This document shows positions 1 through 45,055 of a stretch of DNA of 45,055 bases, piece after piece. Made by a program: the position numbers and the translations under genes. The DNA is from Actinomycetota bacterium (GTDB lineage: Bacteria > Actinomycetota > Thermoleophilia > Gaiellales > Gaiellaceae), in contig JAIBJO010000006.1 in NCBI GenBank assembly GCA_020029615.1, forward strand, positions 1-45,055. Direction: 5' to 3'. Numbering within the stretch: position 1 is the first letter of the stretch; every line of letters begins with the position of its first letter. Below the pieces are notes generated by a model. It made no database searches and was not told the origin of the DNA. It was given only the letters and a program-made list of their open reading frames with translations.

Positions 1-180
1 ATGAAGATCACCGGGCTCGGCTCGGTGCTCGCGCTGCGGTTCGGCGTCGAGGCAGCGCAGGAGCTCGTCCCGGACCACCCGTGCCTCGGTGCCATCGACT
101 CGCCAGACGCCCTTGCCGAGTACCAGGCCGCCAAGCGCGCCCACAAGGCCGCCGCCCGTGAACAGCTACGAAGCGCCTGA
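1..180 (+). CDS. Hypothetical protein, C-terminal part (possibly truncated by window edge)
   Basis: The frame opens at the first base with an ATG and ends at TGA 178-180, giving 59 residues. The ATG may be an internal methionine of a longer protein, because the window cuts here. The C-terminal 25 residues are an Ala/Lys/Arg-rich helix (ALAEYQAAKRAHKAAAREQL). I do not recognise a family. It lies upstream of the Ppx/CYTH pair in the same direction, so a role in polyphosphate metabolism is possible but unsupported. Confidence 0.4.
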   Translation: MKITGLGSVLALRFGVEAAQELVPDHPCLGAIDSPDALAEYQAAKRAHKAAAREQLRSA

Positions 181-323
181 TCACTGCCTCCGGAAAGCCA
201 TCGGGTAGAGGAGCACGAACGACCCGGACGAGCGCTCGAGCTGTCCCTCGCTGGGAGTGGCGAACGTTCGGAGAGCGCTTCGTCGGCGCCGAGCAGCGGT
301 TCGCCGAGCTCGCTCCCGAGCGG

Positions 324-1748
324 GTGCAGGAGAGCGTGGATCTCTATCTCGTCGCACGGGGTGGCGACAACACGGTCAAGGTGCGTGACGGCCTGATGGA
401 CGTGAAGCACCTCGAACGGGTCGACGAGAGCGGGCTCGAACAGTGGGTCCCGGTGCTGAAAGCCGCCTTTCCACTGTCGGCCGAGGACTTCGGGCTGGTG
501 CACGCGGCGCTGGGCAAGGCCGAGAGCCCTGTCGCTCAGCCCGACTATTCCTTGGACGATGCCCTCGCCGAGCTCGTGGGTACCAGCGGTGACGTGGTCG
601 CAGTGGAGGTACGCAAGCGGCGCGTCCGCTATTCGCTCGGCGGCTGCATGGCGGAGCTGACCGAAGCGCACTCGGACAGGGGCTCTGCCTGCACGATCGC
701 GGTCGAGTCCGAGGAGCTTGCACAGGTCGTCGCTGCTGTACGGGAGCTCGGCCTGGGCTCGCTGCCCAACGTCAGCTACCCACGCTGGCTGGCAATGCTG
801 GTCGGGTTGGCGCCGGCACGGTTCGCGGTCATCGACGTGGGCACCAACTCGGTCAAGTTCCATGTCGGAGAGCGACTCGAGGACGGGACGTGGCGCACGG
901 TGGTCGACCGTGCCGAGGTCACACGTCTCGGCGAGGGGCTGGGTCAGATGAATGCGTTGAAGGCCGAGCCTATGGAGCGGACGGCGTCGGCGATCGCGGC
1001 GATGGTGGACGAGGCACTGCGGGGCGGCGCCCTCCAGATCGCCGCCGTCGGCACCGCAGGGCTGAGGATCGCAAGCAACAGCGCCGCCTTCGTCGACGCG
1101 GTCGAGGCCCGCTGCGGCGTCCGCATCGAGGTGATCCCGGGGGACGAGGAGGCGCGCCTGGCATATGTGGCCACGACGAGCGCGCTCGGACTCGGCGAAA
1201 GCTCCCTGGTGGTGTTCGACACCGGCGGCGGCAGCTCGCAGTTCACCTTCGGCCGAGGGAAGCACGTCGACGAACGGTTCAGCGTCGGCGTGGGCGCCGC
1301 GCGGTTCACGGAGCGGTTCGGACTCGACCGCCCTGTCTCCGCGGACGTTCTGCAACAAGCATTGGACGCGATAGCGTCCGACCTCGCGCGTCTCGACGGC
1401 CGGCCGCCGCCGAACACGCTGGTCGGGATGGGAGGCGCGCTGACGAACCTCGCGGCCGTGAGGCACGCGCTCGCCGCGTACGACCCCGAGATCGTGCAGG
1501 GCACGGTCCTGGACGTGGCGGAGATCGACCGGCAGATCGAGCTCTACCGCACGGCCACCGTGCAGGAGCGCCGCGCGGTCGCCGGGCTCCAGCCGAACCG
1601 GGCAGAGGTGATCCTCGCCGGCGGATGCATCGTGCGCACGGTCATGGGGAAGCTCGGCGCCGATCGCGTCACCGTCAGCGATCGAGGGCTACGCCACGGT
1701 CTGCTCGTCGAGCGGTTCGGCAAAGCGACACACGGATCACCCGGGTGA
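324..1748 (+). CDS. Ppx/GppA family phosphatase with N-terminal CYTH-like region
   Basis: Exopolyphosphatase/guanosine pentaphosphatase family of the actin-fold (ASKHA) ATPases, which hydrolyse polyphosphate or pppGpp in the cytoplasm. The catalytic part starts near residue 167 with FAVIDVGTNSVKFHVGE. The second phosphate loop is at about residue 299 (DTGGGSSQ), followed by GMGGALTNLAA. Residues 1-160 look like a CYTH-type beta region (VEVRKRRVRYSLGG). The GTG at 324 is the only usual start in frame, but coding-like sequence continues upstream in frame (WEWRTFGERF from about 252), so the true N-terminus is probably earlier. An in-frame CTG at 177 overlaps the previous stop as CTGA. Followed after 88 bp by a CYTH gene. 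Confidence 0.82.
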   Translation: MQESVDLYLVARGGDNTVKVRDGLMDVKHLERVDESGLEQWVPVLKAAFPLSAEDFGLVHAALGKAESPVAQPDYSLDDALAELVGTSGDVVAVEVRKRRVRYSLGGCMAELTEAHSDRGSACTIAVESEELAQVVAAVRELGLGSLPNVSYPRWLAMLVGLAPARFAVIDVGTNSVKFHVGERLEDGTWRTVVDRAEVTRLGEGLGQMNALKAEPMERTASAIAAMVDEALRGGALQIAAVGTAGLRIASNSAAFVDAVEARCGVRIEVIPGDEEARLAYVATTSALGLGESSLVVFDTGGGSSQFTFGRGKHVDERFSVGVGAARFTERFGLDRPVSADVLQQALDAIASDLARLDGRPPPNTLVGMGGALTNLAAVRHALAAYDPEIVQGTVLDVAEIDRQIELYRTATVQERRAVAGLQPNRAEVILAGGCIVRTVMGKLGADRVTVSDRGLRHGLLVERFGKATHGSPG

Positions 1749-1836
1749 GGTTCCGGCCGTCGCTCGACCGGAGCGTGCACATCGCGTACCGTCCGCTGCA
1801 AGAGCACGCCAATCAATACTGAGTGGAGGAACGACC

Positions 1837-2619
1837 ATGGCTTCTCGTGTCGCGGCGCCGAAGCTGTCGGATCACGAGTTCTCCGAGCTCGTCGGCGCGA
1901 TCGAAAGCTCCGACAGCGTGGAGCTCAAGCTGAGCGTTCCGCTCTCCGATCGAAGCCGCGCCGGCGAGGCGCTCGGGGCCGACCCGCTCGACGGGCAGAT
2001 CCGCCAGGTCTACTTCTTCGACACGCCGGATCTGACGCTCAACCAGCGGGGCCTCGTCGTGCGCGCCCGTCGGGTGCAGCAGAAGGGCGACGACTCGGTC
2101 GTGAAGCTGCGGCCGGTGATTCCGGCCGAGCTCCCGGCGGATGTGCGCCTGTCGCCGAACTTCGGGGTCGAGGTCGATGCGATGCCCGGCGGCACGTACG
2201 TCTGCTCGGGATCCATGAAGCGCGCGATGAAACCGACGTTCGTAAAGGACGCGGTGGCCGGGAGACTGCCGGTGCGCAAGCTGTTCTCGAAGGAGCAGCG
2301 AGCGCTGTACGCGGCGCACGCACCTGACGGCCTCGGTCTCGACGACCTCTCGATCCTGGGGCCGGTCCTCGTGCTGAAGCTGAAGTTCGCCCCCGCAGGG
2401 TTCGGCAGGAAGCTGGTCGCCGAGCTTTGGCTCTATCCGGACAACTCGATGCTGCTCGAGCTCTCGACGAAGTGCTCGCCCGCCGAGGCGTTCGACGTCG
2501 CGCTCGAGGCGAGGACGTTCCTGACCGACCGCGGCGTCGATCTCTCCGGCGAGCAGGAGACGAAGACGAAGAAGGCGCTCGAGTTCTTCTCGCGGAGGTT
2601 GCACCAACGCACGGAGTGA
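1837..2619 (+). CDS. CYTH-domain protein (triphosphatase-like)
   Basis: A 260-residue protein that I assign to the CYTH (class IV adenylyl cyclase/thiamine triphosphatase) tunnel-fold family. These proteins bind or hydrolyse triphosphates, including inorganic triphosphate and polyphosphate ends. Visible are VELKLSV near residue 28 in place of the usual ExExK entry strand, then YFFDTPDLTLNQRGLVVRAR, typical of the second tunnel strand and Arg ligands, and LVLKLKFAP further on. The ATG at 1837 has a strong GGAGG about 10 nt upstream. It follows the Ppx-family gene, suggesting joint work on polyphosphate. The enzymatic activity and substrate are inferred. Confidence 0.75.
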   Translation: MASRVAAPKLSDHEFSELVGAIESSDSVELKLSVPLSDRSRAGEALGADPLDGQIRQVYFFDTPDLTLNQRGLVVRARRVQQKGDDSVVKLRPVIPAELPADVRLSPNFGVEVDAMPGGTYVCSGSMKRAMKPTFVKDAVAGRLPVRKLFSKEQRALYAAHAPDGLGLDDLSILGPVLVLKLKFAPAGFGRKLVAELWLYPDNSMLLELSTKCSPAEAFDVALEARTFLTDRGVDLSGEQETKTKKALEFFSRRLHQRTE

Positions 2620-2758
2620 GCGCGGCCGCCGTGAACGCCGAGAATGAAGCCGGTCGCAGACACCAGCTGCCGGGAGACTCGATCGGTCAGGGACCGACCG
2701 GCGAACGGACAGCCCGGAAGCTCACGCACAAGGCGTCGCTCCGCGCGGCGCAGACCGC

Positions 2759-3826
2759 ATGACAACCAATTCGGCCCGACAGGCCATCGAGCTCGAGACG
2801 TTGACCGACGGAGGTCAGCGCCCGGCGGAGGTCGCCCGCAGGATCGCCGACTTCCTGGCGTCGGCGAAGCGCTCGCTCGACATCGCGATGTACGACATCC
2901 GATCCGAGACTGACGCGGGCGCCCTCGTGATCGCGACGCTCCTGGCCGCCGGACAGCGTGGCGTGGCAGTACGCCTGCTCTACGACGTCGCGCACCCCGG
3001 CCCGATCGCAGTCCCGCCTCCCCCCGAGACGAAGCCCGAGGCGATCGAGGCGCTCCCGGTGCCGACGCGCGGCATTGCCGGAGTACCGGACCTCATGCAC
3101 CACAAGTTCGCAGTCCGCGACCGCGAGTCGGTGTGGACCGGATCGACGAACTGGACGGACGACTCCTGGTCGCGCCAGGAGAACGTCATCGTAACCGTGG
3201 ATTCGCAGCCGATCGCCTATGCGTACACGCTCGCCTTCGAGCAGCTGTGGGAGCAGGGCCACGTCGAGGGCACGGGCAGGGTCGACCCGCGCCCGGAAGA
3301 CGTCGACGGTGCTCGTGTGCGAGCGTGGTTCTGCCCGGAGCACGGCGAAGCCCTGTCGCACCGTGTCGCGAAGCACGTCGGGAAGGCACGCGAGCGCGTC
3401 CGGATCGCCTCGCCGGTGCTGACCTCGGGCCCGATTCTCGCGACGCTCGTCGAGGTCGTGAACGAACGTCGTTGCACCGTCGCCGGCGTGGTCGACGATA
3501 CGCAGGTCGACCAAGTCTTCGGGCAGTGGCGGACGAACGGGGTCAGTGCGTGGAAGATCCCACTCCTCCGCCGGATCCTCGAGGGAGCAGCGTTCAGCGG
3601 CAAGACGACGACACCGTGGCGACCGGGCTCTGTTCACGACTTCATGCATGCGAAGGTCGTCGTAGCCGACGACACGTCGTTCGTGGGCAGCTTCAACTTC
3701 TCCCGCTCGGGCGAGCGGAACGCGGAGAACGTGCTCGAGATCGCCGATCGCGGGATCGCCGATCGCCTCGCCGGCTTCGTCGACGAGGTTCGCGCTCGGT
3801 ATCCGGCAGCTACGCCGCCCGGCTGA
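2759..3826 (+). CDS. Phospholipase D-like (HKD) family protein
   Basis: A 355-residue protein with two HKD half-sites. The first is MHHKFAVRDRESVWTGSTNW near residue 115; the second, MHAKVVVADD followed by SFVGSFNFS, lies near residue 300. Both fit HxKx4D, so a complete two-lobe active site is present. The family includes phospholipases, nucleases such as Nuc, and transphosphatidylases. No signal peptide is evident, which favours a cytoplasmic nuclease or a repair-associated protein over a secreted lipase, but the substrate cannot be read from sequence. The ATG at 2759 is the first good start. The gene converges on the GYD gene with only 3 bp between stops. Confidence 0.85.
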   Translation: MTTNSARQAIELETLTDGGQRPAEVARRIADFLASAKRSLDIAMYDIRSETDAGALVIATLLAAGQRGVAVRLLYDVAHPGPIAVPPPPETKPEAIEALPVPTRGIAGVPDLMHHKFAVRDRESVWTGSTNWTDDSWSRQENVIVTVDSQPIAYAYTLAFEQLWEQGHVEGTGRVDPRPEDVDGARVRAWFCPEHGEALSHRVAKHVGKARERVRIASPVLTSGPILATLVEVVNERRCTVAGVVDDTQVDQVFGQWRTNGVSAWKIPLLRRILEGAAFSGKTTTPWRPGSVHDFMHAKVVVADDTSFVGSFNFSRSGERNAENVLEIADRGIADRLAGFVDEVRARYPAATPPG

Positions 3827-3829
3827 GTC

Positions 3830-4123
3830 CTACGGCGCCTTGGAGATGATCCCGCGCATCTCGCCGGCGTCGAAGGCGCACATCGTCGTCGTGCGCACGT
3901 TGCCCTGCGAGGCCAGGGTCAGCGCGAACGCCGTGGCGCTCTCGTCGTCGGGCGCCTCCGAGATCGTGACAATGTCGTACGGCCCCAGAGTCCAGTAGAT
4001 CTCCTTGAGCGAGCCGCCGAATGCACCGGCGAGCTTCTCGGCCGCCTCGGCCCGGTCGACAGTCTCCTTGAAGCCGGCTGCTCCCTTCTCGGTCCAGTTG
4101 ATGAGACTCACGTATGTGGGCAT
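3830..4123 (-). CDS. GYD-domain protein
   Basis: A small 97-residue protein starting MPTYVSLINWTEKG, with the family motif YWTLGPYDIVTISEAPDD in the middle. GYD proteins are dimeric ferredoxin-like folds of unknown biochemical role, common in actinobacteria. The start at 4123 is chosen over one 33 bp upstream because GAGGAGG lies just before this ATG on the minus strand. No transcriptional partner on the same strand is adjacent. Confidence 0.85.
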   Translation of the reverse strand: MPTYVSLINWTEKGAAGFKETVDRAEAAEKLAGAFGGSLKEIYWTLGPYDIVTISEAPDDESATAFALTLASQGNVRTTTMCAFDAGEMRGIISKAP

Positions 4124-4301
4124 TGCTCCTCCTCGAGTCGGATGAGGACGATTCAACTCCGTTGCCCCCCGCGTTTCAAGCGCTCGCGCGGCGTGAGCAC
4201 TCGTACGGAATGCTTACCGAGCCGTCACACATTGCTCTCAGAACCCGAACGGCTGCCTGTCTGACTACGTACCGATCTCGTTCTTGGGGGGGAGCCTGGC
4301 A

Positions 4302-5165
4302 ATGAGAGGACTCGTTCTACTGGTGGCCGGAGCGCTCACGCTGGCCCTGGCGACGACGGTGGGGCCGGTGGCACTCGCAGGCGACAAGCCGAAGAGCGGA
4401 GACGAGCGCCCCGATATCAGAGTCAGGGACCTTCGCGGCGTGAACTTCGTCGAGAACTGCGGCTTCTCGCACCAGGCGCCCGACGACCCGATCGTCTTCC
4501 CAGGAAGGCCGGGAGCCTCACATCAGCACACCTTCGTCGGCAACGGTACGACGAACGCGTTCTCGAGTTTCGGATCGCTTCGCTCGGGCTCGACCACGTG
4601 CATGCGCCGCGACGATACGGCCGCCTACTGGGTACCGGCGCTGTACCAGGGAACGTCACAGGTGCTGCCGCTCGCAGCGACGATCTACTACCGGCGCGGC
4701 ACGTTCGCCGAGGTGAGCCCGTTCCCGAACAACCTGCGTGTGATCGCAGGTGACGCGGCGGCGACGGCGCCGCAGGGCATGCGGGTGACATTCTGGAGTT
4801 GCGGTCTCGTGAGCGGCATCGGCCCGTCGGAGTCGGTGCCGACGTGCCCCGCCACGCGTGGCTCGTTCCTCCGCCTGCACATCCGCTTCCCCGAGTGCTG
4901 GGACGGAAGGAGGCTCGACAGCGCCGACCACAAGAGCCACATGGCATATGCGACGCGAGCCGGCTGCCCGTCGACCCACCCGGTCGAGGTTCCGCAGATC
5001 ACGCAGATCTACCGCTACCCGACGCGTGGGGGCGAAGGCTTCTCGCTCGCCTCGGGCGGCGTCTACTCAGCGCACGCGGACTTCATGAACGCCTGGAAGC
5101 CGGAAGCGCTGCGCAAGCTCGTGGACGACTGCCTGAACGCGCTCGTCCACTGCGGGCGCGGGTAA
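4302..5165 (+). CDS. Secreted DUF1996-family protein
   Basis: A 287-residue exported protein. The N-terminus (MRGLVLLVAGALTLALATT) is a signal peptide, with likely cleavage after an Ala-rich stretch near residue 30. The mature part has DUF1996 features: NFVENCGFSHQAPDDPIVFPG, SHQHTFVGN, conserved Cys residues, FRLHIRFPECWDG-like text and HMAYA. DUF1996 is found in bacteria and fungi, with secreted, possibly carbohydrate-associated roles; no reaction is established. The ATG at 4302 is preceded by a G-rich SD (ggggggag). It converges with a secreted GH26-like gene, with a hairpin between the two. Confidence 0.85.
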   Translation: MRGLVLLVAGALTLALATTVGPVALAGDKPKSGDERPDIRVRDLRGVNFVENCGFSHQAPDDPIVFPGRPGASHQHTFVGNGTTNAFSSFGSLRSGSTTCMRRDDTAAYWVPALYQGTSQVLPLAATIYYRRGTFAEVSPFPNNLRVIAGDAAATAPQGMRVTFWSCGLVSGIGPSESVPTCPATRGSFLRLHIRFPECWDGRRLDSADHKSHMAYATRAGCPSTHPVEVPQITQIYRYPTRGGEGFSLASGGVYSAHADFMNAWKPEALRKLVDDCLNALVHCGRG

Positions 5166-5260
5166 CTAGCGCAGCAGGGCCCAGGGCGATGACACTCTCG
5201 GCCCCTCCCCGGCGGCGTCGCGACCGCGTGGATCAGCTCAGATTCTCGAACGAGCGGGCA

Positions 5261-5279
5261 GCCGCGTGCGCCACGCGGC
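5261..5279. terminator. Hairpin between convergent genes
   Basis: GCCGCGTG (5261-5268) pairs perfectly with CACGCGGC (5272-5279) around a 3-nt loop. It sits between the convergent DUF1996 and GH26-like genes. No T-tract follows on either strand, so termination is inferred from position and stem alone. Confidence 0.45.
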
Positions 5280-5305
5280 GAGCATGAGGGATCCGAGACC
5301 GTCCC

Positions 5306-6259
5306 TCAACGCCCGAGCGGCGTGATGTGCCTCCGGTAGGCCGTACGGCTTCGCGGCTTCGAGCCGAGGTCCCAGATCGAGCCGGGCTTGCTGTTGAAGT
5401 ACGCGAGGAACTCCATCCGCGGATGGGTCTTCACGAACGCCGCCATCTGCTCGACGAACGTCGGGTCGTCGATGCCCCAGAGACCCCATTCCGCGATCGC
5501 GTACGGCTTGTTCGGATGCGCACGGTAGAGCGCCTCGTTGGCCTCCCAGGCAGCGCCACTCGCCTGGCGGTACAGGTCGTTCGCGACGACGTCGACGTAC
5601 GCATCACCCGGGTAGTAGGCCTGGGCGGAGTTCGCCGGGATGTCCGGCGCGCCGTACCCCTGGGGGTTCCAGACGATGCGCGCCTTCGTCGTGGCGAGCG
5701 TCGCCGAGCCCACGCCCGGGAGACCGAGCTTCCGGAGCTTCGCGTTCACCGACGGGCCGCCGCGGGAGATGATCGCGATCCGCGCGAACGCCTTCCTGAA
5801 CGCCGCCGTCGAGAACTGCGGCCCGCGCGAGGAGCCGTCCTTGTTGAAGGCGCAGTACTCGTTCCAGTGCGCGTTCATCTCCGGCATCGGGCGGATATAG
5901 ACGGTGGAGCCGAACTCCGCAATCGCCCGGTTTAGCTCGACGAGGAACTCATCGCTGCGACCGGTCGCGATGTAGGAGAGGGGCAGACCACCGGTCTTGA
6001 TCGCGAGCATCGGAAGCGGCGCGAGGTGGGCGATGAGCTTCGAGATAGTCGTCGTCTGGCCCCAGCCGATGAACGAGTGGAGAACCGTCGACCGTTGCCC
6101 GGTGAGCTGCTGAAAGCGGTCCGGGCTGCCGAGGATCCCAAGGAGCGGGCGCCGCGCGGGCTCTGCGTTCGCAGCCCCGCCTGCGCTCAGCGCCGCAGTG
6201 CCGGCACAGGCGACGTAGGCTGCGAGCAGCGCAACTCGTCCCAGTACCCGGGCGCGCAT
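5306..6259 (-). CDS. Secreted glycoside hydrolase, GH26-like (endo-beta-mannanase type)
   Basis: A 317-residue protein with an N-terminal signal peptide (ARVLGRVALLAAYVACAGTAALSAG) and a TIM-barrel hydrolase body. The likely acid/base is E127 in YIRPMPEMNAHWNEYC and the likely nucleophile is E257 in YAIAEWGLWG, 130 residues apart on two strand ends, as in clan GH-A. The N-terminal LHSFIGWGQ also suits GH26. GH26 enzymes mainly cut beta-1,4-mannan and some cut xylan; the substrate here is not determinable. The start ATG has an ATAAAT box 7 nt upstream instead of an SD. Confidence 0.68.
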   Translation of the reverse strand: MRARVLGRVALLAAYVACAGTAALSAGGAANAEPARRPLLGILGSPDRFQQLTGQRSTVLHSFIGWGQTTTISKLIAHLAPLPMLAIKTGGLPLSYIATGRSDEFLVELNRAIAEFGSTVYIRPMPEMNAHWNEYCAFNKDGSSRGPQFSTAAFRKAFARIAIISRGGPSVNAKLRKLGLPGVGSATLATTKARIVWNPQGYGAPDIPANSAQAYYPGDAYVDVVANDLYRQASGAAWEANEALYRAHPNKPYAIAEWGLWGIDDPTFVEQMAAFVKTHPRMEFLAYFNSKPGSIWDLGSKPRSRTAYRRHITPLGR

Positions 6260-6320
6260 GGGCGGGATTTATCGCATGCGCGTCAACGACGTGTCAACGC
6301 CGCGTCAACCCACGGGCGGA

Positions 6321-7511
6321 TCAGCCCACGCCGGCGAGCAGGAAGGCGCGCGACTCCCGGAGCATCTCGCGTGCGATCACCAAGCGCTGGATCTCGTTGG
6401 TCCCCTCGTAGATCTGCGTGATCTTCGCGTCGCGCATCATGCGCTCGACCGGGTACTCGCTGATGTAGCCGTACCCGCCGAGGATCTGCACGGCCTCGGT
6501 GGTGACGTCCATGGCGGTGTCCGTGCAAAAGAGCTTCGCCATCGCCGAGGCCTTCGTCAGCTCGGCGTCGTCGGCGCCCTCGTCGACCATGCGCCCGAAG
6601 CGATAGAGGAGACCGCGCGCGGCCTCGCAACGCGTCTCCATGTCGGCGAGCTTGCCGGCGATGAGCTGGTGCTCGGCGATCGGCTTGCCCATCGTCTCCC
6701 GCGTGCGCGCGTACTCGAGCGCGTAGTCGGTCGCGCCCTGGGCGATCCCGAGGCCCTGGGCTGCGACACCGGGGCGCGAGCGGTCGAGGATCCGCATGGC
6801 GATCCGGAACCCATCGCCCTCCTCCCCTAGCAGGTTCCTTGCGGGAACACGGGCGCCGTCGAAGATGAGCTCGCCCGTGGTCGAGCCCGCGATCCCCATC
6901 TTCGGCTCGAGGCGCGCGACCTCGAAGCCGGGCGTCTCCGACTCGACGACGAAGGCCGAGATGCCCGGGTGCCCCGACTCCGGGTCGGTCTTGGCGAAGA
7001 CGGTGTAGAGGCTCGCGACACCGGCGTTGGTGATGAAGCGCTTCGACCCGTCGACGACGTACTCGTCGCCGTCGCGGCGCGCGGTCGTCCGCATGGCGGC
7101 GGAGTCCGAGCCGGAGCCTGCCTCGGTCAGCGCGTAGGCCGCAAGCCACTCACCCGAGGCGAGCCTCGGGAGATAGCGCTCCTTCTGCTCCTCGGAGCCT
7201 GCGACCTTGAGACCGAGCGAGCCGAGCTCCTGCACAGCGAGGATGAGCCCGCTCGTCGCGCACACCTTCGAGACCTCCTCGATCGCGACGAGGGATAGCA
7301 ACGTGCCGGTGCCGAGCCCGCCGTGCTCCTCGTCGAAGAGGAGCCCGAAGATCCCGTGCTCGCGAAAGAGCGCGACGACGTCCCACGGGAACTCGTGCGA
7401 CTCGTCGATCTCGGCTGCACGCGGCGCGATCCGATCTCGCGCGAGCGTGCGGACGAGCTCGCGAATCTCGAGCTGGTCGTCGGAGAGCGGCTCCCACGGC
7501 ACGCGCCGCAT
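6321..7511 (-). CDS. Acyl-CoA dehydrogenase
   Basis: A 396-residue FAD flavoprotein that oxidises acyl-CoA to 2-enoyl-CoA in fatty-acid or branched-chain amino-acid breakdown. The order is classical: helical N-domain, YALTEAGSGSDSAAMRTTA at the FAD/substrate loop near residue 130, a beta-domain, then a C-domain with QILGGYGYISEYPVERMMRD and IYEGTNEIQR. E369 in YEGT is at the catalytic-base position of short/medium-chain enzymes. Length and motifs are complete. It is monocistronic as far as visible. A small hairpin element lies directly upstream of its start. Confidence 0.93.
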   Translation of the reverse strand: MRRVPWEPLSDDQLEIRELVRTLARDRIAPRAAEIDESHEFPWDVVALFREHGIFGLLFDEEHGGLGTGTLLSLVAIEEVSKVCATSGLILAVQELGSLGLKVAGSEEQKERYLPRLASGEWLAAYALTEAGSGSDSAAMRTTARRDGDEYVVDGSKRFITNAGVASLYTVFAKTDPESGHPGISAFVVESETPGFEVARLEPKMGIAGSTTGELIFDGARVPARNLLGEEGDGFRIAMRILDRSRPGVAAQGLGIAQGATDYALEYARTRETMGKPIAEHQLIAGKLADMETRCEAARGLLYRFGRMVDEGADDAELTKASAMAKLFCTDTAMDVTTEAVQILGGYGYISEYPVERMMRDAKITQIYEGTNEIQRLVIAREMLRESRAFLLAGVG

Positions 7512-7513
7512 TG

Positions 7514-7535
7514 TAGGGGCGAGATTTATCTCGCC
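7514..7535. repeat. Small palindromic element, copy 1 (TAGGGGCGAG type)
   Basis: TAGGGGCGAGA leads into a perfect 7-bp stem, GGCGAGA (7518-7524) and TCTCGCC (7529-7535), with loop TTTA. It abuts the acyl-CoA dehydrogenase start. A very similar element with the same TAGGGGCGAG lead-in is at 10695-10717. Confidence 0.5.
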
Positions 7536-7591
7536 ATCAGCACTCGATGTTGTTGTCGTCCCTACCGCCTACCGGCAAGAGCGCGTCGAAG

Positions 7592-7957
7592 TCAGGCGGG
7601 CGGCGCCTGGCACACGGCCTCGATGTTGTTGCCGTCCGCGTCGTGGACGAACGCGCCGTAGTAGTGCTCGTGGTAGTGGGCGCGGATGCCGGGTGGGCCA
7701 TTGTCCTTCCCGCCAGCGGCGATCGCCGCCTCGTAGAACGCGTCGACCGTCGCATGGTCGGGGCACTTGAACGCGACGTGCGCCCCACCCACCGGGTCGC
7801 GGCGGACGACTCCGAGATCCATGCCGTGGGCGTCGGCGAAGCCGAGATACTCGCCCACCTCGAACGCCAGGCCGTAGCCGAGCGGCTCGAGCGCTTTCCC
7901 GTAGAAGGCCTTCGCTGCTTCCTGATCGGAGACGTTCACCGCTGTGTGATCGATCAT
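7592..7957 (-). CDS. VOC (glyoxalase/bleomycin-resistance) family protein
   Basis: A 121-residue single-VOC protein: MIDHTAVNVSDQEAAKAFYGKAL at the start and HYYGAFVHDADGNNIEAVC at the end, the usual beta-alpha-beta-beta-beta pattern with a His near residue 3 and a Glu in NNIEAV as possible metal ligands. The start at 7957 has GGAGAGG about 5 nt upstream; earlier in-frame starts lack a ribosome site. Family members are lyases, dioxygenases or resistance proteins, and the function here is unknown. Divergent from the amidohydrolase. Confidence 0.82.
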   Translation of the reverse strand: MIDHTAVNVSDQEAAKAFYGKALEPLGYGLAFEVGEYLGFADAHGMDLGVVRRDPVGGAHVAFKCPDHATVDAFYEAAIAAGGKDNGPPGIRAHYHEHYYGAFVHDADGNNIEAVCQAPPA

Positions 7958-7975
7958 CGCCTCTCCTTCCGTGGT

Positions 7976-7981
7976 TACAGT
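7976..7981 (+). promoter_or_regulatory. -10 box TACAGT, probable leaderless promoter
   Basis: TACAGT ends 8 nt before the amidohydrolase ATG at 7990. No SD is present, so transcription probably starts at or next to the start codon. Confidence 0.5.
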
Positions 7982-7989
7982 CGCCGTGA

Positions 7990-9516
7990 ATGATCCTCGA
8001 GAACGGCGTCGTCCGCACGATGGATCCGTCACTGCCGAAAGCGAGGGCGCTCGCAATCGCAGGAGATCGCGTGGCGGGCGGGGTCGGCGTCCACGAGACG
8101 GCGCTCCCGAGCCCCGAGGTCGTCGACCTCGGGAAACGCTGCGTGATCCCCGGCTTCACGGACTCGCACGTTCACTTCCCGAGCTGGTCGCTCGGGCGGC
8201 GCGACGTCCCGCTCGATGGTGTGACAGCACTCGGCGATGCGCTCGAGCGGGTGCGCGCGCATCCGCGGCAGGGGACGTGGATCCGTGGGTACGGCTGGCG
8301 CTCCGCGGAGTGGGATGAACAGCCGACCGTGGCGGCCCTCGACGAGGTCACGGGCGCCACCCCTGCGCTGCTGTTCTCGAAGGACTACCACTCCGCCTGG
8401 CTGAACTCGGCGGCGCTCGCTCACGCAGACGGAGACCTCGACGTCGCGGGCGGCGTCGTCGAGCGTGACGCGTCGGGGCAGCCGAGCGGGATCCTCCGCG
8501 AGGAGTCGGCCTGGCAGTTCCGCGCGCGCTACGCGATGCCCGGCGAGAGCGAGTTCGTCGAAGCCACGCGTGAGGGCCTGCGGGTCGCCGCCAGCCGCGG
8601 CGTCGTCGCGATCCACGACAAGGACGGCTGGCTCGGCGCGCCGGGGATATTCCAGCGCGTCCGCGAGCGCTATGGCCTCACGCTCCGCGTCTGGCAGTCG
8701 ATCCCGTACGAGCGCCTACGGGAGCTCAGCGCGCTCGGCATCCACTCCGGGATCGGCGACGACTTCCTTCGCGTCGGCTATCTCAAGGCGTTCATGGACG
8801 GGACTCTCGGCTCGCAGACCGCCTGGATGCTCGACGGCTCGGGCGTCGTGATCACGAGCGGCGCCGAGCTCGCCGAGGTGATCCGCGAGGGCGCGCAGCT
8901 GGGCTGGCCCTTCAGCGTGCACGCCATCGGCGACCGTGCGAACCGCGAGGCACTCGACGCGTTCGAGTCCACGCGTGAGGTATGGGCACCGCTCGGGCTG
9001 CGCCAGCGCGTCGAGCATGCGCAGTGCCTGGCACCGGAGGACCTTGGCCGGTTCGCCACGCTCGGAGTCGCATGCTCCGTCCAGTTCAGCCACGCGCCCT
9101 CGGATCGCGACCTCGCAGAGCGCTTCTGGCCCGAGCAGGTCGACGGCTCGTACGCCTTCCGCTCCCTCTGGGAGTCGGGCGCGCTCGTCGCGAACGGCTC
9201 CGACGCTCCCGTCGAAGAGCTCGATCCGCTCGCGGGGATCCGTGCGGGCGTCCTGCGGACGATCGACGACCGGCCGGCCTGGCACCCCGAGCAGTGCATG
9301 ACGGTCGAAGAGGCGCTCGTGGCGAGCACGGTCAACCCGGCCTGGCTCTCGGGAGACGAGCGCCGCCGCGGGAAGCTCCTTCCCGGCTACCTCGCCGATC
9401 TCGTCGTGCTCTCGCGCGACCCACTCGAGTGCCCGCCCGACGAGCTGGAGTCGGTCGAGGTGGTCGCGACGATGGTCGGCGGCCGCTGGGTGCACAACCC
9501 GCCTCCCTGGGACTGA
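7990..9516 (+). CDS. Amidohydrolase family protein (YtcJ-like, amidohydrolase 3)
   Basis: A 508-residue metal-dependent hydrolase. The N-terminal beta-sandwich (MILENGVVRTMD) is followed by the first metal motif CVIPGFTDSHVHFPSW. SVHAIGDRAN and RVEHAQCL give the barrel His ligands, and VANGSDAPVEELDPLAGI carries the catalytic Asp. The C-terminus returns to the sandwich domain (KLLPGYLADLVVLSRDPL). YtcJ-like enzymes act on amides or formamides, and substrates are seldom known. Its TGA overlaps the ATG of the methyltransferase by one base, so the two are co-transcribed. Confidence 0.88.
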   Translation: MILENGVVRTMDPSLPKARALAIAGDRVAGGVGVHETALPSPEVVDLGKRCVIPGFTDSHVHFPSWSLGRRDVPLDGVTALGDALERVRAHPRQGTWIRGYGWRSAEWDEQPTVAALDEVTGATPALLFSKDYHSAWLNSAALAHADGDLDVAGGVVERDASGQPSGILREESAWQFRARYAMPGESEFVEATREGLRVAASRGVVAIHDKDGWLGAPGIFQRVRERYGLTLRVWQSIPYERLRELSALGIHSGIGDDFLRVGYLKAFMDGTLGSQTAWMLDGSGVVITSGAELAEVIREGAQLGWPFSVHAIGDRANREALDAFESTREVWAPLGLRQRVEHAQCLAPEDLGRFATLGVACSVQFSHAPSDRDLAERFWPEQVDGSYAFRSLWESGALVANGSDAPVEELDPLAGIRAGVLRTIDDRPAWHPEQCMTVEEALVASTVNPAWLSGDERRRGKLLPGYLADLVVLSRDPLECPPDELESVEVVATMVGGRWVHNPPPWD

Positions 9517-10319
9517 TGCGACCGCGCGTCGAGCGTTCGGTGGGACGGCAGTTCTTCGGCCTGGATCCACAGACCTACGACGCCGTGCGGCCGGGCCACG
9601 CGGAGGAGGTCTACGACATCCTCCGCGAGCGCTGCGAGGTGCAGCCAGGATCAACCGTGCTCGAGGTCTGCCCGGGCACGGGCCAGGCGACCCGGCGACT
9701 CCTCGATCTCGGGGCCGACCCCCTGGTCGCGATCGAGCCCGATCCCGCACTGGCCGAGTTCCTGCGCGGTTCACTCGGCGATCGCGTGGAAGTGCGCGAG
9801 AGCGCGCTCGAGGACGTGGAGCTCGAGCCCAACTGGTACGACCTCACCGCGGCTGCGTCGTCGTTCCACTGGGTCGAGGAGGACGTCGGGCTCCAGGCCC
9901 TCCAGGACGCCCTTCGGCCTGGCGGCTGGATCGCGCTCTGGTGGACGTTGTTCGGAGACGAGGCGCGGCCCGACCCGTTTCGCCTGGCGGTGGACCCGCT
10001 CTTCGAGGACGTGCCGCACGGGCCGTCGGGGCCGTTCGAGGGACGGCCGAGCTTCGCCCGCGACGCAGAGCTTCGCTTGGCCGCGCTCGTGAGAGCCGGC
10101 TTCGAGGACATCGAGTTCAAAGAGATGTCGTGGGAACAGACGTGGACCACGGAAGGAATCCGGGGCCTCTACTCGACGTTCGCGCCGCTCAGCGCGCTCG
10201 AGCCGGATCGTCGTGAGGAGCTACTCGACTCCGTCGCGCGGATCGCTGACAACGAGTTCGGCGGACGCGTCGAGAAGCCGCTCGTCACCTCGCTCTACAC
10301 GGCGAGGAAGCCCACATAG
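9516..10319 (+). CDS. Class I SAM-dependent methyltransferase
   Basis: A 267-residue methyltransferase. The SAM-binding motif I is VLEVCPGTGQATRRLLDLG near residue 48, followed by VAIEPDPALAEFLR for the acidic strand-2 loop, and ASSFHWVEE with LRPGGWIALWW later. This layout is typical of UbiE/COQ5-related small-molecule methyltransferases. The ATG at 9516 overlaps the upstream stop (TGATG), fixing the start by translational coupling. The substrate is unknown. Confidence 0.87.
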   Translation: MRPRVERSVGRQFFGLDPQTYDAVRPGHAEEVYDILRERCEVQPGSTVLEVCPGTGQATRRLLDLGADPLVAIEPDPALAEFLRGSLGDRVEVRESALEDVELEPNWYDLTAAASSFHWVEEDVGLQALQDALRPGGWIALWWTLFGDEARPDPFRLAVDPLFEDVPHGPSGPFEGRPSFARDAELRLAALVRAGFEDIEFKEMSWEQTWTTEGIRGLYSTFAPLSALEPDRREELLDSVARIADNEFGGRVEKPLVTSLYTARKPT

Positions 10320-10331
10320 ACCGACGACTCG

Positions 10332-10337
10332 TACAAT
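10332..10337 (+). promoter_or_regulatory. -10 box TACAAT, probable leaderless promoter
   Basis: TACAAT, a near-consensus -10, ends 6 nt before GTG 10344 of the HxlR gene. No ribosome-binding site separates them. Confidence 0.6.
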
Positions 10338-10343
10338 CAGCTC

Positions 10344-10697
10344 GTGGCCACCCGCACGATGCTGCCCGTCCACGAGGCGCCGACCTGCTCGGTGGCCGGT
10401 GCTGCCGAGATCGTCGGCTCGAAATGGACGGTGCTCATCGTCCACGACCTCTCCGAGGGCCCGCGCCGGTTCACGGAGCTCGAGCGCTCGTGCGCCGGGA
10501 TCAGCCCGCGAACGCTAGCGGAGCGCCTACGCTGGCTCGAGGCCGAGGACATCGTCGCCCGTGAGAGCTATCCGGAGTCACCCCCGCGCGTGGAGTACGC
10601 GCTCACGGCGAAGGGTCGTGCGCTCCTGCCCGTCGTGCACGAGATGCGCCGCTTCGGCCACGAGTGGCTCGGCTGCGGCGTCCACGACACGCTGTAG
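10344..10697 (+). CDS. HxlR-family winged-helix transcriptional regulator
   Basis: A 117-residue regulator. The HxlR core is complete: an N-terminal Cys (PTCSVAGAAEIVG), SKWTVLIVHDLSEGPRRFTELER, the recognition region GISPRTLAERLRWLEAEDIVARE, and the wing and C-terminus VEYALTAKGRALLPVVHEM. HxlR proteins often sense aldehydes or redox state through the N-terminal Cys. The GTG start follows a -10 box by 6 nt. It may control the neighbouring amidohydrolase/methyltransferase or the VOC gene; the target is inferred only from proximity. Confidence 0.9.
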   Translation: MATRTMLPVHEAPTCSVAGAAEIVGSKWTVLIVHDLSEGPRRFTELERSCAGISPRTLAERLRWLEAEDIVARESYPESPPRVEYALTAKGRALLPVVHEMRRFGHEWLGCGVHDTL

Positions 10698-10717
10698 GGG
10701 CGAGGCTCGCCTCGCCC
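10695..10717. repeat. Small palindromic element, copy 2, likely terminator of the HxlR gene
   Basis: TAGGGGCGAGG starts at the HxlR stop codon and forms a perfect 8-bp stem, GGGCGAGG (10698-10705) with CCTCGCCC (10710-10717), loop CTCG. It lies between convergent genes. It shares its lead-in with the element at 7514-7535. Confidence 0.55.
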
Positions 10718-10787
10718 GCGCGAGGCGAACTGCGCCAGCCGGCCGATCCCCTACGACGCGCCGGTGATGACGGCACGCGGAGCCTCG

Positions 10788-11213
10788 CTAGTCGGCAAGA
10801 CCCCGCTCGCGCAGCTCCGCACGCGCGCGCTCGGACTTCTCGAGCCCCTCGAGCCCCATGCCCTGGAGCACGCGATCGGCCTTCGTGAACTGGACTTCGC
10901 GGTAGTCGACGACCTGCCACTGGTTGCCCCAAGGGTCGAGAAAGTCGTGGCCGCCGACCATCTGCGCTCCGGCGTCACGTGCCCTCCGCACGACCTCGGC
11001 CTGATCGTCCACGACGAGACCGTAGTGCCCCGCGGCAACCGGCTGCGACACCTGCTCGAGCGCGAGGAACTGGTCCCCCATGTCGACGAAGGCCATGCCG
11101 CCGCTCCGCCCGCGAAGCTCCAGGCGATCGACGATGCGTCGGAGGAAGGCGACCATCCCGTCGATCTCCCCCACCTGGACGGCAACGTGGTTGATCCCGA
11201 CGAGCCTGGCCAC
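10788..11213 (-). CDS. VOC family protein
   Basis: A 141-residue VOC protein: VGINHVAVQVGEIDGMVAFLRR at the N-terminus (His ligand position), GGMAFVDMGDQFLALEQV in the middle and DPWGNQWQVVDY near the end. A charged helical tail (EGLEKSERARAELRERG) follows the domain. It starts with GTG at 11213 and has TAGTCT 6 nt upstream and no SD, so it is likely leaderless. Enzymatic function is unknown. Confidence 0.82.
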   Translation of the reverse strand: MARLVGINHVAVQVGEIDGMVAFLRRIVDRLELRGRSGGMAFVDMGDQFLALEQVSQPVAAGHYGLVVDDQAEVVRRARDAGAQMVGGHDFLDPWGNQWQVVDYREVQFTKADRVLQGMGLEGLEKSERARAELRERGLAD

Positions 11214-11219
11214 GCGGCC

Positions 11220-11225
11220 AGACTA
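11220..11225 (-). promoter_or_regulatory. -10 box TAGTCT, probable leaderless promoter
   Basis: On the minus strand TAGTCT ends 6 nt before the GTG (11213) of the VOC gene, with no SD between. Confidence 0.5.
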
Positions 11226-11270
11226 GCCAGGTCCCGGGTCTGACTCCAGGACATGGCTCGAACGGGCAGG

Positions 11271-12491
11271 CTAGGGGACAGGCTCTGCCCACACACCAGC
11301 GAGCTCGACGATGGTCGCGGCCGCGGCGGCCATGTCCTGGACGCTCGCCCACTCGCGCACGGAGTGGTACTCCTGACCGCCGGTGAAGAGGTTCGGTGTC
11401 GGCAGTCCCTGGGCCGAGAGCACTGCGCCGTCCGTCCCACCTCGCGAGATCTCGAGGCTGGGCTCGACGCCGGCGCGGCGAATCGCCTCGAGCGCGGCGT
11501 CGACGACGCGCTGGTTCTCCTCGATGAAGGGTCGCATGTTGCGATATGAGGTCAGCTCCTCGATGTCGATGTGCGCGCGCGGCTCACGCTCGACGACCGC
11601 GCGTGCAAGCTCGCGCAGAAGGCTCATGTGCTGCTCGAGGAGCTTGTCGTCGTGGTCGCGGGCGATGAAGTCGACGGTCGCCTCCTCGGAGCTCCCGCTG
11701 ATGCGGCTCGGATGGACGAATCCCTCGCGGCCGTCGGTGGTCTCCGGCGACAGCCGGTCCTGCGGGAGCGAGTGCACCAGCTCCGATGCGAGTTTGACGG
11801 CATTGATCAGCTTCCCCTTCGCGTACCCGGGATGGACCGAGAGCCCACGGATGGTGACCCGCATCGACCTGGCGGAGAAGGTCTCGATCTCGAGCTCGCC
11901 GAGGCCCGAGCCGTCGAGTGTGTAAGCGGCGTCCGCCCCGAACGCATCGAGGTCGAAGTCCTCGGCGCCGCGCCCGACCTCCTCGTCGACGGTGAACGCG
12001 ACACGGATCGGCGCATGGGGCCGCTCGGGATGTCGAGCGAGGTAGGCGACCGCGGCCATGATCTCGGCGATCCCGGCCTTGTCGTCCGCGCCGAGCAGCG
12101 TCGTCCCGTCGCTGGTGACGATGTCGTGCCCCAACCGCTCCGCAAGCTCCGGCAGCTGCCCGGGGTCGAGCACCTGACGCGGATCTCCCGGAAGCTCGAT
12201 GGGCATGCCCTCCCAGCTCTCGTGGACGATGGGCACGACGCCCGCCCCGGCGACCTCGGGAGTCGTGTCCACATGCGCGATGAGGCCCACGACCGGTGCG
12301 TCCACCGTCCCGGGCAAGCTCGCGAAGACCGTCGCGCTGCCGGTCAGCGCCGTGTCCACGAGACCGATGTCGCGCAGCTCCTCCACGAGCATCCGCGACA
12401 GGTCGAGTTGCCGGTCCGTGCTCGGGCGTTGTGCGACGCCGTACTCGGCCTGCGTGTCCACGCGGACGTAGCGCAGGAACCGCTCGAGCAC
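11271..12491 (-). CDS. pepT: Peptidase T (tripeptide aminopeptidase)
   Basis: M20B zinc aminopeptidase that releases the N-terminal residue of tripeptides in the cytoplasm. Visible are LERFLRYVRVDTQ at the start, LIAHVDTTPE for the first metal His and its Asp, LLGADDKAGIAEIMAAVAYL for the bridging Asp, FTVDEEVGRGAEDFD with the catalytic/ligand Glu pair, and a C-terminal SRGGTDGAVLSAQGLPTPNLFTGGQEYHSVREWASV. The chosen GTG at 12491 gives 406 residues, matching the 408 of E. coli PepT. A TTG at 12545 would overlap the upstream M20 gene and add 18 residues. Probably co-transcribed with that gene. Confidence 0.88.
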   Translation of the reverse strand: MLERFLRYVRVDTQAEYGVAQRPSTDRQLDLSRMLVEELRDIGLVDTALTGSATVFASLPGTVDAPVVGLIAHVDTTPEVAGAGVVPIVHESWEGMPIELPGDPRQVLDPGQLPELAERLGHDIVTSDGTTLLGADDKAGIAEIMAAVAYLARHPERPHAPIRVAFTVDEEVGRGAEDFDLDAFGADAAYTLDGSGLGELEIETFSARSMRVTIRGLSVHPGYAKGKLINAVKLASELVHSLPQDRLSPETTDGREGFVHPSRISGSSEEATVDFIARDHDDKLLEQHMSLLRELARAVVEREPRAHIDIEELTSYRNMRPFIEENQRVVDAALEAIRRAGVEPSLEISRGGTDGAVLSAQGLPTPNLFTGGQEYHSVREWASVQDMAAAAATIVELAGVWAEPVP

Positions 12492-12534
12492 GTCGTCGAC
12501 GAGCTCCTCGGCGAGCGGGCAGGAGAAGGCTGCT

Positions 12535-13878
12535 CTAGTCGCCAAGCTCGCCGAGCCGGATGAAGACCTCGCGCATGGTGGCGACGCCGACCTCGAGCGC
12601 GCTCTCGGGAATGTTCTCGTTCGGGGCGTGCACGTTGCACTCGCTCTCGATGCCGAACCCGGTGGCGAGCGTCGGGAGCCCGCGATCGACGAGCGCTGCG
12701 TAGATCGGCAGGGTGCCCCCCGTTCGGACGAGAAGCGGCCGCGCACCGACGACGTGCTCGAACGCGTCCGCGGCGAGGCGGAGCGCAGAGGCGTCGGTCG
12801 GCGTCAGCGCCGGGCGCGCGCTGTTCTTGAGGGTGATCTCGAGCTCGGCGCTCTCGGGCAGCCCCTCGCGAAGGAGCCGTTCGAACGCGGCACGGATCCT
12901 GTCGGGATCCTGACCGGGCGCAAGGCGGATCGACACGTTCGCCCGCGCCTCGACCGGGAGAACGGTCTTGACGAGATCCGGAGAGCCGCTCGCGATCCCG
13001 TTTACGTCGAGGGAGGTGTCGGCGAACGTGCGGTGGTAGAAGTCGTCCGCCGCGCCCTGGGCGATCGGGGTCGCTCCCTGATGGGCGAGCTGCTCCGCCC
13101 CCGAGGGCAACTGCGCCCAGGCGTCGAGCTCTTCGTCGGACGGCGACGCCGTTCCCGCTCTCAGCTCGTCGGGTAGCCGGCCGTCCGCGCGCGGAACGAC
13201 GTTCGCGAGCGCCGACATCAGCGCGTGCGTGGCGTTGAGGGCTGCGGCGCCGAACATGCCCGAGTGCATGTCGGTCGTCCCGGTGCGGACGCGGAGGTGG
13301 AAGTAGAGCATTCCGCGTACGCCGACGTAGAACATCGGCTGCCCGGGCCGCACCATTGCGCCGTCGAGAATGAGCGCGACGTCCGCGCGTCCCCGGTCGC
13401 GCTCGACCCACTCCACGATCGAGGTACCACCGATCTCCTCCTCGCCGTCGAAGGCGAAGCGCACGTTGACGGGGAGAGCCCCTTCTGCTGCGAGCTGCCG
13501 GACGGCCTCGACGAGCAGAAACAGGTTCCCCTTGTCGTCGGCGACGCCACGCGCGTAGAGGCGACCGTCCCGCTGGGTGAGCTCGAAGGGCGGGGACTCC
13601 CAGAGGTCGAGCGGGTCCGGCGGTTGGACGTCGAAGTGCGCGTAGCAGAGGACAGTCGGCGCGGACTCCGGGTGCTCGGACGCGGTGACCTCTCCGATCA
13701 CGAGCGGCCTCGCACCCCAGGGGACGAGCTCGGCGGTTCCTCCCGCCGCTCGAATTCGGTCGGCGACCCAGGCCGCAGCCGTCTCGACGTCGGCGGCGTG
13801 CGTGGCGTCCGCGCTCACGGACGGGATCGCGACGAACTCGGCGAGCTGATCGCGAAATGCGGCGGACGGCGCCATCAC
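12535..13878 (-). CDS. M20-family dipeptidase/metallopeptidase
   Basis: A 447-residue zinc hydrolase of the carnosinase/DapE-like M20 group. LCYAHFDVQPPDPLDLWESPPF carries the first His and Asp. GRLYARGVADDKGNLFLLVEA carries the bridging Asp, and FAFDGEEEIGGTSIVEW the catalytic and ligand Glu pair. The dimerisation lid follows (GVRGMLYFHLRV, TDMHSGMFG), with the closing HAPNENIPESAL at the C-terminus. It likely cleaves dipeptides, with the product pool shared with PepT downstream. Start: GTG 13878 has TAGACT 7 nt upstream; ATG 13875 is the alternative. Confidence 0.88.
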   Translation of the reverse strand: MMAPSAAFRDQLAEFVAIPSVSADATHAADVETAAAWVADRIRAAGGTAELVPWGARPLVIGEVTASEHPESAPTVLCYAHFDVQPPDPLDLWESPPFELTQRDGRLYARGVADDKGNLFLLVEAVRQLAAEGALPVNVRFAFDGEEEIGGTSIVEWVERDRGRADVALILDGAMVRPGQPMFYVGVRGMLYFHLRVRTGTTDMHSGMFGAAALNATHALMSALANVVPRADGRLPDELRAGTASPSDEELDAWAQLPSGAEQLAHQGATPIAQGAADDFYHRTFADTSLDVNGIASGSPDLVKTVLPVEARANVSIRLAPGQDPDRIRAAFERLLREGLPESAELEITLKNSARPALTPTDASALRLAADAFEHVVGARPLLVRTGGTLPIYAALVDRGLPTLATGFGIESECNVHAPNENIPESALEVGVATMREVFIRLGELGD

Positions 13879-13885
13879 GGCCGCG

Positions 13886-13891
13886 AGTCTA
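13886..13891 (-). promoter_or_regulatory. -10 box TAGACT, probable leaderless promoter
   Basis: TAGACT on the minus strand ends 7 nt before GTG 13878 of the M20 peptidase. The same hexamer precedes the lemA and glcD-like genes. Confidence 0.55.
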
Positions 13892-13972
13892 CGGATGGTC
13901 GCTGGGCGCGCGGGCCGGTAAGCGTCCAGAGACGGGCGTGGTTCAGCCGCACATCAGCCGGTGGAGAGCGAA

Positions 13973-14002
13973 CGGCGAGGCGAGACGCTGAACGCCTCGC
14001 CG
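13973..14002. terminator. Hairpin downstream of the sigma factor gene
   Basis: CGGCGAGGCG (13973-13982) pairs over 10 bp with CGCCTCGCCG (13993-14002), with a 10-nt loop. It lies 27 nt past the sigma gene stop on the minus strand. There is no T-run, so it is a terminator-like stem only. Confidence 0.5.
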
Positions 14003-14028
14003 TCCCGCGCTGGGGCGGGGCGAGCCGG

Positions 14029-15111
14029 CTACGCGACGTCGCGCACGCGTTGGGCGTCCGCGAGCGCACGGAGCTTCTTCAGGCCCTGGTGCTCTATCTG
14101 TCTGATGCGCTCGCGCGTGACGTTGAAGGCTCGGCCGACCTCGTCGAGCGTACGCGGCTGCTGGCCGTCGAGCCCGTAGCGGAGCTCGAGCACACGCCGC
14201 TCGCGCTCGGAGAGCGCGCCAAGGATGGTGCGCAGGGCCTCGCGCTGGAGCGTGGTCTCGGCGAGCTCCTCGGGAAGAGGCGCGGTCTCGTCCGCGAGGA
14301 AATGACCGAACTCGGACTCGTCGTCGTCGCCGACGGGCTTCTCGAGGGAGACGGGGACCTGAGCGCTGCGGCGTATCTGCTCGACTTCGTCCGTGCTCAT
14401 GTCGAGGTCGCGCGCTATCTCCTCGGTCGTCGGCTCGCGGCCACGCTCGGCGCGAAGCTTGCGCTCGGAGCGGAGGATCCGGTTCAGCTTCTCGACGACG
14501 TGGACGGGCATGCGAATCGTGCGCCCCTTGTCGGCGATCGCTCGCGCCACCGCCTGGCGGATCCACCACGTCGCGTAAGTCGAGAACTTGAATCCCTTCC
14601 GGTAGTCGAACTTCTCAGCCGCGCGAACGAGCCCGATGGTGCCCTCCTGGATGAGGTCGAGGAACGGCAGGCCCTGGTTCCGGTAGCGCTTCGCGATCGA
14701 GACGACGAGTCGGAGGTTCGCCTCTACCATTGCCTGCTTCGCCCCGTGGTCTCCGCGCTCGATGCGCTTCGCGAGCTCGACCTCCTGCGCCGCGGTCAGG
14801 AGCGGAACACGCCCTATGTCCTTGAGGAAGAGCTGGAGAGCGTCGGTCGTGATCTCCGTCTCGGGCTCGACCTCCGGCTCCGCCCCGTCATCCGCCGCGA
14901 CGACGGCGATCCGCGCCTCCTCGAGAGCGGCGTAGAACTCGTCCATCTGGGACGGCTCGAGCTCGAGCTCGTCGAGGGCGAGCGCAACCTCGTCCGCGTC
15001 GAGGCTGCCGGTGCGATAGCCGCTCTCGAGCAGCCGCTGAGCCTCGTCAGTCGCGAGAACATCCTCGATCGAAGTCCGAGTGGTCGCGCCCTTTGATTCT
15101 CCTGCGGCCAG
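14029..15111 (-). CDS. sigA: Primary sigma-70 factor (RpoD/SigA type)
   Basis: RNA polymerase primary sigma factor, 360 residues from the proposed start. A short region-1.1-like helix set ([20 protein letters not shown]) precedes region 1.2 ([21 protein letters not shown]). Region 2 has [40 protein letters not shown] and [20 protein letters not shown], the -10-recognition signature of primary factors. Region 3 is [12 protein letters not shown]. Region 4 ends with [21 protein letters not shown] for -35 contact. The first ATG in frame (14946) would cut off region 1.1, and no ATG, GTG or TTG lies between it and the upstream stop. A CTG at 15111 with AAGGGGGG 5 nt before it is the best start. Confidence 0.93.
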
Positions 15112-15116
15112 AGCAA

Positions 15117-15124
15117 CCCCCCTT
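15117..15124 (-). promoter_or_regulatory. Shine-Dalgarno that supports a CTG start of the sigma factor
   Basis: On the minus strand AAGGGGGG (15124-15117) is followed by TTGCT and then CTG (15111-15109), in frame with the sigma protein. The reading continues L-A-A-G-E-S-K-G into conserved region 1.1 text. Confidence 0.55.
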
Positions 15125-15310
15125 CGCGACGGCGGTCACACGGTAGTCACAGCGGTGGCTGGCGTCAAAGACGCGCCCCGGACGATGGTCAGGACCCGGC
15201 CAGGCCGATCGTCTCGACGTGGAGACGATGAGCTGCTTCCGTCAGAGCCGGCACTCGTCGTTCCGACGAGTGGAGAGCGAGCGGAGGCGGCCAGAGCCGT
15301 TGTGCCTTGC

Positions 15311-16282
15311 TCAACCGCGGGCGCGGCGGATCGTCTCGAGGTAGCGCGCGGCCTCGCGCGCCAGCGGCGATCCCGGTTGCGTGCGGGCCGCGAGCCGGAA
15401 CTGGCGCTGCGCGGCCTCGACGCGACCCGTCCAGAGCAGGAGGACGCCGAGGTGGAACCGCACCGACGGCTCGTTCGGATACGTCCGGGTCAGGGGCCCG
15501 AGCCGGCCGAAGGCACGCTCCGGCGCGTCCTTGTCGAACCTGCCGACCGCATCGGCAACCTTCGCTTCGACCTCGTCCGGGAAGCGACGCGCCGCAGACG
15601 TGAACATCTTCGACGCCGACACCGGGCGCCCGACGCGCTGGAGCCCGACCCCGTAGAGCAGTTGCTCACGGACCCCGCCCTGCGCGGCGGCGCGCCGTAG
15701 CGCATCGAGCTGCTGCGCCGCCGGAAGCCGCGTGACAGCCGCCGAGGCGGCGAACGACGGGATGAAGGCCGGCAGGCCGCGGGGCAGCTGCGGATGGAGC
15801 AGGTTGCCGGCGACGATCGCGTACGGGGTGTCGGGCCCCGCCTCGTTGGTCGCCCGCCACGCGGCCACCGGATCGCCCTCGTTGGCCCACAACCGCGCCA
15901 GGCCGAGATGGAGCTGGACGACCGGGCTCTCCGGATAGAGCTTGGCGAGTTGCTCGAGCCGGTCGAGCGAGCCTTCGGGCCAGGACGCGAGAGCCGTACC
16001 CACCTTCGCCTCGAGCGAGTCGTGCTGCGCGAAGAACGCAGCAGCCGCCTCCGTGTCGGCGCGCTGGTACGCCACGACCCCACGGGCCAAGTCCTCCGCC
16101 TCCCGGTCCGATCGGAACCCGAGCGCGAAGGAGAGCGGAGGCCTCCCCTTGCGCAGCTCGGGCGTCACGGCGGTCGCCGTGGCGGAGTCTCCGTCCGCCG
16201 ACACGACGGCTGCGGCGACCACCGCCACTGCTGCCGCGGCGACGAGCGCGACGAGGAGAGCGATGCGACCCCGCGGGCTCAC
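15311..16282 (-). CDS. Exported/membrane-anchored TPR protein
   Basis: A 323-residue protein with one N-terminal hydrophobic segment (residues 8-28, Ala/Val-rich), acting as a signal or anchor. The body is helical with TPR-like repeats: LEQLAKLYPESPVVQLHLGLARLW, ASKMFTSAARRFPDEVEAKVA, GPLTRTYPNEPSVRFHLGVLLLW and AAQRQFRLAARTQPGSPLAREA. TPR arrays bind partner proteins; the partner is unknown. The GTG at 16282 has TATCGT 6 nt upstream and no SD. It diverges from the moeZ-like gene across only 44 bp. Confidence 0.78.
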   Translation of the reverse strand: MSPRGRIALLVALVAAAAVAVVAAAVVSADGDSATATAVTPELRKGRPPLSFALGFRSDREAEDLARGVVAYQRADTEAAAAFFAQHDSLEAKVGTALASWPEGSLDRLEQLAKLYPESPVVQLHLGLARLWANEGDPVAAWRATNEAGPDTPYAIVAGNLLHPQLPRGLPAFIPSFAASAAVTRLPAAQQLDALRRAAAQGGVREQLLYGVGLQRVGRPVSASKMFTSAARRFPDEVEAKVADAVGRFDKDAPERAFGRLGPLTRTYPNEPSVRFHLGVLLLWTGRVEAAQRQFRLAARTQPGSPLAREAARYLETIRRARG

Positions 16283-16288
16283 CGTGCG

Positions 16289-16294
16289 ACGATA
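16289..16294 (-). promoter_or_regulatory. -10 box TATCGT, probable leaderless promoter
   Basis: TATCGT on the minus strand ends 6 nt before GTG 16282 of the TPR gene. Confidence 0.45.
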
Positions 16295-16310
16295 GCCGTG
16301 GGCATGCCGC

Positions 16311-16316
16311 TATAGT
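16311..16316 (+). promoter_or_regulatory. -10 box TATAGT, near-leaderless promoter of the cysteine operon
   Basis: TATAGT ends 10 nt before ATG 16327, so the predicted leader is about 2-4 nt. No clear -35 is seen; the divergent TPR promoter overlaps this region. Confidence 0.5.
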
Positions 16317-16326
16317 TCGGAAAGTA

Positions 16327-17502
16327 ATGGCGACGTATCGCGAGCTGCTCGCACGGGTGAAGGACGAGATCGACGAGATCTCCACGATCGAGGCGCACGA
16401 GCGCCTCGAGTCGTCGGGCGGGTCGCTCTTCGTCGACGTTCGCGAGCCCGACGAGTGGGAGGAAGGCCACATCCCCGGCGCGATCTACACGGGTCGCGGC
16501 CGGCTCGAGCAGCGGATCGAGGGCCTCGTGCCCGACAAGACGCGCGAGCTCGTCGTCTACTGCTCCGCCGGATCGCGCTCGGCGTTCGCCGCGAAAGTCC
16601 TCGAGGAGCTCGGGTACGAGAACGTCGTCAACCTCGCAGGCGGCTTTGCCGACTGGAAGCGGAACGGCTTCGACGTGACGATCCCGCGCGTCCTCTCGCC
16701 CGAGCAGCGCACGCGCTACAGCCGGCACTTGCTCATCCCAGAGGTCGGCGAGGATGGCCAGCAGCGCTTGCTCGACGCACGCGTGCTGCTTGTCGGAGCG
16801 GGAGGCCTCGGCTCACCGGCGTCGCTCTACCTCGCGGCCGCCGGCGTGGGAACGCTCGGCATCGTCGACGCCGACGTCGTCGACGAGTCGAACCTCCAAC
16901 GCCAGATCGTCCACTCGACCGAGCGGCTCGGGGAGCCGAAAGTGCTCTCTGCGAAGCGCACCCTCGAAGGGCTGAACCCCGACGTACGCATCGTGCCGTT
17001 CCAGGAGCGCCTCACCTCGGATAACGTCGAGCGCATCCTCGCCGACGGCTGGGACGTGATCGTGGATGGTGCCGACAACTTCCCGACGCGCTACCTCGTG
17101 AACGACGCTTCGGTCTGGCACGGGATTCCCGTCGTGCACGGCTCGATCTTCCGCTTCGAGGGTCAGGTCACGGTCTTCACGCCCGGCGCGGGCCCGTGCT
17201 ACCGCTGCCTCTTCCCTCAGCCTCCGCCGCCCGAGCTCGCCCCCAGCTGTGCCGAGGGCGGCGTCCTCGGCGTGCTGCCCGGCATCATCGGCTCGATCCA
17301 GGCCAACGAGGCGCTCAAGCTCATCCTCGACCGCGGCGACTCGCTCGCGGGCCGGCTCCTTCTCTTCGACGCGCTCGGAACGACGCTCGACGAGGTGACC
17401 GTGCGGAGGAACCCGGACTGCCCGGTCTGCGGCGAGAGCCCGACCATCACCGACTACGTCGACTATGTGGAGTTCTGCTCCACGCCGTTGGAGCTCAGCT
17501 GA
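16327..17502 (+). CDS. moeZ: Rhodanese-ThiF/MoeB fusion, MoeZ-like sulfur-carrier activating enzyme
   Basis: Adenylates the C-terminus of a ubiquitin-like sulfur carrier and transfers sulfur to make the thiocarboxylate. Residues 1-115 are a rhodanese domain (LFVDVREPDEWEEGHIPGA) with active-site Cys79 in VVYCSAGSRSA. Residues 120-391 are the E1-like domain: VLLVGAGGLGSPASLYLAAAG, the nucleotide-binding IVDADVVDESNLQRQ, zinc Cys pairs C291/C294 and C365/C368, and C308 in SCAEGGVLGVLPG at the MoeB loop position. Domain order is reversed relative to mycobacterial MoeZ, where rhodanese is C-terminal. It overlaps cysO by one base, so CysO is its probable substrate. Confidence 0.87.
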   Translation: MATYRELLARVKDEIDEISTIEAHERLESSGGSLFVDVREPDEWEEGHIPGAIYTGRGRLEQRIEGLVPDKTRELVVYCSAGSRSAFAAKVLEELGYENVVNLAGGFADWKRNGFDVTIPRVLSPEQRTRYSRHLLIPEVGEDGQQRLLDARVLLVGAGGLGSPASLYLAAAGVGTLGIVDADVVDESNLQRQIVHSTERLGEPKVLSAKRTLEGLNPDVRIVPFQERLTSDNVERILADGWDVIVDGADNFPTRYLVNDASVWHGIPVVHGSIFRFEGQVTVFTPGAGPCYRCLFPQPPPPELAPSCAEGGVLGVLPGIIGSIQANEALKLILDRGDSLAGRLLLFDALGTTLDEVTVRRNPDCPVCGESPTITDYVDYVEFCSTPLELS

Positions 17503-17774
17503 TGGCGGCCGTCCGAATCCCGCCAATGCTTCGGGCTGACGTCGGCGGCGCGCGCGAGCTCGATGCTCGCGGCGACACCGTGGGGGAGGTCATCGACGAC
17601 CTCGTCGACCGCTACCCGGTGCTCGGCGGGCAGCTGCTCGACGACGGAGAGCTCGCGTCCTACGTGAACGTCTACCTCGACGGTGAGGACATTCGCACGC
17701 GAGACGGGCTCGACACGCCGGTCCGTGCCGGCGAGAGCCTGATCCTGCTCCCGGCCATGGCCGGTGGTGTCTGA
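17502..17774 (+). CDS. cysO: CysO-like sulfur carrier (MoaD/ThiS fold) ending Gly-Gly-Val
   Basis: A 90-residue ubiquitin-fold sulfur carrier: VRIPPMLRADVGGARELDAR, TVGEVIDDLVDRYPVLGGQL, YVNVYLDGEDIR, then ESLILLPAMAGGV. In Mycobacterium the equivalent CysO ends exactly in Gly-Gly; the thiocarboxylate made there is added to O-phosphoserine by CysM and cysteine is released by Mec. Here one Val follows Gly-Gly before TGA 17772-17774. The start ATG overlaps the moeZ stop (TGATG), and the cysM GTG lies inside its last codons. A terminal extension would need trimming before activation. Confidence 0.85.
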   Translation: MAAVRIPPMLRADVGGARELDARGDTVGEVIDDLVDRYPVLGGQLLDDGELASYVNVYLDGEDIRTRDGLDTPVRAGESLILLPAMAGGV

Positions 17775-18747
17775 CCACACGGACCTGATACCGAAAGCGC
17801 GCGTGCCCGGCGTCGTCGCGGCGTCTCTTCTCGACCTCGTCGGGTCGACCCCGCTCGTCGAGCTGCAGCACCTGTCGCCGAAGCCGTCCGTCCGGCTCTT
17901 CGCCAAGCTCGAGGGGCAGAACCCGACCGGATCGATCAAGGACCGAGTCGCTCTCGCGATGATCGCCGCCGCCGAAGCCTCCGGTGAGCTCACGCCTGGC
18001 CGCAGGCTGCTCGAGCCGACGAGCGGCAACACGGGGATCTCGCTCGCGCTCGTCGCCAAGCTCCGCGGCTACTCCCTCACGTGCGTGGTGCCTGCGAGCG
18101 TGACCGAGGAGCGACGGCGCATGCTCCGGCTCTACGGCGCCGACATCGTCGACTCGCCTCCGGACGAGGGCTCGAACGGCGCAGTCCGCCTGGCGCTCGA
18201 GCTTGCCGCGCGCGACGCGTCGCTGTTCATGCCGTTCCAGTACGCGAACGACGCGAACCCGCGTGCGCACTACGAAGGCACCGGTACCGAGATCGCAGAG
18301 GCGCTCGAACGAGTCGACGTCTTCGTCGCGGGGCTCGGGACGGGTGGAACGCTGATGGGAGCAGGCGAGCGACTGCGGGAGTCGTTCCCCGGTGTCGTCG
18401 TGGCAGCGGCCGAGCCGCTGCAGGGCGACGAGGTGATGGGGCTGCGCTCGCTCGCCGACGGCTACGTGCCTCCGATCCTCGACGTCTCGAAGCTCGATCG
18501 AAAGCTGCTCGTGACGAACGCGGAAGCGGTGGCCGGGCTCCGGCAGCTCCTCGAGCGCGAGGGAGTCTTCGGCGGCGTCTCGTCCGGCGCGGTGGCGCAT
18601 GCCGCCCTCAGGCTCGCGGACGAGCTCGACGAGGGGGTCGTCGTCTGCGTGCTCGCCGACGGAGGTTGGAAATACCTCTCCGCCGGCTTCTGGGACGTAG
18701 ACGCAGACGACGTCGAGGATTCGATGCGGCGCTCCGTCTGGTGGTGA
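17764..18747 (+). CDS. cysM: CysM, PLP-dependent cysteine synthase using CysO thiocarboxylate
   Basis: A 327-residue fold-type II PLP enzyme. The PLP Lys is in KLEGQNPTGSIKDRVALAM. The substrate loop is EPTSGNTGISLALVAK, the phosphate-binding loop is GLGTGGTLMGAGERLR, and GGVSSGAVAHAALRLA sits near the C-terminus. It belongs to the O-phosphoserine sulfhydrylase/cysteine synthase family. Location between cysO and mec indicates use of thiocarboxylated CysO, giving the CysO-Cys adduct. The GTG start at 17764 overlaps cysO by 11 nt. The C-terminal tail (DVEDSMRRSVWW) is slightly extended, as in mycobacterial CysM, whose tail closes the active site. Confidence 0.92.
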   Translation: MVSDHTDLIPKARVPGVVAASLLDLVGSTPLVELQHLSPKPSVRLFAKLEGQNPTGSIKDRVALAMIAAAEASGELTPGRRLLEPTSGNTGISLALVAKLRGYSLTCVVPASVTEERRRMLRLYGADIVDSPPDEGSNGAVRLALELAARDASLFMPFQYANDANPRAHYEGTGTEIAEALERVDVFVAGLGTGGTLMGAGERLRESFPGVVVAAAEPLQGDEVMGLRSLADGYVPPILDVSKLDRKLLVTNAEAVAGLRQLLEREGVFGGVSSGAVAHAALRLADELDEGVVVCVLADGGWKYLSAGFWDVDADDVEDSMRRSVWW

Positions 18748-19112
18748 TCCCCGCTCACGTGCGCGGTGCGTTCGAGGCGCACGCGGCCGACGAGGCCCCG
18801 AACGAGGCGTGCGGCATCGTGCTCTTCAAGGACGGGGTCGCGGAGCGCTACGTCCGCGGCCGAAACGCGGCTGCGTCTCCCTACCGTTTCGAGCTCGACG
18901 TCGATCCCGGTACGTGGTTCCTCGAGGACGAGGGCTACGAGCTCGCGGTCTTCCACTCGCATCTCTCGTCGCCTCCCCGGCCGTCGCGCACCGACGTCGA
19001 GAACATCGGGCTGTGGTTGGGCCGGCCGTACCTCATCTACACCGTGCGCACGGGCGAGCTCGCCGCCTGGAGCATCAGGGACGGCTCGATCGACCCGCTC
19101 CCCCTCGCTTGA
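18744..19112 (+). CDS. mec: Mec-type JAMM/MPN+ zinc metallopeptidase
   Basis: A 122-residue JAMM protease. The Glu lies in the N-terminal helix (EAPNEACGIVLF) and the metal motif is complete: FHSHLSSPPRPSRTD fits HxHx7Sx2D. In mycobacteria Mec cleaves cysteine from CysO-Cys, and related JAMM enzymes such as QbsD trim C-terminal residues after Gly-Gly in carrier proteins. Here it may do both. The GTG at 18744 overlaps the cysM stop (GTGA), closing a four-gene operon. Confidence 0.9.
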   Translation: MIPAHVRGAFEAHAADEAPNEACGIVLFKDGVAERYVRGRNAAASPYRFELDVDPGTWFLEDEGYELAVFHSHLSSPPRPSRTDVENIGLWLGRPYLIYTVRTGELAAWSIRDGSIDPLPLA

Positions 19113-19122
19113 CCTGCGCGGG

Positions 19123-19530
19123 CTACGAATCGAGAGTCGAAAGTCCTGACGCTTCGATGGCACGTCGCGCCAACGCGTCGTCGTCAGGCCCGGCAAGTCC
19201 GCTCACGCCGACGGCACCGATGCGCGTTGCGCCGTCGAACGCGGCCACGCCTCCTTGGAAGAACGTGAAGAAGGGATCGAAGCTCGCGCGCTCGGCAGCG
19301 TCTTTGCGCGCCTTCGCAGCGAGCTCGGTGGTCGAGCGCGCGTCGCTGCGCGCGGCCGTGTAGGCCTTCCGGTGCGCGTTGAGCCGCGTATCCGGCGCGG
19401 CAGCGTCCATCGTCGCCGCGGCGATGATCTCACCGTGGTCGTCGACGACGTAGACGGCCACGGGCGCGGGCGCGTTCTCCACGACGAAGTGAACGAGTGC
19501 GAACGCCAGCTCGAGCGTCATCTCGGTCAT
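19123..19530 (-). CDS. GlcG/HbpS family protein
   Basis: A 135-residue GlcG/HbpS-like (formerly DUF336) protein: VAVYVVDDHGEIIAAATMDAAAPD, then NAHRKAYTAARS, then FFTFFQGGVAAF and IGAVGVSGLAGPDDDALARRAIEA at the C-terminus. The family includes haem-binding HbpS and accessory proteins of glycolate and diol utilisation. The ATG overlaps the pfkB stop (ATGA), so it is the last gene of the long minus-strand operon. Function here is unknown. Confidence 0.85.
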   Translation of the reverse strand: MTEMTLELAFALVHFVVENAPAPVAVYVVDDHGEIIAAATMDAAAPDTRLNAHRKAYTAARSDARSTTELAAKARKDAAERASFDPFFTFFQGGVAAFDGATRIGAVGVSGLAGPDDDALARRAIEASGLSTLDS

Positions 19531-20459
19531 GGTGACTCATCGAGCCCCGCGAGCGCGAGCACCTGCGCGAGACCCCGTACTCCACGCGTCGCACCGACCG
19601 CGGTCGTCGCTTGCGCGCCCGCGGCGCACCCGAGTCGCACCGAGCGTTCGAGCGGCCACCCGGCGAGCCTTCCGAAGAGCACGCCCGCGGCGAACGCGTC
19701 GCCGGCGCCGGTCCCGTCGACGACGTCCACCGCCGGCGCGTCCACGTAGCCCACGAAGCCGTCGCCGGACGCATAGCAGCCCCGGGCGCCCATGGTCAGC
19801 GCCACCTCGCGAACGCCGCGCTCGTGGAGCCAGGCGGCGACGCGCGGCGGCTCCGACTCGCCGGACAGCGCTCGCCCCTCGGCGAGACTCGGGGTCGCGA
19901 GATCGAGGTGAGACAGGCACGGCTCGAGACGCGACCAGCGGCCGGTCGAGTCCCAGACCGTGTCGAGGCTCGTGAGGAGCCCCCGCCCCTGCGCTTCGGC
20001 GACCACGCTGGCGAGCGGCTCGCCGTCGAGGCGTTCCATGACGAGTGCGCCTGCGACGTGGAGCACGCGTGCTCCCTCGAGGAGACGGGAATCCAGCTCG
20101 TCGCTGCCGAGCGCGCCGTTCGCACCCGGCACGTGGAGGAACGTGCGTTCACCGGCGGAGTCGACGAGGACGACGGTCGATGACGTCGGGACGCTCGCAT
20201 CGCGGAGGACGCCCTCCCTACCAACGCCACGCTCGTCCAGGAGCCTGACGAGCAGGTCGCCGAACGGGTCGACACCCACCTTTCCCACCACCGTGGCCCG
20301 GAGACCGAGCTTGGCGAGCATGCTCGCGGTGTTCAACGCGCACCCGCCGCCTTCGACCGTGATCGCGTCGACGAGGGCGAGTGACCCGGTCGGCGGCAGG
20401 TCGTCGACCGGACGCGCGATGACGTCGGCGACGAGGATCCCGAGACAGACGACGTCCAC
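19527..20459 (-). CDS. PfkB-family carbohydrate kinase
   Basis: A 310-residue ribokinase-fold sugar or nucleoside kinase. The N-terminal part has EGGGCALNTASMLAKLG with the substrate Gly-Gly and GKVGVDPFGDLLVRLLDERG. The C-terminal signature is VDVVDGTGAGDAFAAGVLFG, with the catalytic Asp in GAGD. The phosphorylated sugar cannot be read. It starts with GTG 9 nt after the haloperoxidase-type gene stop, and the position behind pentose-uptake genes suggests a sugar substrate. Confidence 0.9.
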   Translation of the reverse strand: MDVVCLGILVADVIARPVDDLPPTGSLALVDAITVEGGGCALNTASMLAKLGLRATVVGKVGVDPFGDLLVRLLDERGVGREGVLRDASVPTSSTVVLVDSAGERTFLHVPGANGALGSDELDSRLLEGARVLHVAGALVMERLDGEPLASVVAEAQGRGLLTSLDTVWDSTGRWSRLEPCLSHLDLATPSLAEGRALSGESEPPRVAAWLHERGVREVALTMGARGCYASGDGFVGYVDAPAVDVVDGTGAGDAFAAGVLFGRLAGWPLERSVRLGCAAGAQATTAVGATRGVRGLAQVLALAGLDESP

Positions 20460-20468
20460 GTGTCGGGG

Positions 20469-22322
20469 CTACGGGCGCGCGGAGCCGTCGAAGTAGCGCT
20501 GCGCGAGCGCCCAGGCGCTCTTCCCGCAGGTCGAGCCGATCTTCCGCCCCTCGAAGTCGTCGGGCGACACGTGGATGCCCATGTACAGGCGCGAGATACC
20601 CGCGGCGTCCGCGGCGTCGAAGTACGTCGCCCACTGGAGTGTCAGATCCCGGGCCGGCCCGGCCTCGGTCTTGAGCGTTCCCACCGGAACGGGCCACTCG
20701 AGCAGGCCGCCCGGGAAGTACGAGTCCCCGGTGAAGGCAGTCAGCACTTCGGCCGCGGCGCGGCTGAAAGTGCTGTGGCCGGAGACATATCCGGCAAACG
20801 CAGGGGTGACGAAGGTCGGCAGCTGATACGGCAGCCAGTCGACGGCGCGGATCCAGCCGACGCCGCTGTGCTGCGTCGCGGGGTCCTCGGGATTGCCCCT
20901 CCAGGCCCGGATCGCGATCTCGCCGACATGTGCTGCGAGCTGGGCATGCCGCTCGCCCGGCGCGCTCGAGGCAGCCGTGATCACCTCAACGAGGCCCGGC
21001 TCGAGCGGAAGCCCCTTCGGGTCGTACGAGGGGCCCCCGACATCTGTCGACTGGCCCTTCCCGCCCATGTAGCGGATCATCGAGATCGGCCGCACCGAAT
21101 CGTAGAAGCCCTTGACACCCCAGGCGGCGACAGCCGCGTCGTGGACCGCCCCGTTGAGCGCGAAGTAGAGCTTCAAGTCCCACTCGAGCGGATCGACCTC
21201 GTCTCCCTTGCCGCCGACTCGCCGCACGAGCCCGCCCGCGTCGGACACCTGGTTCGCCACGGTGTTCCAGTGGCCAGGCGGAGTCTCGGACTTGGGGCCG
21301 TCCGCCCAGAACTCGGCCAGCGCGCGCAGGTAGTCGCCTCGCAGAACGCGGTTCGGCGGATACGGCTTCCCGGTCGCCGGATTGGTCGCGTGCCCGTTGC
21401 CGTCCCTCGTTCCGAGCGAGTTGTCTCCCAGTGCACCCGGCCCGACGTCGAGGGTCATGCCGTCACCCGGATCGAGGTAGCTCGAGAAGCGGATGAGCTC
21501 GAGTGCCGTCTGCTTGTACGCCTCGTCGACCCGATCACCGAGGTGTGGCGGCGCTCCGGGATCGATCGGAATGCCTTTTGCCGACTCGGGAATCGCGAAT
21601 GCGGCCACGTGGCCCCAATGTGGGCCGACGAAGCTCTGGACCTTGCCCGGGATGGGAAGGCCGTTCTGCGCGACGATCTGCGCGAGCGCGAGCGGCTGCC
21701 AGCGGTCGGGATCGCGCATCTCGGTGCCGGACCGCTCGACGACGAGCGGTGGGTTGACCGGCTTGTAGCTCGTGTCGACGTAACGGGTCTCCTCCAACGA
21801 GCCGTCCCGCTCACCGCGCTCGATGACGGTCGCGGCGATGCGATTTCCGAGCGCTGCAGGCGAGTCGCCCTCGGTGCTCACGTAGTCGATGCGATAGCAG
21901 AGGCTCTCCATCGTGGAAGCGAGCTCCGAGAAGGTCGCCTCGAGACCGGCGGCAATGGAGTAGCGGTGGAGCAGAAGCCGATACGCCGCGTAGCTGATCG
22001 CGGCCTCGCGCGCTGCTTGCACATCTTCGGCCTCGTGCTTCTCGTCGACGAAGTAGCCGTCCGCCTCGGGGTCGTATGCGGCCCAGGCGTCCCACATCGC
22101 CGCCGACGTATGGAAGAGGTTCCGGGCATGAACCGTCGGCGCGGGCACGTCACGACGGATCGCATCGAGAAGGGCCTCGTCCCAGACCCTGGCGACGGAG
22201 TGCTGACCAACATTTGCTCGGGTGCAGTCGCTCATCAGGTACGTGTCCTGCCGCCCGTCGCCGAGCGAGCACCCCGCAAGCGCGAGTGCCCCGGCCAGAG
22301 CGCCCATGGCCACCAACCTCAT
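20469..22322 (-). CDS. Vanadium-dependent haloperoxidase / PAP2-type lipoprotein
   Basis: A 617-residue protein with a lipoprotein signal (ALAGALALAGC, Cys18). The full vanadate/phosphate-binding signature is present: KGFYDSVRP fits Kx6RP (K404, R411), YVSGHS gives the SGH (H516), and SRLYMGIHVSPD fits SRx5Hx3D (H584, D588). Such proteins are vanadium haloperoxidases or related acid phosphatases; halide specificity is not readable. The protein is probably anchored on the outer face of the membrane. The ATG overlaps the stop of the CRTAC1-type gene (ATGA), so the two are translationally coupled. Confidence 0.86.
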   Translation of the reverse strand: MRLVAMGALAGALALAGCSLGDGRQDTYLMSDCTRANVGQHSVARVWDEALLDAIRRDVPAPTVHARNLFHTSAAMWDAWAAYDPEADGYFVDEKHEAEDVQAAREAAISYAAYRLLLHRYSIAAGLEATFSELASTMESLCYRIDYVSTEGDSPAALGNRIAATVIERGERDGSLEETRYVDTSYKPVNPPLVVERSGTEMRDPDRWQPLALAQIVAQNGLPIPGKVQSFVGPHWGHVAAFAIPESAKGIPIDPGAPPHLGDRVDEAYKQTALELIRFSSYLDPGDGMTLDVGPGALGDNSLGTRDGNGHATNPATGKPYPPNRVLRGDYLRALAEFWADGPKSETPPGHWNTVANQVSDAGGLVRRVGGKGDEVDPLEWDLKLYFALNGAVHDAAVAAWGVKGFYDSVRPISMIRYMGGKGQSTDVGGPSYDPKGLPLEPGLVEVITAASSAPGERHAQLAAHVGEIAIRAWRGNPEDPATQHSGVGWIRAVDWLPYQLPTFVTPAFAGYVSGHSTFSRAAAEVLTAFTGDSYFPGGLLEWPVPVGTLKTEAGPARDLTLQWATYFDAADAAGISRLYMGIHVSPDDFEGRKIGSTCGKSAWALAQRYFDGSARP

Positions 22323-24037
22323 TGCGGGGACTCCACCACGACCAGCTGATCGGCGGCGACGTCCGCGAGCGTCGTCTCCTCCCCGCCCGGCCACCGAACG
22401 ACGAGGCGGCGCACGGTCGTCGCGGCGCCGAGCCCGAAGTGGACGCGGGGATCCTCCGACGACAGGTAGCTGCTCCCCGCGAGCACGTCGCGGACGAGCT
22501 TGCGGCCGTCCGGAAGGACTGCGGTGACCGTCGCCCCAGGATGGAACCCGCCGAGCGCCACCTCGAGCCACCTCCCGCCCGCGCTTCGGTTCTCGAGCAG
22601 GACGAGGCTTCCCCCGACCGTCGCGACCGCGACGTCGAGGTCACCGTCGTTGTCGAAGTCGGCTGCCGCGCTCCCTCGAGCCAGGCGAGGGCCGACCTCG
22701 GAGAGGCCTACCTTCGCTCCAAGATCCTCGAACTGACCGGGCTTGCTCTGAGCTTCGAGGTTTCCGAAGGCCTGCAGCGTCTCTGCGTCGCCCTCGAGGT
22801 CCGTGACGGGCACGCGCCCGTTGGCGACGAACAGGTCGAGGTCGGTGTCGAGGTCGAAGTCGGCCCAACTGACACCCCAGCCGGTGGATCCGCTGAAGCT
22901 CGGCCCCAGCTCCGCACGAACGTCGAGCCAGGATGGCTCGTTCTCGTCAGGTGGCAGGCTCCTGTAGGCAGCGTGGGTCTGTGTGCGCGCGTTGGTCACG
23001 AAGAGATCGGGGCGGCCGTCGCCGTCGTAATCGCCGGCCGCGACACCCATTCCTGCGTTCGGGTCGGCGACGCCTGCTGCTCCCGCACGCTCCTCGAAGC
23101 GAACCCCGATGCCGTCGGGATCGGCTTCCGCGCCACCCGGCCAGGCAACGTTCTCGTAGAAGCGGTTCGGATTGGTGTCGTTGGCGACGTACAGGTCGAG
23201 GTCGCCGTCGCGATCGACGTCGGAGAGCACGGCGCCGAGCCCGTACTCGAACTTGACCACCTCGAGCCCGGCTTCCGCACCGACTTCGCGGAACGTCACT
23301 CTCTCCCCGTCGCCCGGCCCGTTGCTGAGAAAGAGAAGGTCGCGGACGCCGAAGTACGTGTTGGGGAAGCCTTGCGTGGCGCCCTCGTTCGGGTTGCCGA
23401 GGCTCGCGTAGCCGGCGACGAAGAGATCGGGCCAACCGTCACCGTTGACGTCGCCCGCCGCCGCTCCGCTGCGCCAGTCGAAGCCGGCGATGCCTGCCTC
23501 GTCGGCGCCTTCCGTGAACGTCCCGTCGCCGTTGTTCCAGAGGAGGGCGTCGACGCGCGACGTCGTGACGTACAGATCGGTGAAGCCGTCGAGGTCGAAG
23601 TCCGCTGCGACACAGCCGTTCCCCCGCACGGCGAGGTTCGCCCCGGACGCGGCGCTCACGTCCTGGAACTCACCCCCCACGTTGCGATAGAGCGCGCTCT
23701 CTGGCAAGCCGCCCACCTGCTCCCAGCGCTTTGCCTCCCGCTCCGCGTACGAGTTCACGACGTAGAGGTCCATCCAGCCGTCGTTGTCGAAGTCGAGCCA
23801 GCAGACGCCGCTTCCCATCATCGCCGCCGGGTCGGGGCTCGTTCCCCAGCGGAAGGCCCCATGCCGAAAGTCGACCCCTGCCTCGTGCGCGACGTTCGTG
23901 AACTCGAGGGCGTGAGGGGCATGTGCCTGCGGTCGACTCGCACTCGGCTCGTCGCTCGAATCGGAGGAGCACGCGACCAGGAGCGCACTGGTCGCTGCAA
24001 GGACGGCGGCGAGACGCAACAGGCGGAAGGCCCGCAT
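22319..24037 (-). CDS. CRTAC1-family FG-GAP/ASPIC-UnbV lipoprotein
   Basis: A 572-residue lipoprotein (lipobox LLVAC near residue 23). It has at least six FG-GAP/VCBS-like calcium loops of the DxDxDG type: DFDNDGWMD, DFDLDGFTD, DVNGDGWPD, DVDRDGDLD, DYDGDGRPD and DFDNDGDLD. They form a beta-propeller. The C-terminal ASPIC/UnbV domain has DPRVHFGLGAATTVRRLVVR and WPGGEE. The start at 24037 is preferred because it begins the signal peptide directly; an upstream ATG adds 16 residues that overlap the permease gene. Members bind calcium and extracellular ligands. Pairing with the haloperoxidase-type gene suggests a surface complex. Confidence 0.85.
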   Translation of the reverse strand: MRAFRLLRLAAVLAATSALLVACSSDSSDEPSASRPQAHAPHALEFTNVAHEAGVDFRHGAFRWGTSPDPAAMMGSGVCWLDFDNDGWMDLYVVNSYAEREAKRWEQVGGLPESALYRNVGGEFQDVSAASGANLAVRGNGCVAADFDLDGFTDLYVTTSRVDALLWNNGDGTFTEGADEAGIAGFDWRSGAAAGDVNGDGWPDLFVAGYASLGNPNEGATQGFPNTYFGVRDLLFLSNGPGDGERVTFREVGAEAGLEVVKFEYGLGAVLSDVDRDGDLDLYVANDTNPNRFYENVAWPGGAEADPDGIGVRFEERAGAAGVADPNAGMGVAAGDYDGDGRPDLFVTNARTQTHAAYRSLPPDENEPSWLDVRAELGPSFSGSTGWGVSWADFDLDTDLDLFVANGRVPVTDLEGDAETLQAFGNLEAQSKPGQFEDLGAKVGLSEVGPRLARGSAAADFDNDGDLDVAVATVGGSLVLLENRSAGGRWLEVALGGFHPGATVTAVLPDGRKLVRDVLAGSSYLSSEDPRVHFGLGAATTVRRLVVRWPGGEETTLADVAADQLVVVESPQ

Positions 24038-24041
24038 CGAC

Positions 24042-25292
24042 TCAGGCCATGCCGCGAGCGACACGCCGACGCTTCGCATACGCATCGATCAGCACGGCGC
24101 CGAGCAGCACCAGGCCGGTGATGACGAACTTCGGGCCTGACGAGAGCCCGAGCAGGTTCATCCCGTTCTCGATCGACGTGATGACGAGGGCGCCGTACAG
24201 CGCGCACACGACGCGGCCGACCCCGCCGAACAGGCTCGTCCCCCCGATCACGGCCGCGGCGATGACGAGAAGGAGCAGATTCCCGCCACCGGTGTTGGTC
24301 GCGACCGAGCGGAGTCGCGACGCGAGCATGATCCCGCCCACTCCCGCCATGAAGCCGCTGATCATGAAGACGGCGATACGCACGCGGTCGACGTCGATGC
24401 CTGCCCGACGCGACGCCTCAGCGTTGCCGCCCACCGAGTAGACGTGACGGCCGAAGCGGGTCCTCGACGCGATGAAGGACCAGAGCGCGAGAAACACCCC
24501 GAGGATCACGATCGCCTTGGGAACGCCACGATCCTTGTTCGCATACCAGACCGTCGCGAAGGTGACCGCCGCAAGACCGAGCGTCTGGAGAACGATCACG
24601 ACCGTCGGCTTCGCAACCAGCCCTCCGGCGCGCCGAGCTCGCGCGGCCTGCAACTGCACGACCGCGAATGCGACGACGACGACCGCGGCGACGATCCAGC
24701 CCTGGATATCGCTCAGGAAGTCGTTGGCGAACCCGATGACGGTCTGGTCTTGAATCCTGATCGTCCCGACATCCGACACCTGAGTGACGAGGATCAGGAC
24801 GACGCCGGACCAGATGAGGAGCCCGGCCAGGGTCACGACAAACGAAGGGACTCCGGCCTTCGTGATGACGAGCGCCTGGACGAAGCCGATAGCGGTGGTG
24901 ACCAGAAGTGCGGCGGCCACCGCAGCCCACCACGGCCACCCAGGATCCTCGGGCCGCAGGAGCAGCGTCATCACGACGCCCCCAACTGCGCTGACGAACG
25001 CCACCGACAGGTCGATCTCGCCGATCAGGAGCACGAACACCACGCCGATCGCGATCGTCGCGATCGCGGCCATCTGCAGAAGCAGGTTCGTGAAGTTGCG
25101 CTCGTTCAGGAACGTCGAGTCGAGAAGGCCGAAGATCAGCACGATGACCCCGAGGCCGACGATTATCGGCAGCGATCCCAGCTCGCCGTACTTGACGCCC
25201 TGCCACCAGAGCTTGAGGTAGCCGGACAGCGTCTCCGTCGAGGCTTCGCCTTCGCCGACGCCTGCGGGAGGAAGAGCCTCGCCCGCCGTCAT
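24042..25292 (-). CDS. xylH: Sugar ABC transporter permease, XylH-like
   Basis: A 416-residue integral membrane protein of the ribose/xylose permease family. Many hydrophobic segments are visible: LPIIVGLGVIVLIFGLL, IATIAIGVVFVLLIGEIDLS, VVMTLLL and later LLLLVIAAAVIGGTSLFGG. Family motifs are GEIDLSVAFVSAVGG, TRFGRHVYSVGGNAEASRRAGI and GGTSLFGGVGRV. The length above 400 and the middle insertion agree with XylH-type permeases. The ATG at 25292 overlaps the ATPase stop (ATGA). It works with the ATPase and the binding lipoprotein. Confidence 0.88.
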   Translation of the reverse strand: MTAGEALPPAGVGEGEASTETLSGYLKLWWQGVKYGELGSLPIIVGLGVIVLIFGLLDSTFLNERNFTNLLLQMAAIATIAIGVVFVLLIGEIDLSVAFVSAVGGVVMTLLLRPEDPGWPWWAAVAAALLVTTAIGFVQALVITKAGVPSFVVTLAGLLIWSGVVLILVTQVSDVGTIRIQDQTVIGFANDFLSDIQGWIVAAVVVVAFAVVQLQAARARRAGGLVAKPTVVIVLQTLGLAAVTFATVWYANKDRGVPKAIVILGVFLALWSFIASRTRFGRHVYSVGGNAEASRRAGIDVDRVRIAVFMISGFMAGVGGIMLASRLRSVATNTGGGNLLLLVIAAAVIGGTSLFGGVGRVVCALYGALVITSIENGMNLLGLSSGPKFVITGLVLLGAVLIDAYAKRRRVARGMA

Positions 25293-26140
25293 GCCTCGAT
25301 CGACTCTGGTCCTGCCATTCCCGGCACGTGCTCGAGCGTCCCGGCCGTGATCGCGTGCACGACCTCCTGCTGCGTCGTGTCCGAGGTCTTGAGCGTCGCC
25401 ACGCGCTGTCCGAGGCGGAGCACCGTGATCCGGTCGGCCGCCTCGAAGACGTCGTGCAGGTTGTGCGAGATGATCACGACTCCGAGGTTCTTCTCGGCGA
25501 GGCGGCGGACGAGGTCGAGCACCTGGCGCGTCTGCGCGACGCCGAGGGCCGCGGTCGGCTCGTCGAGAATGACGAGCTTGGAGTCCCACATGACCGACTT
25601 CGCGACCGCCACGGCTTGCCGTTGTCCACCGGACAGGCCGGCGACGCGTTGGCGCACTGACTTGAGCGTGGTGACCGACAGGCTGTCCAGCGCCTGGCGG
25701 CAGGCCCCCTCCATGCTCGACTCGTCGAGCACGAGGAGGTTGTGAACACGCTCACGGCCCAGGAACATGTTCGCCACGACGTCGAGGTTGTCGGCGAGCG
25801 CCAGGTCCTGGTACACGACCTCGATGCCGAGGCTTGCGGCGTCACGGGGACCGTGGATGTCGACGCGGCGACTCTCGAACCACACCTCGCCCTCGTCGAA
25901 CGGATGAATCCCGACGACGCTCTTGATCAGGGTCGACTTGCCGGCCCCGTTGTCGCCGACGAGCGCCATGACCTCACCACGGCGAACCTCGAAGTCGACG
26001 CGGTAGAGGGCCTGGACCGCGCCGAAGGCCCGCGAGACGCCCCGGCACTCGAGGAGCGGCGCTTCGGCGACGCCGGTCTGCTCGAGGAGCGGGGCGGGGG
26101 CGCCCGAGGCGCCCCCGCCGTCTCCGCTTGCTTCGATCAG
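25289..26140 (-). CDS. xylG: Sugar ABC transporter ATP-binding protein, single domain
   Basis: A 283-residue ABC ATPase: Walker A GDNGAGKSTLIKSVVG, Q-loop VVYQDLALADNLDVVANMFLG, signature LSGGQRQAVAVAKS, Walker B KLVILDEPTAAL and switch His in IISHNLHDVF. E. coli XylG has two fused domains; this has one, so it should act as a homodimer. No ATG, GTG or TTG exists in frame ahead of the Walker A region. The plausible start is CTG at 26140, which overlaps the xylF stop as CTGA and has AAGGA 6 nt before it. Confidence 0.9.
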   Translation of the reverse strand: MIEASGDGGGASGAPAPLLEQTGVAEAPLLECRGVSRAFGAVQALYRVDFEVRRGEVMALVGDNGAGKSTLIKSVVGIHPFDEGEVWFESRRVDIHGPRDAASLGIEVVYQDLALADNLDVVANMFLGRERVHNLLVLDESSMEGACRQALDSLSVTTLKSVRQRVAGLSGGQRQAVAVAKSVMWDSKLVILDEPTAALGVAQTRQVLDLVRRLAEKNLGVVIISHNLHDVFEAADRITVLRLGQRVATLKTSDTTQQEVVHAITAGTLEHVPGMAGPESIEA

Positions 26141-27318
26141 CTGTTTTCCTTGCAGAAGTCCGTATCCGCGGTGTCTCCGGTGCAGACCTCTTCGATCGTC
26201 CGGAAACCGTCTGCGATCACGGTGTCCATGATGTTGTCGACGGTCACGCCCGTCGGAGTCAGCGCGAGGTAGGGCACTCCGGTCCCCGCCTCCGCCGGCT
26301 TGCCGTCTTCGGCGTTGATGCCGATGGTCTGGAACTCGTAGTCCGACGTGATCGCAGCAGGATCGTCGCCGGCGCAGAGCGCAAGCGCCGCCTTTGCTGC
26401 GATATCCGCTTCCGCCTGGATCGGCTTGTAGACGGTCATCGTCTGTTTGCCGAGGGCGATGTTCTGGATGCCTGCCGCCGACGCATCCTGACCGCTCATT
26501 GGAACGGATCCCACTCCGGCGGCCTCGAGGGCGTTGATGGCCTGCTGCGCCAGGTTGTCGTTCGCGGCGAACACTGCATCGATGTTGTTGTTCGCATCGG
26601 TCAGGGCCTGCTCCATGATCGTCTGGCCCTCGCCGTTGGCGCCCCAACCCGGAACGAACTGATCGCCCGCGAGAGACCAATCGCCGGCGCTGACCTTCTC
26701 GTCGACGGTGGCCTTGTAGCCGTCACGGAAGAGGAATGCGTTGTTGTCCTCCTCACCGCCGTTCAGCATGAAGACTGCGGGTGTGTCGCCCAGCCCGTCG
26801 ATGACAGGGGTGAGGACGTCCGCCATCGTGGCTCCCACCGCGACGTTGTCGAAGCTCACGTAGGCCGCTCCGCCCGAGCTCCCGGTGTTGAAGCGGTCGT
26901 ACTCGATCACGTCCACGCCGGCCTCTTTGGCCGTGTCGATGATCGTCGCGCCTGAACCCGTGTCGTTGCTGGTCAGTACGATCACCTTCGCACCGTCCGC
27001 GATCGCCTGCTCGGCCTGGGACTGCTGTGTCGCGGCATCGCCTTCGGCGTTCACGATCGTGTGCTCGACGCCGGCATCGCTGAACGCCTTCTCGAAGTAC
27101 GGGCGATCGTCCGCCTCCCAGCGAGGCGAGGTCGCGCTGTCGGGCAGGAGCACCCAGATGCTCCCGTCGCAGCTTCCTGATGCCGCAGTGGTATCCGTAC
27201 CGCTTCCTCCGTCGTCGCCGCCGCAGCCCGCTGCGACGAGAGCAAGCGCCGCGACAACCGCAACTACGAGGAACCACAGAAGGTTTCGCTTCTCGCGTCG
27301 AGAGCGATGAACTGCCAT
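26137..27318 (-). CDS. xylF: Sugar ABC transporter substrate-binding lipoprotein, XylF-like
   Basis: A 393-residue periplasmic-binding-protein-type lipoprotein (lipobox LVAAGC near residue 29, then a Gly/Asp/Thr linker). The type I fold is clear: SIWVLLPDSATSPRWEADDRPYF, GAKVIVLTSNDTGSG, DVIEYDRFNTGSSGGAAYVSFDN, AVFAANDNLAQQAINALEA and VPMSGQDASAAGIQNIALGKQTMTVYKP. These match the D-xylose binding family. The ATG at 27318 has GGAGAGG before it. It is the first gene of the minus operon, divergent from the isomerase-like gene. Confidence 0.88.
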   Translation of the reverse strand: MAVHRSRREKRNLLWFLVVAVVAALALVAAGCGGDDGGSGTDTTAASGSCDGSIWVLLPDSATSPRWEADDRPYFEKAFSDAGVEHTIVNAEGDAATQQSQAEQAIADGAKVIVLTSNDTGSGATIIDTAKEAGVDVIEYDRFNTGSSGGAAYVSFDNVAVGATMADVLTPVIDGLGDTPAVFMLNGGEEDNNAFLFRDGYKATVDEKVSAGDWSLAGDQFVPGWGANGEGQTIMEQALTDANNNIDAVFAANDNLAQQAINALEAAGVGSVPMSGQDASAAGIQNIALGKQTMTVYKPIQAEADIAAKAALALCAGDDPAAITSDYEFQTIGINAEDGKPAEAGTGVPYLALTPTGVTVDNIMDTVIADGFRTIEEVCTGDTADTDFCKENS

Positions 27319-27769
27319 ACGAACCTCTCCTTCTCTCGAGTGCAAACACACGAGCCTCGATCGGACGAACGCGACCTCGCGGTGCACAGTCGAGGTCGCC
27401 GCTCGATCAGTCACGGCGCGAGAATAAACGAGTCGGGGCGCAAAGAGCAAAGGAGGTGCCGTCCCAGTCGGCGCGTGGACCCGTGCCCTGACCTCTGCCA
27501 GCCGTCCTCGAACGTCGCACCGTGGGGCTCGACATCGGTGCCGCCTGCGATCGCGGCCACAAGTTAGGGAGCTCGTGAACGAAGGCCTCCTCCATCAGAC
27601 GACATGGCGCGGCCGACCTCGAGCTCACCGACGGGTCGGCGACGAGCTCCGCCCGAATGGTCGTCGATCGTTTCGAAGCCTGCACCTCCCAGCGGTCGGA
27701 TTGCGTCAGTGCGTGATACTAGGACGCTCGACGTGGCACGGCGACCGTAGGACGCAGGAGGGGCTCGAC
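27319..27769. other. Divergent regulatory region of the pentose genes (451 bp)
   Basis: No intact gene is seen. It contains the xylF SD, an inverted repeat (27371-27399), an A/T-rich patch TTTATT on the minus strand (27423-27428) that could be the xylF -10, and GATACT with an upstream TG (27715-27720) as a possible -10 for the isomerase-like gene. It also holds AGGAGGG (about 27757-27763) before the TTG at 27770. The plus-strand stretch around 27562-27620 can be read as VRELVNEGLLHQ...RGRPRAH, reminiscent of a ROK-repressor winged helix, but there is no complete frame. Confidence 0.5.
27371..27399. promoter_or_regulatory. Inverted repeat, candidate operator for the xylose genes
   Basis: GCGACCTCG (27371-27379) and CGAGGTCGC (27391-27399) are perfect 9-bp inverted half-sites with an 11-nt spacer. 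They lie 53-81 nt upstream of the xylF start codon, where a repressor would block the minus operon. Confidence 0.45.
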
Positions 27770-28771
27770 TTGAAGACCTCGCTCGGTATCTGGGCACTGG
27801 GGCCGATGGTCACCCGCTTCGTGCCGGGCGGCTATCAGCCGCAGTGGGCGGCGGAGACCACAGCGACACGTGTACGGCGTGCCGTCGACGGGCTGGGAGA
27901 CCTGATCGACGGCTACGAGTTCCACTACCCGCAAGAGCTGAACGCCGACAACGTCGACGACGTGAAAGACGCGCTCGGTGGGCACGACATCTACTGCCTG
28001 GCGACGGGGCTCCACCTCGACCCCCAGTTCGGCAAGGGCGGCCTCGTGTCACCCGACCCGGCGACGCGCTCCGACGCAGTGAAGCGCACGCTCGATGCGA
28101 TCGACTTCTCCGGCGAGCTCGGCGCCCACTTCATCATCTGGCCCGGTATCGAGGGCTACAACTACCCGTTCCAGACGCCGTACGCCGACTCCTGGGCGTG
28201 GCTCGAGGACGGGATCGGCCAAGCCGCGGAGCGGTGCCGCGACCACGGTGTGCTGCTCTTCCTCGAGCACAAGAACTCCGAGCCCGCGATGAAGATCCTG
28301 ATGCGCAACATCGGCATGACGCTGCACGTGATCCACAAGCTCCGCGCCCAGGGCCTCGACAACGTCAAGGTCAACATGGACTGGCAGCACCTGATCATGA
28401 ACGGCGAGAACCTCGGCGAGTACGCCGCGCTGCTGTCGGCCGAGGGCCTCCTCGGGCATCAGCACGCGAATTCGGGCTGGGGGACGTTCGACGACGACAA
28501 CATGGTGGGTGCGACCGCGTTCATGGAAACGCTGGAGCTGGCCGTGGAGCTGCGTCGCGTCGGCTACGGCGACAACGGCGAGAGGCTCGGCTTCGACCTG
28601 TATCCCTACACGGAGGACGCGGTCGCCGCGGTGAAGCGAAGTGTCCTGCAGTGGCGGTTCATCGACTCGGTCGCCGCCAGGATCGACGACGCCGCGCTGC
28701 GGGAGGCGCAGATGCGCAAGGACGCGGTGCGGGCCTACGAGCTCGTATACACCGCTCTCGGAGGCGAGTGA
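27770..28771 (+). CDS. Xylose-isomerase-like TIM-barrel protein
   Basis: A 333-residue protein of the AP-endonuclease-2/xylose-isomerase TIM-barrel superfamily. Metal-site-like segments are IIWPGIEGYNYPFQTP, LFLEHKNSEPAMK with Glu, NVKVNMDWQHLIMNGENLGEYAALL with Asp and His, LLGHQHANSGWGT and LGFDLYPYTED. It lacks the exact hallmark sequences of classical XylA. Its place beside xylulokinase and the XylFGH importer supports D-xylose to D-xylulose isomerisation, by inference. The TTG start has AGGAGGG 6-7 nt upstream. The stop overlaps the xylB GTG (GTGA). Confidence 0.72.
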   Translation: MKTSLGIWALGPMVTRFVPGGYQPQWAAETTATRVRRAVDGLGDLIDGYEFHYPQELNADNVDDVKDALGGHDIYCLATGLHLDPQFGKGGLVSPDPATRSDAVKRTLDAIDFSGELGAHFIIWPGIEGYNYPFQTPYADSWAWLEDGIGQAAERCRDHGVLLFLEHKNSEPAMKILMRNIGMTLHVIHKLRAQGLDNVKVNMDWQHLIMNGENLGEYAALLSAEGLLGHQHANSGWGTFDDDNMVGATAFMETLELAVELRRVGYGDNGERLGFDLYPYTEDAVAAVKRSVLQWRFIDSVAARIDDAALREAQMRKDAVRAYELVYTALGGE

Positions 28772-30165
28772 CCACGCTCGTCGGCCTCGACGTCGGCACC
28801 ACCGGCGTCAAGGCGATCGCCATGACACCCGAGGGCGAGGTCGTCTGCTCGGCGGAGGCGGGTTACCCGCTGATGACGCCCCGCCCCGGCTGGTCGGAGC
28901 AGGATCCGGACGACTGGCTGCACGCGAGCGAGCAGGCGCTTGCACGTCTTGGCGCCGGCGCGCACAGAGTCGGCCTCTCCGGCCAGATGCACGGCCTGGT
29001 CTGTCTCGACGACCACGACCGCGTCCTACGGCCCGCCATCCTCTGGAACGACCAGCGCACCGCAGCCGAGTGCGCCGAGATCGAAGAGCGCGTCGGCCTC
29101 GAGCGGCTGATCTCCTTCACCGGAAACCGAGCGCTCCCGGGCTTCACCGCTCCGAAGCTGCTCTGGCTCCGCCGCCACGAGCCGGACGCCTACGCGCGCA
29201 TCCACAGGATCGTCCTCCCCAAGGACTACGTCCGCCTTCGCCTGACCGGGGAATGGGCGATCGACGCCGCAGATGCGTCGGGCACACTCCTCTTCGACGT
29301 CGCGCGTCGGCGCTGGAGCGACGAGGTCCTCGCCGCGCTCGACGTGCCGCACGAGTGGCTCCCCCCGGTCAGTGAGTCGACCGAGATCGCCGGCGCAGGA
29401 GATCAGCAGGCGGCGGCGCTCGGCGTCGGCGTGATCGAGCCGGGCAGCGTCTCGGTCGTCCTCGGCACGTCGGGAGTGGTGCTCGCCGCTCTCCCCTCCT
29501 ACGCCTGCGACTCCGAGGCGCGAGTCCACGCCTTCTGCCACGCGGCTCCCGACACCTGGGAAGCCATGGGAGTGATGCTCAACGCCGCTGGGTCGCTGCG
29601 CTGGCTCCGCGATGCCCTCGCACCCGGAGCGTCCTTCGACGAGCTCACGGCGGAAGCGACCCGCTGGGACGCGGGGGTGGAGGGCCTGACGTTCCTCCCG
29701 TACCTCCAGGGCGAACGGACCCCACACGCTGACCCGGACGCGCGCGGCTCCTTCACGGGCCTGTCCCTGCGTCATGACCGCGGCGCCCTCGTCCGCGCGG
29801 TGCTCGAGGGCGTCGCGTACGGCCTCCGCGACTCGCTCGAGCTTCTGCGGGAGCTCGGGGTCGAGCCGGAGAAGGGACGCGTCTCGGGTGGCGGCGCACG
29901 CAGCCGCCTCTGGCTCGAGATCGTCGCCTCGGTGCTCGAGTTGCCGCTCGAGCTCACGATCGACGAGGAAGGGTCGGCGTACGGGGCTGCGCTTCTCGCC
30001 GGCGTGGCGGACGGGGTCTTCGCAGATGCGGGCGAAGCAGTGTCGGCGTGCGTGCGAGCGGGTGCCGCGATCGAGCCGAACGTCGACTGGGCGCCCGCCT
30101 ACGAGGAGGGTTACGCTCGCTTCCATTCTCTGTACCCCGCTCTACGAGAAGTGGAGGACCGATGA
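28768..30165 (+). CDS. xylB: Xylulokinase (FGGY family), with a short internal deletion
   Basis: A 465-residue FGGY kinase phosphorylating D-xylulose. The N-terminal ATPase motif is LVGLDVGTTGVKAIAM. The xylulokinase signature GLSGQMHGLVCLDDHDRVL and ILWNDQRT follow, then GAGDQQAAALGVG with the catalytic Asp, VVLGTSGVVLAA and the C-terminal VSGGGARSRLWLEIVASVL. Normally about 20 residues separate the ESTEITG-like segment from the GAGDQ loop; here the two run together (SESTEIAGAGDQ, near residue 208), so a stretch is missing in frame. Whether the enzyme still works is uncertain. It overlaps both neighbours by 4 bp. Confidence 0.85.
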   Translation: MTTLVGLDVGTTGVKAIAMTPEGEVVCSAEAGYPLMTPRPGWSEQDPDDWLHASEQALARLGAGAHRVGLSGQMHGLVCLDDHDRVLRPAILWNDQRTAAECAEIEERVGLERLISFTGNRALPGFTAPKLLWLRRHEPDAYARIHRIVLPKDYVRLRLTGEWAIDAADASGTLLFDVARRRWSDEVLAALDVPHEWLPPVSESTEIAGAGDQQAAALGVGVIEPGSVSVVLGTSGVVLAALPSYACDSEARVHAFCHAAPDTWEAMGVMLNAAGSLRWLRDALAPGASFDELTAEATRWDAGVEGLTFLPYLQGERTPHADPDARGSFTGLSLRHDRGALVRAVLEGVAYGLRDSLELLRELGVEPEKGRVSGGGARSRLWLEIVASVLELPLELTIDEEGSAYGAALLAGVADGVFADAGEAVSACVRAGAAIEPNVDWAPAYEEGYARFHSLYPALREVEDR

Positions 30166-30685
30166 CGAATCTGCAGGGGGAGGGTCGCGTTCGTCACCGG
30201 CGCGAGTCGTGGCATCGGCGCCGCCGTGGCGCAGGCGCTCTCGAGCGAGGGCGTCGCCGTCGGGTCCGGTCGAGCACATCGAGGAGATGATCGACGTCAA
30301 CCTGAAGGGAACGATCTACGCGATCCGCGCATGTGTCCCGCACCTGATCGCGAGTCCGAAGGGCGACATCGTGACGGTCGCCTCGGAGGCGGGTCGTCGC
30401 GGGCTGCCGCGCGAGGCGGTCTACTGCGCCTCGAAATTCGGCCAGGTCGGCCTCACGCGTGCGCTCGATCACGAGTTGCGGGAGCATGGCGTCCGCTGCA
30501 CGAACGTGTGCCCCGGAGGCGTCGCCACGGACTTCGCGCTGGCGGACGGATACGGACGTCCCCGCGACGTGCTGGCCGGGATGATGTCGGGTGACGACGT
30601 CGCGGCGGTCGTCCTCTTCTGCCTCACGCGCCCACGCAATCACCGCATCCTGGAGACAGCCCTACGACCAGTGACGGAGGAGTAG
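30162..30685 (+). pseudogene. Short-chain dehydrogenase/reductase, broken in two places
   Basis: SDR sequence in three reading frames. The ATG at 30162 overlaps the xylB stop (ATGA) and begins MTNLQG. From 30184 a different frame reads VAFVTGASRGIGAAVAQALSSEG, the NAD(P)-binding TGxxxGIG. Near 30265 the frame changes again to PVEHIEEMIDVNLKGTIYAI, and the rest is a normal C-terminal half with active-site Ser (VTVASEAG) and Tyr/Lys in AVYCASKFGQVG. About 65-75 residues holding the acidic loop and NNAG motif are absent. The first shift is in a G-run (30175-30184). It is a decayed gene or an assembly fault. Confidence 0.85.
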
Positions 30686-31656
30686 TGGGGCTAGTTCGCC
30701 TCGGCATCGTCTCGACCGCGCACATCAACCGGCTCCTGATCCCCGGCGCCCAGGCCTCCGAGAAGGTCGAGCTTGTCGCGGTCGCGAGCAGGGAGCAGAG
30801 CAAGGCGGACGCGTACGCGCGCACGTGGGGCATCGAGCGAGCATACGGCTCGTATGAAGCGCTCCTCGAGGACCCGGACGTCGACGCCGTCTACATCTCG
30901 CTGCCGAACACGCTGCACTGCGAGTGGTCGATCAGAGCAGTCGAGGCGGGCAAGCACGTTCTCTGCGAGAAGCCGCTGAGCCGCCACCCCTCAGACGTCG
31001 AGCAGGCGTTCGACGCTGCTGAACGCGCTGGCCGCCTCATCTCGGAGGCGTTCATGTACCGGCACAACCCGCAGACGATGCGACTCGTCGAGCTCGTCAC
31101 CGCAGGCGCCATCGGCGAGCTGCGCCTCATCCGCTCCGCGTTCAGCTACTCGCTCTACGACGCGGAGAACATCCGCCTGCGCTCCGACGTCGAGGGCGGG
31201 AGCCTCATGGATGTCGGCTGCTACTGCGTCAGCGGGTCGCGCCTCCTCGCCGGAGAGCCGGAGATCGTGTTCGGCCAGGCATACGTGGGGCCTACGGGGA
31301 CCGACTGGGTGTTCGCGGGCACGATGCGCTTCGCCGGCGACGTCCTCGCACAGTTCGACTGCGGCACGTGTCTCCCCAGCCGCGACGAGCTCGAGGTGAT
31401 CGGCAGCGATGGCTCGCTCTTCCTCGACGATCCGTGGCACTGCCGGGAGCCACACATCGAGCTTCGCCGCGAAGGCGAGGTCGAGCGGATCGAGCTCGAC
31501 CCCGCCGACTCGTACCGGCTCGAGCTGGAGAACCTGTGCGACGCGATTCACGGCGAGGCGCCGCTCCTCCTCGGTCGCGAGGACGCCTTCGCACAGGCGC
31601 GAGCGCTGGAAGCGCTCCACCGCTCGGCGGAGCTCGAGACGCAGGTTCTCGTCTAG
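30685..31656 (+). CDS. Gfo/Idh/MocA family oxidoreductase
   Basis: A 323-residue NAD(P)-dependent sugar dehydrogenase-type protein. The Rossmann N-terminus is LVRLGIVSTAHINRLLIPGA, VDAVYISLPNTLHCEWSIRAVEAGKHVLCEKPLS holds the EKP motif with catalytic Lys, and SEAFMYRHNPQT and GGSLMDVGCYCV belong to the C-terminal sheet, with Asp and Cys-Tyr replacing the usual His region. Related proteins oxidise D-xylose, glucose or inositol. Position after xylB suggests a pentose or sugar-acid substrate. The GTG start overlaps the stop of the SDR pseudogene by one base. Confidence 0.88.
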   Translation: MGLVRLGIVSTAHINRLLIPGAQASEKVELVAVASREQSKADAYARTWGIERAYGSYEALLEDPDVDAVYISLPNTLHCEWSIRAVEAGKHVLCEKPLSRHPSDVEQAFDAAERAGRLISEAFMYRHNPQTMRLVELVTAGAIGELRLIRSAFSYSLYDAENIRLRSDVEGGSLMDVGCYCVSGSRLLAGEPEIVFGQAYVGPTGTDWVFAGTMRFAGDVLAQFDCGTCLPSRDELEVIGSDGSLFLDDPWHCREPHIELRREGEVERIELDPADSYRLELENLCDAIHGEAPLLLGREDAFAQARALEALHRSAELETQVLV

Positions 31657-31677
31657 ATCATTGCGCCACGAGATGAG

Positions 31678-31705
31678 TTGGGGTCTGGCTTTAGCCAGAC
31701 CCCAA
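31678..31705. terminator. Strong hairpin between convergent genes
   Basis: TTGGGGTCTGGCT (31678-31690) is a perfect inverted copy of AGCCAGACCCCAA (31693-31705), giving a 12-bp stem with a 4-nt loop. It lies 22 bp past the oxidoreductase stop and 19 bp before the convergent cupredoxin gene stop, so it can serve both. No U-run follows. Confidence 0.7.
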
Positions 31706-31723
31706 GGGCGCCAACCACTCTGA

Positions 31724-32140
31724 CTACCCCGTCACCTCGAAGCTCCCGTTCATCGAGCTCGCGTGTGGATCGCACACGAACTCGTACGAGCCGGCCTCGA
31801 AGGTGACGTCGAACGACTCGGCTCCGACCGTTCCGACCTCGGTCGCAACGTCGACCCCAGACCCGGTGAGGTGGAAGTTGTGGATGTCGGACTTGTCGTC
31901 GACCTCGACCGTGTAGCTTCCTGCTGGCAGCGTCTCGACCGGCTGGCCGTCCGCGGTGGACAGGCTGATCTCGAAACCCGGGCCGACGCTTCCCGTCAAG
32001 GTGGAGCCTGCCTCGGTCGACGTCTCGGTCGTCGCGCCCGTGTCCGTCGACGCGGATTCGTCGCCGCTTCCCCCGCAGCCGGCCACAGCCAGCGCCGCGA
32101 CGGCGAGCCCGACGACGAAGACGGTGCGTGTGCCTCGCAT
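31724..32140 (-). CDS. Cupredoxin-like lipoprotein
   Basis: A 138-residue lipoprotein (signal TVFVVGLAVAALAVAGC) with a Ser/Thr/Glu linker to residue 50. The beta-sandwich has the cupredoxin copper ligands: His in DIHNFHLTG and Cys-His-Met in FVCDPHASSMNGSF (C, H three residues later, M four after that). This indicates a type 1 copper site for electron transfer at the outer membrane face. The start at 32140 has AAGGAGG 6 nt before it. It has no obvious partner; the electron acceptor is unknown. Confidence 0.85.
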   Translation of the reverse strand: MRGTRTVFVVGLAVAALAVAGCGGSGDESASTDTGATTETSTEAGSTLTGSVGPGFEISLSTADGQPVETLPAGSYTVEVDDKSDIHNFHLTGSGVDVATEVGTVGAESFDVTFEAGSYEFVCDPHASSMNGSFEVTG

Positions 32141-32197
32141 GGATCCTCCTTGGTAGTCGTCCCGAAGATACGCAATCGAGCGCCGGGCGGTTCGATC

Positions 32198-32203
32198 TAG
32201 AGT
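32198..32203 (+). promoter_or_regulatory. -10 box TAGAGT, probable leaderless promoter
   Basis: TAGAGT ends 6 nt before GTG 32210 of the MBL-like gene; no SD is present. Confidence 0.5.
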
Positions 32204-32209
32204 CGAGGC

Positions 32210-32839
32210 GTGGAGGTCGTCAAGATCACCCCTCGGCTCTGGCGCTGGACGGGCTACCACGAGGAGTGGAAGCAGGACGTCGGGTGCGTGTACTTCGAGA
32301 CGGAAGACGACGGTATCGTCCTCGTCGACCCGCTCGTCCCACCCGAGGAGCCCGAACGCTTCCTGGGCACTCTCGACAGCGAGGTCGCCGCCAGCCCCGT
32401 CCACGTGCTGGTGACGATCTTCTGGCACACGCGGAGCGCCGCTGCGCTCGTCGAGCGCTACGGCGCTCACGTCTGGGCCCCGACCACGGCGCGGGCGGCC
32501 GTAGCGCGCAGAGCGAGGGTCGTCACGGATGTGTTCCGGCCTGGAGACGAGCTTCCAGGTGGGGTCCAGGCGTTTCCAACGGCGCGGCGCACGGAAGTCG
32601 TGTACTGGATCCCCTCGCAAGCCAGCCTCGTCCCGGGCGACGTGCTGCTCGGAGACGAGCACGGCGGCGTTCGACTGTGCCCGGAGTCCTGGCTTCCGGA
32701 CGGGACGAAGCGCAGCCACCTCGCCTCCTCGCTCACGCCGCTCCTCGACCTCCCGATCGAGCGCATCCTCGTGTCGCACGGCGAGCCCGTTCTCCAAGAC
32801 GGCCACGCCGTGCTCGCGACCGCCCTGGACGCCGCATAG
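32210..32839 (+). CDS. MBL-fold-like protein with degenerate metal site
   Basis: A 209-residue protein whose strand order resembles metallo-beta-lactamase-fold hydrolases: CVYFETEDDGIVLVDPLVPP, VLVTIFWHTRSAAALVERYG at the usual HxHxDH position, YWIPSQASLVPGDVLLGD and ILVSHGEPVL. Only one His remains in the HxHxDH segment, so canonical two-zinc binding is unlikely. It may be a non-catalytic or single-metal member. The GTG start follows a -10 box by 6 nt. LemA begins 12 bp downstream but has its own box. Confidence 0.68.
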   Translation: MEVVKITPRLWRWTGYHEEWKQDVGCVYFETEDDGIVLVDPLVPPEEPERFLGTLDSEVAASPVHVLVTIFWHTRSAAALVERYGAHVWAPTTARAAVARRARVVTDVFRPGDELPGGVQAFPTARRTEVVYWIPSQASLVPGDVLLGDEHGGVRLCPESWLPDGTKRSHLASSLTPLLDLPIERILVSHGEPVLQDGHAVLATALDAA

Positions 32840-32842
32840 ACT
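32837..32842 (+). promoter_or_regulatory. -10 box TAGACT, probable leaderless promoter of lemA
   Basis: TAGACT overlaps the TAG stop of the MBL-like gene and ends 9 nt before the lemA GTG (32852). Confidence 0.45.
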
Positions 32843-32851
32843 CGAAACTCC

Positions 32852-33412
32852 GTGCTCTGGCTCTGGATCGCCATCGGCGTCGTCGTCGTCTTCGGAGTCG
32901 TGGTCGCCCTGGGGTACAACCGGCTCGTCCGCCTGCGGAACGAGGCCGACACAGGCTGGGCGAACATCGACGTCCAGCTCCAGCGGCGCGCAGACTTGAT
33001 CCCGAACCTGGTCGAGGCGGTTCGAGGCTACGCGGCCCACGAGCGGGGAGTGTTCGACGAAGTGACCCGGGCGCGCGCGGCGCTCCAGCACGCGGGCACG
33101 CCGGGTGCTGCGGCCGAGGCAAACGAGGGACTGAGCGTCGCGCTCGGACGCCTGTTCGCCGTCGCCGAGGCATACCCTGACCTCAAGGCATCGGAGAACT
33201 TCCTCCAGTTGCAGGACGACCTCACCGACACGGAGGACAAGATCAGCGCCGCCCGCCGCTACTACAACTCGACCGTGATGCACTTCAACACGGCGATCCA
33301 GAGCATCCCGTGGCTGGTCGTCGCCAGACCGCTCGGGTTTCGGGACAAGGAGTTCTTCTCGGCCGACGGCGACACGGCGCCGCCCCAGGTCTCGTTCTCC
33401 GCCGCGACGTGA
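32852..33412 (+). CDS. lemA: LemA family protein
   Basis: A 186-residue membrane protein with one N-terminal transmembrane helix (LWIAIGVVVVFGVVVALGY) and the family motif YNRLVRLRNEADTGWANIDVQLQRRADLIPNLVEAVRGYAAHE. It then forms a helical bundle ending in ARRYYNSTVMHFNTAIQSIP and FRDKEFF. LemA usually accompanies the membrane protease HtpX, here overlapping by 4 bp (GTGA), and probably forms a scaffold or adaptor for it. Confidence 0.93.
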   Translation: MLWLWIAIGVVVVFGVVVALGYNRLVRLRNEADTGWANIDVQLQRRADLIPNLVEAVRGYAAHERGVFDEVTRARAALQHAGTPGAAAEANEGLSVALGRLFAVAEAYPDLKASENFLQLQDDLTDTEDKISAARRYYNSTVMHFNTAIQSIPWLVVARPLGFRDKEFFSADGDTAPPQVSFSAAT

Positions 33413-34365
33413 CCCTGCAGGAGCAGATCCGCTCCAACCGCTTCCGGAGCAGCATCGTCGTCCTCGGCTTCGTCGTGCTCCTGCTCGTGATCGCAGGGTT
33501 GATCGGGTTGGCGCTCGACGTCTCGCTCGGCGCCGTCGCCATCGCGATTGCCTTGGTCTACGCAGTCTTCGCGCTCGTTCGCTCGCGGAGCATGATCGCC
33601 GGGATGACGCGAGCGAAGGCGCTCGGCGAGAAGGAGCTGGAGCCGCTGCGTCGCATCGTCGAGAACGTGTCGATCGGCGCCGGGCTTCCCGTCACGCCGG
33701 AGCTCCGCATCGTCGACGACCCGGCGCCGAACGCGTTCGCGGCCGGCCTGCGCCCGGAGACGAGCTACGTCGGCGTGACCGTCGGGCTGCTCCGGGTGAT
33801 GCCGAAGCGCGAGCTCGAGGCCGTGCTGGCCCACGAGGTCTCGCACATCCGCAACCGCGACACGTACCTGATGACGATGGCCACCGTCTTCGCAGGGGTC
33901 ATCGCGCTCATCGCGGACATCGGCTTTCGCTCGATCGCCTACGGGGGACGCTCGCGAAAGACCGGAGGGCTCGTCGCGGTGCTCGCGGTCGTGGGCTTCG
34001 TCCTCGCGCCGTATGCGGCTCTCCTTCTCCGAATGAGCCTGTCGAGACGTCGCGAGTACCTCGCAGACGCGGGAGCCGCCGAGATCCTCTCGGACCCCGA
34101 GGCGATGGCGCTTGCGCTTCGCCGGCTCGAGCTCGACTCGACGTCGATCCGCTACGCGGACGCGTCGACGGCACACCTCTGGGTCGAGAGCCCGACCGAC
34201 CGCGTCGACTCCGAACGGCGTGGCGTGCTCGCCATGTCCGGCCTGTTCAACACTCATCCGGCGCTTCCGGACCGCATCGGCGCGCTCGAGGAGGCGGGGG
34301 GATTCCGGCTTCCAGAGCGCCTTTCAGACGATCAGCCGTTCGCTGCCGAACTTGGACTAATGTAG
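33409..34365 (+). CDS. htpX: HtpX-like M48 membrane zinc protease
   Basis: A 318-residue membrane protease for quality control of misfolded membrane proteins. Two N-terminal membrane helices (SIVVLGFVVLLLVIAGLIGL, AVAIAIALVYAVFALV) precede the catalytic motif ELEAVLAHEVSHIRNRDTYL (HExxH). Further helices follow (TVFAGVIALIADIG, VLAVVGFVLAPYAALLL), then RRREYLADAGAAE, which supplies the third zinc ligand Glu. All catalytic elements are intact. GTG 33409 overlaps the lemA stop. Expression is likely coupled to LemA. Confidence 0.93.
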   Translation: MTLQEQIRSNRFRSSIVVLGFVVLLLVIAGLIGLALDVSLGAVAIAIALVYAVFALVRSRSMIAGMTRAKALGEKELEPLRRIVENVSIGAGLPVTPELRIVDDPAPNAFAAGLRPETSYVGVTVGLLRVMPKRELEAVLAHEVSHIRNRDTYLMTMATVFAGVIALIADIGFRSIAYGGRSRKTGGLVAVLAVVGFVLAPYAALLLRMSLSRRREYLADAGAAEILSDPEAMALALRRLELDSTSIRYADASTAHLWVESPTDRVDSERRGVLAMSGLFNTHPALPDRIGALEEAGGFRLPERLSDDQPFAAELGLM

Positions 34366-34443
34366 GGGGTCGGCCGAGCGAGCTGAGAGGGGAAGGATTT
34401 CGGATTCAGCTAAACCGGCATTCGGGTCGATAAAGGACGTGCC

Positions 34444-37254
34444 GTGAAAGGACTCCGCATCGGCCGACGCCGTGCGCGCGCGAACGGGCTTCCCAGCTCG
34501 CCACTCGAGCTTGCCCTGATCCCCGCGCTCTCCGAGGAGCGCTGGCACCTTCCGGATCGCTTCAACTTCACGCGCGACGTGGTGGAGGCGCTCGCGAGCG
34601 ACCACAAGCGCCGGGCCTTGACGTTCCTGGGCAAGGACGGCGTCATCGAGCCGCGAACGTTCATGCAGATCTCCGAGGGCGCTTCTCGCTGGGCGGCGAC
34701 TCTCCGTGAGCACGGTATCCAGCCCGAGGACCGTGTCGTCGTCCTTGCAGGGAGCGGTCTCGAGTGGCTCGAGGTGATGCTCGGCGTCATCAAGGTGGGC
34801 GCAGTCGCGGTCCCGTGCTCACCCGGGCTGTCGGCTCAGGCGCTCGAGGTTCGCGTCTCCTCGACCGAGGCGGCGCTCATCGTCGCCGAGCACTCGTGCC
34901 AGGCCGCGATCACGCAGATGTCCTACGAGCCCGACGTCCACTATCTCGATGAGGGCCGCCACCGCCGCTCGTCGGACGTCCCCGACGACTCGCCCACCCA
35001 CGACACGTCGTCACGGGACCTCGCATTCATCCTCTCGACCCCGGGCACGGGCGGCGCGCCGAAGCAGGTCGCCCATACGCATGGATCGGTGTTTGCAACG
35101 CGGGTCGCCGCCGAGCACTGGCTCGACGCCGGCCGCGGCGACGCCGTCTGGTGCACGGCACCACCTGACTCTCCACACGCCGTGTGGAGCGCGCTCGTCG
35201 GACCCTGGTCTCGCGGTGCCGAGGTCGTGCTCCACCAGGGCGAGTTCGATCCACTCGAGCGACTCGACCTGCTGTACCGCCTAGGCCCGACGATCCTGTG
35301 CCAGTCTCCCGCCGAGTACCGCGCGCTCGCCGAGCTCCGCGAGCTCGAGCGGTTCCGGTCACCGCGCCTCCGCCGGCTCGTGTCGACCGGCGACCATCTG
35401 GAGCCGGACCTCATCGCGACGTTCGAGGAGCGGTGGGGGATGACGATCCACGACGGGTACGGCCAGGCCGAGACCAACGTGGTCGTCGCCAACGGCGCCG
35501 AAGCCGGGTTCAAGCCTGGATCCCTGGGACGCGCACTCCCGGGCCATCACGTCGCGATCATCGACGGCGAGGGCGACGAACTACCCGTCGGCATCGAGGG
35601 AGACCTCGCGGTGCGCGGACGCCCACCGACGCTGTTCGCCGGCTACTGGGAGTCCACGGACGAGACGAAGAGCGCGTTTCGTGGGGACTGGTACTTGACC
35701 GGCGACGTCGCCGTCGAAGACGAGGACGGCTTCTTCTGGTTCGTCGGTCGTGCGGAGGACGTCATCACGAGCCGAGGCCGTACGTTCGGTCCGTTCGAGG
35801 TCGAGCGCGTCCTGCGCGGCCACGAAGCGACCGTGGCGAGCGCGGTCATCGGGCTTCGCGACCTCCAACGGGGAGGTCAGTTCGTCCGAGCGTACGTCGT
35901 TCCACGGCCCGGAGACGAGGGCTCGGAGCAGCTCGAGGCCGAACTGCGCCAGTTCGTGGGGCAGGCACTCCCCGAGCAGCTCGTCCCGCGAGAGATCGTC
36001 TTTGTCGAGGAGATCCCCACTCTCGGGGGCAAGGTCAGCCGCCACCTCCTTCGCGAGCGGCCTGTCGGCGGACGCCCGTTGTGGGAGCTTCCCCCGACAT
36101 CCGAGCCGGAAGCGGAGGCTCCGCCGCTCACGCCCACGCCTCCGCCCGCCGCTGCGCCGCCTACTCCTCTCCCCGCGCCGCCCGTCGTCGCCGAGGCGGC
36201 GCCGGTCGTTGCGCCCGAACCGCTCGAGCCCACTCTCGTGCCCCCTCCGGCGCCCGCGCTCGCCGAGGCTGCCCCGATCCCGGAGCGAGAGCCCGATTCC
36301 GAGCCGGAGCCGGAGCCGGTCAAGGCGGCCGAGCCAGATCCCGTCGTCGTACCAGCGCCGGAGCCGACCGCCGTCACACAGCCGGGCCCGGAGCCCGTCG
36401 TCGTCCGCGAGCCGGAGCCGGTCGTCGAAGCCATGCCTGTGGCAGAGCCCGATCCCGAGCCTGCGGTCGCAGCAGAGGCGGTCGACGAGCCCGAGCCGGT
36501 CGCTGCAGCGGAGCCGGAAGCGGGGCTGGAGCCCGAGCCGGAGCCGGAGCCGATCTCGGCACCGGCGACCACTTCCGGGGCCGCGCCGGCGCCGGAGCCG
36601 ACGCACCGGCCCGAGTTCACCGTCATCTCGACGCCCGAGCCCGAGACGTTGCCCGACTACGTCGTCGAGTCATCGTCCGAGGCCCCGCCCGTCGCTCCGC
36701 CGGCGCCCGAGCCCGTGACGTCAGCTCCGGAGCCTCTTCCCGACTTCGTCATCCAGCCCGAGGCAGGGTCAGCCCGGTCAGCGCCACCGCCTCTCCCCGA
36801 GCCGGAGCCCGAGCCGGAGCTCGGCCCGCTCCCGGACTACGTCGTCGACCCCACTCGACCTCCGGAGTCGAGACCCAGCCACGACCACCTGCGCCCGGCC
36901 GCAGAAGCGCCGAGGACCTTCCTCGAAGTCGCCCCGGACACGGGGTCAGGCGACCCTCCGAGCGGCCTCTACTTCCCACCCGTCACGAGCTTTCCCACTC
37001 CTCGCGAGGATGCCGACGAGGGAGACCACGGGCGCGAGCCGCCGAGGCCGTCGCGGCGACGACCCGCGCCCGAGACCGGCAAGACGAAGCGCGGCAAGTC
37101 CGGCGCGGCAGAGCCGGGCGACGAGGCGGAGGAGGTCAGCTGGATGGCAGGCCTGTCGAACCGGCTCAGCGCGTACAGCCTCGCCGAGGAGGAGGCGTCC
37201 TCGGCCGGCGAGCCGGACGAGGAAAAGCCGAAGGACGCCGAGACCGGCAGCTGA
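34444..37254 (+). CDS. Acyl-CoA-synthetase-like enzyme fused to a ~390-residue Pro/Glu-rich tail
   Basis: A 936-residue protein, far longer than the usual ~500-550. Residues about 20-540 are an ANL-superfamily adenylating enzyme related to benzoate/medium-chain acyl-CoA ligases. FILSTPGTGGAPKQVAHTHG is the phosphate loop (K207), YGQAET is motif A5, GDWYLTGDVA is A7, FVGRAEDVITSRGRTFGPFEVE is A8 and IPTLGGKVSRHLL carries the catalytic Lys530. Residues about 547-936 are low-complexity, rich in Pro, Glu and Ala, with EPEPEP runs and three LPDYVV/LPDFVI segments at 736, 765 and 796. The C-terminus turns charged (SWMAGLSNRLSAYSLAEEEA). AAAGGA precedes the GTG. Confidence 0.85.
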   Translation: MKGLRIGRRRARANGLPSSPLELALIPALSEERWHLPDRFNFTRDVVEALASDHKRRALTFLGKDGVIEPRTFMQISEGASRWAATLREHGIQPEDRVVVLAGSGLEWLEVMLGVIKVGAVAVPCSPGLSAQALEVRVSSTEAALIVAEHSCQAAITQMSYEPDVHYLDEGRHRRSSDVPDDSPTHDTSSRDLAFILSTPGTGGAPKQVAHTHGSVFATRVAAEHWLDAGRGDAVWCTAPPDSPHAVWSALVGPWSRGAEVVLHQGEFDPLERLDLLYRLGPTILCQSPAEYRALAELRELERFRSPRLRRLVSTGDHLEPDLIATFEERWGMTIHDGYGQAETNVVVANGAEAGFKPGSLGRALPGHHVAIIDGEGDELPVGIEGDLAVRGRPPTLFAGYWESTDETKSAFRGDWYLTGDVAVEDEDGFFWFVGRAEDVITSRGRTFGPFEVERVLRGHEATVASAVIGLRDLQRGGQFVRAYVVPRPGDEGSEQLEAELRQFVGQALPEQLVPREIVFVEEIPTLGGKVSRHLLRERPVGGRPLWELPPTSEPEAEAPPLTPTPPPAAAPPTPLPAPPVVAEAAPVVAPEPLEPTLVPPPAPALAEAAPIPEREPDSEPEPEPVKAAEPDPVVVPAPEPTAVTQPGPEPVVVREPEPVVEAMPVAEPDPEPAVAAEAVDEPEPVAAAEPEAGLEPEPEPEPISAPATTSGAAPAPEPTHRPEFTVISTPEPETLPDYVVESSSEAPPVAPPAPEPVTSAPEPLPDFVIQPEAGSARSAPPPLPEPEPEPELGPLPDYVVDPTRPPESRPSHDHLRPAAEAPRTFLEVAPDTGSGDPPSGLYFPPVTSFPTPREDADEGDHGREPPRPSRRRPAPETGKTKRGKSGAAEPGDEAEEVSWMAGLSNRLSAYSLAEEEASSAGEPDEEKPKDAETGS

Positions 37255-37310
37255 CCTGCCTGCTGACAGCGCCCACTCGCCAGATGCGCGAGATCTTGGC
37301 GTCGATCATC

Positions 37311-37316
37311 TAGCCT
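37311..37316 (+). promoter_or_regulatory. -10-like box TAGCCT, possible leaderless promoter
   Basis: TAGCCT ends 6 nt before GTG 37323 of a small gene; no SD is visible. Confidence 0.35.
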
Positions 37317-37322
37317 GCACGC

Positions 37323-37535
37323 GTGACCGACCAGGCGGCGGTGAGTCTGCTGCGCTGGCTGCGCCGGCAACTCCGCCAGCCGACGCCTCAACGCGAGCAT
37401 CTCGAGGCGGCCGTCGCCAACGACGACCCCGTCGAGGCACGCCGGCTCGTCGCGCTCATCCCGTTCACCGCCGCACAACGGCGCCACGTCGAGAGCCTGA
37501 TCTCGCGCTGGGAGGAGGGGCGTGCCGGGACCTGA
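37323..37535 (+). CDS. Small hypothetical protein (70 aa)
   Basis: A basic, helical 70-residue protein with no recognised domain: LLRWLRRQLRQP, then HLEAAVANDDPVEARRLVALIP and RRHVESLISRWEEGRAG. There is no signal or membrane segment. It overlaps the NTF2-like gene by 14 bp in another frame, consistent with an operon of the two. Codon use matches its neighbours, supporting a real gene. Confidence 0.55.
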   Translation: MTDQAAVSLLRWLRRQLRQPTPQREHLEAAVANDDPVEARRLVALIPFTAAQRRHVESLISRWEEGRAGT

Positions 37536-37917
37536 GAACGAGGCGATCGTGAGGCGCATCTTCGGCGCCTTCGACCGCAAGGAGGGCCTCGCTCTTCGTG
37601 GGCTCTTCGCGGACGACGCCGTCTGGTCCGTGTCCGGCGGAGGAGCGATGGCGGGAACGTATCGTGGCCGCGAGGCGATCTTCCGCTTCCTCGCGAAGCT
37701 GCCGAAGGAGACGGATGGAACGTACGGCTCGGAGCTGATCGACGTGCTCACGAGCGAGCACCGAGCTGCCGCCCTCTATCGGGCGCGCGGCTCGCGGCGT
37801 GGTCGGACGCTCGAGCTCGACCAGGTGCTGCTCTTCACGATCGAAGGCGGCCTCGTTCGCGAGGTGCTCGCGCTACCGAGCGACCCTGGCGCCTTCGAGG
37901 CGTTCTGGGCGCCCTAG
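37522..37917 (+). CDS. NTF2-like/SnoaL-like protein
   Basis: A 131-residue cone-fold protein: NEAIVRRIFGAFDRKEGLALRGLFADDAVWSVSGGG, then YRGREAIFRFLAKLP, then the strands AALYRARGSRRGRTLELDQVLLFTIEGGLVREVLAL and the C-terminal AFEAFWAP. The family includes ketosteroid isomerase-like enzymes and polyketide cyclases, but most members are of unknown role. The GTG start lies within the end of the preceding small gene. It converges on the amidase with one base between stops. Confidence 0.82.
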   Translation: MPGPENEAIVRRIFGAFDRKEGLALRGLFADDAVWSVSGGGAMAGTYRGREAIFRFLAKLPKETDGTYGSELIDVLTSEHRAAALYRARGSRRGRTLELDQVLLFTIEGGLVREVLALPSDPGAFEAFWAP

Positions 37918-37918
37918 G

Positions 37919-39049
37919 CTAGCCACGCTCCCAGGCCAACCCGGCGGCGAGCACCACCTCGTCTCGAGGCGCGACGAGCTGCATGTTCCCGATCGCAAGC
38001 CCGGCCCACCCGGTGAGGTTCACCCAGCGCAGAAAGGACGTGAGCGGGAGCCTTATCTCGAGCTCGCCCGCGTCCTCGTCGGGGAGCTCGATCGCGTAGC
38101 ACGGACTCAGGTAGAGGTCGACCTCGGGCTCGTATCGTCGCCACTCCCCGATGGCCCGGTAGGCGGCCGAGATCTCGTCGGACGTGGCGCGCTGCGCTGC
38201 GTGGAGCTTCTTCCGCATCGCCCGGCCGTACTCGTCCTCACGAGCGGGGAACGTGGCCGCGTGCGACGTCAGTGCCTCGTGCTGGAACTGGGGCCAGGTG
38301 TTCGCCGACGGCTCCGGCACGCGGGTCTCCACGACTCGTGCGCCGAGGCGTTCGAGATCGGCGACCCACTCCTCTGCCGCGTCACTCCGCTCCGTCTCAC
38401 GGCCGTCACCGATTCCAGGCGGCTGCCGCATGAGCCCGACCGTCAGTCCGACGAGCGTCGGCTCGGGAACGAGTCGTTCGGTCAGCACCGACCACATGAG
38501 CGCAACGTCCTCCACCGAGCGCGCCATCGGCCCGACGGTGTCGAGCGTCGGGCAGAGCGGAAACACGCCCTCGACCGAGATGAGTCCCCATTGCGACTTC
38601 AACCCCACAATGTCACAGGCCGCCGCCGGAAGTCGGATCGAGCCGCCGGTGTCCGAGCCCAGCGCAAGGTCACAAAGCCCCGCCGCGAGAGCGGCGCCCG
38701 ACCCGGACGACGAGCCACCGGTCGTCTTTCCGGGCCGGGTCGGGTTGCTACACGTTCCGTACCAGTCGCTCTGCCCGAGCACACTCCAGGCGAACTCCGG
38801 CAGATGCGTCTTGCCGACGAGCACGGCGCCGGCGTGGAGCAGCCGCTGAACTGCGGCGGCGTTCCTGTCAGGGACGTGCTCGGAATAGAGGCCCGAGCCG
38901 TACGTCGTTCGCACGCCGGCCGTGTCAAAGAGATCCTTGACGGCGAGCCTACGCCCAGCGAGAGGCCCGGGGCAGGACTCTCCGGGCTCGACGGTCGAGA
39001 TGAACGCGTTCCAGCGATCCTCGCTGACGGACCGAGAACGCGACGCCAT
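37919..39049 (-). CDS. Amidase signature family protein
   Basis: A 376-residue hydrolase of amides with the Ser-cisSer-Lys triad: Lys in LAVKDLFDTAG, cis-Ser in KTTGGSSSGSGAALAAGL and the nucleophile Ser in GSDTGGSIRLPAAACDIVGLK. It is shorter than typical ~470-residue amidases, with a reduced C-terminal half ending GLAIGNMQLVAPRDEVVLAAGLAWERG, as in a short subfamily. The ATG at 39049 lies 16 bp past the XdhC-type gene, so it is probably the last gene of the cox-type maturation operon. Confidence 0.87.
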   Translation of the reverse strand: MASRSRSVSEDRWNAFISTVEPGESCPGPLAGRRLAVKDLFDTAGVRTTYGSGLYSEHVPDRNAAAVQRLLHAGAVLVGKTHLPEFAWSVLGQSDWYGTCSNPTRPGKTTGGSSSGSGAALAAGLCDLALGSDTGGSIRLPAAACDIVGLKSQWGLISVEGVFPLCPTLDTVGPMARSVEDVALMWSVLTERLVPEPTLVGLTVGLMRQPPGIGDGRETERSDAAEEWVADLERLGARVVETRVPEPSANTWPQFQHEALTSHAATFPAREDEYGRAMRKKLHAAQRATSDEISAAYRAIGEWRRYEPEVDLYLSPCYAIELPDEDAGELEIRLPLTSFLRWVNLTGWAGLAIGNMQLVAPRDEVVLAAGLAWERG

Positions 39050-39065
39050 GCGCTTCCGCCGAGAC

Positions 39066-39815
39066 CTACTCGATCTCCGCGTGGATGCGCTTCTTCGCGT
39101 CTTTCAGGAACCCACCTTCTCGCTGCGCGCGTACCGCCAGGATCTCGGCGAGGATGGAGAGCGCGGTCTCCTCCTGCGTGTCCGCTCCGATGTCGAGGCC
39201 GCAGGGTCCCATGATCCGCTCGAGCGTGGACTCCTCGACACCCGCCTCGAGCAGCCTTTCGCGACGGCGCTCCTGGTTGCGGCGCGAGCCGAGGGCGCCG
39301 ACGTAGAAGGCTTCGGTCTCGAGCGCGCCGATCAGGGCAGGCTCGTCGAACTTGTCGTCGTGCGTAAGGACGACGATCGCCGTCTGGTGGTCGGGCCGGA
39401 CCTGTGCGAGCGCCTCCTGCGGCCACTCGACGATGAGCTCGTCCGCCGAGGGGATCCGCTCCGGCGTCGCGAACTTCGCCCGCGCGTCGGCCACGATCGA
39501 ATGCCAGCCGAGAAGCTTTGCCCCACGACACATCGCCTCGGCCGTGTCGACCGCGCCGTAGACGAGGAGGCGCGGCGGCGGGCCGTACCATTCGGCGAAC
39601 ACCTTCGAGCCGTCGTCCAGCCGGATCAGGTGGTTCCGCCCTCGCCGGATCAGCTCGTCGAACTGCGCAACGGCTTGGTCGAGCCCGTCGCCGACCTGCT
39701 CGCCGGACTCGAGCACCAGCACCTTCGCGCCGGCCTCGTCGCCCTCGATCGCGGTGAAGAGGAGCGCGCGCTCGTTGGACTCACGGAGCTCCGCGAGCCG
39801 GTGGATGAGGCTCAC
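39066..39815 (-). CDS. XdhC-type maturation protein, NAD(P)-binding C-terminal half
   Basis: A 249-residue protein with the XdhC Rossmann domain: LLVYGAVDTAEAMCRGAKLLGWHSIVADAR, RIPSADELIVEWPQEAL, AIVVLTHDDKFDEPALIGAL and the terminal FYVGALGSRRNQERRRERLLEAGV with RIMGPCGLDIGADTQEETALSILAEI. XdhC/CoxF-like proteins protect and insert sulfurated molybdenum cofactor into xanthine-dehydrogenase or CO-dehydrogenase type enzymes. The usual N-terminal part is encoded separately just upstream. The GTG at 39815 overlaps that gene's stop by one base. Confidence 0.88.
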   Translation of the reverse strand: MSLIHRLAELRESNERALLFTAIEGDEAGAKVLVLESGEQVGDGLDQAVAQFDELIRRGRNHLIRLDDGSKVFAEWYGPPPRLLVYGAVDTAEAMCRGAKLLGWHSIVADARAKFATPERIPSADELIVEWPQEALAQVRPDHQTAIVVLTHDDKFDEPALIGALETEAFYVGALGSRRNQERRRERLLEAGVEESTLERIMGPCGLDIGADTQEETALSILAEILAVRAQREGGFLKDAKKRIHAEIE

Positions 39816-40126
39816 TACTCCACCCGCTCGAGGAAGACGTCGATCTCGCCGCCGCACGGAAGCCCCACGCTCCAGGCGAGATCGTCCTCGATGCCGTACG
39901 TGAGGAGCTTCGGCTCGCCGGTCGCCAGCACTTCCCGTGCGTTCTCGAAGACGTCGCTCTCGACACAGCCCCCGGAGACGGAGCCGCACATTTTCCCCGA
40001 CTCGGATATTGCGAGGCTGGCGCCGAGTGGACGCGGCGCGGAGCGCCTGGTGGCAACCACGGTCGCGACGACGACCTTCTCGCCGTTTTCCGTCCAGCGG
40101 TCGATCTCGGGCAGGATCTCTTTCAC
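39815..40126 (-). CDS. XdhC/CoxI N-terminal-domain protein
   Basis: A 103-residue protein corresponding to the N-terminal XdhC_CoxI domain: VVVATVVATRRSAPRPLGASLAI, then MCGSVSGGCVESDVFENAREVL with the conserved GGCVE, then WSVGLPCGGEIDVFLE. The Cys residues in GGCVE and GLPCGG are those proposed to hold molybdenum cofactor in this family. With the next gene it forms a complete two-subunit XdhC. The GTG overlaps the CoxE-like stop (GTGA). Confidence 0.88.
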   Translation of the reverse strand: MKEILPEIDRWTENGEKVVVATVVATRRSAPRPLGASLAISESGKMCGSVSGGCVESDVFENAREVLATGEPKLLTYGIEDDLAWSVGLPCGGEIDVFLERVE

Positions 40127-41253
40127 GCTGCGTGCCTCCTTTCGATGCCGGCGAGCACGGCGCCGAGCTCTTCGAGACTTCGGAGATTATGGCCAGGAAG
40201 GAAGCGGTCGACGAAGGGCAACGCTGCGCGCATCCCGCCCGCGAGCGGCTGGTACTCGGGATTTCCCTTCAGCGGGTTGACCCAGACAACCGCATACGCG
40301 GCACGCGCGAGCTTCGCCATCTCACGCGCGACGAGGTCGGGGTCGTCGCGCTCCCAGCCGTCCGAGACCACCACGACGACGGCACCGCGCGACAGTGCTC
40401 GCCTCCCGTAGATCGCGTTGAACTCACGGAGTGAAGCGCCTATGCGCGTGCCGCTCCCCCAGTCGACGGCGATTGCGTTTGCGCGCGCGAGCGCGGCTTC
40501 GGGGTCGCGAGTAGCGAGATCGTGCGTGAGCCGGGTGAGCCGGGTCCCGAAGGCGAACGCCTCGACGCCAGGGCCGCTCCCGACGATGGCATGAAGGTAG
40601 AAGAGCAACGCTCGGGCATAGGCGTCCATCGAGCCCGAGACGTCGCAGAGGACGACGAGCTTCCGCGGAACGGCCTTGCGGGCTTTCCACGGCTGCTCGA
40701 TGGGCTCACCCCCGGTGCGGAGCGACTTCCGCAGGAGCCGCCGAAGATCGAGCCGGTCGCCGCGCGGATCGGGCGATCGGCGCCGCGACGTACGACGCGG
40801 CCGCGTTCGTGCGATCGCCGCCATCAGCCGGCGCACACGCTCGAACTCGTCGGATGTCATCTCGGCGAAGTCCTTCTCGCGCAGGAGCTCGTACGCAGAA
40901 GCGCCGAGCTCCTGCGGCCTGCCTGTGTCGCCGGCCCCCTGGTCGAGCCCTGACCGCAGCGTGTCTGCCGCGACGCGTTCGGGGAAGGGCGGCTCCAGTG
41001 TCTGCCGAACGAGCGGCGTGACCGGCCCACGCAGGAACCACGCGACGAAGGCACGATCGAAGAGCTCGAGCTCGTCGTGCCGCGAGACGAGCGTCTGGCG
41101 CAGCGTGAAGTAGACGTCGTCCTGCCGGGTGAGATCCACTGCGCCGAGCCCACGAACGGCGTTGGCAGCGCGTCCGGGACCGACCTCGATCCCGACCTCG
41201 CGCAGCACGCGCCCGAAGGTCACGACGTGCCGGACGATCGCAGTGCCCTGCAC
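40123..41253 (-). CDS. CoxE-like VWA-domain protein
   Basis: A 376-residue protein. An N-terminal helical region (FGRVLREVGIEVGPGRAANAVRGL) precedes a basic linker (RTRPRRTSRRRSPDPRGD). A VWA domain follows with the MIDAS motif VVLCDVSGSMDAYARALLFYLHAI, AFAFGTRLTRLTHDL, AVDWGSGTRIGASLREF and VVVVSDGWERDDPDLVAREMAKL. CoxE partners a MoxR-type ATPase (CoxD) in building the CuSMo centre of CO dehydrogenase. It starts with GTG 41253; a 13-bp palindrome lies 13 nt ahead of the start. Confidence 0.87.
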   Translation of the reverse strand: MQGTAIVRHVVTFGRVLREVGIEVGPGRAANAVRGLGAVDLTRQDDVYFTLRQTLVSRHDELELFDRAFVAWFLRGPVTPLVRQTLEPPFPERVAADTLRSGLDQGAGDTGRPQELGASAYELLREKDFAEMTSDEFERVRRLMAAIARTRPRRTSRRRSPDPRGDRLDLRRLLRKSLRTGGEPIEQPWKARKAVPRKLVVLCDVSGSMDAYARALLFYLHAIVGSGPGVEAFAFGTRLTRLTHDLATRDPEAALARANAIAVDWGSGTRIGASLREFNAIYGRRALSRGAVVVVVSDGWERDDPDLVAREMAKLARAAYAVVWVNPLKGNPEYQPLAGGMRAALPFVDRFLPGHNLRSLEELGAVLAGIERRHAA

Positions 41254-41266
41254 GTCGCCTACCCTC

Positions 41267-41325
41267 GGTGTCCGACACCAAGCGGTCTCAAACTCGCATG
41301 GTTGTCAGGGGAGGTGTCAGACACC
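41267..41325. repeat. Pair of 13-bp palindromes GGTGTCNGACACC
   Basis: GGTGTCCGACACC (41267-41279) and GGTGTCAGACACC (41313-41325) differ only at the centre base and lie 46 bp apart in the short gap between the MoxR and CoxE-like genes. The second ends 5 bp from the MoxR stop. They could be operators, transcript hairpins or a genome-wide repeat. Confidence 0.6.
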
Positions 41326-41329
41326 GGTG

Positions 41330-42238
41330 TTACCGCGCCGACGCACGCGCCTCTTCGACGAGGCCGACGAGCGTCTCGTCGCGCACGGTCTCGATGTCCT
41401 CGCGATACTTGAGGACCGAGCCGAGCGTCTGCTCGACGACCTCGGCGTCGATCTCCTCTCGGCCGAGCGCGGCAAGGGCCTGCGCCCAGTCGATGGTCTC
41501 CGCGACCCCGGGAGGCTTCGCGAGATCGAGCGCGCGCAGGCCGCGGACGAACGCGGCCGCCTCCTTTGCGAGCCGCTCGGAGATCTCCGGCACGCGCAGC
41601 TTCACGATCTCGACCTCGCGCTCTATCGACGGGTGCCCGATCCAGTGGAAAAGCGTACGGCGCTTCAGCGCGTCGTGCAGCTCGCGGGTGCGGTTCGACG
41701 TGAGGACGACGGCCGGCTTGCGACGGGCGCGAATCGTGCCGAGCTCGGGGATCGTGATCTGGAAGTCCGAGAGCACTTCGAGCAGGAACGCCTCGAACTC
41801 CTCGTCGGCGCGGTCGATCTCGTCGATGAGCAGCACGACGGGCTTGTCCGAGTCGATCGCGTCGAGAAGGGGTCGCCGAATCAGGAACTCGGAGCCGAAG
41901 AGCTCCTCCTCCGAGACCGTCCCCTCCTGCGCGGCGCGGATGTGGAGAAGCTGCCGCGGGTAGTTCCACTCGTAGACGGCGTGCGAGACGTCGAGGCCCT
42001 CGTAGCACTGGAGCCGGATCAGGCGCGCGTCGAGCGCAGTCGCAAGCGCCTTCGCAGCTTCGGTCTTCCCGACCCCTGCCTCGCCCTCCAGGAGCACCGG
42101 CTTCTCGAGCGCCAGCGCCAGGAAGAGCGCGGTCGCGAGCCCGCGATCGGGTAGATAGTCGGCTTCACGGAGCGCAGTGTCGAGCTCGTCGATCGTGCGA
42201 AAGCTCACACCCGCAGCGTAGTCGACCCGATCGACCAT
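41330..42238 (-). CDS. MoxR-family AAA+ ATPase (CoxD-like)
   Basis: A 302-residue AAA+ protein: Walker A LLEGEAGVGKTEAAKALATAL, LIRLQCYEGLDVSHAVYEWNY (typical of the MoxR/CoxD branch), Walker B PVVLLIDEIDRADEEFEAFLLE, sensor 1 VVLTSNRTRELHDALKRRTLFHWIGHPS with the Arg finger, and a C-terminal helical lid. MoxR ATPases are chaperones that insert metal centres with VWA partners; the CoxE-like gene is next. The ATG at 42238 overlaps the DUF1697 stop (TGATG). A GTG 11 codons downstream is an alternative start. Confidence 0.9.
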   Translation of the reverse strand: MVDRVDYAAGVSFRTIDELDTALREADYLPDRGLATALFLALALEKPVLLEGEAGVGKTEAAKALATALDARLIRLQCYEGLDVSHAVYEWNYPRQLLHIRAAQEGTVSEEELFGSEFLIRRPLLDAIDSDKPVVLLIDEIDRADEEFEAFLLEVLSDFQITIPELGTIRARRKPAVVLTSNRTRELHDALKRRTLFHWIGHPSIEREVEIVKLRVPEISERLAKEAAAFVRGLRALDLAKPPGVAETIDWAQALAALGREEIDAEVVEQTLGSVLKYREDIETVRDETLVGLVEEARASAR

Positions 42239-42774
42239 CAGCCGCCGGCGAGCTCGAGGAGCTTCGTCACCGTCGTCCAGTTTCGTGCAGTCGCGGTTAC
42301 TCCGAGGCCCTTGCCGGACATCAGCGCCGCGAGCTTCGAGCGGCCGACGCCGTCGGGGTGCCATGCATAGAGCTCACGACCGACGAGCACGACGCGCTCC
42401 TCTCCTGCTGCTGCCGCCTCGAGCTTCTCGAGAACCTCGGCGCCGAGAGACGCGTCCAGGAAGGTGACCTGGTACAGCTTCGGGCTCGCCGCGACTTTCT
42501 TCAGCGGATTGCGCGCGACCACCGCCGCGAGCTCAGCATGCGTGCGTACGACGACGTCGATGTCGAGGCCGAAGCGGTCCGAGACGACCTGCTCGACGAT
42601 GCTCTTCACTCGCTTCCCCGACGCCTTGCTCGAGAGCACCACGTTGCCGCTCTGGACGTAGGTGACGACATCGGCGAAGCCCGCGTCCTCTAGAGCCTCG
42701 CGAAGCGCAGGCATCGCGAGGCGGTTCCGGCCGGCGAGGTTCACACCTCGCAGGAGGACGATCAGGCGCGGCAT
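42238..42774 (-). CDS. DUF1697 protein
   Basis: A 178-residue protein with the DUF1697 profile: LIVLLRGVNLAGRNRLAMPALREALEDAGFADVVTYVQSGNVVLSS at the N-terminus, then PKLYQVTFLDA, and GRSKLAALMSGKGLGVTATARNWTTVTKLLEL at the C-terminus. The biochemical role is unknown. Its stop overlaps the MoxR start, so the two may share a transcript, although the family is usually found alone. Confidence 0.9.
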   Translation of the reverse strand: MPRLIVLLRGVNLAGRNRLAMPALREALEDAGFADVVTYVQSGNVVLSSKASGKRVKSIVEQVVSDRFGLDIDVVVRTHAELAAVVARNPLKKVAASPKLYQVTFLDASLGAEVLEKLEAAAAGEERVVLVGRELYAWHPDGVGRSKLAALMSGKGLGVTATARNWTTVTKLLELAGG

Positions 42775-42836
42775 CGGCGAAGCAGCGGAAAGCTCACGTA
42801 GCCGACAGGTGAGAGCTGAATGGCATCGCCCAGCAG

Positions 42837-43220
42837 CTACTGCACCATGCGCATCTGGTTACCGGAAAGATCGCGGAACCCGGCGTCGACCCCGTACGGC
42901 TGCTCGGTCGGCTCCTGCTGGAACTCCACGCCCCGCGCCTTCAGCTCCTCGTAGGTCCCGCGGACGTCGTCGGTTGCGAGGCAGACGTCCGCAACCGAGC
43001 GATCCGTCGTCCGCAGCAACGTCGCGGCGCGCTCGAGTCGCCGCCCGAGGAGGTACTGGTGCGGTGACTCTCCGAACTCGCGTCTGAACTCCCGGCTGAA
43101 ATGGGCCGGCGAGAGCTTCGCGGCTCGTGCCAGCGTCTTCACGTCGAGCGGCTCCCGGTAGCGAGCGTCCACGAGGTCCTTCGCCCGAAGGAGGTGGCGT
43201 GCGGGATGCGCAACGGCCAT
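42837..43220 (-). CDS. Chimeric AraC-type HTH / VOC C-terminal fragment
   Basis: A 127-residue protein. Residues 1-80 are the first HTH of an AraC/XylS regulator (AKDLVDARYREPLDVKTLARAAKLSPAHFSREFRREFGESPHQYLLGRRLERAATLLRTTDRSVADVC). The second HTH that should follow VADVC is missing. Instead residues 81-127 are the end of a VOC domain (LATDDVRGTYEELKARGVEFQQEP... FRDLSGNQMRMVQ). The junction is near 42975-42985. AraC and VOC genes are often adjacent, so a deletion fusing two genes is likely. CATACT lies 6 nt before the ATG. DNA binding with one HTH is doubtful. Confidence 0.8.
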   Translation of the reverse strand: MAVAHPARHLLRAKDLVDARYREPLDVKTLARAAKLSPAHFSREFRREFGESPHQYLLGRRLERAATLLRTTDRSVADVCLATDDVRGTYEELKARGVEFQQEPTEQPYGVDAGFRDLSGNQMRMVQ

Positions 43221-43248
43221 GCGCCGAGTATGGCGAAGGAGGCGTCGC

Positions 43249-43896
43249 TCATCCGGCGACGACCGGGTTCGTCAGCGACTCGAGCCCCTCGATCTCGATC
43301 GTCACCTCGTCTCCCGGCTGCAACAGGCGTTGCGGATCGCGAAAGATGCCGACGCCTGCAGGAGTTCCGGTGAGGACGAGGTCGCCCGGCTCGAGCGTCG
43401 AGGACTGGGACACGTAGGCGATGACGTCGTCGACGCCAAAGATCAGGTTCGCCGTCGTGGAGTCCTGCAGCACCTCACCGTTGACGATCGCCCTGATCCG
43501 CAGGGCATGCGGGTCGGCGACGTCGTCGCGCGGCGTCATCGGCCCGACGGGGCAGAACGTGTCCGGCGACTTCCCCCGTGTCCACTGGCGGTCGGAGTAC
43601 TGGAGGTCGCGTGCGCTCACGTCGTTCGCGCACAGGTACCCGCGCACGGCCTCGAAGGCGTTCTCCTTCGACACGCGCGTCACACGCGCACCGATGACGA
43701 CCCCGAGCTCGGCCTCGTAGTCGCACTTGGTGACGATCGGTGGGATGACGATCGGCTCGCCGGGCCCGATCAGCGATGAGGGCCACTTCGCGAAGAGGAG
43801 GGGCTCCTTCGGGAGCTCGGCCCCCTGCTCCTCGGCGTGATCGCGGTAGTTGAGGCCGACACAGACGATCTTCCCCGGACGCTCGATCGGAAGCAC
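43249..43896 (-). CDS. Fumarylacetoacetate hydrolase family protein
   Basis: A 215-residue FAH-fold hydrolase/isomerase/decarboxylase. IVCVGLNYRDHAEEQGAELP is the N-terminal family motif, KCDYEAELGVVIG carries the acidic metal ligands, GYLCANDVSARDLQ follows, and DLVLTGTPAGVGI the closing motif. Members open C-C bonds of beta-diketones or isomerise catechol-pathway products. The GTG start has TAGGTT 6 nt upstream. It is divergent from the FAD-oxidase gene. Related genes occur in aromatic or sugar-acid breakdown; the substrate here is unknown. Confidence 0.9.
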   Translation of the reverse strand: MLPIERPGKIVCVGLNYRDHAEEQGAELPKEPLLFAKWPSSLIGPGEPIVIPPIVTKCDYEAELGVVIGARVTRVSKENAFEAVRGYLCANDVSARDLQYSDRQWTRGKSPDTFCPVGPMTPRDDVADPHALRIRAIVNGEVLQDSTTANLIFGVDDVIAYVSQSSTLEPGDLVLTGTPAGVGIFRDPQRLLQPGDEVTIEIEGLESLTNPVVAG

Positions 43897-43902
43897 GGGA
43901 GA

Positions 43903-43908
43903 AACCTA
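43903..43908 (-). promoter_or_regulatory. -10-like box TAGGTT, possible leaderless promoter
   Basis: TAGGTT on the minus strand ends 6 nt before GTG 43896 of the FAH-family gene; no purine-rich SD is seen. Confidence 0.4.
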
Positions 43909-43956
43909 GTATCAGGCTGACCCGGTCAATGCTCTTTGAGCGCAGCCGCACCGCTC

Positions 43957-43962
43957 TAGACT
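43957..43962 (+). promoter_or_regulatory. -10 box TAGACT, probable leaderless promoter
   Basis: TAGACT ends 7 nt before GTG 43970. A weak -35 candidate TTGAGC (43936-43941) lies 15 nt upstream. Confidence 0.5.
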
Positions 43963-43969
43963 CGGCAAC

Positions 43970-45055
43970 GTGAGCCTGCCCGCCTCCTTCGTCAACGAGC
44001 AGCGCGACGAGCTGGGCGCGGAGCACGTCATCATCGAGCCGGAGCAGCTACGCGTCTACGAGTGCGACGGACTCACCGGTCACCGCGCCGTGCCGGAGCT
44101 CGTCGTCCTCCCCGGCTCGACGGAGGACGTCCAGACGGTGCTCCGCGCATGTCACCGAGAGCGCGTCCCGTTCGTCGCGCGCGGAGCGGGCACCGGCCTC
44201 TCCGGCGGAGCAACCCCGGTCGCGGGCGGTGTCGTCGTCTCGCTCGCGCGCATGAACCGGATCCTCGAGATCGACGTTGCGAGTCAGCGAGTCGTCGTGG
44301 AACCGGGCGTCGCCAACCTCGACGTCACGCGCGCGGTAGCCGGCGGCGGCTTCTTCTACGCACCCGATCCGTCCAGTCAGCAGGTGTGCACCATCGGTGG
44401 CAACGTCGCCGAGAACTCGGGAGGCGCGCACTGCTTCAAGTACGGGTTCACGACGCACCATGTCACCGGTCTCACGTTCGTCCTGCCGGACGGAGAGGTA
44501 CTGGAGCTCGGCGGGAAGGCGCTCGACCCGGACGGCCCGGATCTACTGGGTGTGATCGTCGGCTCCGAGGGCACGCTCGGGATCGCGACGCGGATCACGC
44601 TCCGCGTCGTCCGCACTCCGCAGGCGGTGCGAACGCTGCTCGCGGGCTTCCATACGATGGACGCGGCGGGCGCTGCAGTCTCCGGGATCGTCGCCGCCGG
44701 CGTGATGCCGTCCGCGATCGAGATGATGGACTCTCTCACGATCGAGGCAGCCGAGCGCGCCGTCGCACCCGGGTATCCGGACGGCGCAGGCGCAGTGCTC
44801 CTCGTCGAGCTAGACGGCGTGGTCGAGCAGGTCGAGGACGACGCGGGCGAGATCGAGCGGATCTGTAGGGAGTGCGGTGCCTTCGAGATTCGCGCTGCGA
44901 CAAGCGAGGCCGACCGTGCGCTGCTCTGGAAAGGGCGCAAGTCGGCGTTCGCGGCGATGGGCCGGATCGCGACCGACTACTACGTCCAGGACGGCGTCGT
45001 TCCCCGCACTCGCCTCCCCGAGGTGCTCCGGCGGATCGAGGAGCTGTCGTTGCAT
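43970..45055 (+). CDS. GlcD-like FAD-linked oxidase, N-terminal part (cut by window end)
   Basis: 362 residues are visible with no stop before the window ends. The FAD-binding (PCMH) domain shows VPELVVLPGSTEDVQTVLRACHRERVPFVARGAGTGLSGGA, VVVEPGVANLDVTRAVAGGGFFYAPDPSSQQVCTIGGNVAENSGGAHCFKYG and VIVGSEGTLGIATRITLRV. The substrate cap domain then begins (AIEMMDSLTIEAAE). This is the glycolate/D-lactate dehydrogenase family, oxidising 2-hydroxy acids. The GTG start follows TAGACT by 7 nt. GlcE and GlcF partners, if present, would lie beyond the window. Confidence 0.92.
   Translation, partial: MSLPASFVNEQRDELGAEHVIIEPEQLRVYECDGLTGHRAVPELVVLPGSTEDVQTVLRACHRERVPFVARGAGTGLSGGATPVAGGVVVSLARMNRILEIDVASQRVVVEPGVANLDVTRAVAGGGFFYAPDPSSQQVCTIGGNVAENSGGAHCFKYGFTTHHVTGLTFVLPDGEVLELGGKALDPDGPDLLGVIVGSEGTLGIATRITLRVVRTPQAVRTLLAGFHTMDAAGAAVSGIVAAGVMPSAIEMMDSLTIEAAERAVAPGYPDGAGAVLLVELDGVVEQVEDDAGEIERICRECGAFEIRAATSEADRALLWKGRKSAFAAMGRIATDYYVQDGVVPRTRLPEVLRRIEELSLH

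Follow-up and report, generated by a model that had tools for sequence, protein, structure and literature searches.

Most familiar pseudoenzymes belong to eukaryotic signalling. Among the titles and abstracts listed by literature searches, we found no described acyl-CoA synthetase that is inactive or that carries a disordered tail. The C-lobe of ANL enzymes rotates in catalysis, and five residues are invariant in 374 ANL sequences (PMC6122825). Two published mutants are relevant to the changes described below: in 4-chlorobenzoate:CoA ligase, substitution of Ala for the equivalent A5 Thr lowers kcat/Km 100-fold (PMC6122825), while loss of the A10 Lys removes about 95% of the activity of FadD13 (PMC2793005).

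Here, we analyse a gene in a 45,055-nt stretch of DNA from a bacterium of the Gaiellaceae (Actinomycetota), referred to below as the window. Its product joins an ANL head to a long C-terminal tail. The protein resembles the MACS/MbcS synthetases (human ACSM2A; NF047394) in fold, in domain order, in residues G201, E343, D421, and R436, and, in the window's copy, in K530. Unlike them, it is ~390 residues longer, its A3, A5, and A8 motifs are eroded, and a pocket Trp has been lost; some orthologues in the same genus have lost the A10 Lys too. We also compared the tail, which is 25% Pro and acidic (about -0.14), with the acidic Pro-rich linkers of PopZ-type scaffolds. However, the tailed protein has no sequence relation to PopZ, its head has the ANL fold, and no helical oligomerisation domain is predicted at its C terminus (AlphaFold, 12-sequence alignment).

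The locus and its orthologues

The features of the gene are collected in Table 1. Its GTG start is conserved among orthologues. About 9 nt upstream of the GTG, at 34425-34434, lies GGTCGATAAA (GGTCGATAAT in most orthologues), an element that is conserved in the genus and that may be the -10 element of a leaderless promoter.

Eleven genomes, the window's included, represent the genus of the window, here called g1. The gene was found in 10 of them, that is, in the window and in 9 of the other 10; the eleventh, G008, is 63% complete. No g1 orthologue is untailed. Where the contig reaches, the gene order in g1 is ORF 32201-32836, LemA, HtpX, and the tailed ANL gene, the first ORF and HtpX having been matched directly and LemA deduced. 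ORF 32201-32836 (+ strand, upstream of LemA) is 58 to 77% identical across g1 and has no Pfam or NCBIfam match. A 73-aa ORF at 37314-37532 (+ strand), also without a Pfam or NCBIfam match, is conserved in 10 of the 11 g1 genomes and usually adjoins a SnoaL gene. The pair lies downstream of the tailed gene in 7 of 10 genomes, the window's among them; in G001, G003, and G010, the 73-aa ORF is on another contig, and for this reason we do not favour its product as a partner of the tailed protein.

Table 1. Features of the tailed ANL gene, in window coordinates
Feature	Residues	Coordinates	Strand	Basis or remark
CDS, ANL head plus long low-complexity tail	936 aa	34444..37254	+	GTG start
ANL head, MACS/MbcS-like acyl-CoA synthetase	34-540	34543..36063	+	Pfam PF00501, PF13193; Foldseek; dN/dS
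A3 phosphate loop, TPGTGGAPK	199-207	35038..35064	+	Eroded; close relatives have TSGTTxxPK
A5 motif, YGQAE	339-343	35458..35472	+	Canonical Thr replaced by Ala342
A10 motif, PTLGGKVSR	525-533	36016..36042	+	K530 present
Disordered acidic Pro/Glu/Ala-rich tail	545-936	36076..37251	+	AlphaFold; no Pfam family
LPDYVV	736-741	36649..36666	+	
LPDFVI	765-770	36736..36753	+	
LPDYVV(DP)	796-801	36829..36846	+	Best conserved copy
C-terminal module, PGDEAEEVSWMAGLSNRLSAYSLAEE	891-916	37114..37191	+	
Module core, LSNRLSAY	904-911	37153..37176	+	[LIMV]xxRLx[AF]Y

Homologues that keep both head and tail, for which the first-pass annotation had suggested a search, comprise all g1 orthologues found and members of the sister genus g37. 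Outside g1, the only relatives at E <1e-100 among 129 genomes of the order were in five g37 genomes, G094, and G030; one scan of genome contigs returned only distant ANL enzymes. The proteins of G094 and G030 have no tail. Within g37, G087, G089, and G090 are tailed, and the gene of G086 runs off its contig. The G088 protein (L110) lacks the ANL C-lobe and keeps an E/A/R-rich tail and the end peptide, through either a real deletion or an assembly error. In the tree, g1 and g37 form a tailed clade with support of 94/98, and g1 itself has support of 100/100; G088 sits on a long branch and is not placed with confidence. The g37 tailed orthologues thus belong to the same ANL clade, and they share the long low-complexity linker (E/A/R rich in G088, G089, and G090 and Pro/Glu rich in G087) and the core [LIMV]xxRLx[AF]Y. 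Unlike the g1 proteins, they have mostly canonical catalytic motifs and no WM..LS module. Amidase, XdhC-like, and CoxE-like genes lie near the gene in both G089 and G030, and these shared neighbours support a common locus.

An ANL head with eroded active-site motifs

In the head, AMP-binding (PF00501, residues 55 to 402, E 5.9e-59) is followed by AMP-binding_C (PF13193, residues 452 to 525, E 1.6e-12), which is the domain order of the ANL superfamily. AlphaFold predicted an ANL fold, mostly at pLDDT 70 to 90, and the best Foldseek matches were human ACSM2A structures (E 2e-44). The best NCBIfam match was the MbcS equivalog NF047394; at 365 bits, the window protein falls below the curated cut-off of 850 bits, as do its intact relatives in G030 (570 bits) and G089 (518 bits). 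The head dN/dS values of 0.099 and 0.089, from two pairs, indicate that the ANL fold is under selection.

The first-pass annotation described a complete ANL-type adenylation enzyme with a phosphate loop off consensus. The loop (STPGTGGAPKQV) does depart from consensus, K207 and K530 are present in the window protein, and the fold is complete; catalysis, on the other hand, has probably been lost, since the A3, A5, and A8 motifs, and in some members A10, are eroded across g1. We compared the g1 proteins with 20 other ANL homologues. The pocket residue Trp243 is Ser or Thr and the A8 residue Asp438 is replaced in all ten g1 members, while nine have Ala or Val in place of the A5 Thr (position 342), which is Thr in 6/6 close relatives. 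Six have Pro, Cys, or Ala instead of the P-loop residue Ser200, and the A3 loop as a whole, intact in close relatives, is variable across g1, even among close orthologues. Three members have lost K530, with Thr in G001, Ala in G006, and Arg in G007, whose protein is nonetheless 76% identical to that of the window. The six close relatives, both tailed and tail-less, retain Trp243, the A5 Thr, Ser200, Asp438, and K530. At the nucleotide site, G201, E343, D421, and R436 are kept in 10/10 g1 members, and residue 199 is Thr or Ser.

These differences were also counted over sites that are invariant in distant ANL homologues. In the motifs, g1 differs at 73 of 210 cells (35%) and the close relatives, whose rows share ancestry, at 3 of 126 (2%); at the other invariant sites, the figures are 102 of 420 (24%) for g1 and 17 of 252 (7%) for the six close relatives. 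Taken alone, g1 shows no significant site-level excess of changes at motif over other sites (Fisher p 0.13), so it is the comparison with close relatives that carries the case for erosion. A PROSITE-style A3 pattern was dropped as a test of catalysis because the canonical relatives G030 and G014 fail it as well.

Is the head nevertheless an enzyme? The alternative that survives best, and that is close to the view of the first-pass annotation, is that the protein remains an active acyl-CoA ligase, or an adenylate-forming ligase of another kind, whose motifs have relaxed and whose substrate has changed, and that its tail tethers it to a complex. The window protein has K207 and all five of the residues invariant in the 374 ANL sequences (T199, E343, D421, R436, and K530), so residual or altered activity is possible; moreover, the head is under strong purifying selection, and g37 offers tailed versions with intact motifs. 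An active ligase is harder to reconcile with an A10 Lys replaced in three orthologues, one of them as close as that of G007, with the near-general loss of the A5 Thr and the general loss of the pocket Trp, or with a P-loop that varies among close orthologues. Judged by the published mutants, the A5 and A10 losses suggest a strong drop in activity. Judging from sequence, we consider inactivity likely and an active ligase rather unlikely.

A disordered tail with recurring LPDYV motifs

The pLDDT of the tail, which the first-pass annotation had proposed to check for disorder, is low over its whole length and mostly <50, with no secondary structure past residue 548 in a model built from a shallow 12-sequence alignment. 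No family was matched in a Pfam search of the tail. Its mean pairwise identity is 33% overall; the filler varies, as does the length of the intact g1 proteins (902 to 1095 aa), and the filler dN/dS is 0.22 to 0.33.

The two LPDYVV motifs and the LPDFVI motif lie where the first-pass annotation had placed them, and a tail alignment, which it had also proposed, shows that the motif recurs against the filler in all nine intact g1 tails, with one to four copies per tail at shifting positions. LP[DE][YF][VI] occurs 23 times in these tails, compared to a mean of 0.023 and a maximum of 1 in 1000 composition-preserving shuffles, a test whose significance is overstated because the orthologues are related and hence not independent. 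In the window's genome, the degenerate form LP-D/E-[YF]-V is found three times in the tailed ANL gene and once elsewhere. The motifs are not, however, the only ordered-looking elements of the tail, as had been claimed: AlphaFold does not order them, and the C-terminal module at residues 891 to 916 is more conserved.

A conserved peptide at the end of the tail

The most conserved part of the tail is its end, where the g1 consensus is PGDExEExxWMxGLSxRLSAYSL. The L, S, R, L, A, and Y of this module are invariant in ten aligned rows, mean pairwise identity over residues 901 to 910 is 79%, and dN/dS is 0.035 and 0.097 in two pairs. A profile of the module found one match in each of the ten g1 genomes at E 0.001 and, at the same threshold, no other copy in 399 genomes of the class; 103 genomes of the family gave no other copy either. 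A match in G011 sits in a glutamate-dehydrogenase-like C terminus and was taken as chance, as was a weak lectin match, the only one returned when the PDB was searched with the module.

The core of the module, [LIMV]xxRLx[AF]Y, extends beyond g1. All 13 intact tailed proteins of g1 and g37 contain it, at a distance of 11 to 34 residues from the C terminus, compared to a mean of 0.002 proteins for shuffled tails (with the same reservation about related orthologues). In the window's genome, the pattern has six matches, versus 13 for a control, and only the copy in the tailed ANL gene lies towards the end of a long ORF. The core is kept even though the linkers are Pro/Glu rich in some proteins and E/A/R rich in others. 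A linker that changes while the end is kept is the behaviour that would be expected of a docking peptide on a spacer, and this C-terminal core, which the first-pass annotation missed, is the strongest docking candidate in the protein.

Other roles can be envisaged for the end peptide, namely, as a cargo signal for a bacterial microcompartment (BMC) or an encapsulin or as an amphipathic membrane anchor. Encapsulation peptides are short conserved peptides that follow a Pro-rich linker, and the layout here is similar. BMC shell genes are indeed present in G004 (L074, G004:C4) and G007 (L075, G007:C48), but PF00936 was unmatched in five of the seven genomes searched, six of which have the tailed gene; these five include the single-contig genome G006 (97% complete) and the genome of the window (89.6% complete). 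The encapsulin family PF04454 was matched in none of 11 genomes searched, nine of them with the tailed gene. Neither cargo role is thus supported by these searches. As to a membrane anchor, the helical hydrophobic moment of the end peptide (0.04 to 0.30 in g1) is low in most orthologues. By eye, we saw no signal or membrane segment in the protein. The first-pass annotation is borne out in its long disordered tail with recurring short motifs, conserved together with the head in g1, but not in its suggested tether to the membrane or envelope. A cargo signal or membrane anchor appears very improbable.

It is also conceivable that the tail is a functionless, neutral low-complexity expansion produced by repeat slippage. 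Its varying filler and length and the higher dN/dS of the linker are in line with such an origin. We nonetheless regard it as very improbable, given that every orthologue found keeps the tail, that LPDYV is enriched, and that the end peptide is conserved across differing linkers with a dN/dS down to 0.035.

Head and tail are fused in a single open frame in 9 of 10 g1 genomes, including that of the window, and in four g37 genomes, and the GC3 of the tail (0.84, compared to 0.85 for the head) is that of coding sequence. In G001 (L048, around 4600-5160), a frameshift falls within the tail and leaves the C-terminal module intact in another frame. This may be an assembly error; frameshifts in MAGs, like the deletion in G088, may be artefacts. 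The frameshift would fit the proposal, which the first-pass annotation had raised against itself, that a frame error hides a separate gene for the tail, but we reject this as scarcely credible, since the other genomes have one frame, unless all share one error, and the tail reads as coding.

Discussion

We favour, at a probability of roughly 55%, a reading of the protein as a tethered nucleotide-binding pseudoenzyme derived from a MACS/MbcS-like synthetase, in which the tail came first and catalytic decay followed. The ancestral acyl-CoA synthetase would first have acquired a long, flexible extension at its C terminus, with the docking peptide [LIMV]xxRLx[AF]Y as its last element, and the catalytic motifs would have decayed afterwards, in g1. 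With its fold retained, along with the residues that surround Mg and ribose, the ANL head could remain able to bind ATP/AMP or an acyl-adenylate. The acidic Pro-rich linker of ~350 residues would allow both the terminal peptide and the LPDYV repeats to hold on to one or several partner proteins. The fusion, the conservation at both ends, the eroded motifs, and the purifying selection are direct observations, whereas loss of catalysis, nucleotide binding, docking, and a partner are inferences. Against this reading, AlphaFold predicts no helix at the end peptide, and the analysis turned up no partner. The tail exits directly after the C-lobe that rotates in catalysis, so ligand binding could, speculatively, move the tail. 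We propose only tentatively that this pseudo-acyl-CoA-synthetase, its tail gained before catalysis was lost, acts as a sensor or holder of an adenylate ligand and brings partners together by means of the LPDYV repeats and a short linear docking peptide of a new kind.

The family seems to preserve the order of events, from intact tail-less proteins (G030 and G094) through intact tailed ones (g37) to tailed and decayed ones (g1), and a change from enzyme to scaffold would thereby become testable. The two conserved short peptides, the end peptide (WMAGLSNRLSAYSL) and LPDYVVDP, could serve as bait for a partner. Taken together, the data suggest that a former enzyme has been turned into a tether or scaffold in one bacterial genus.
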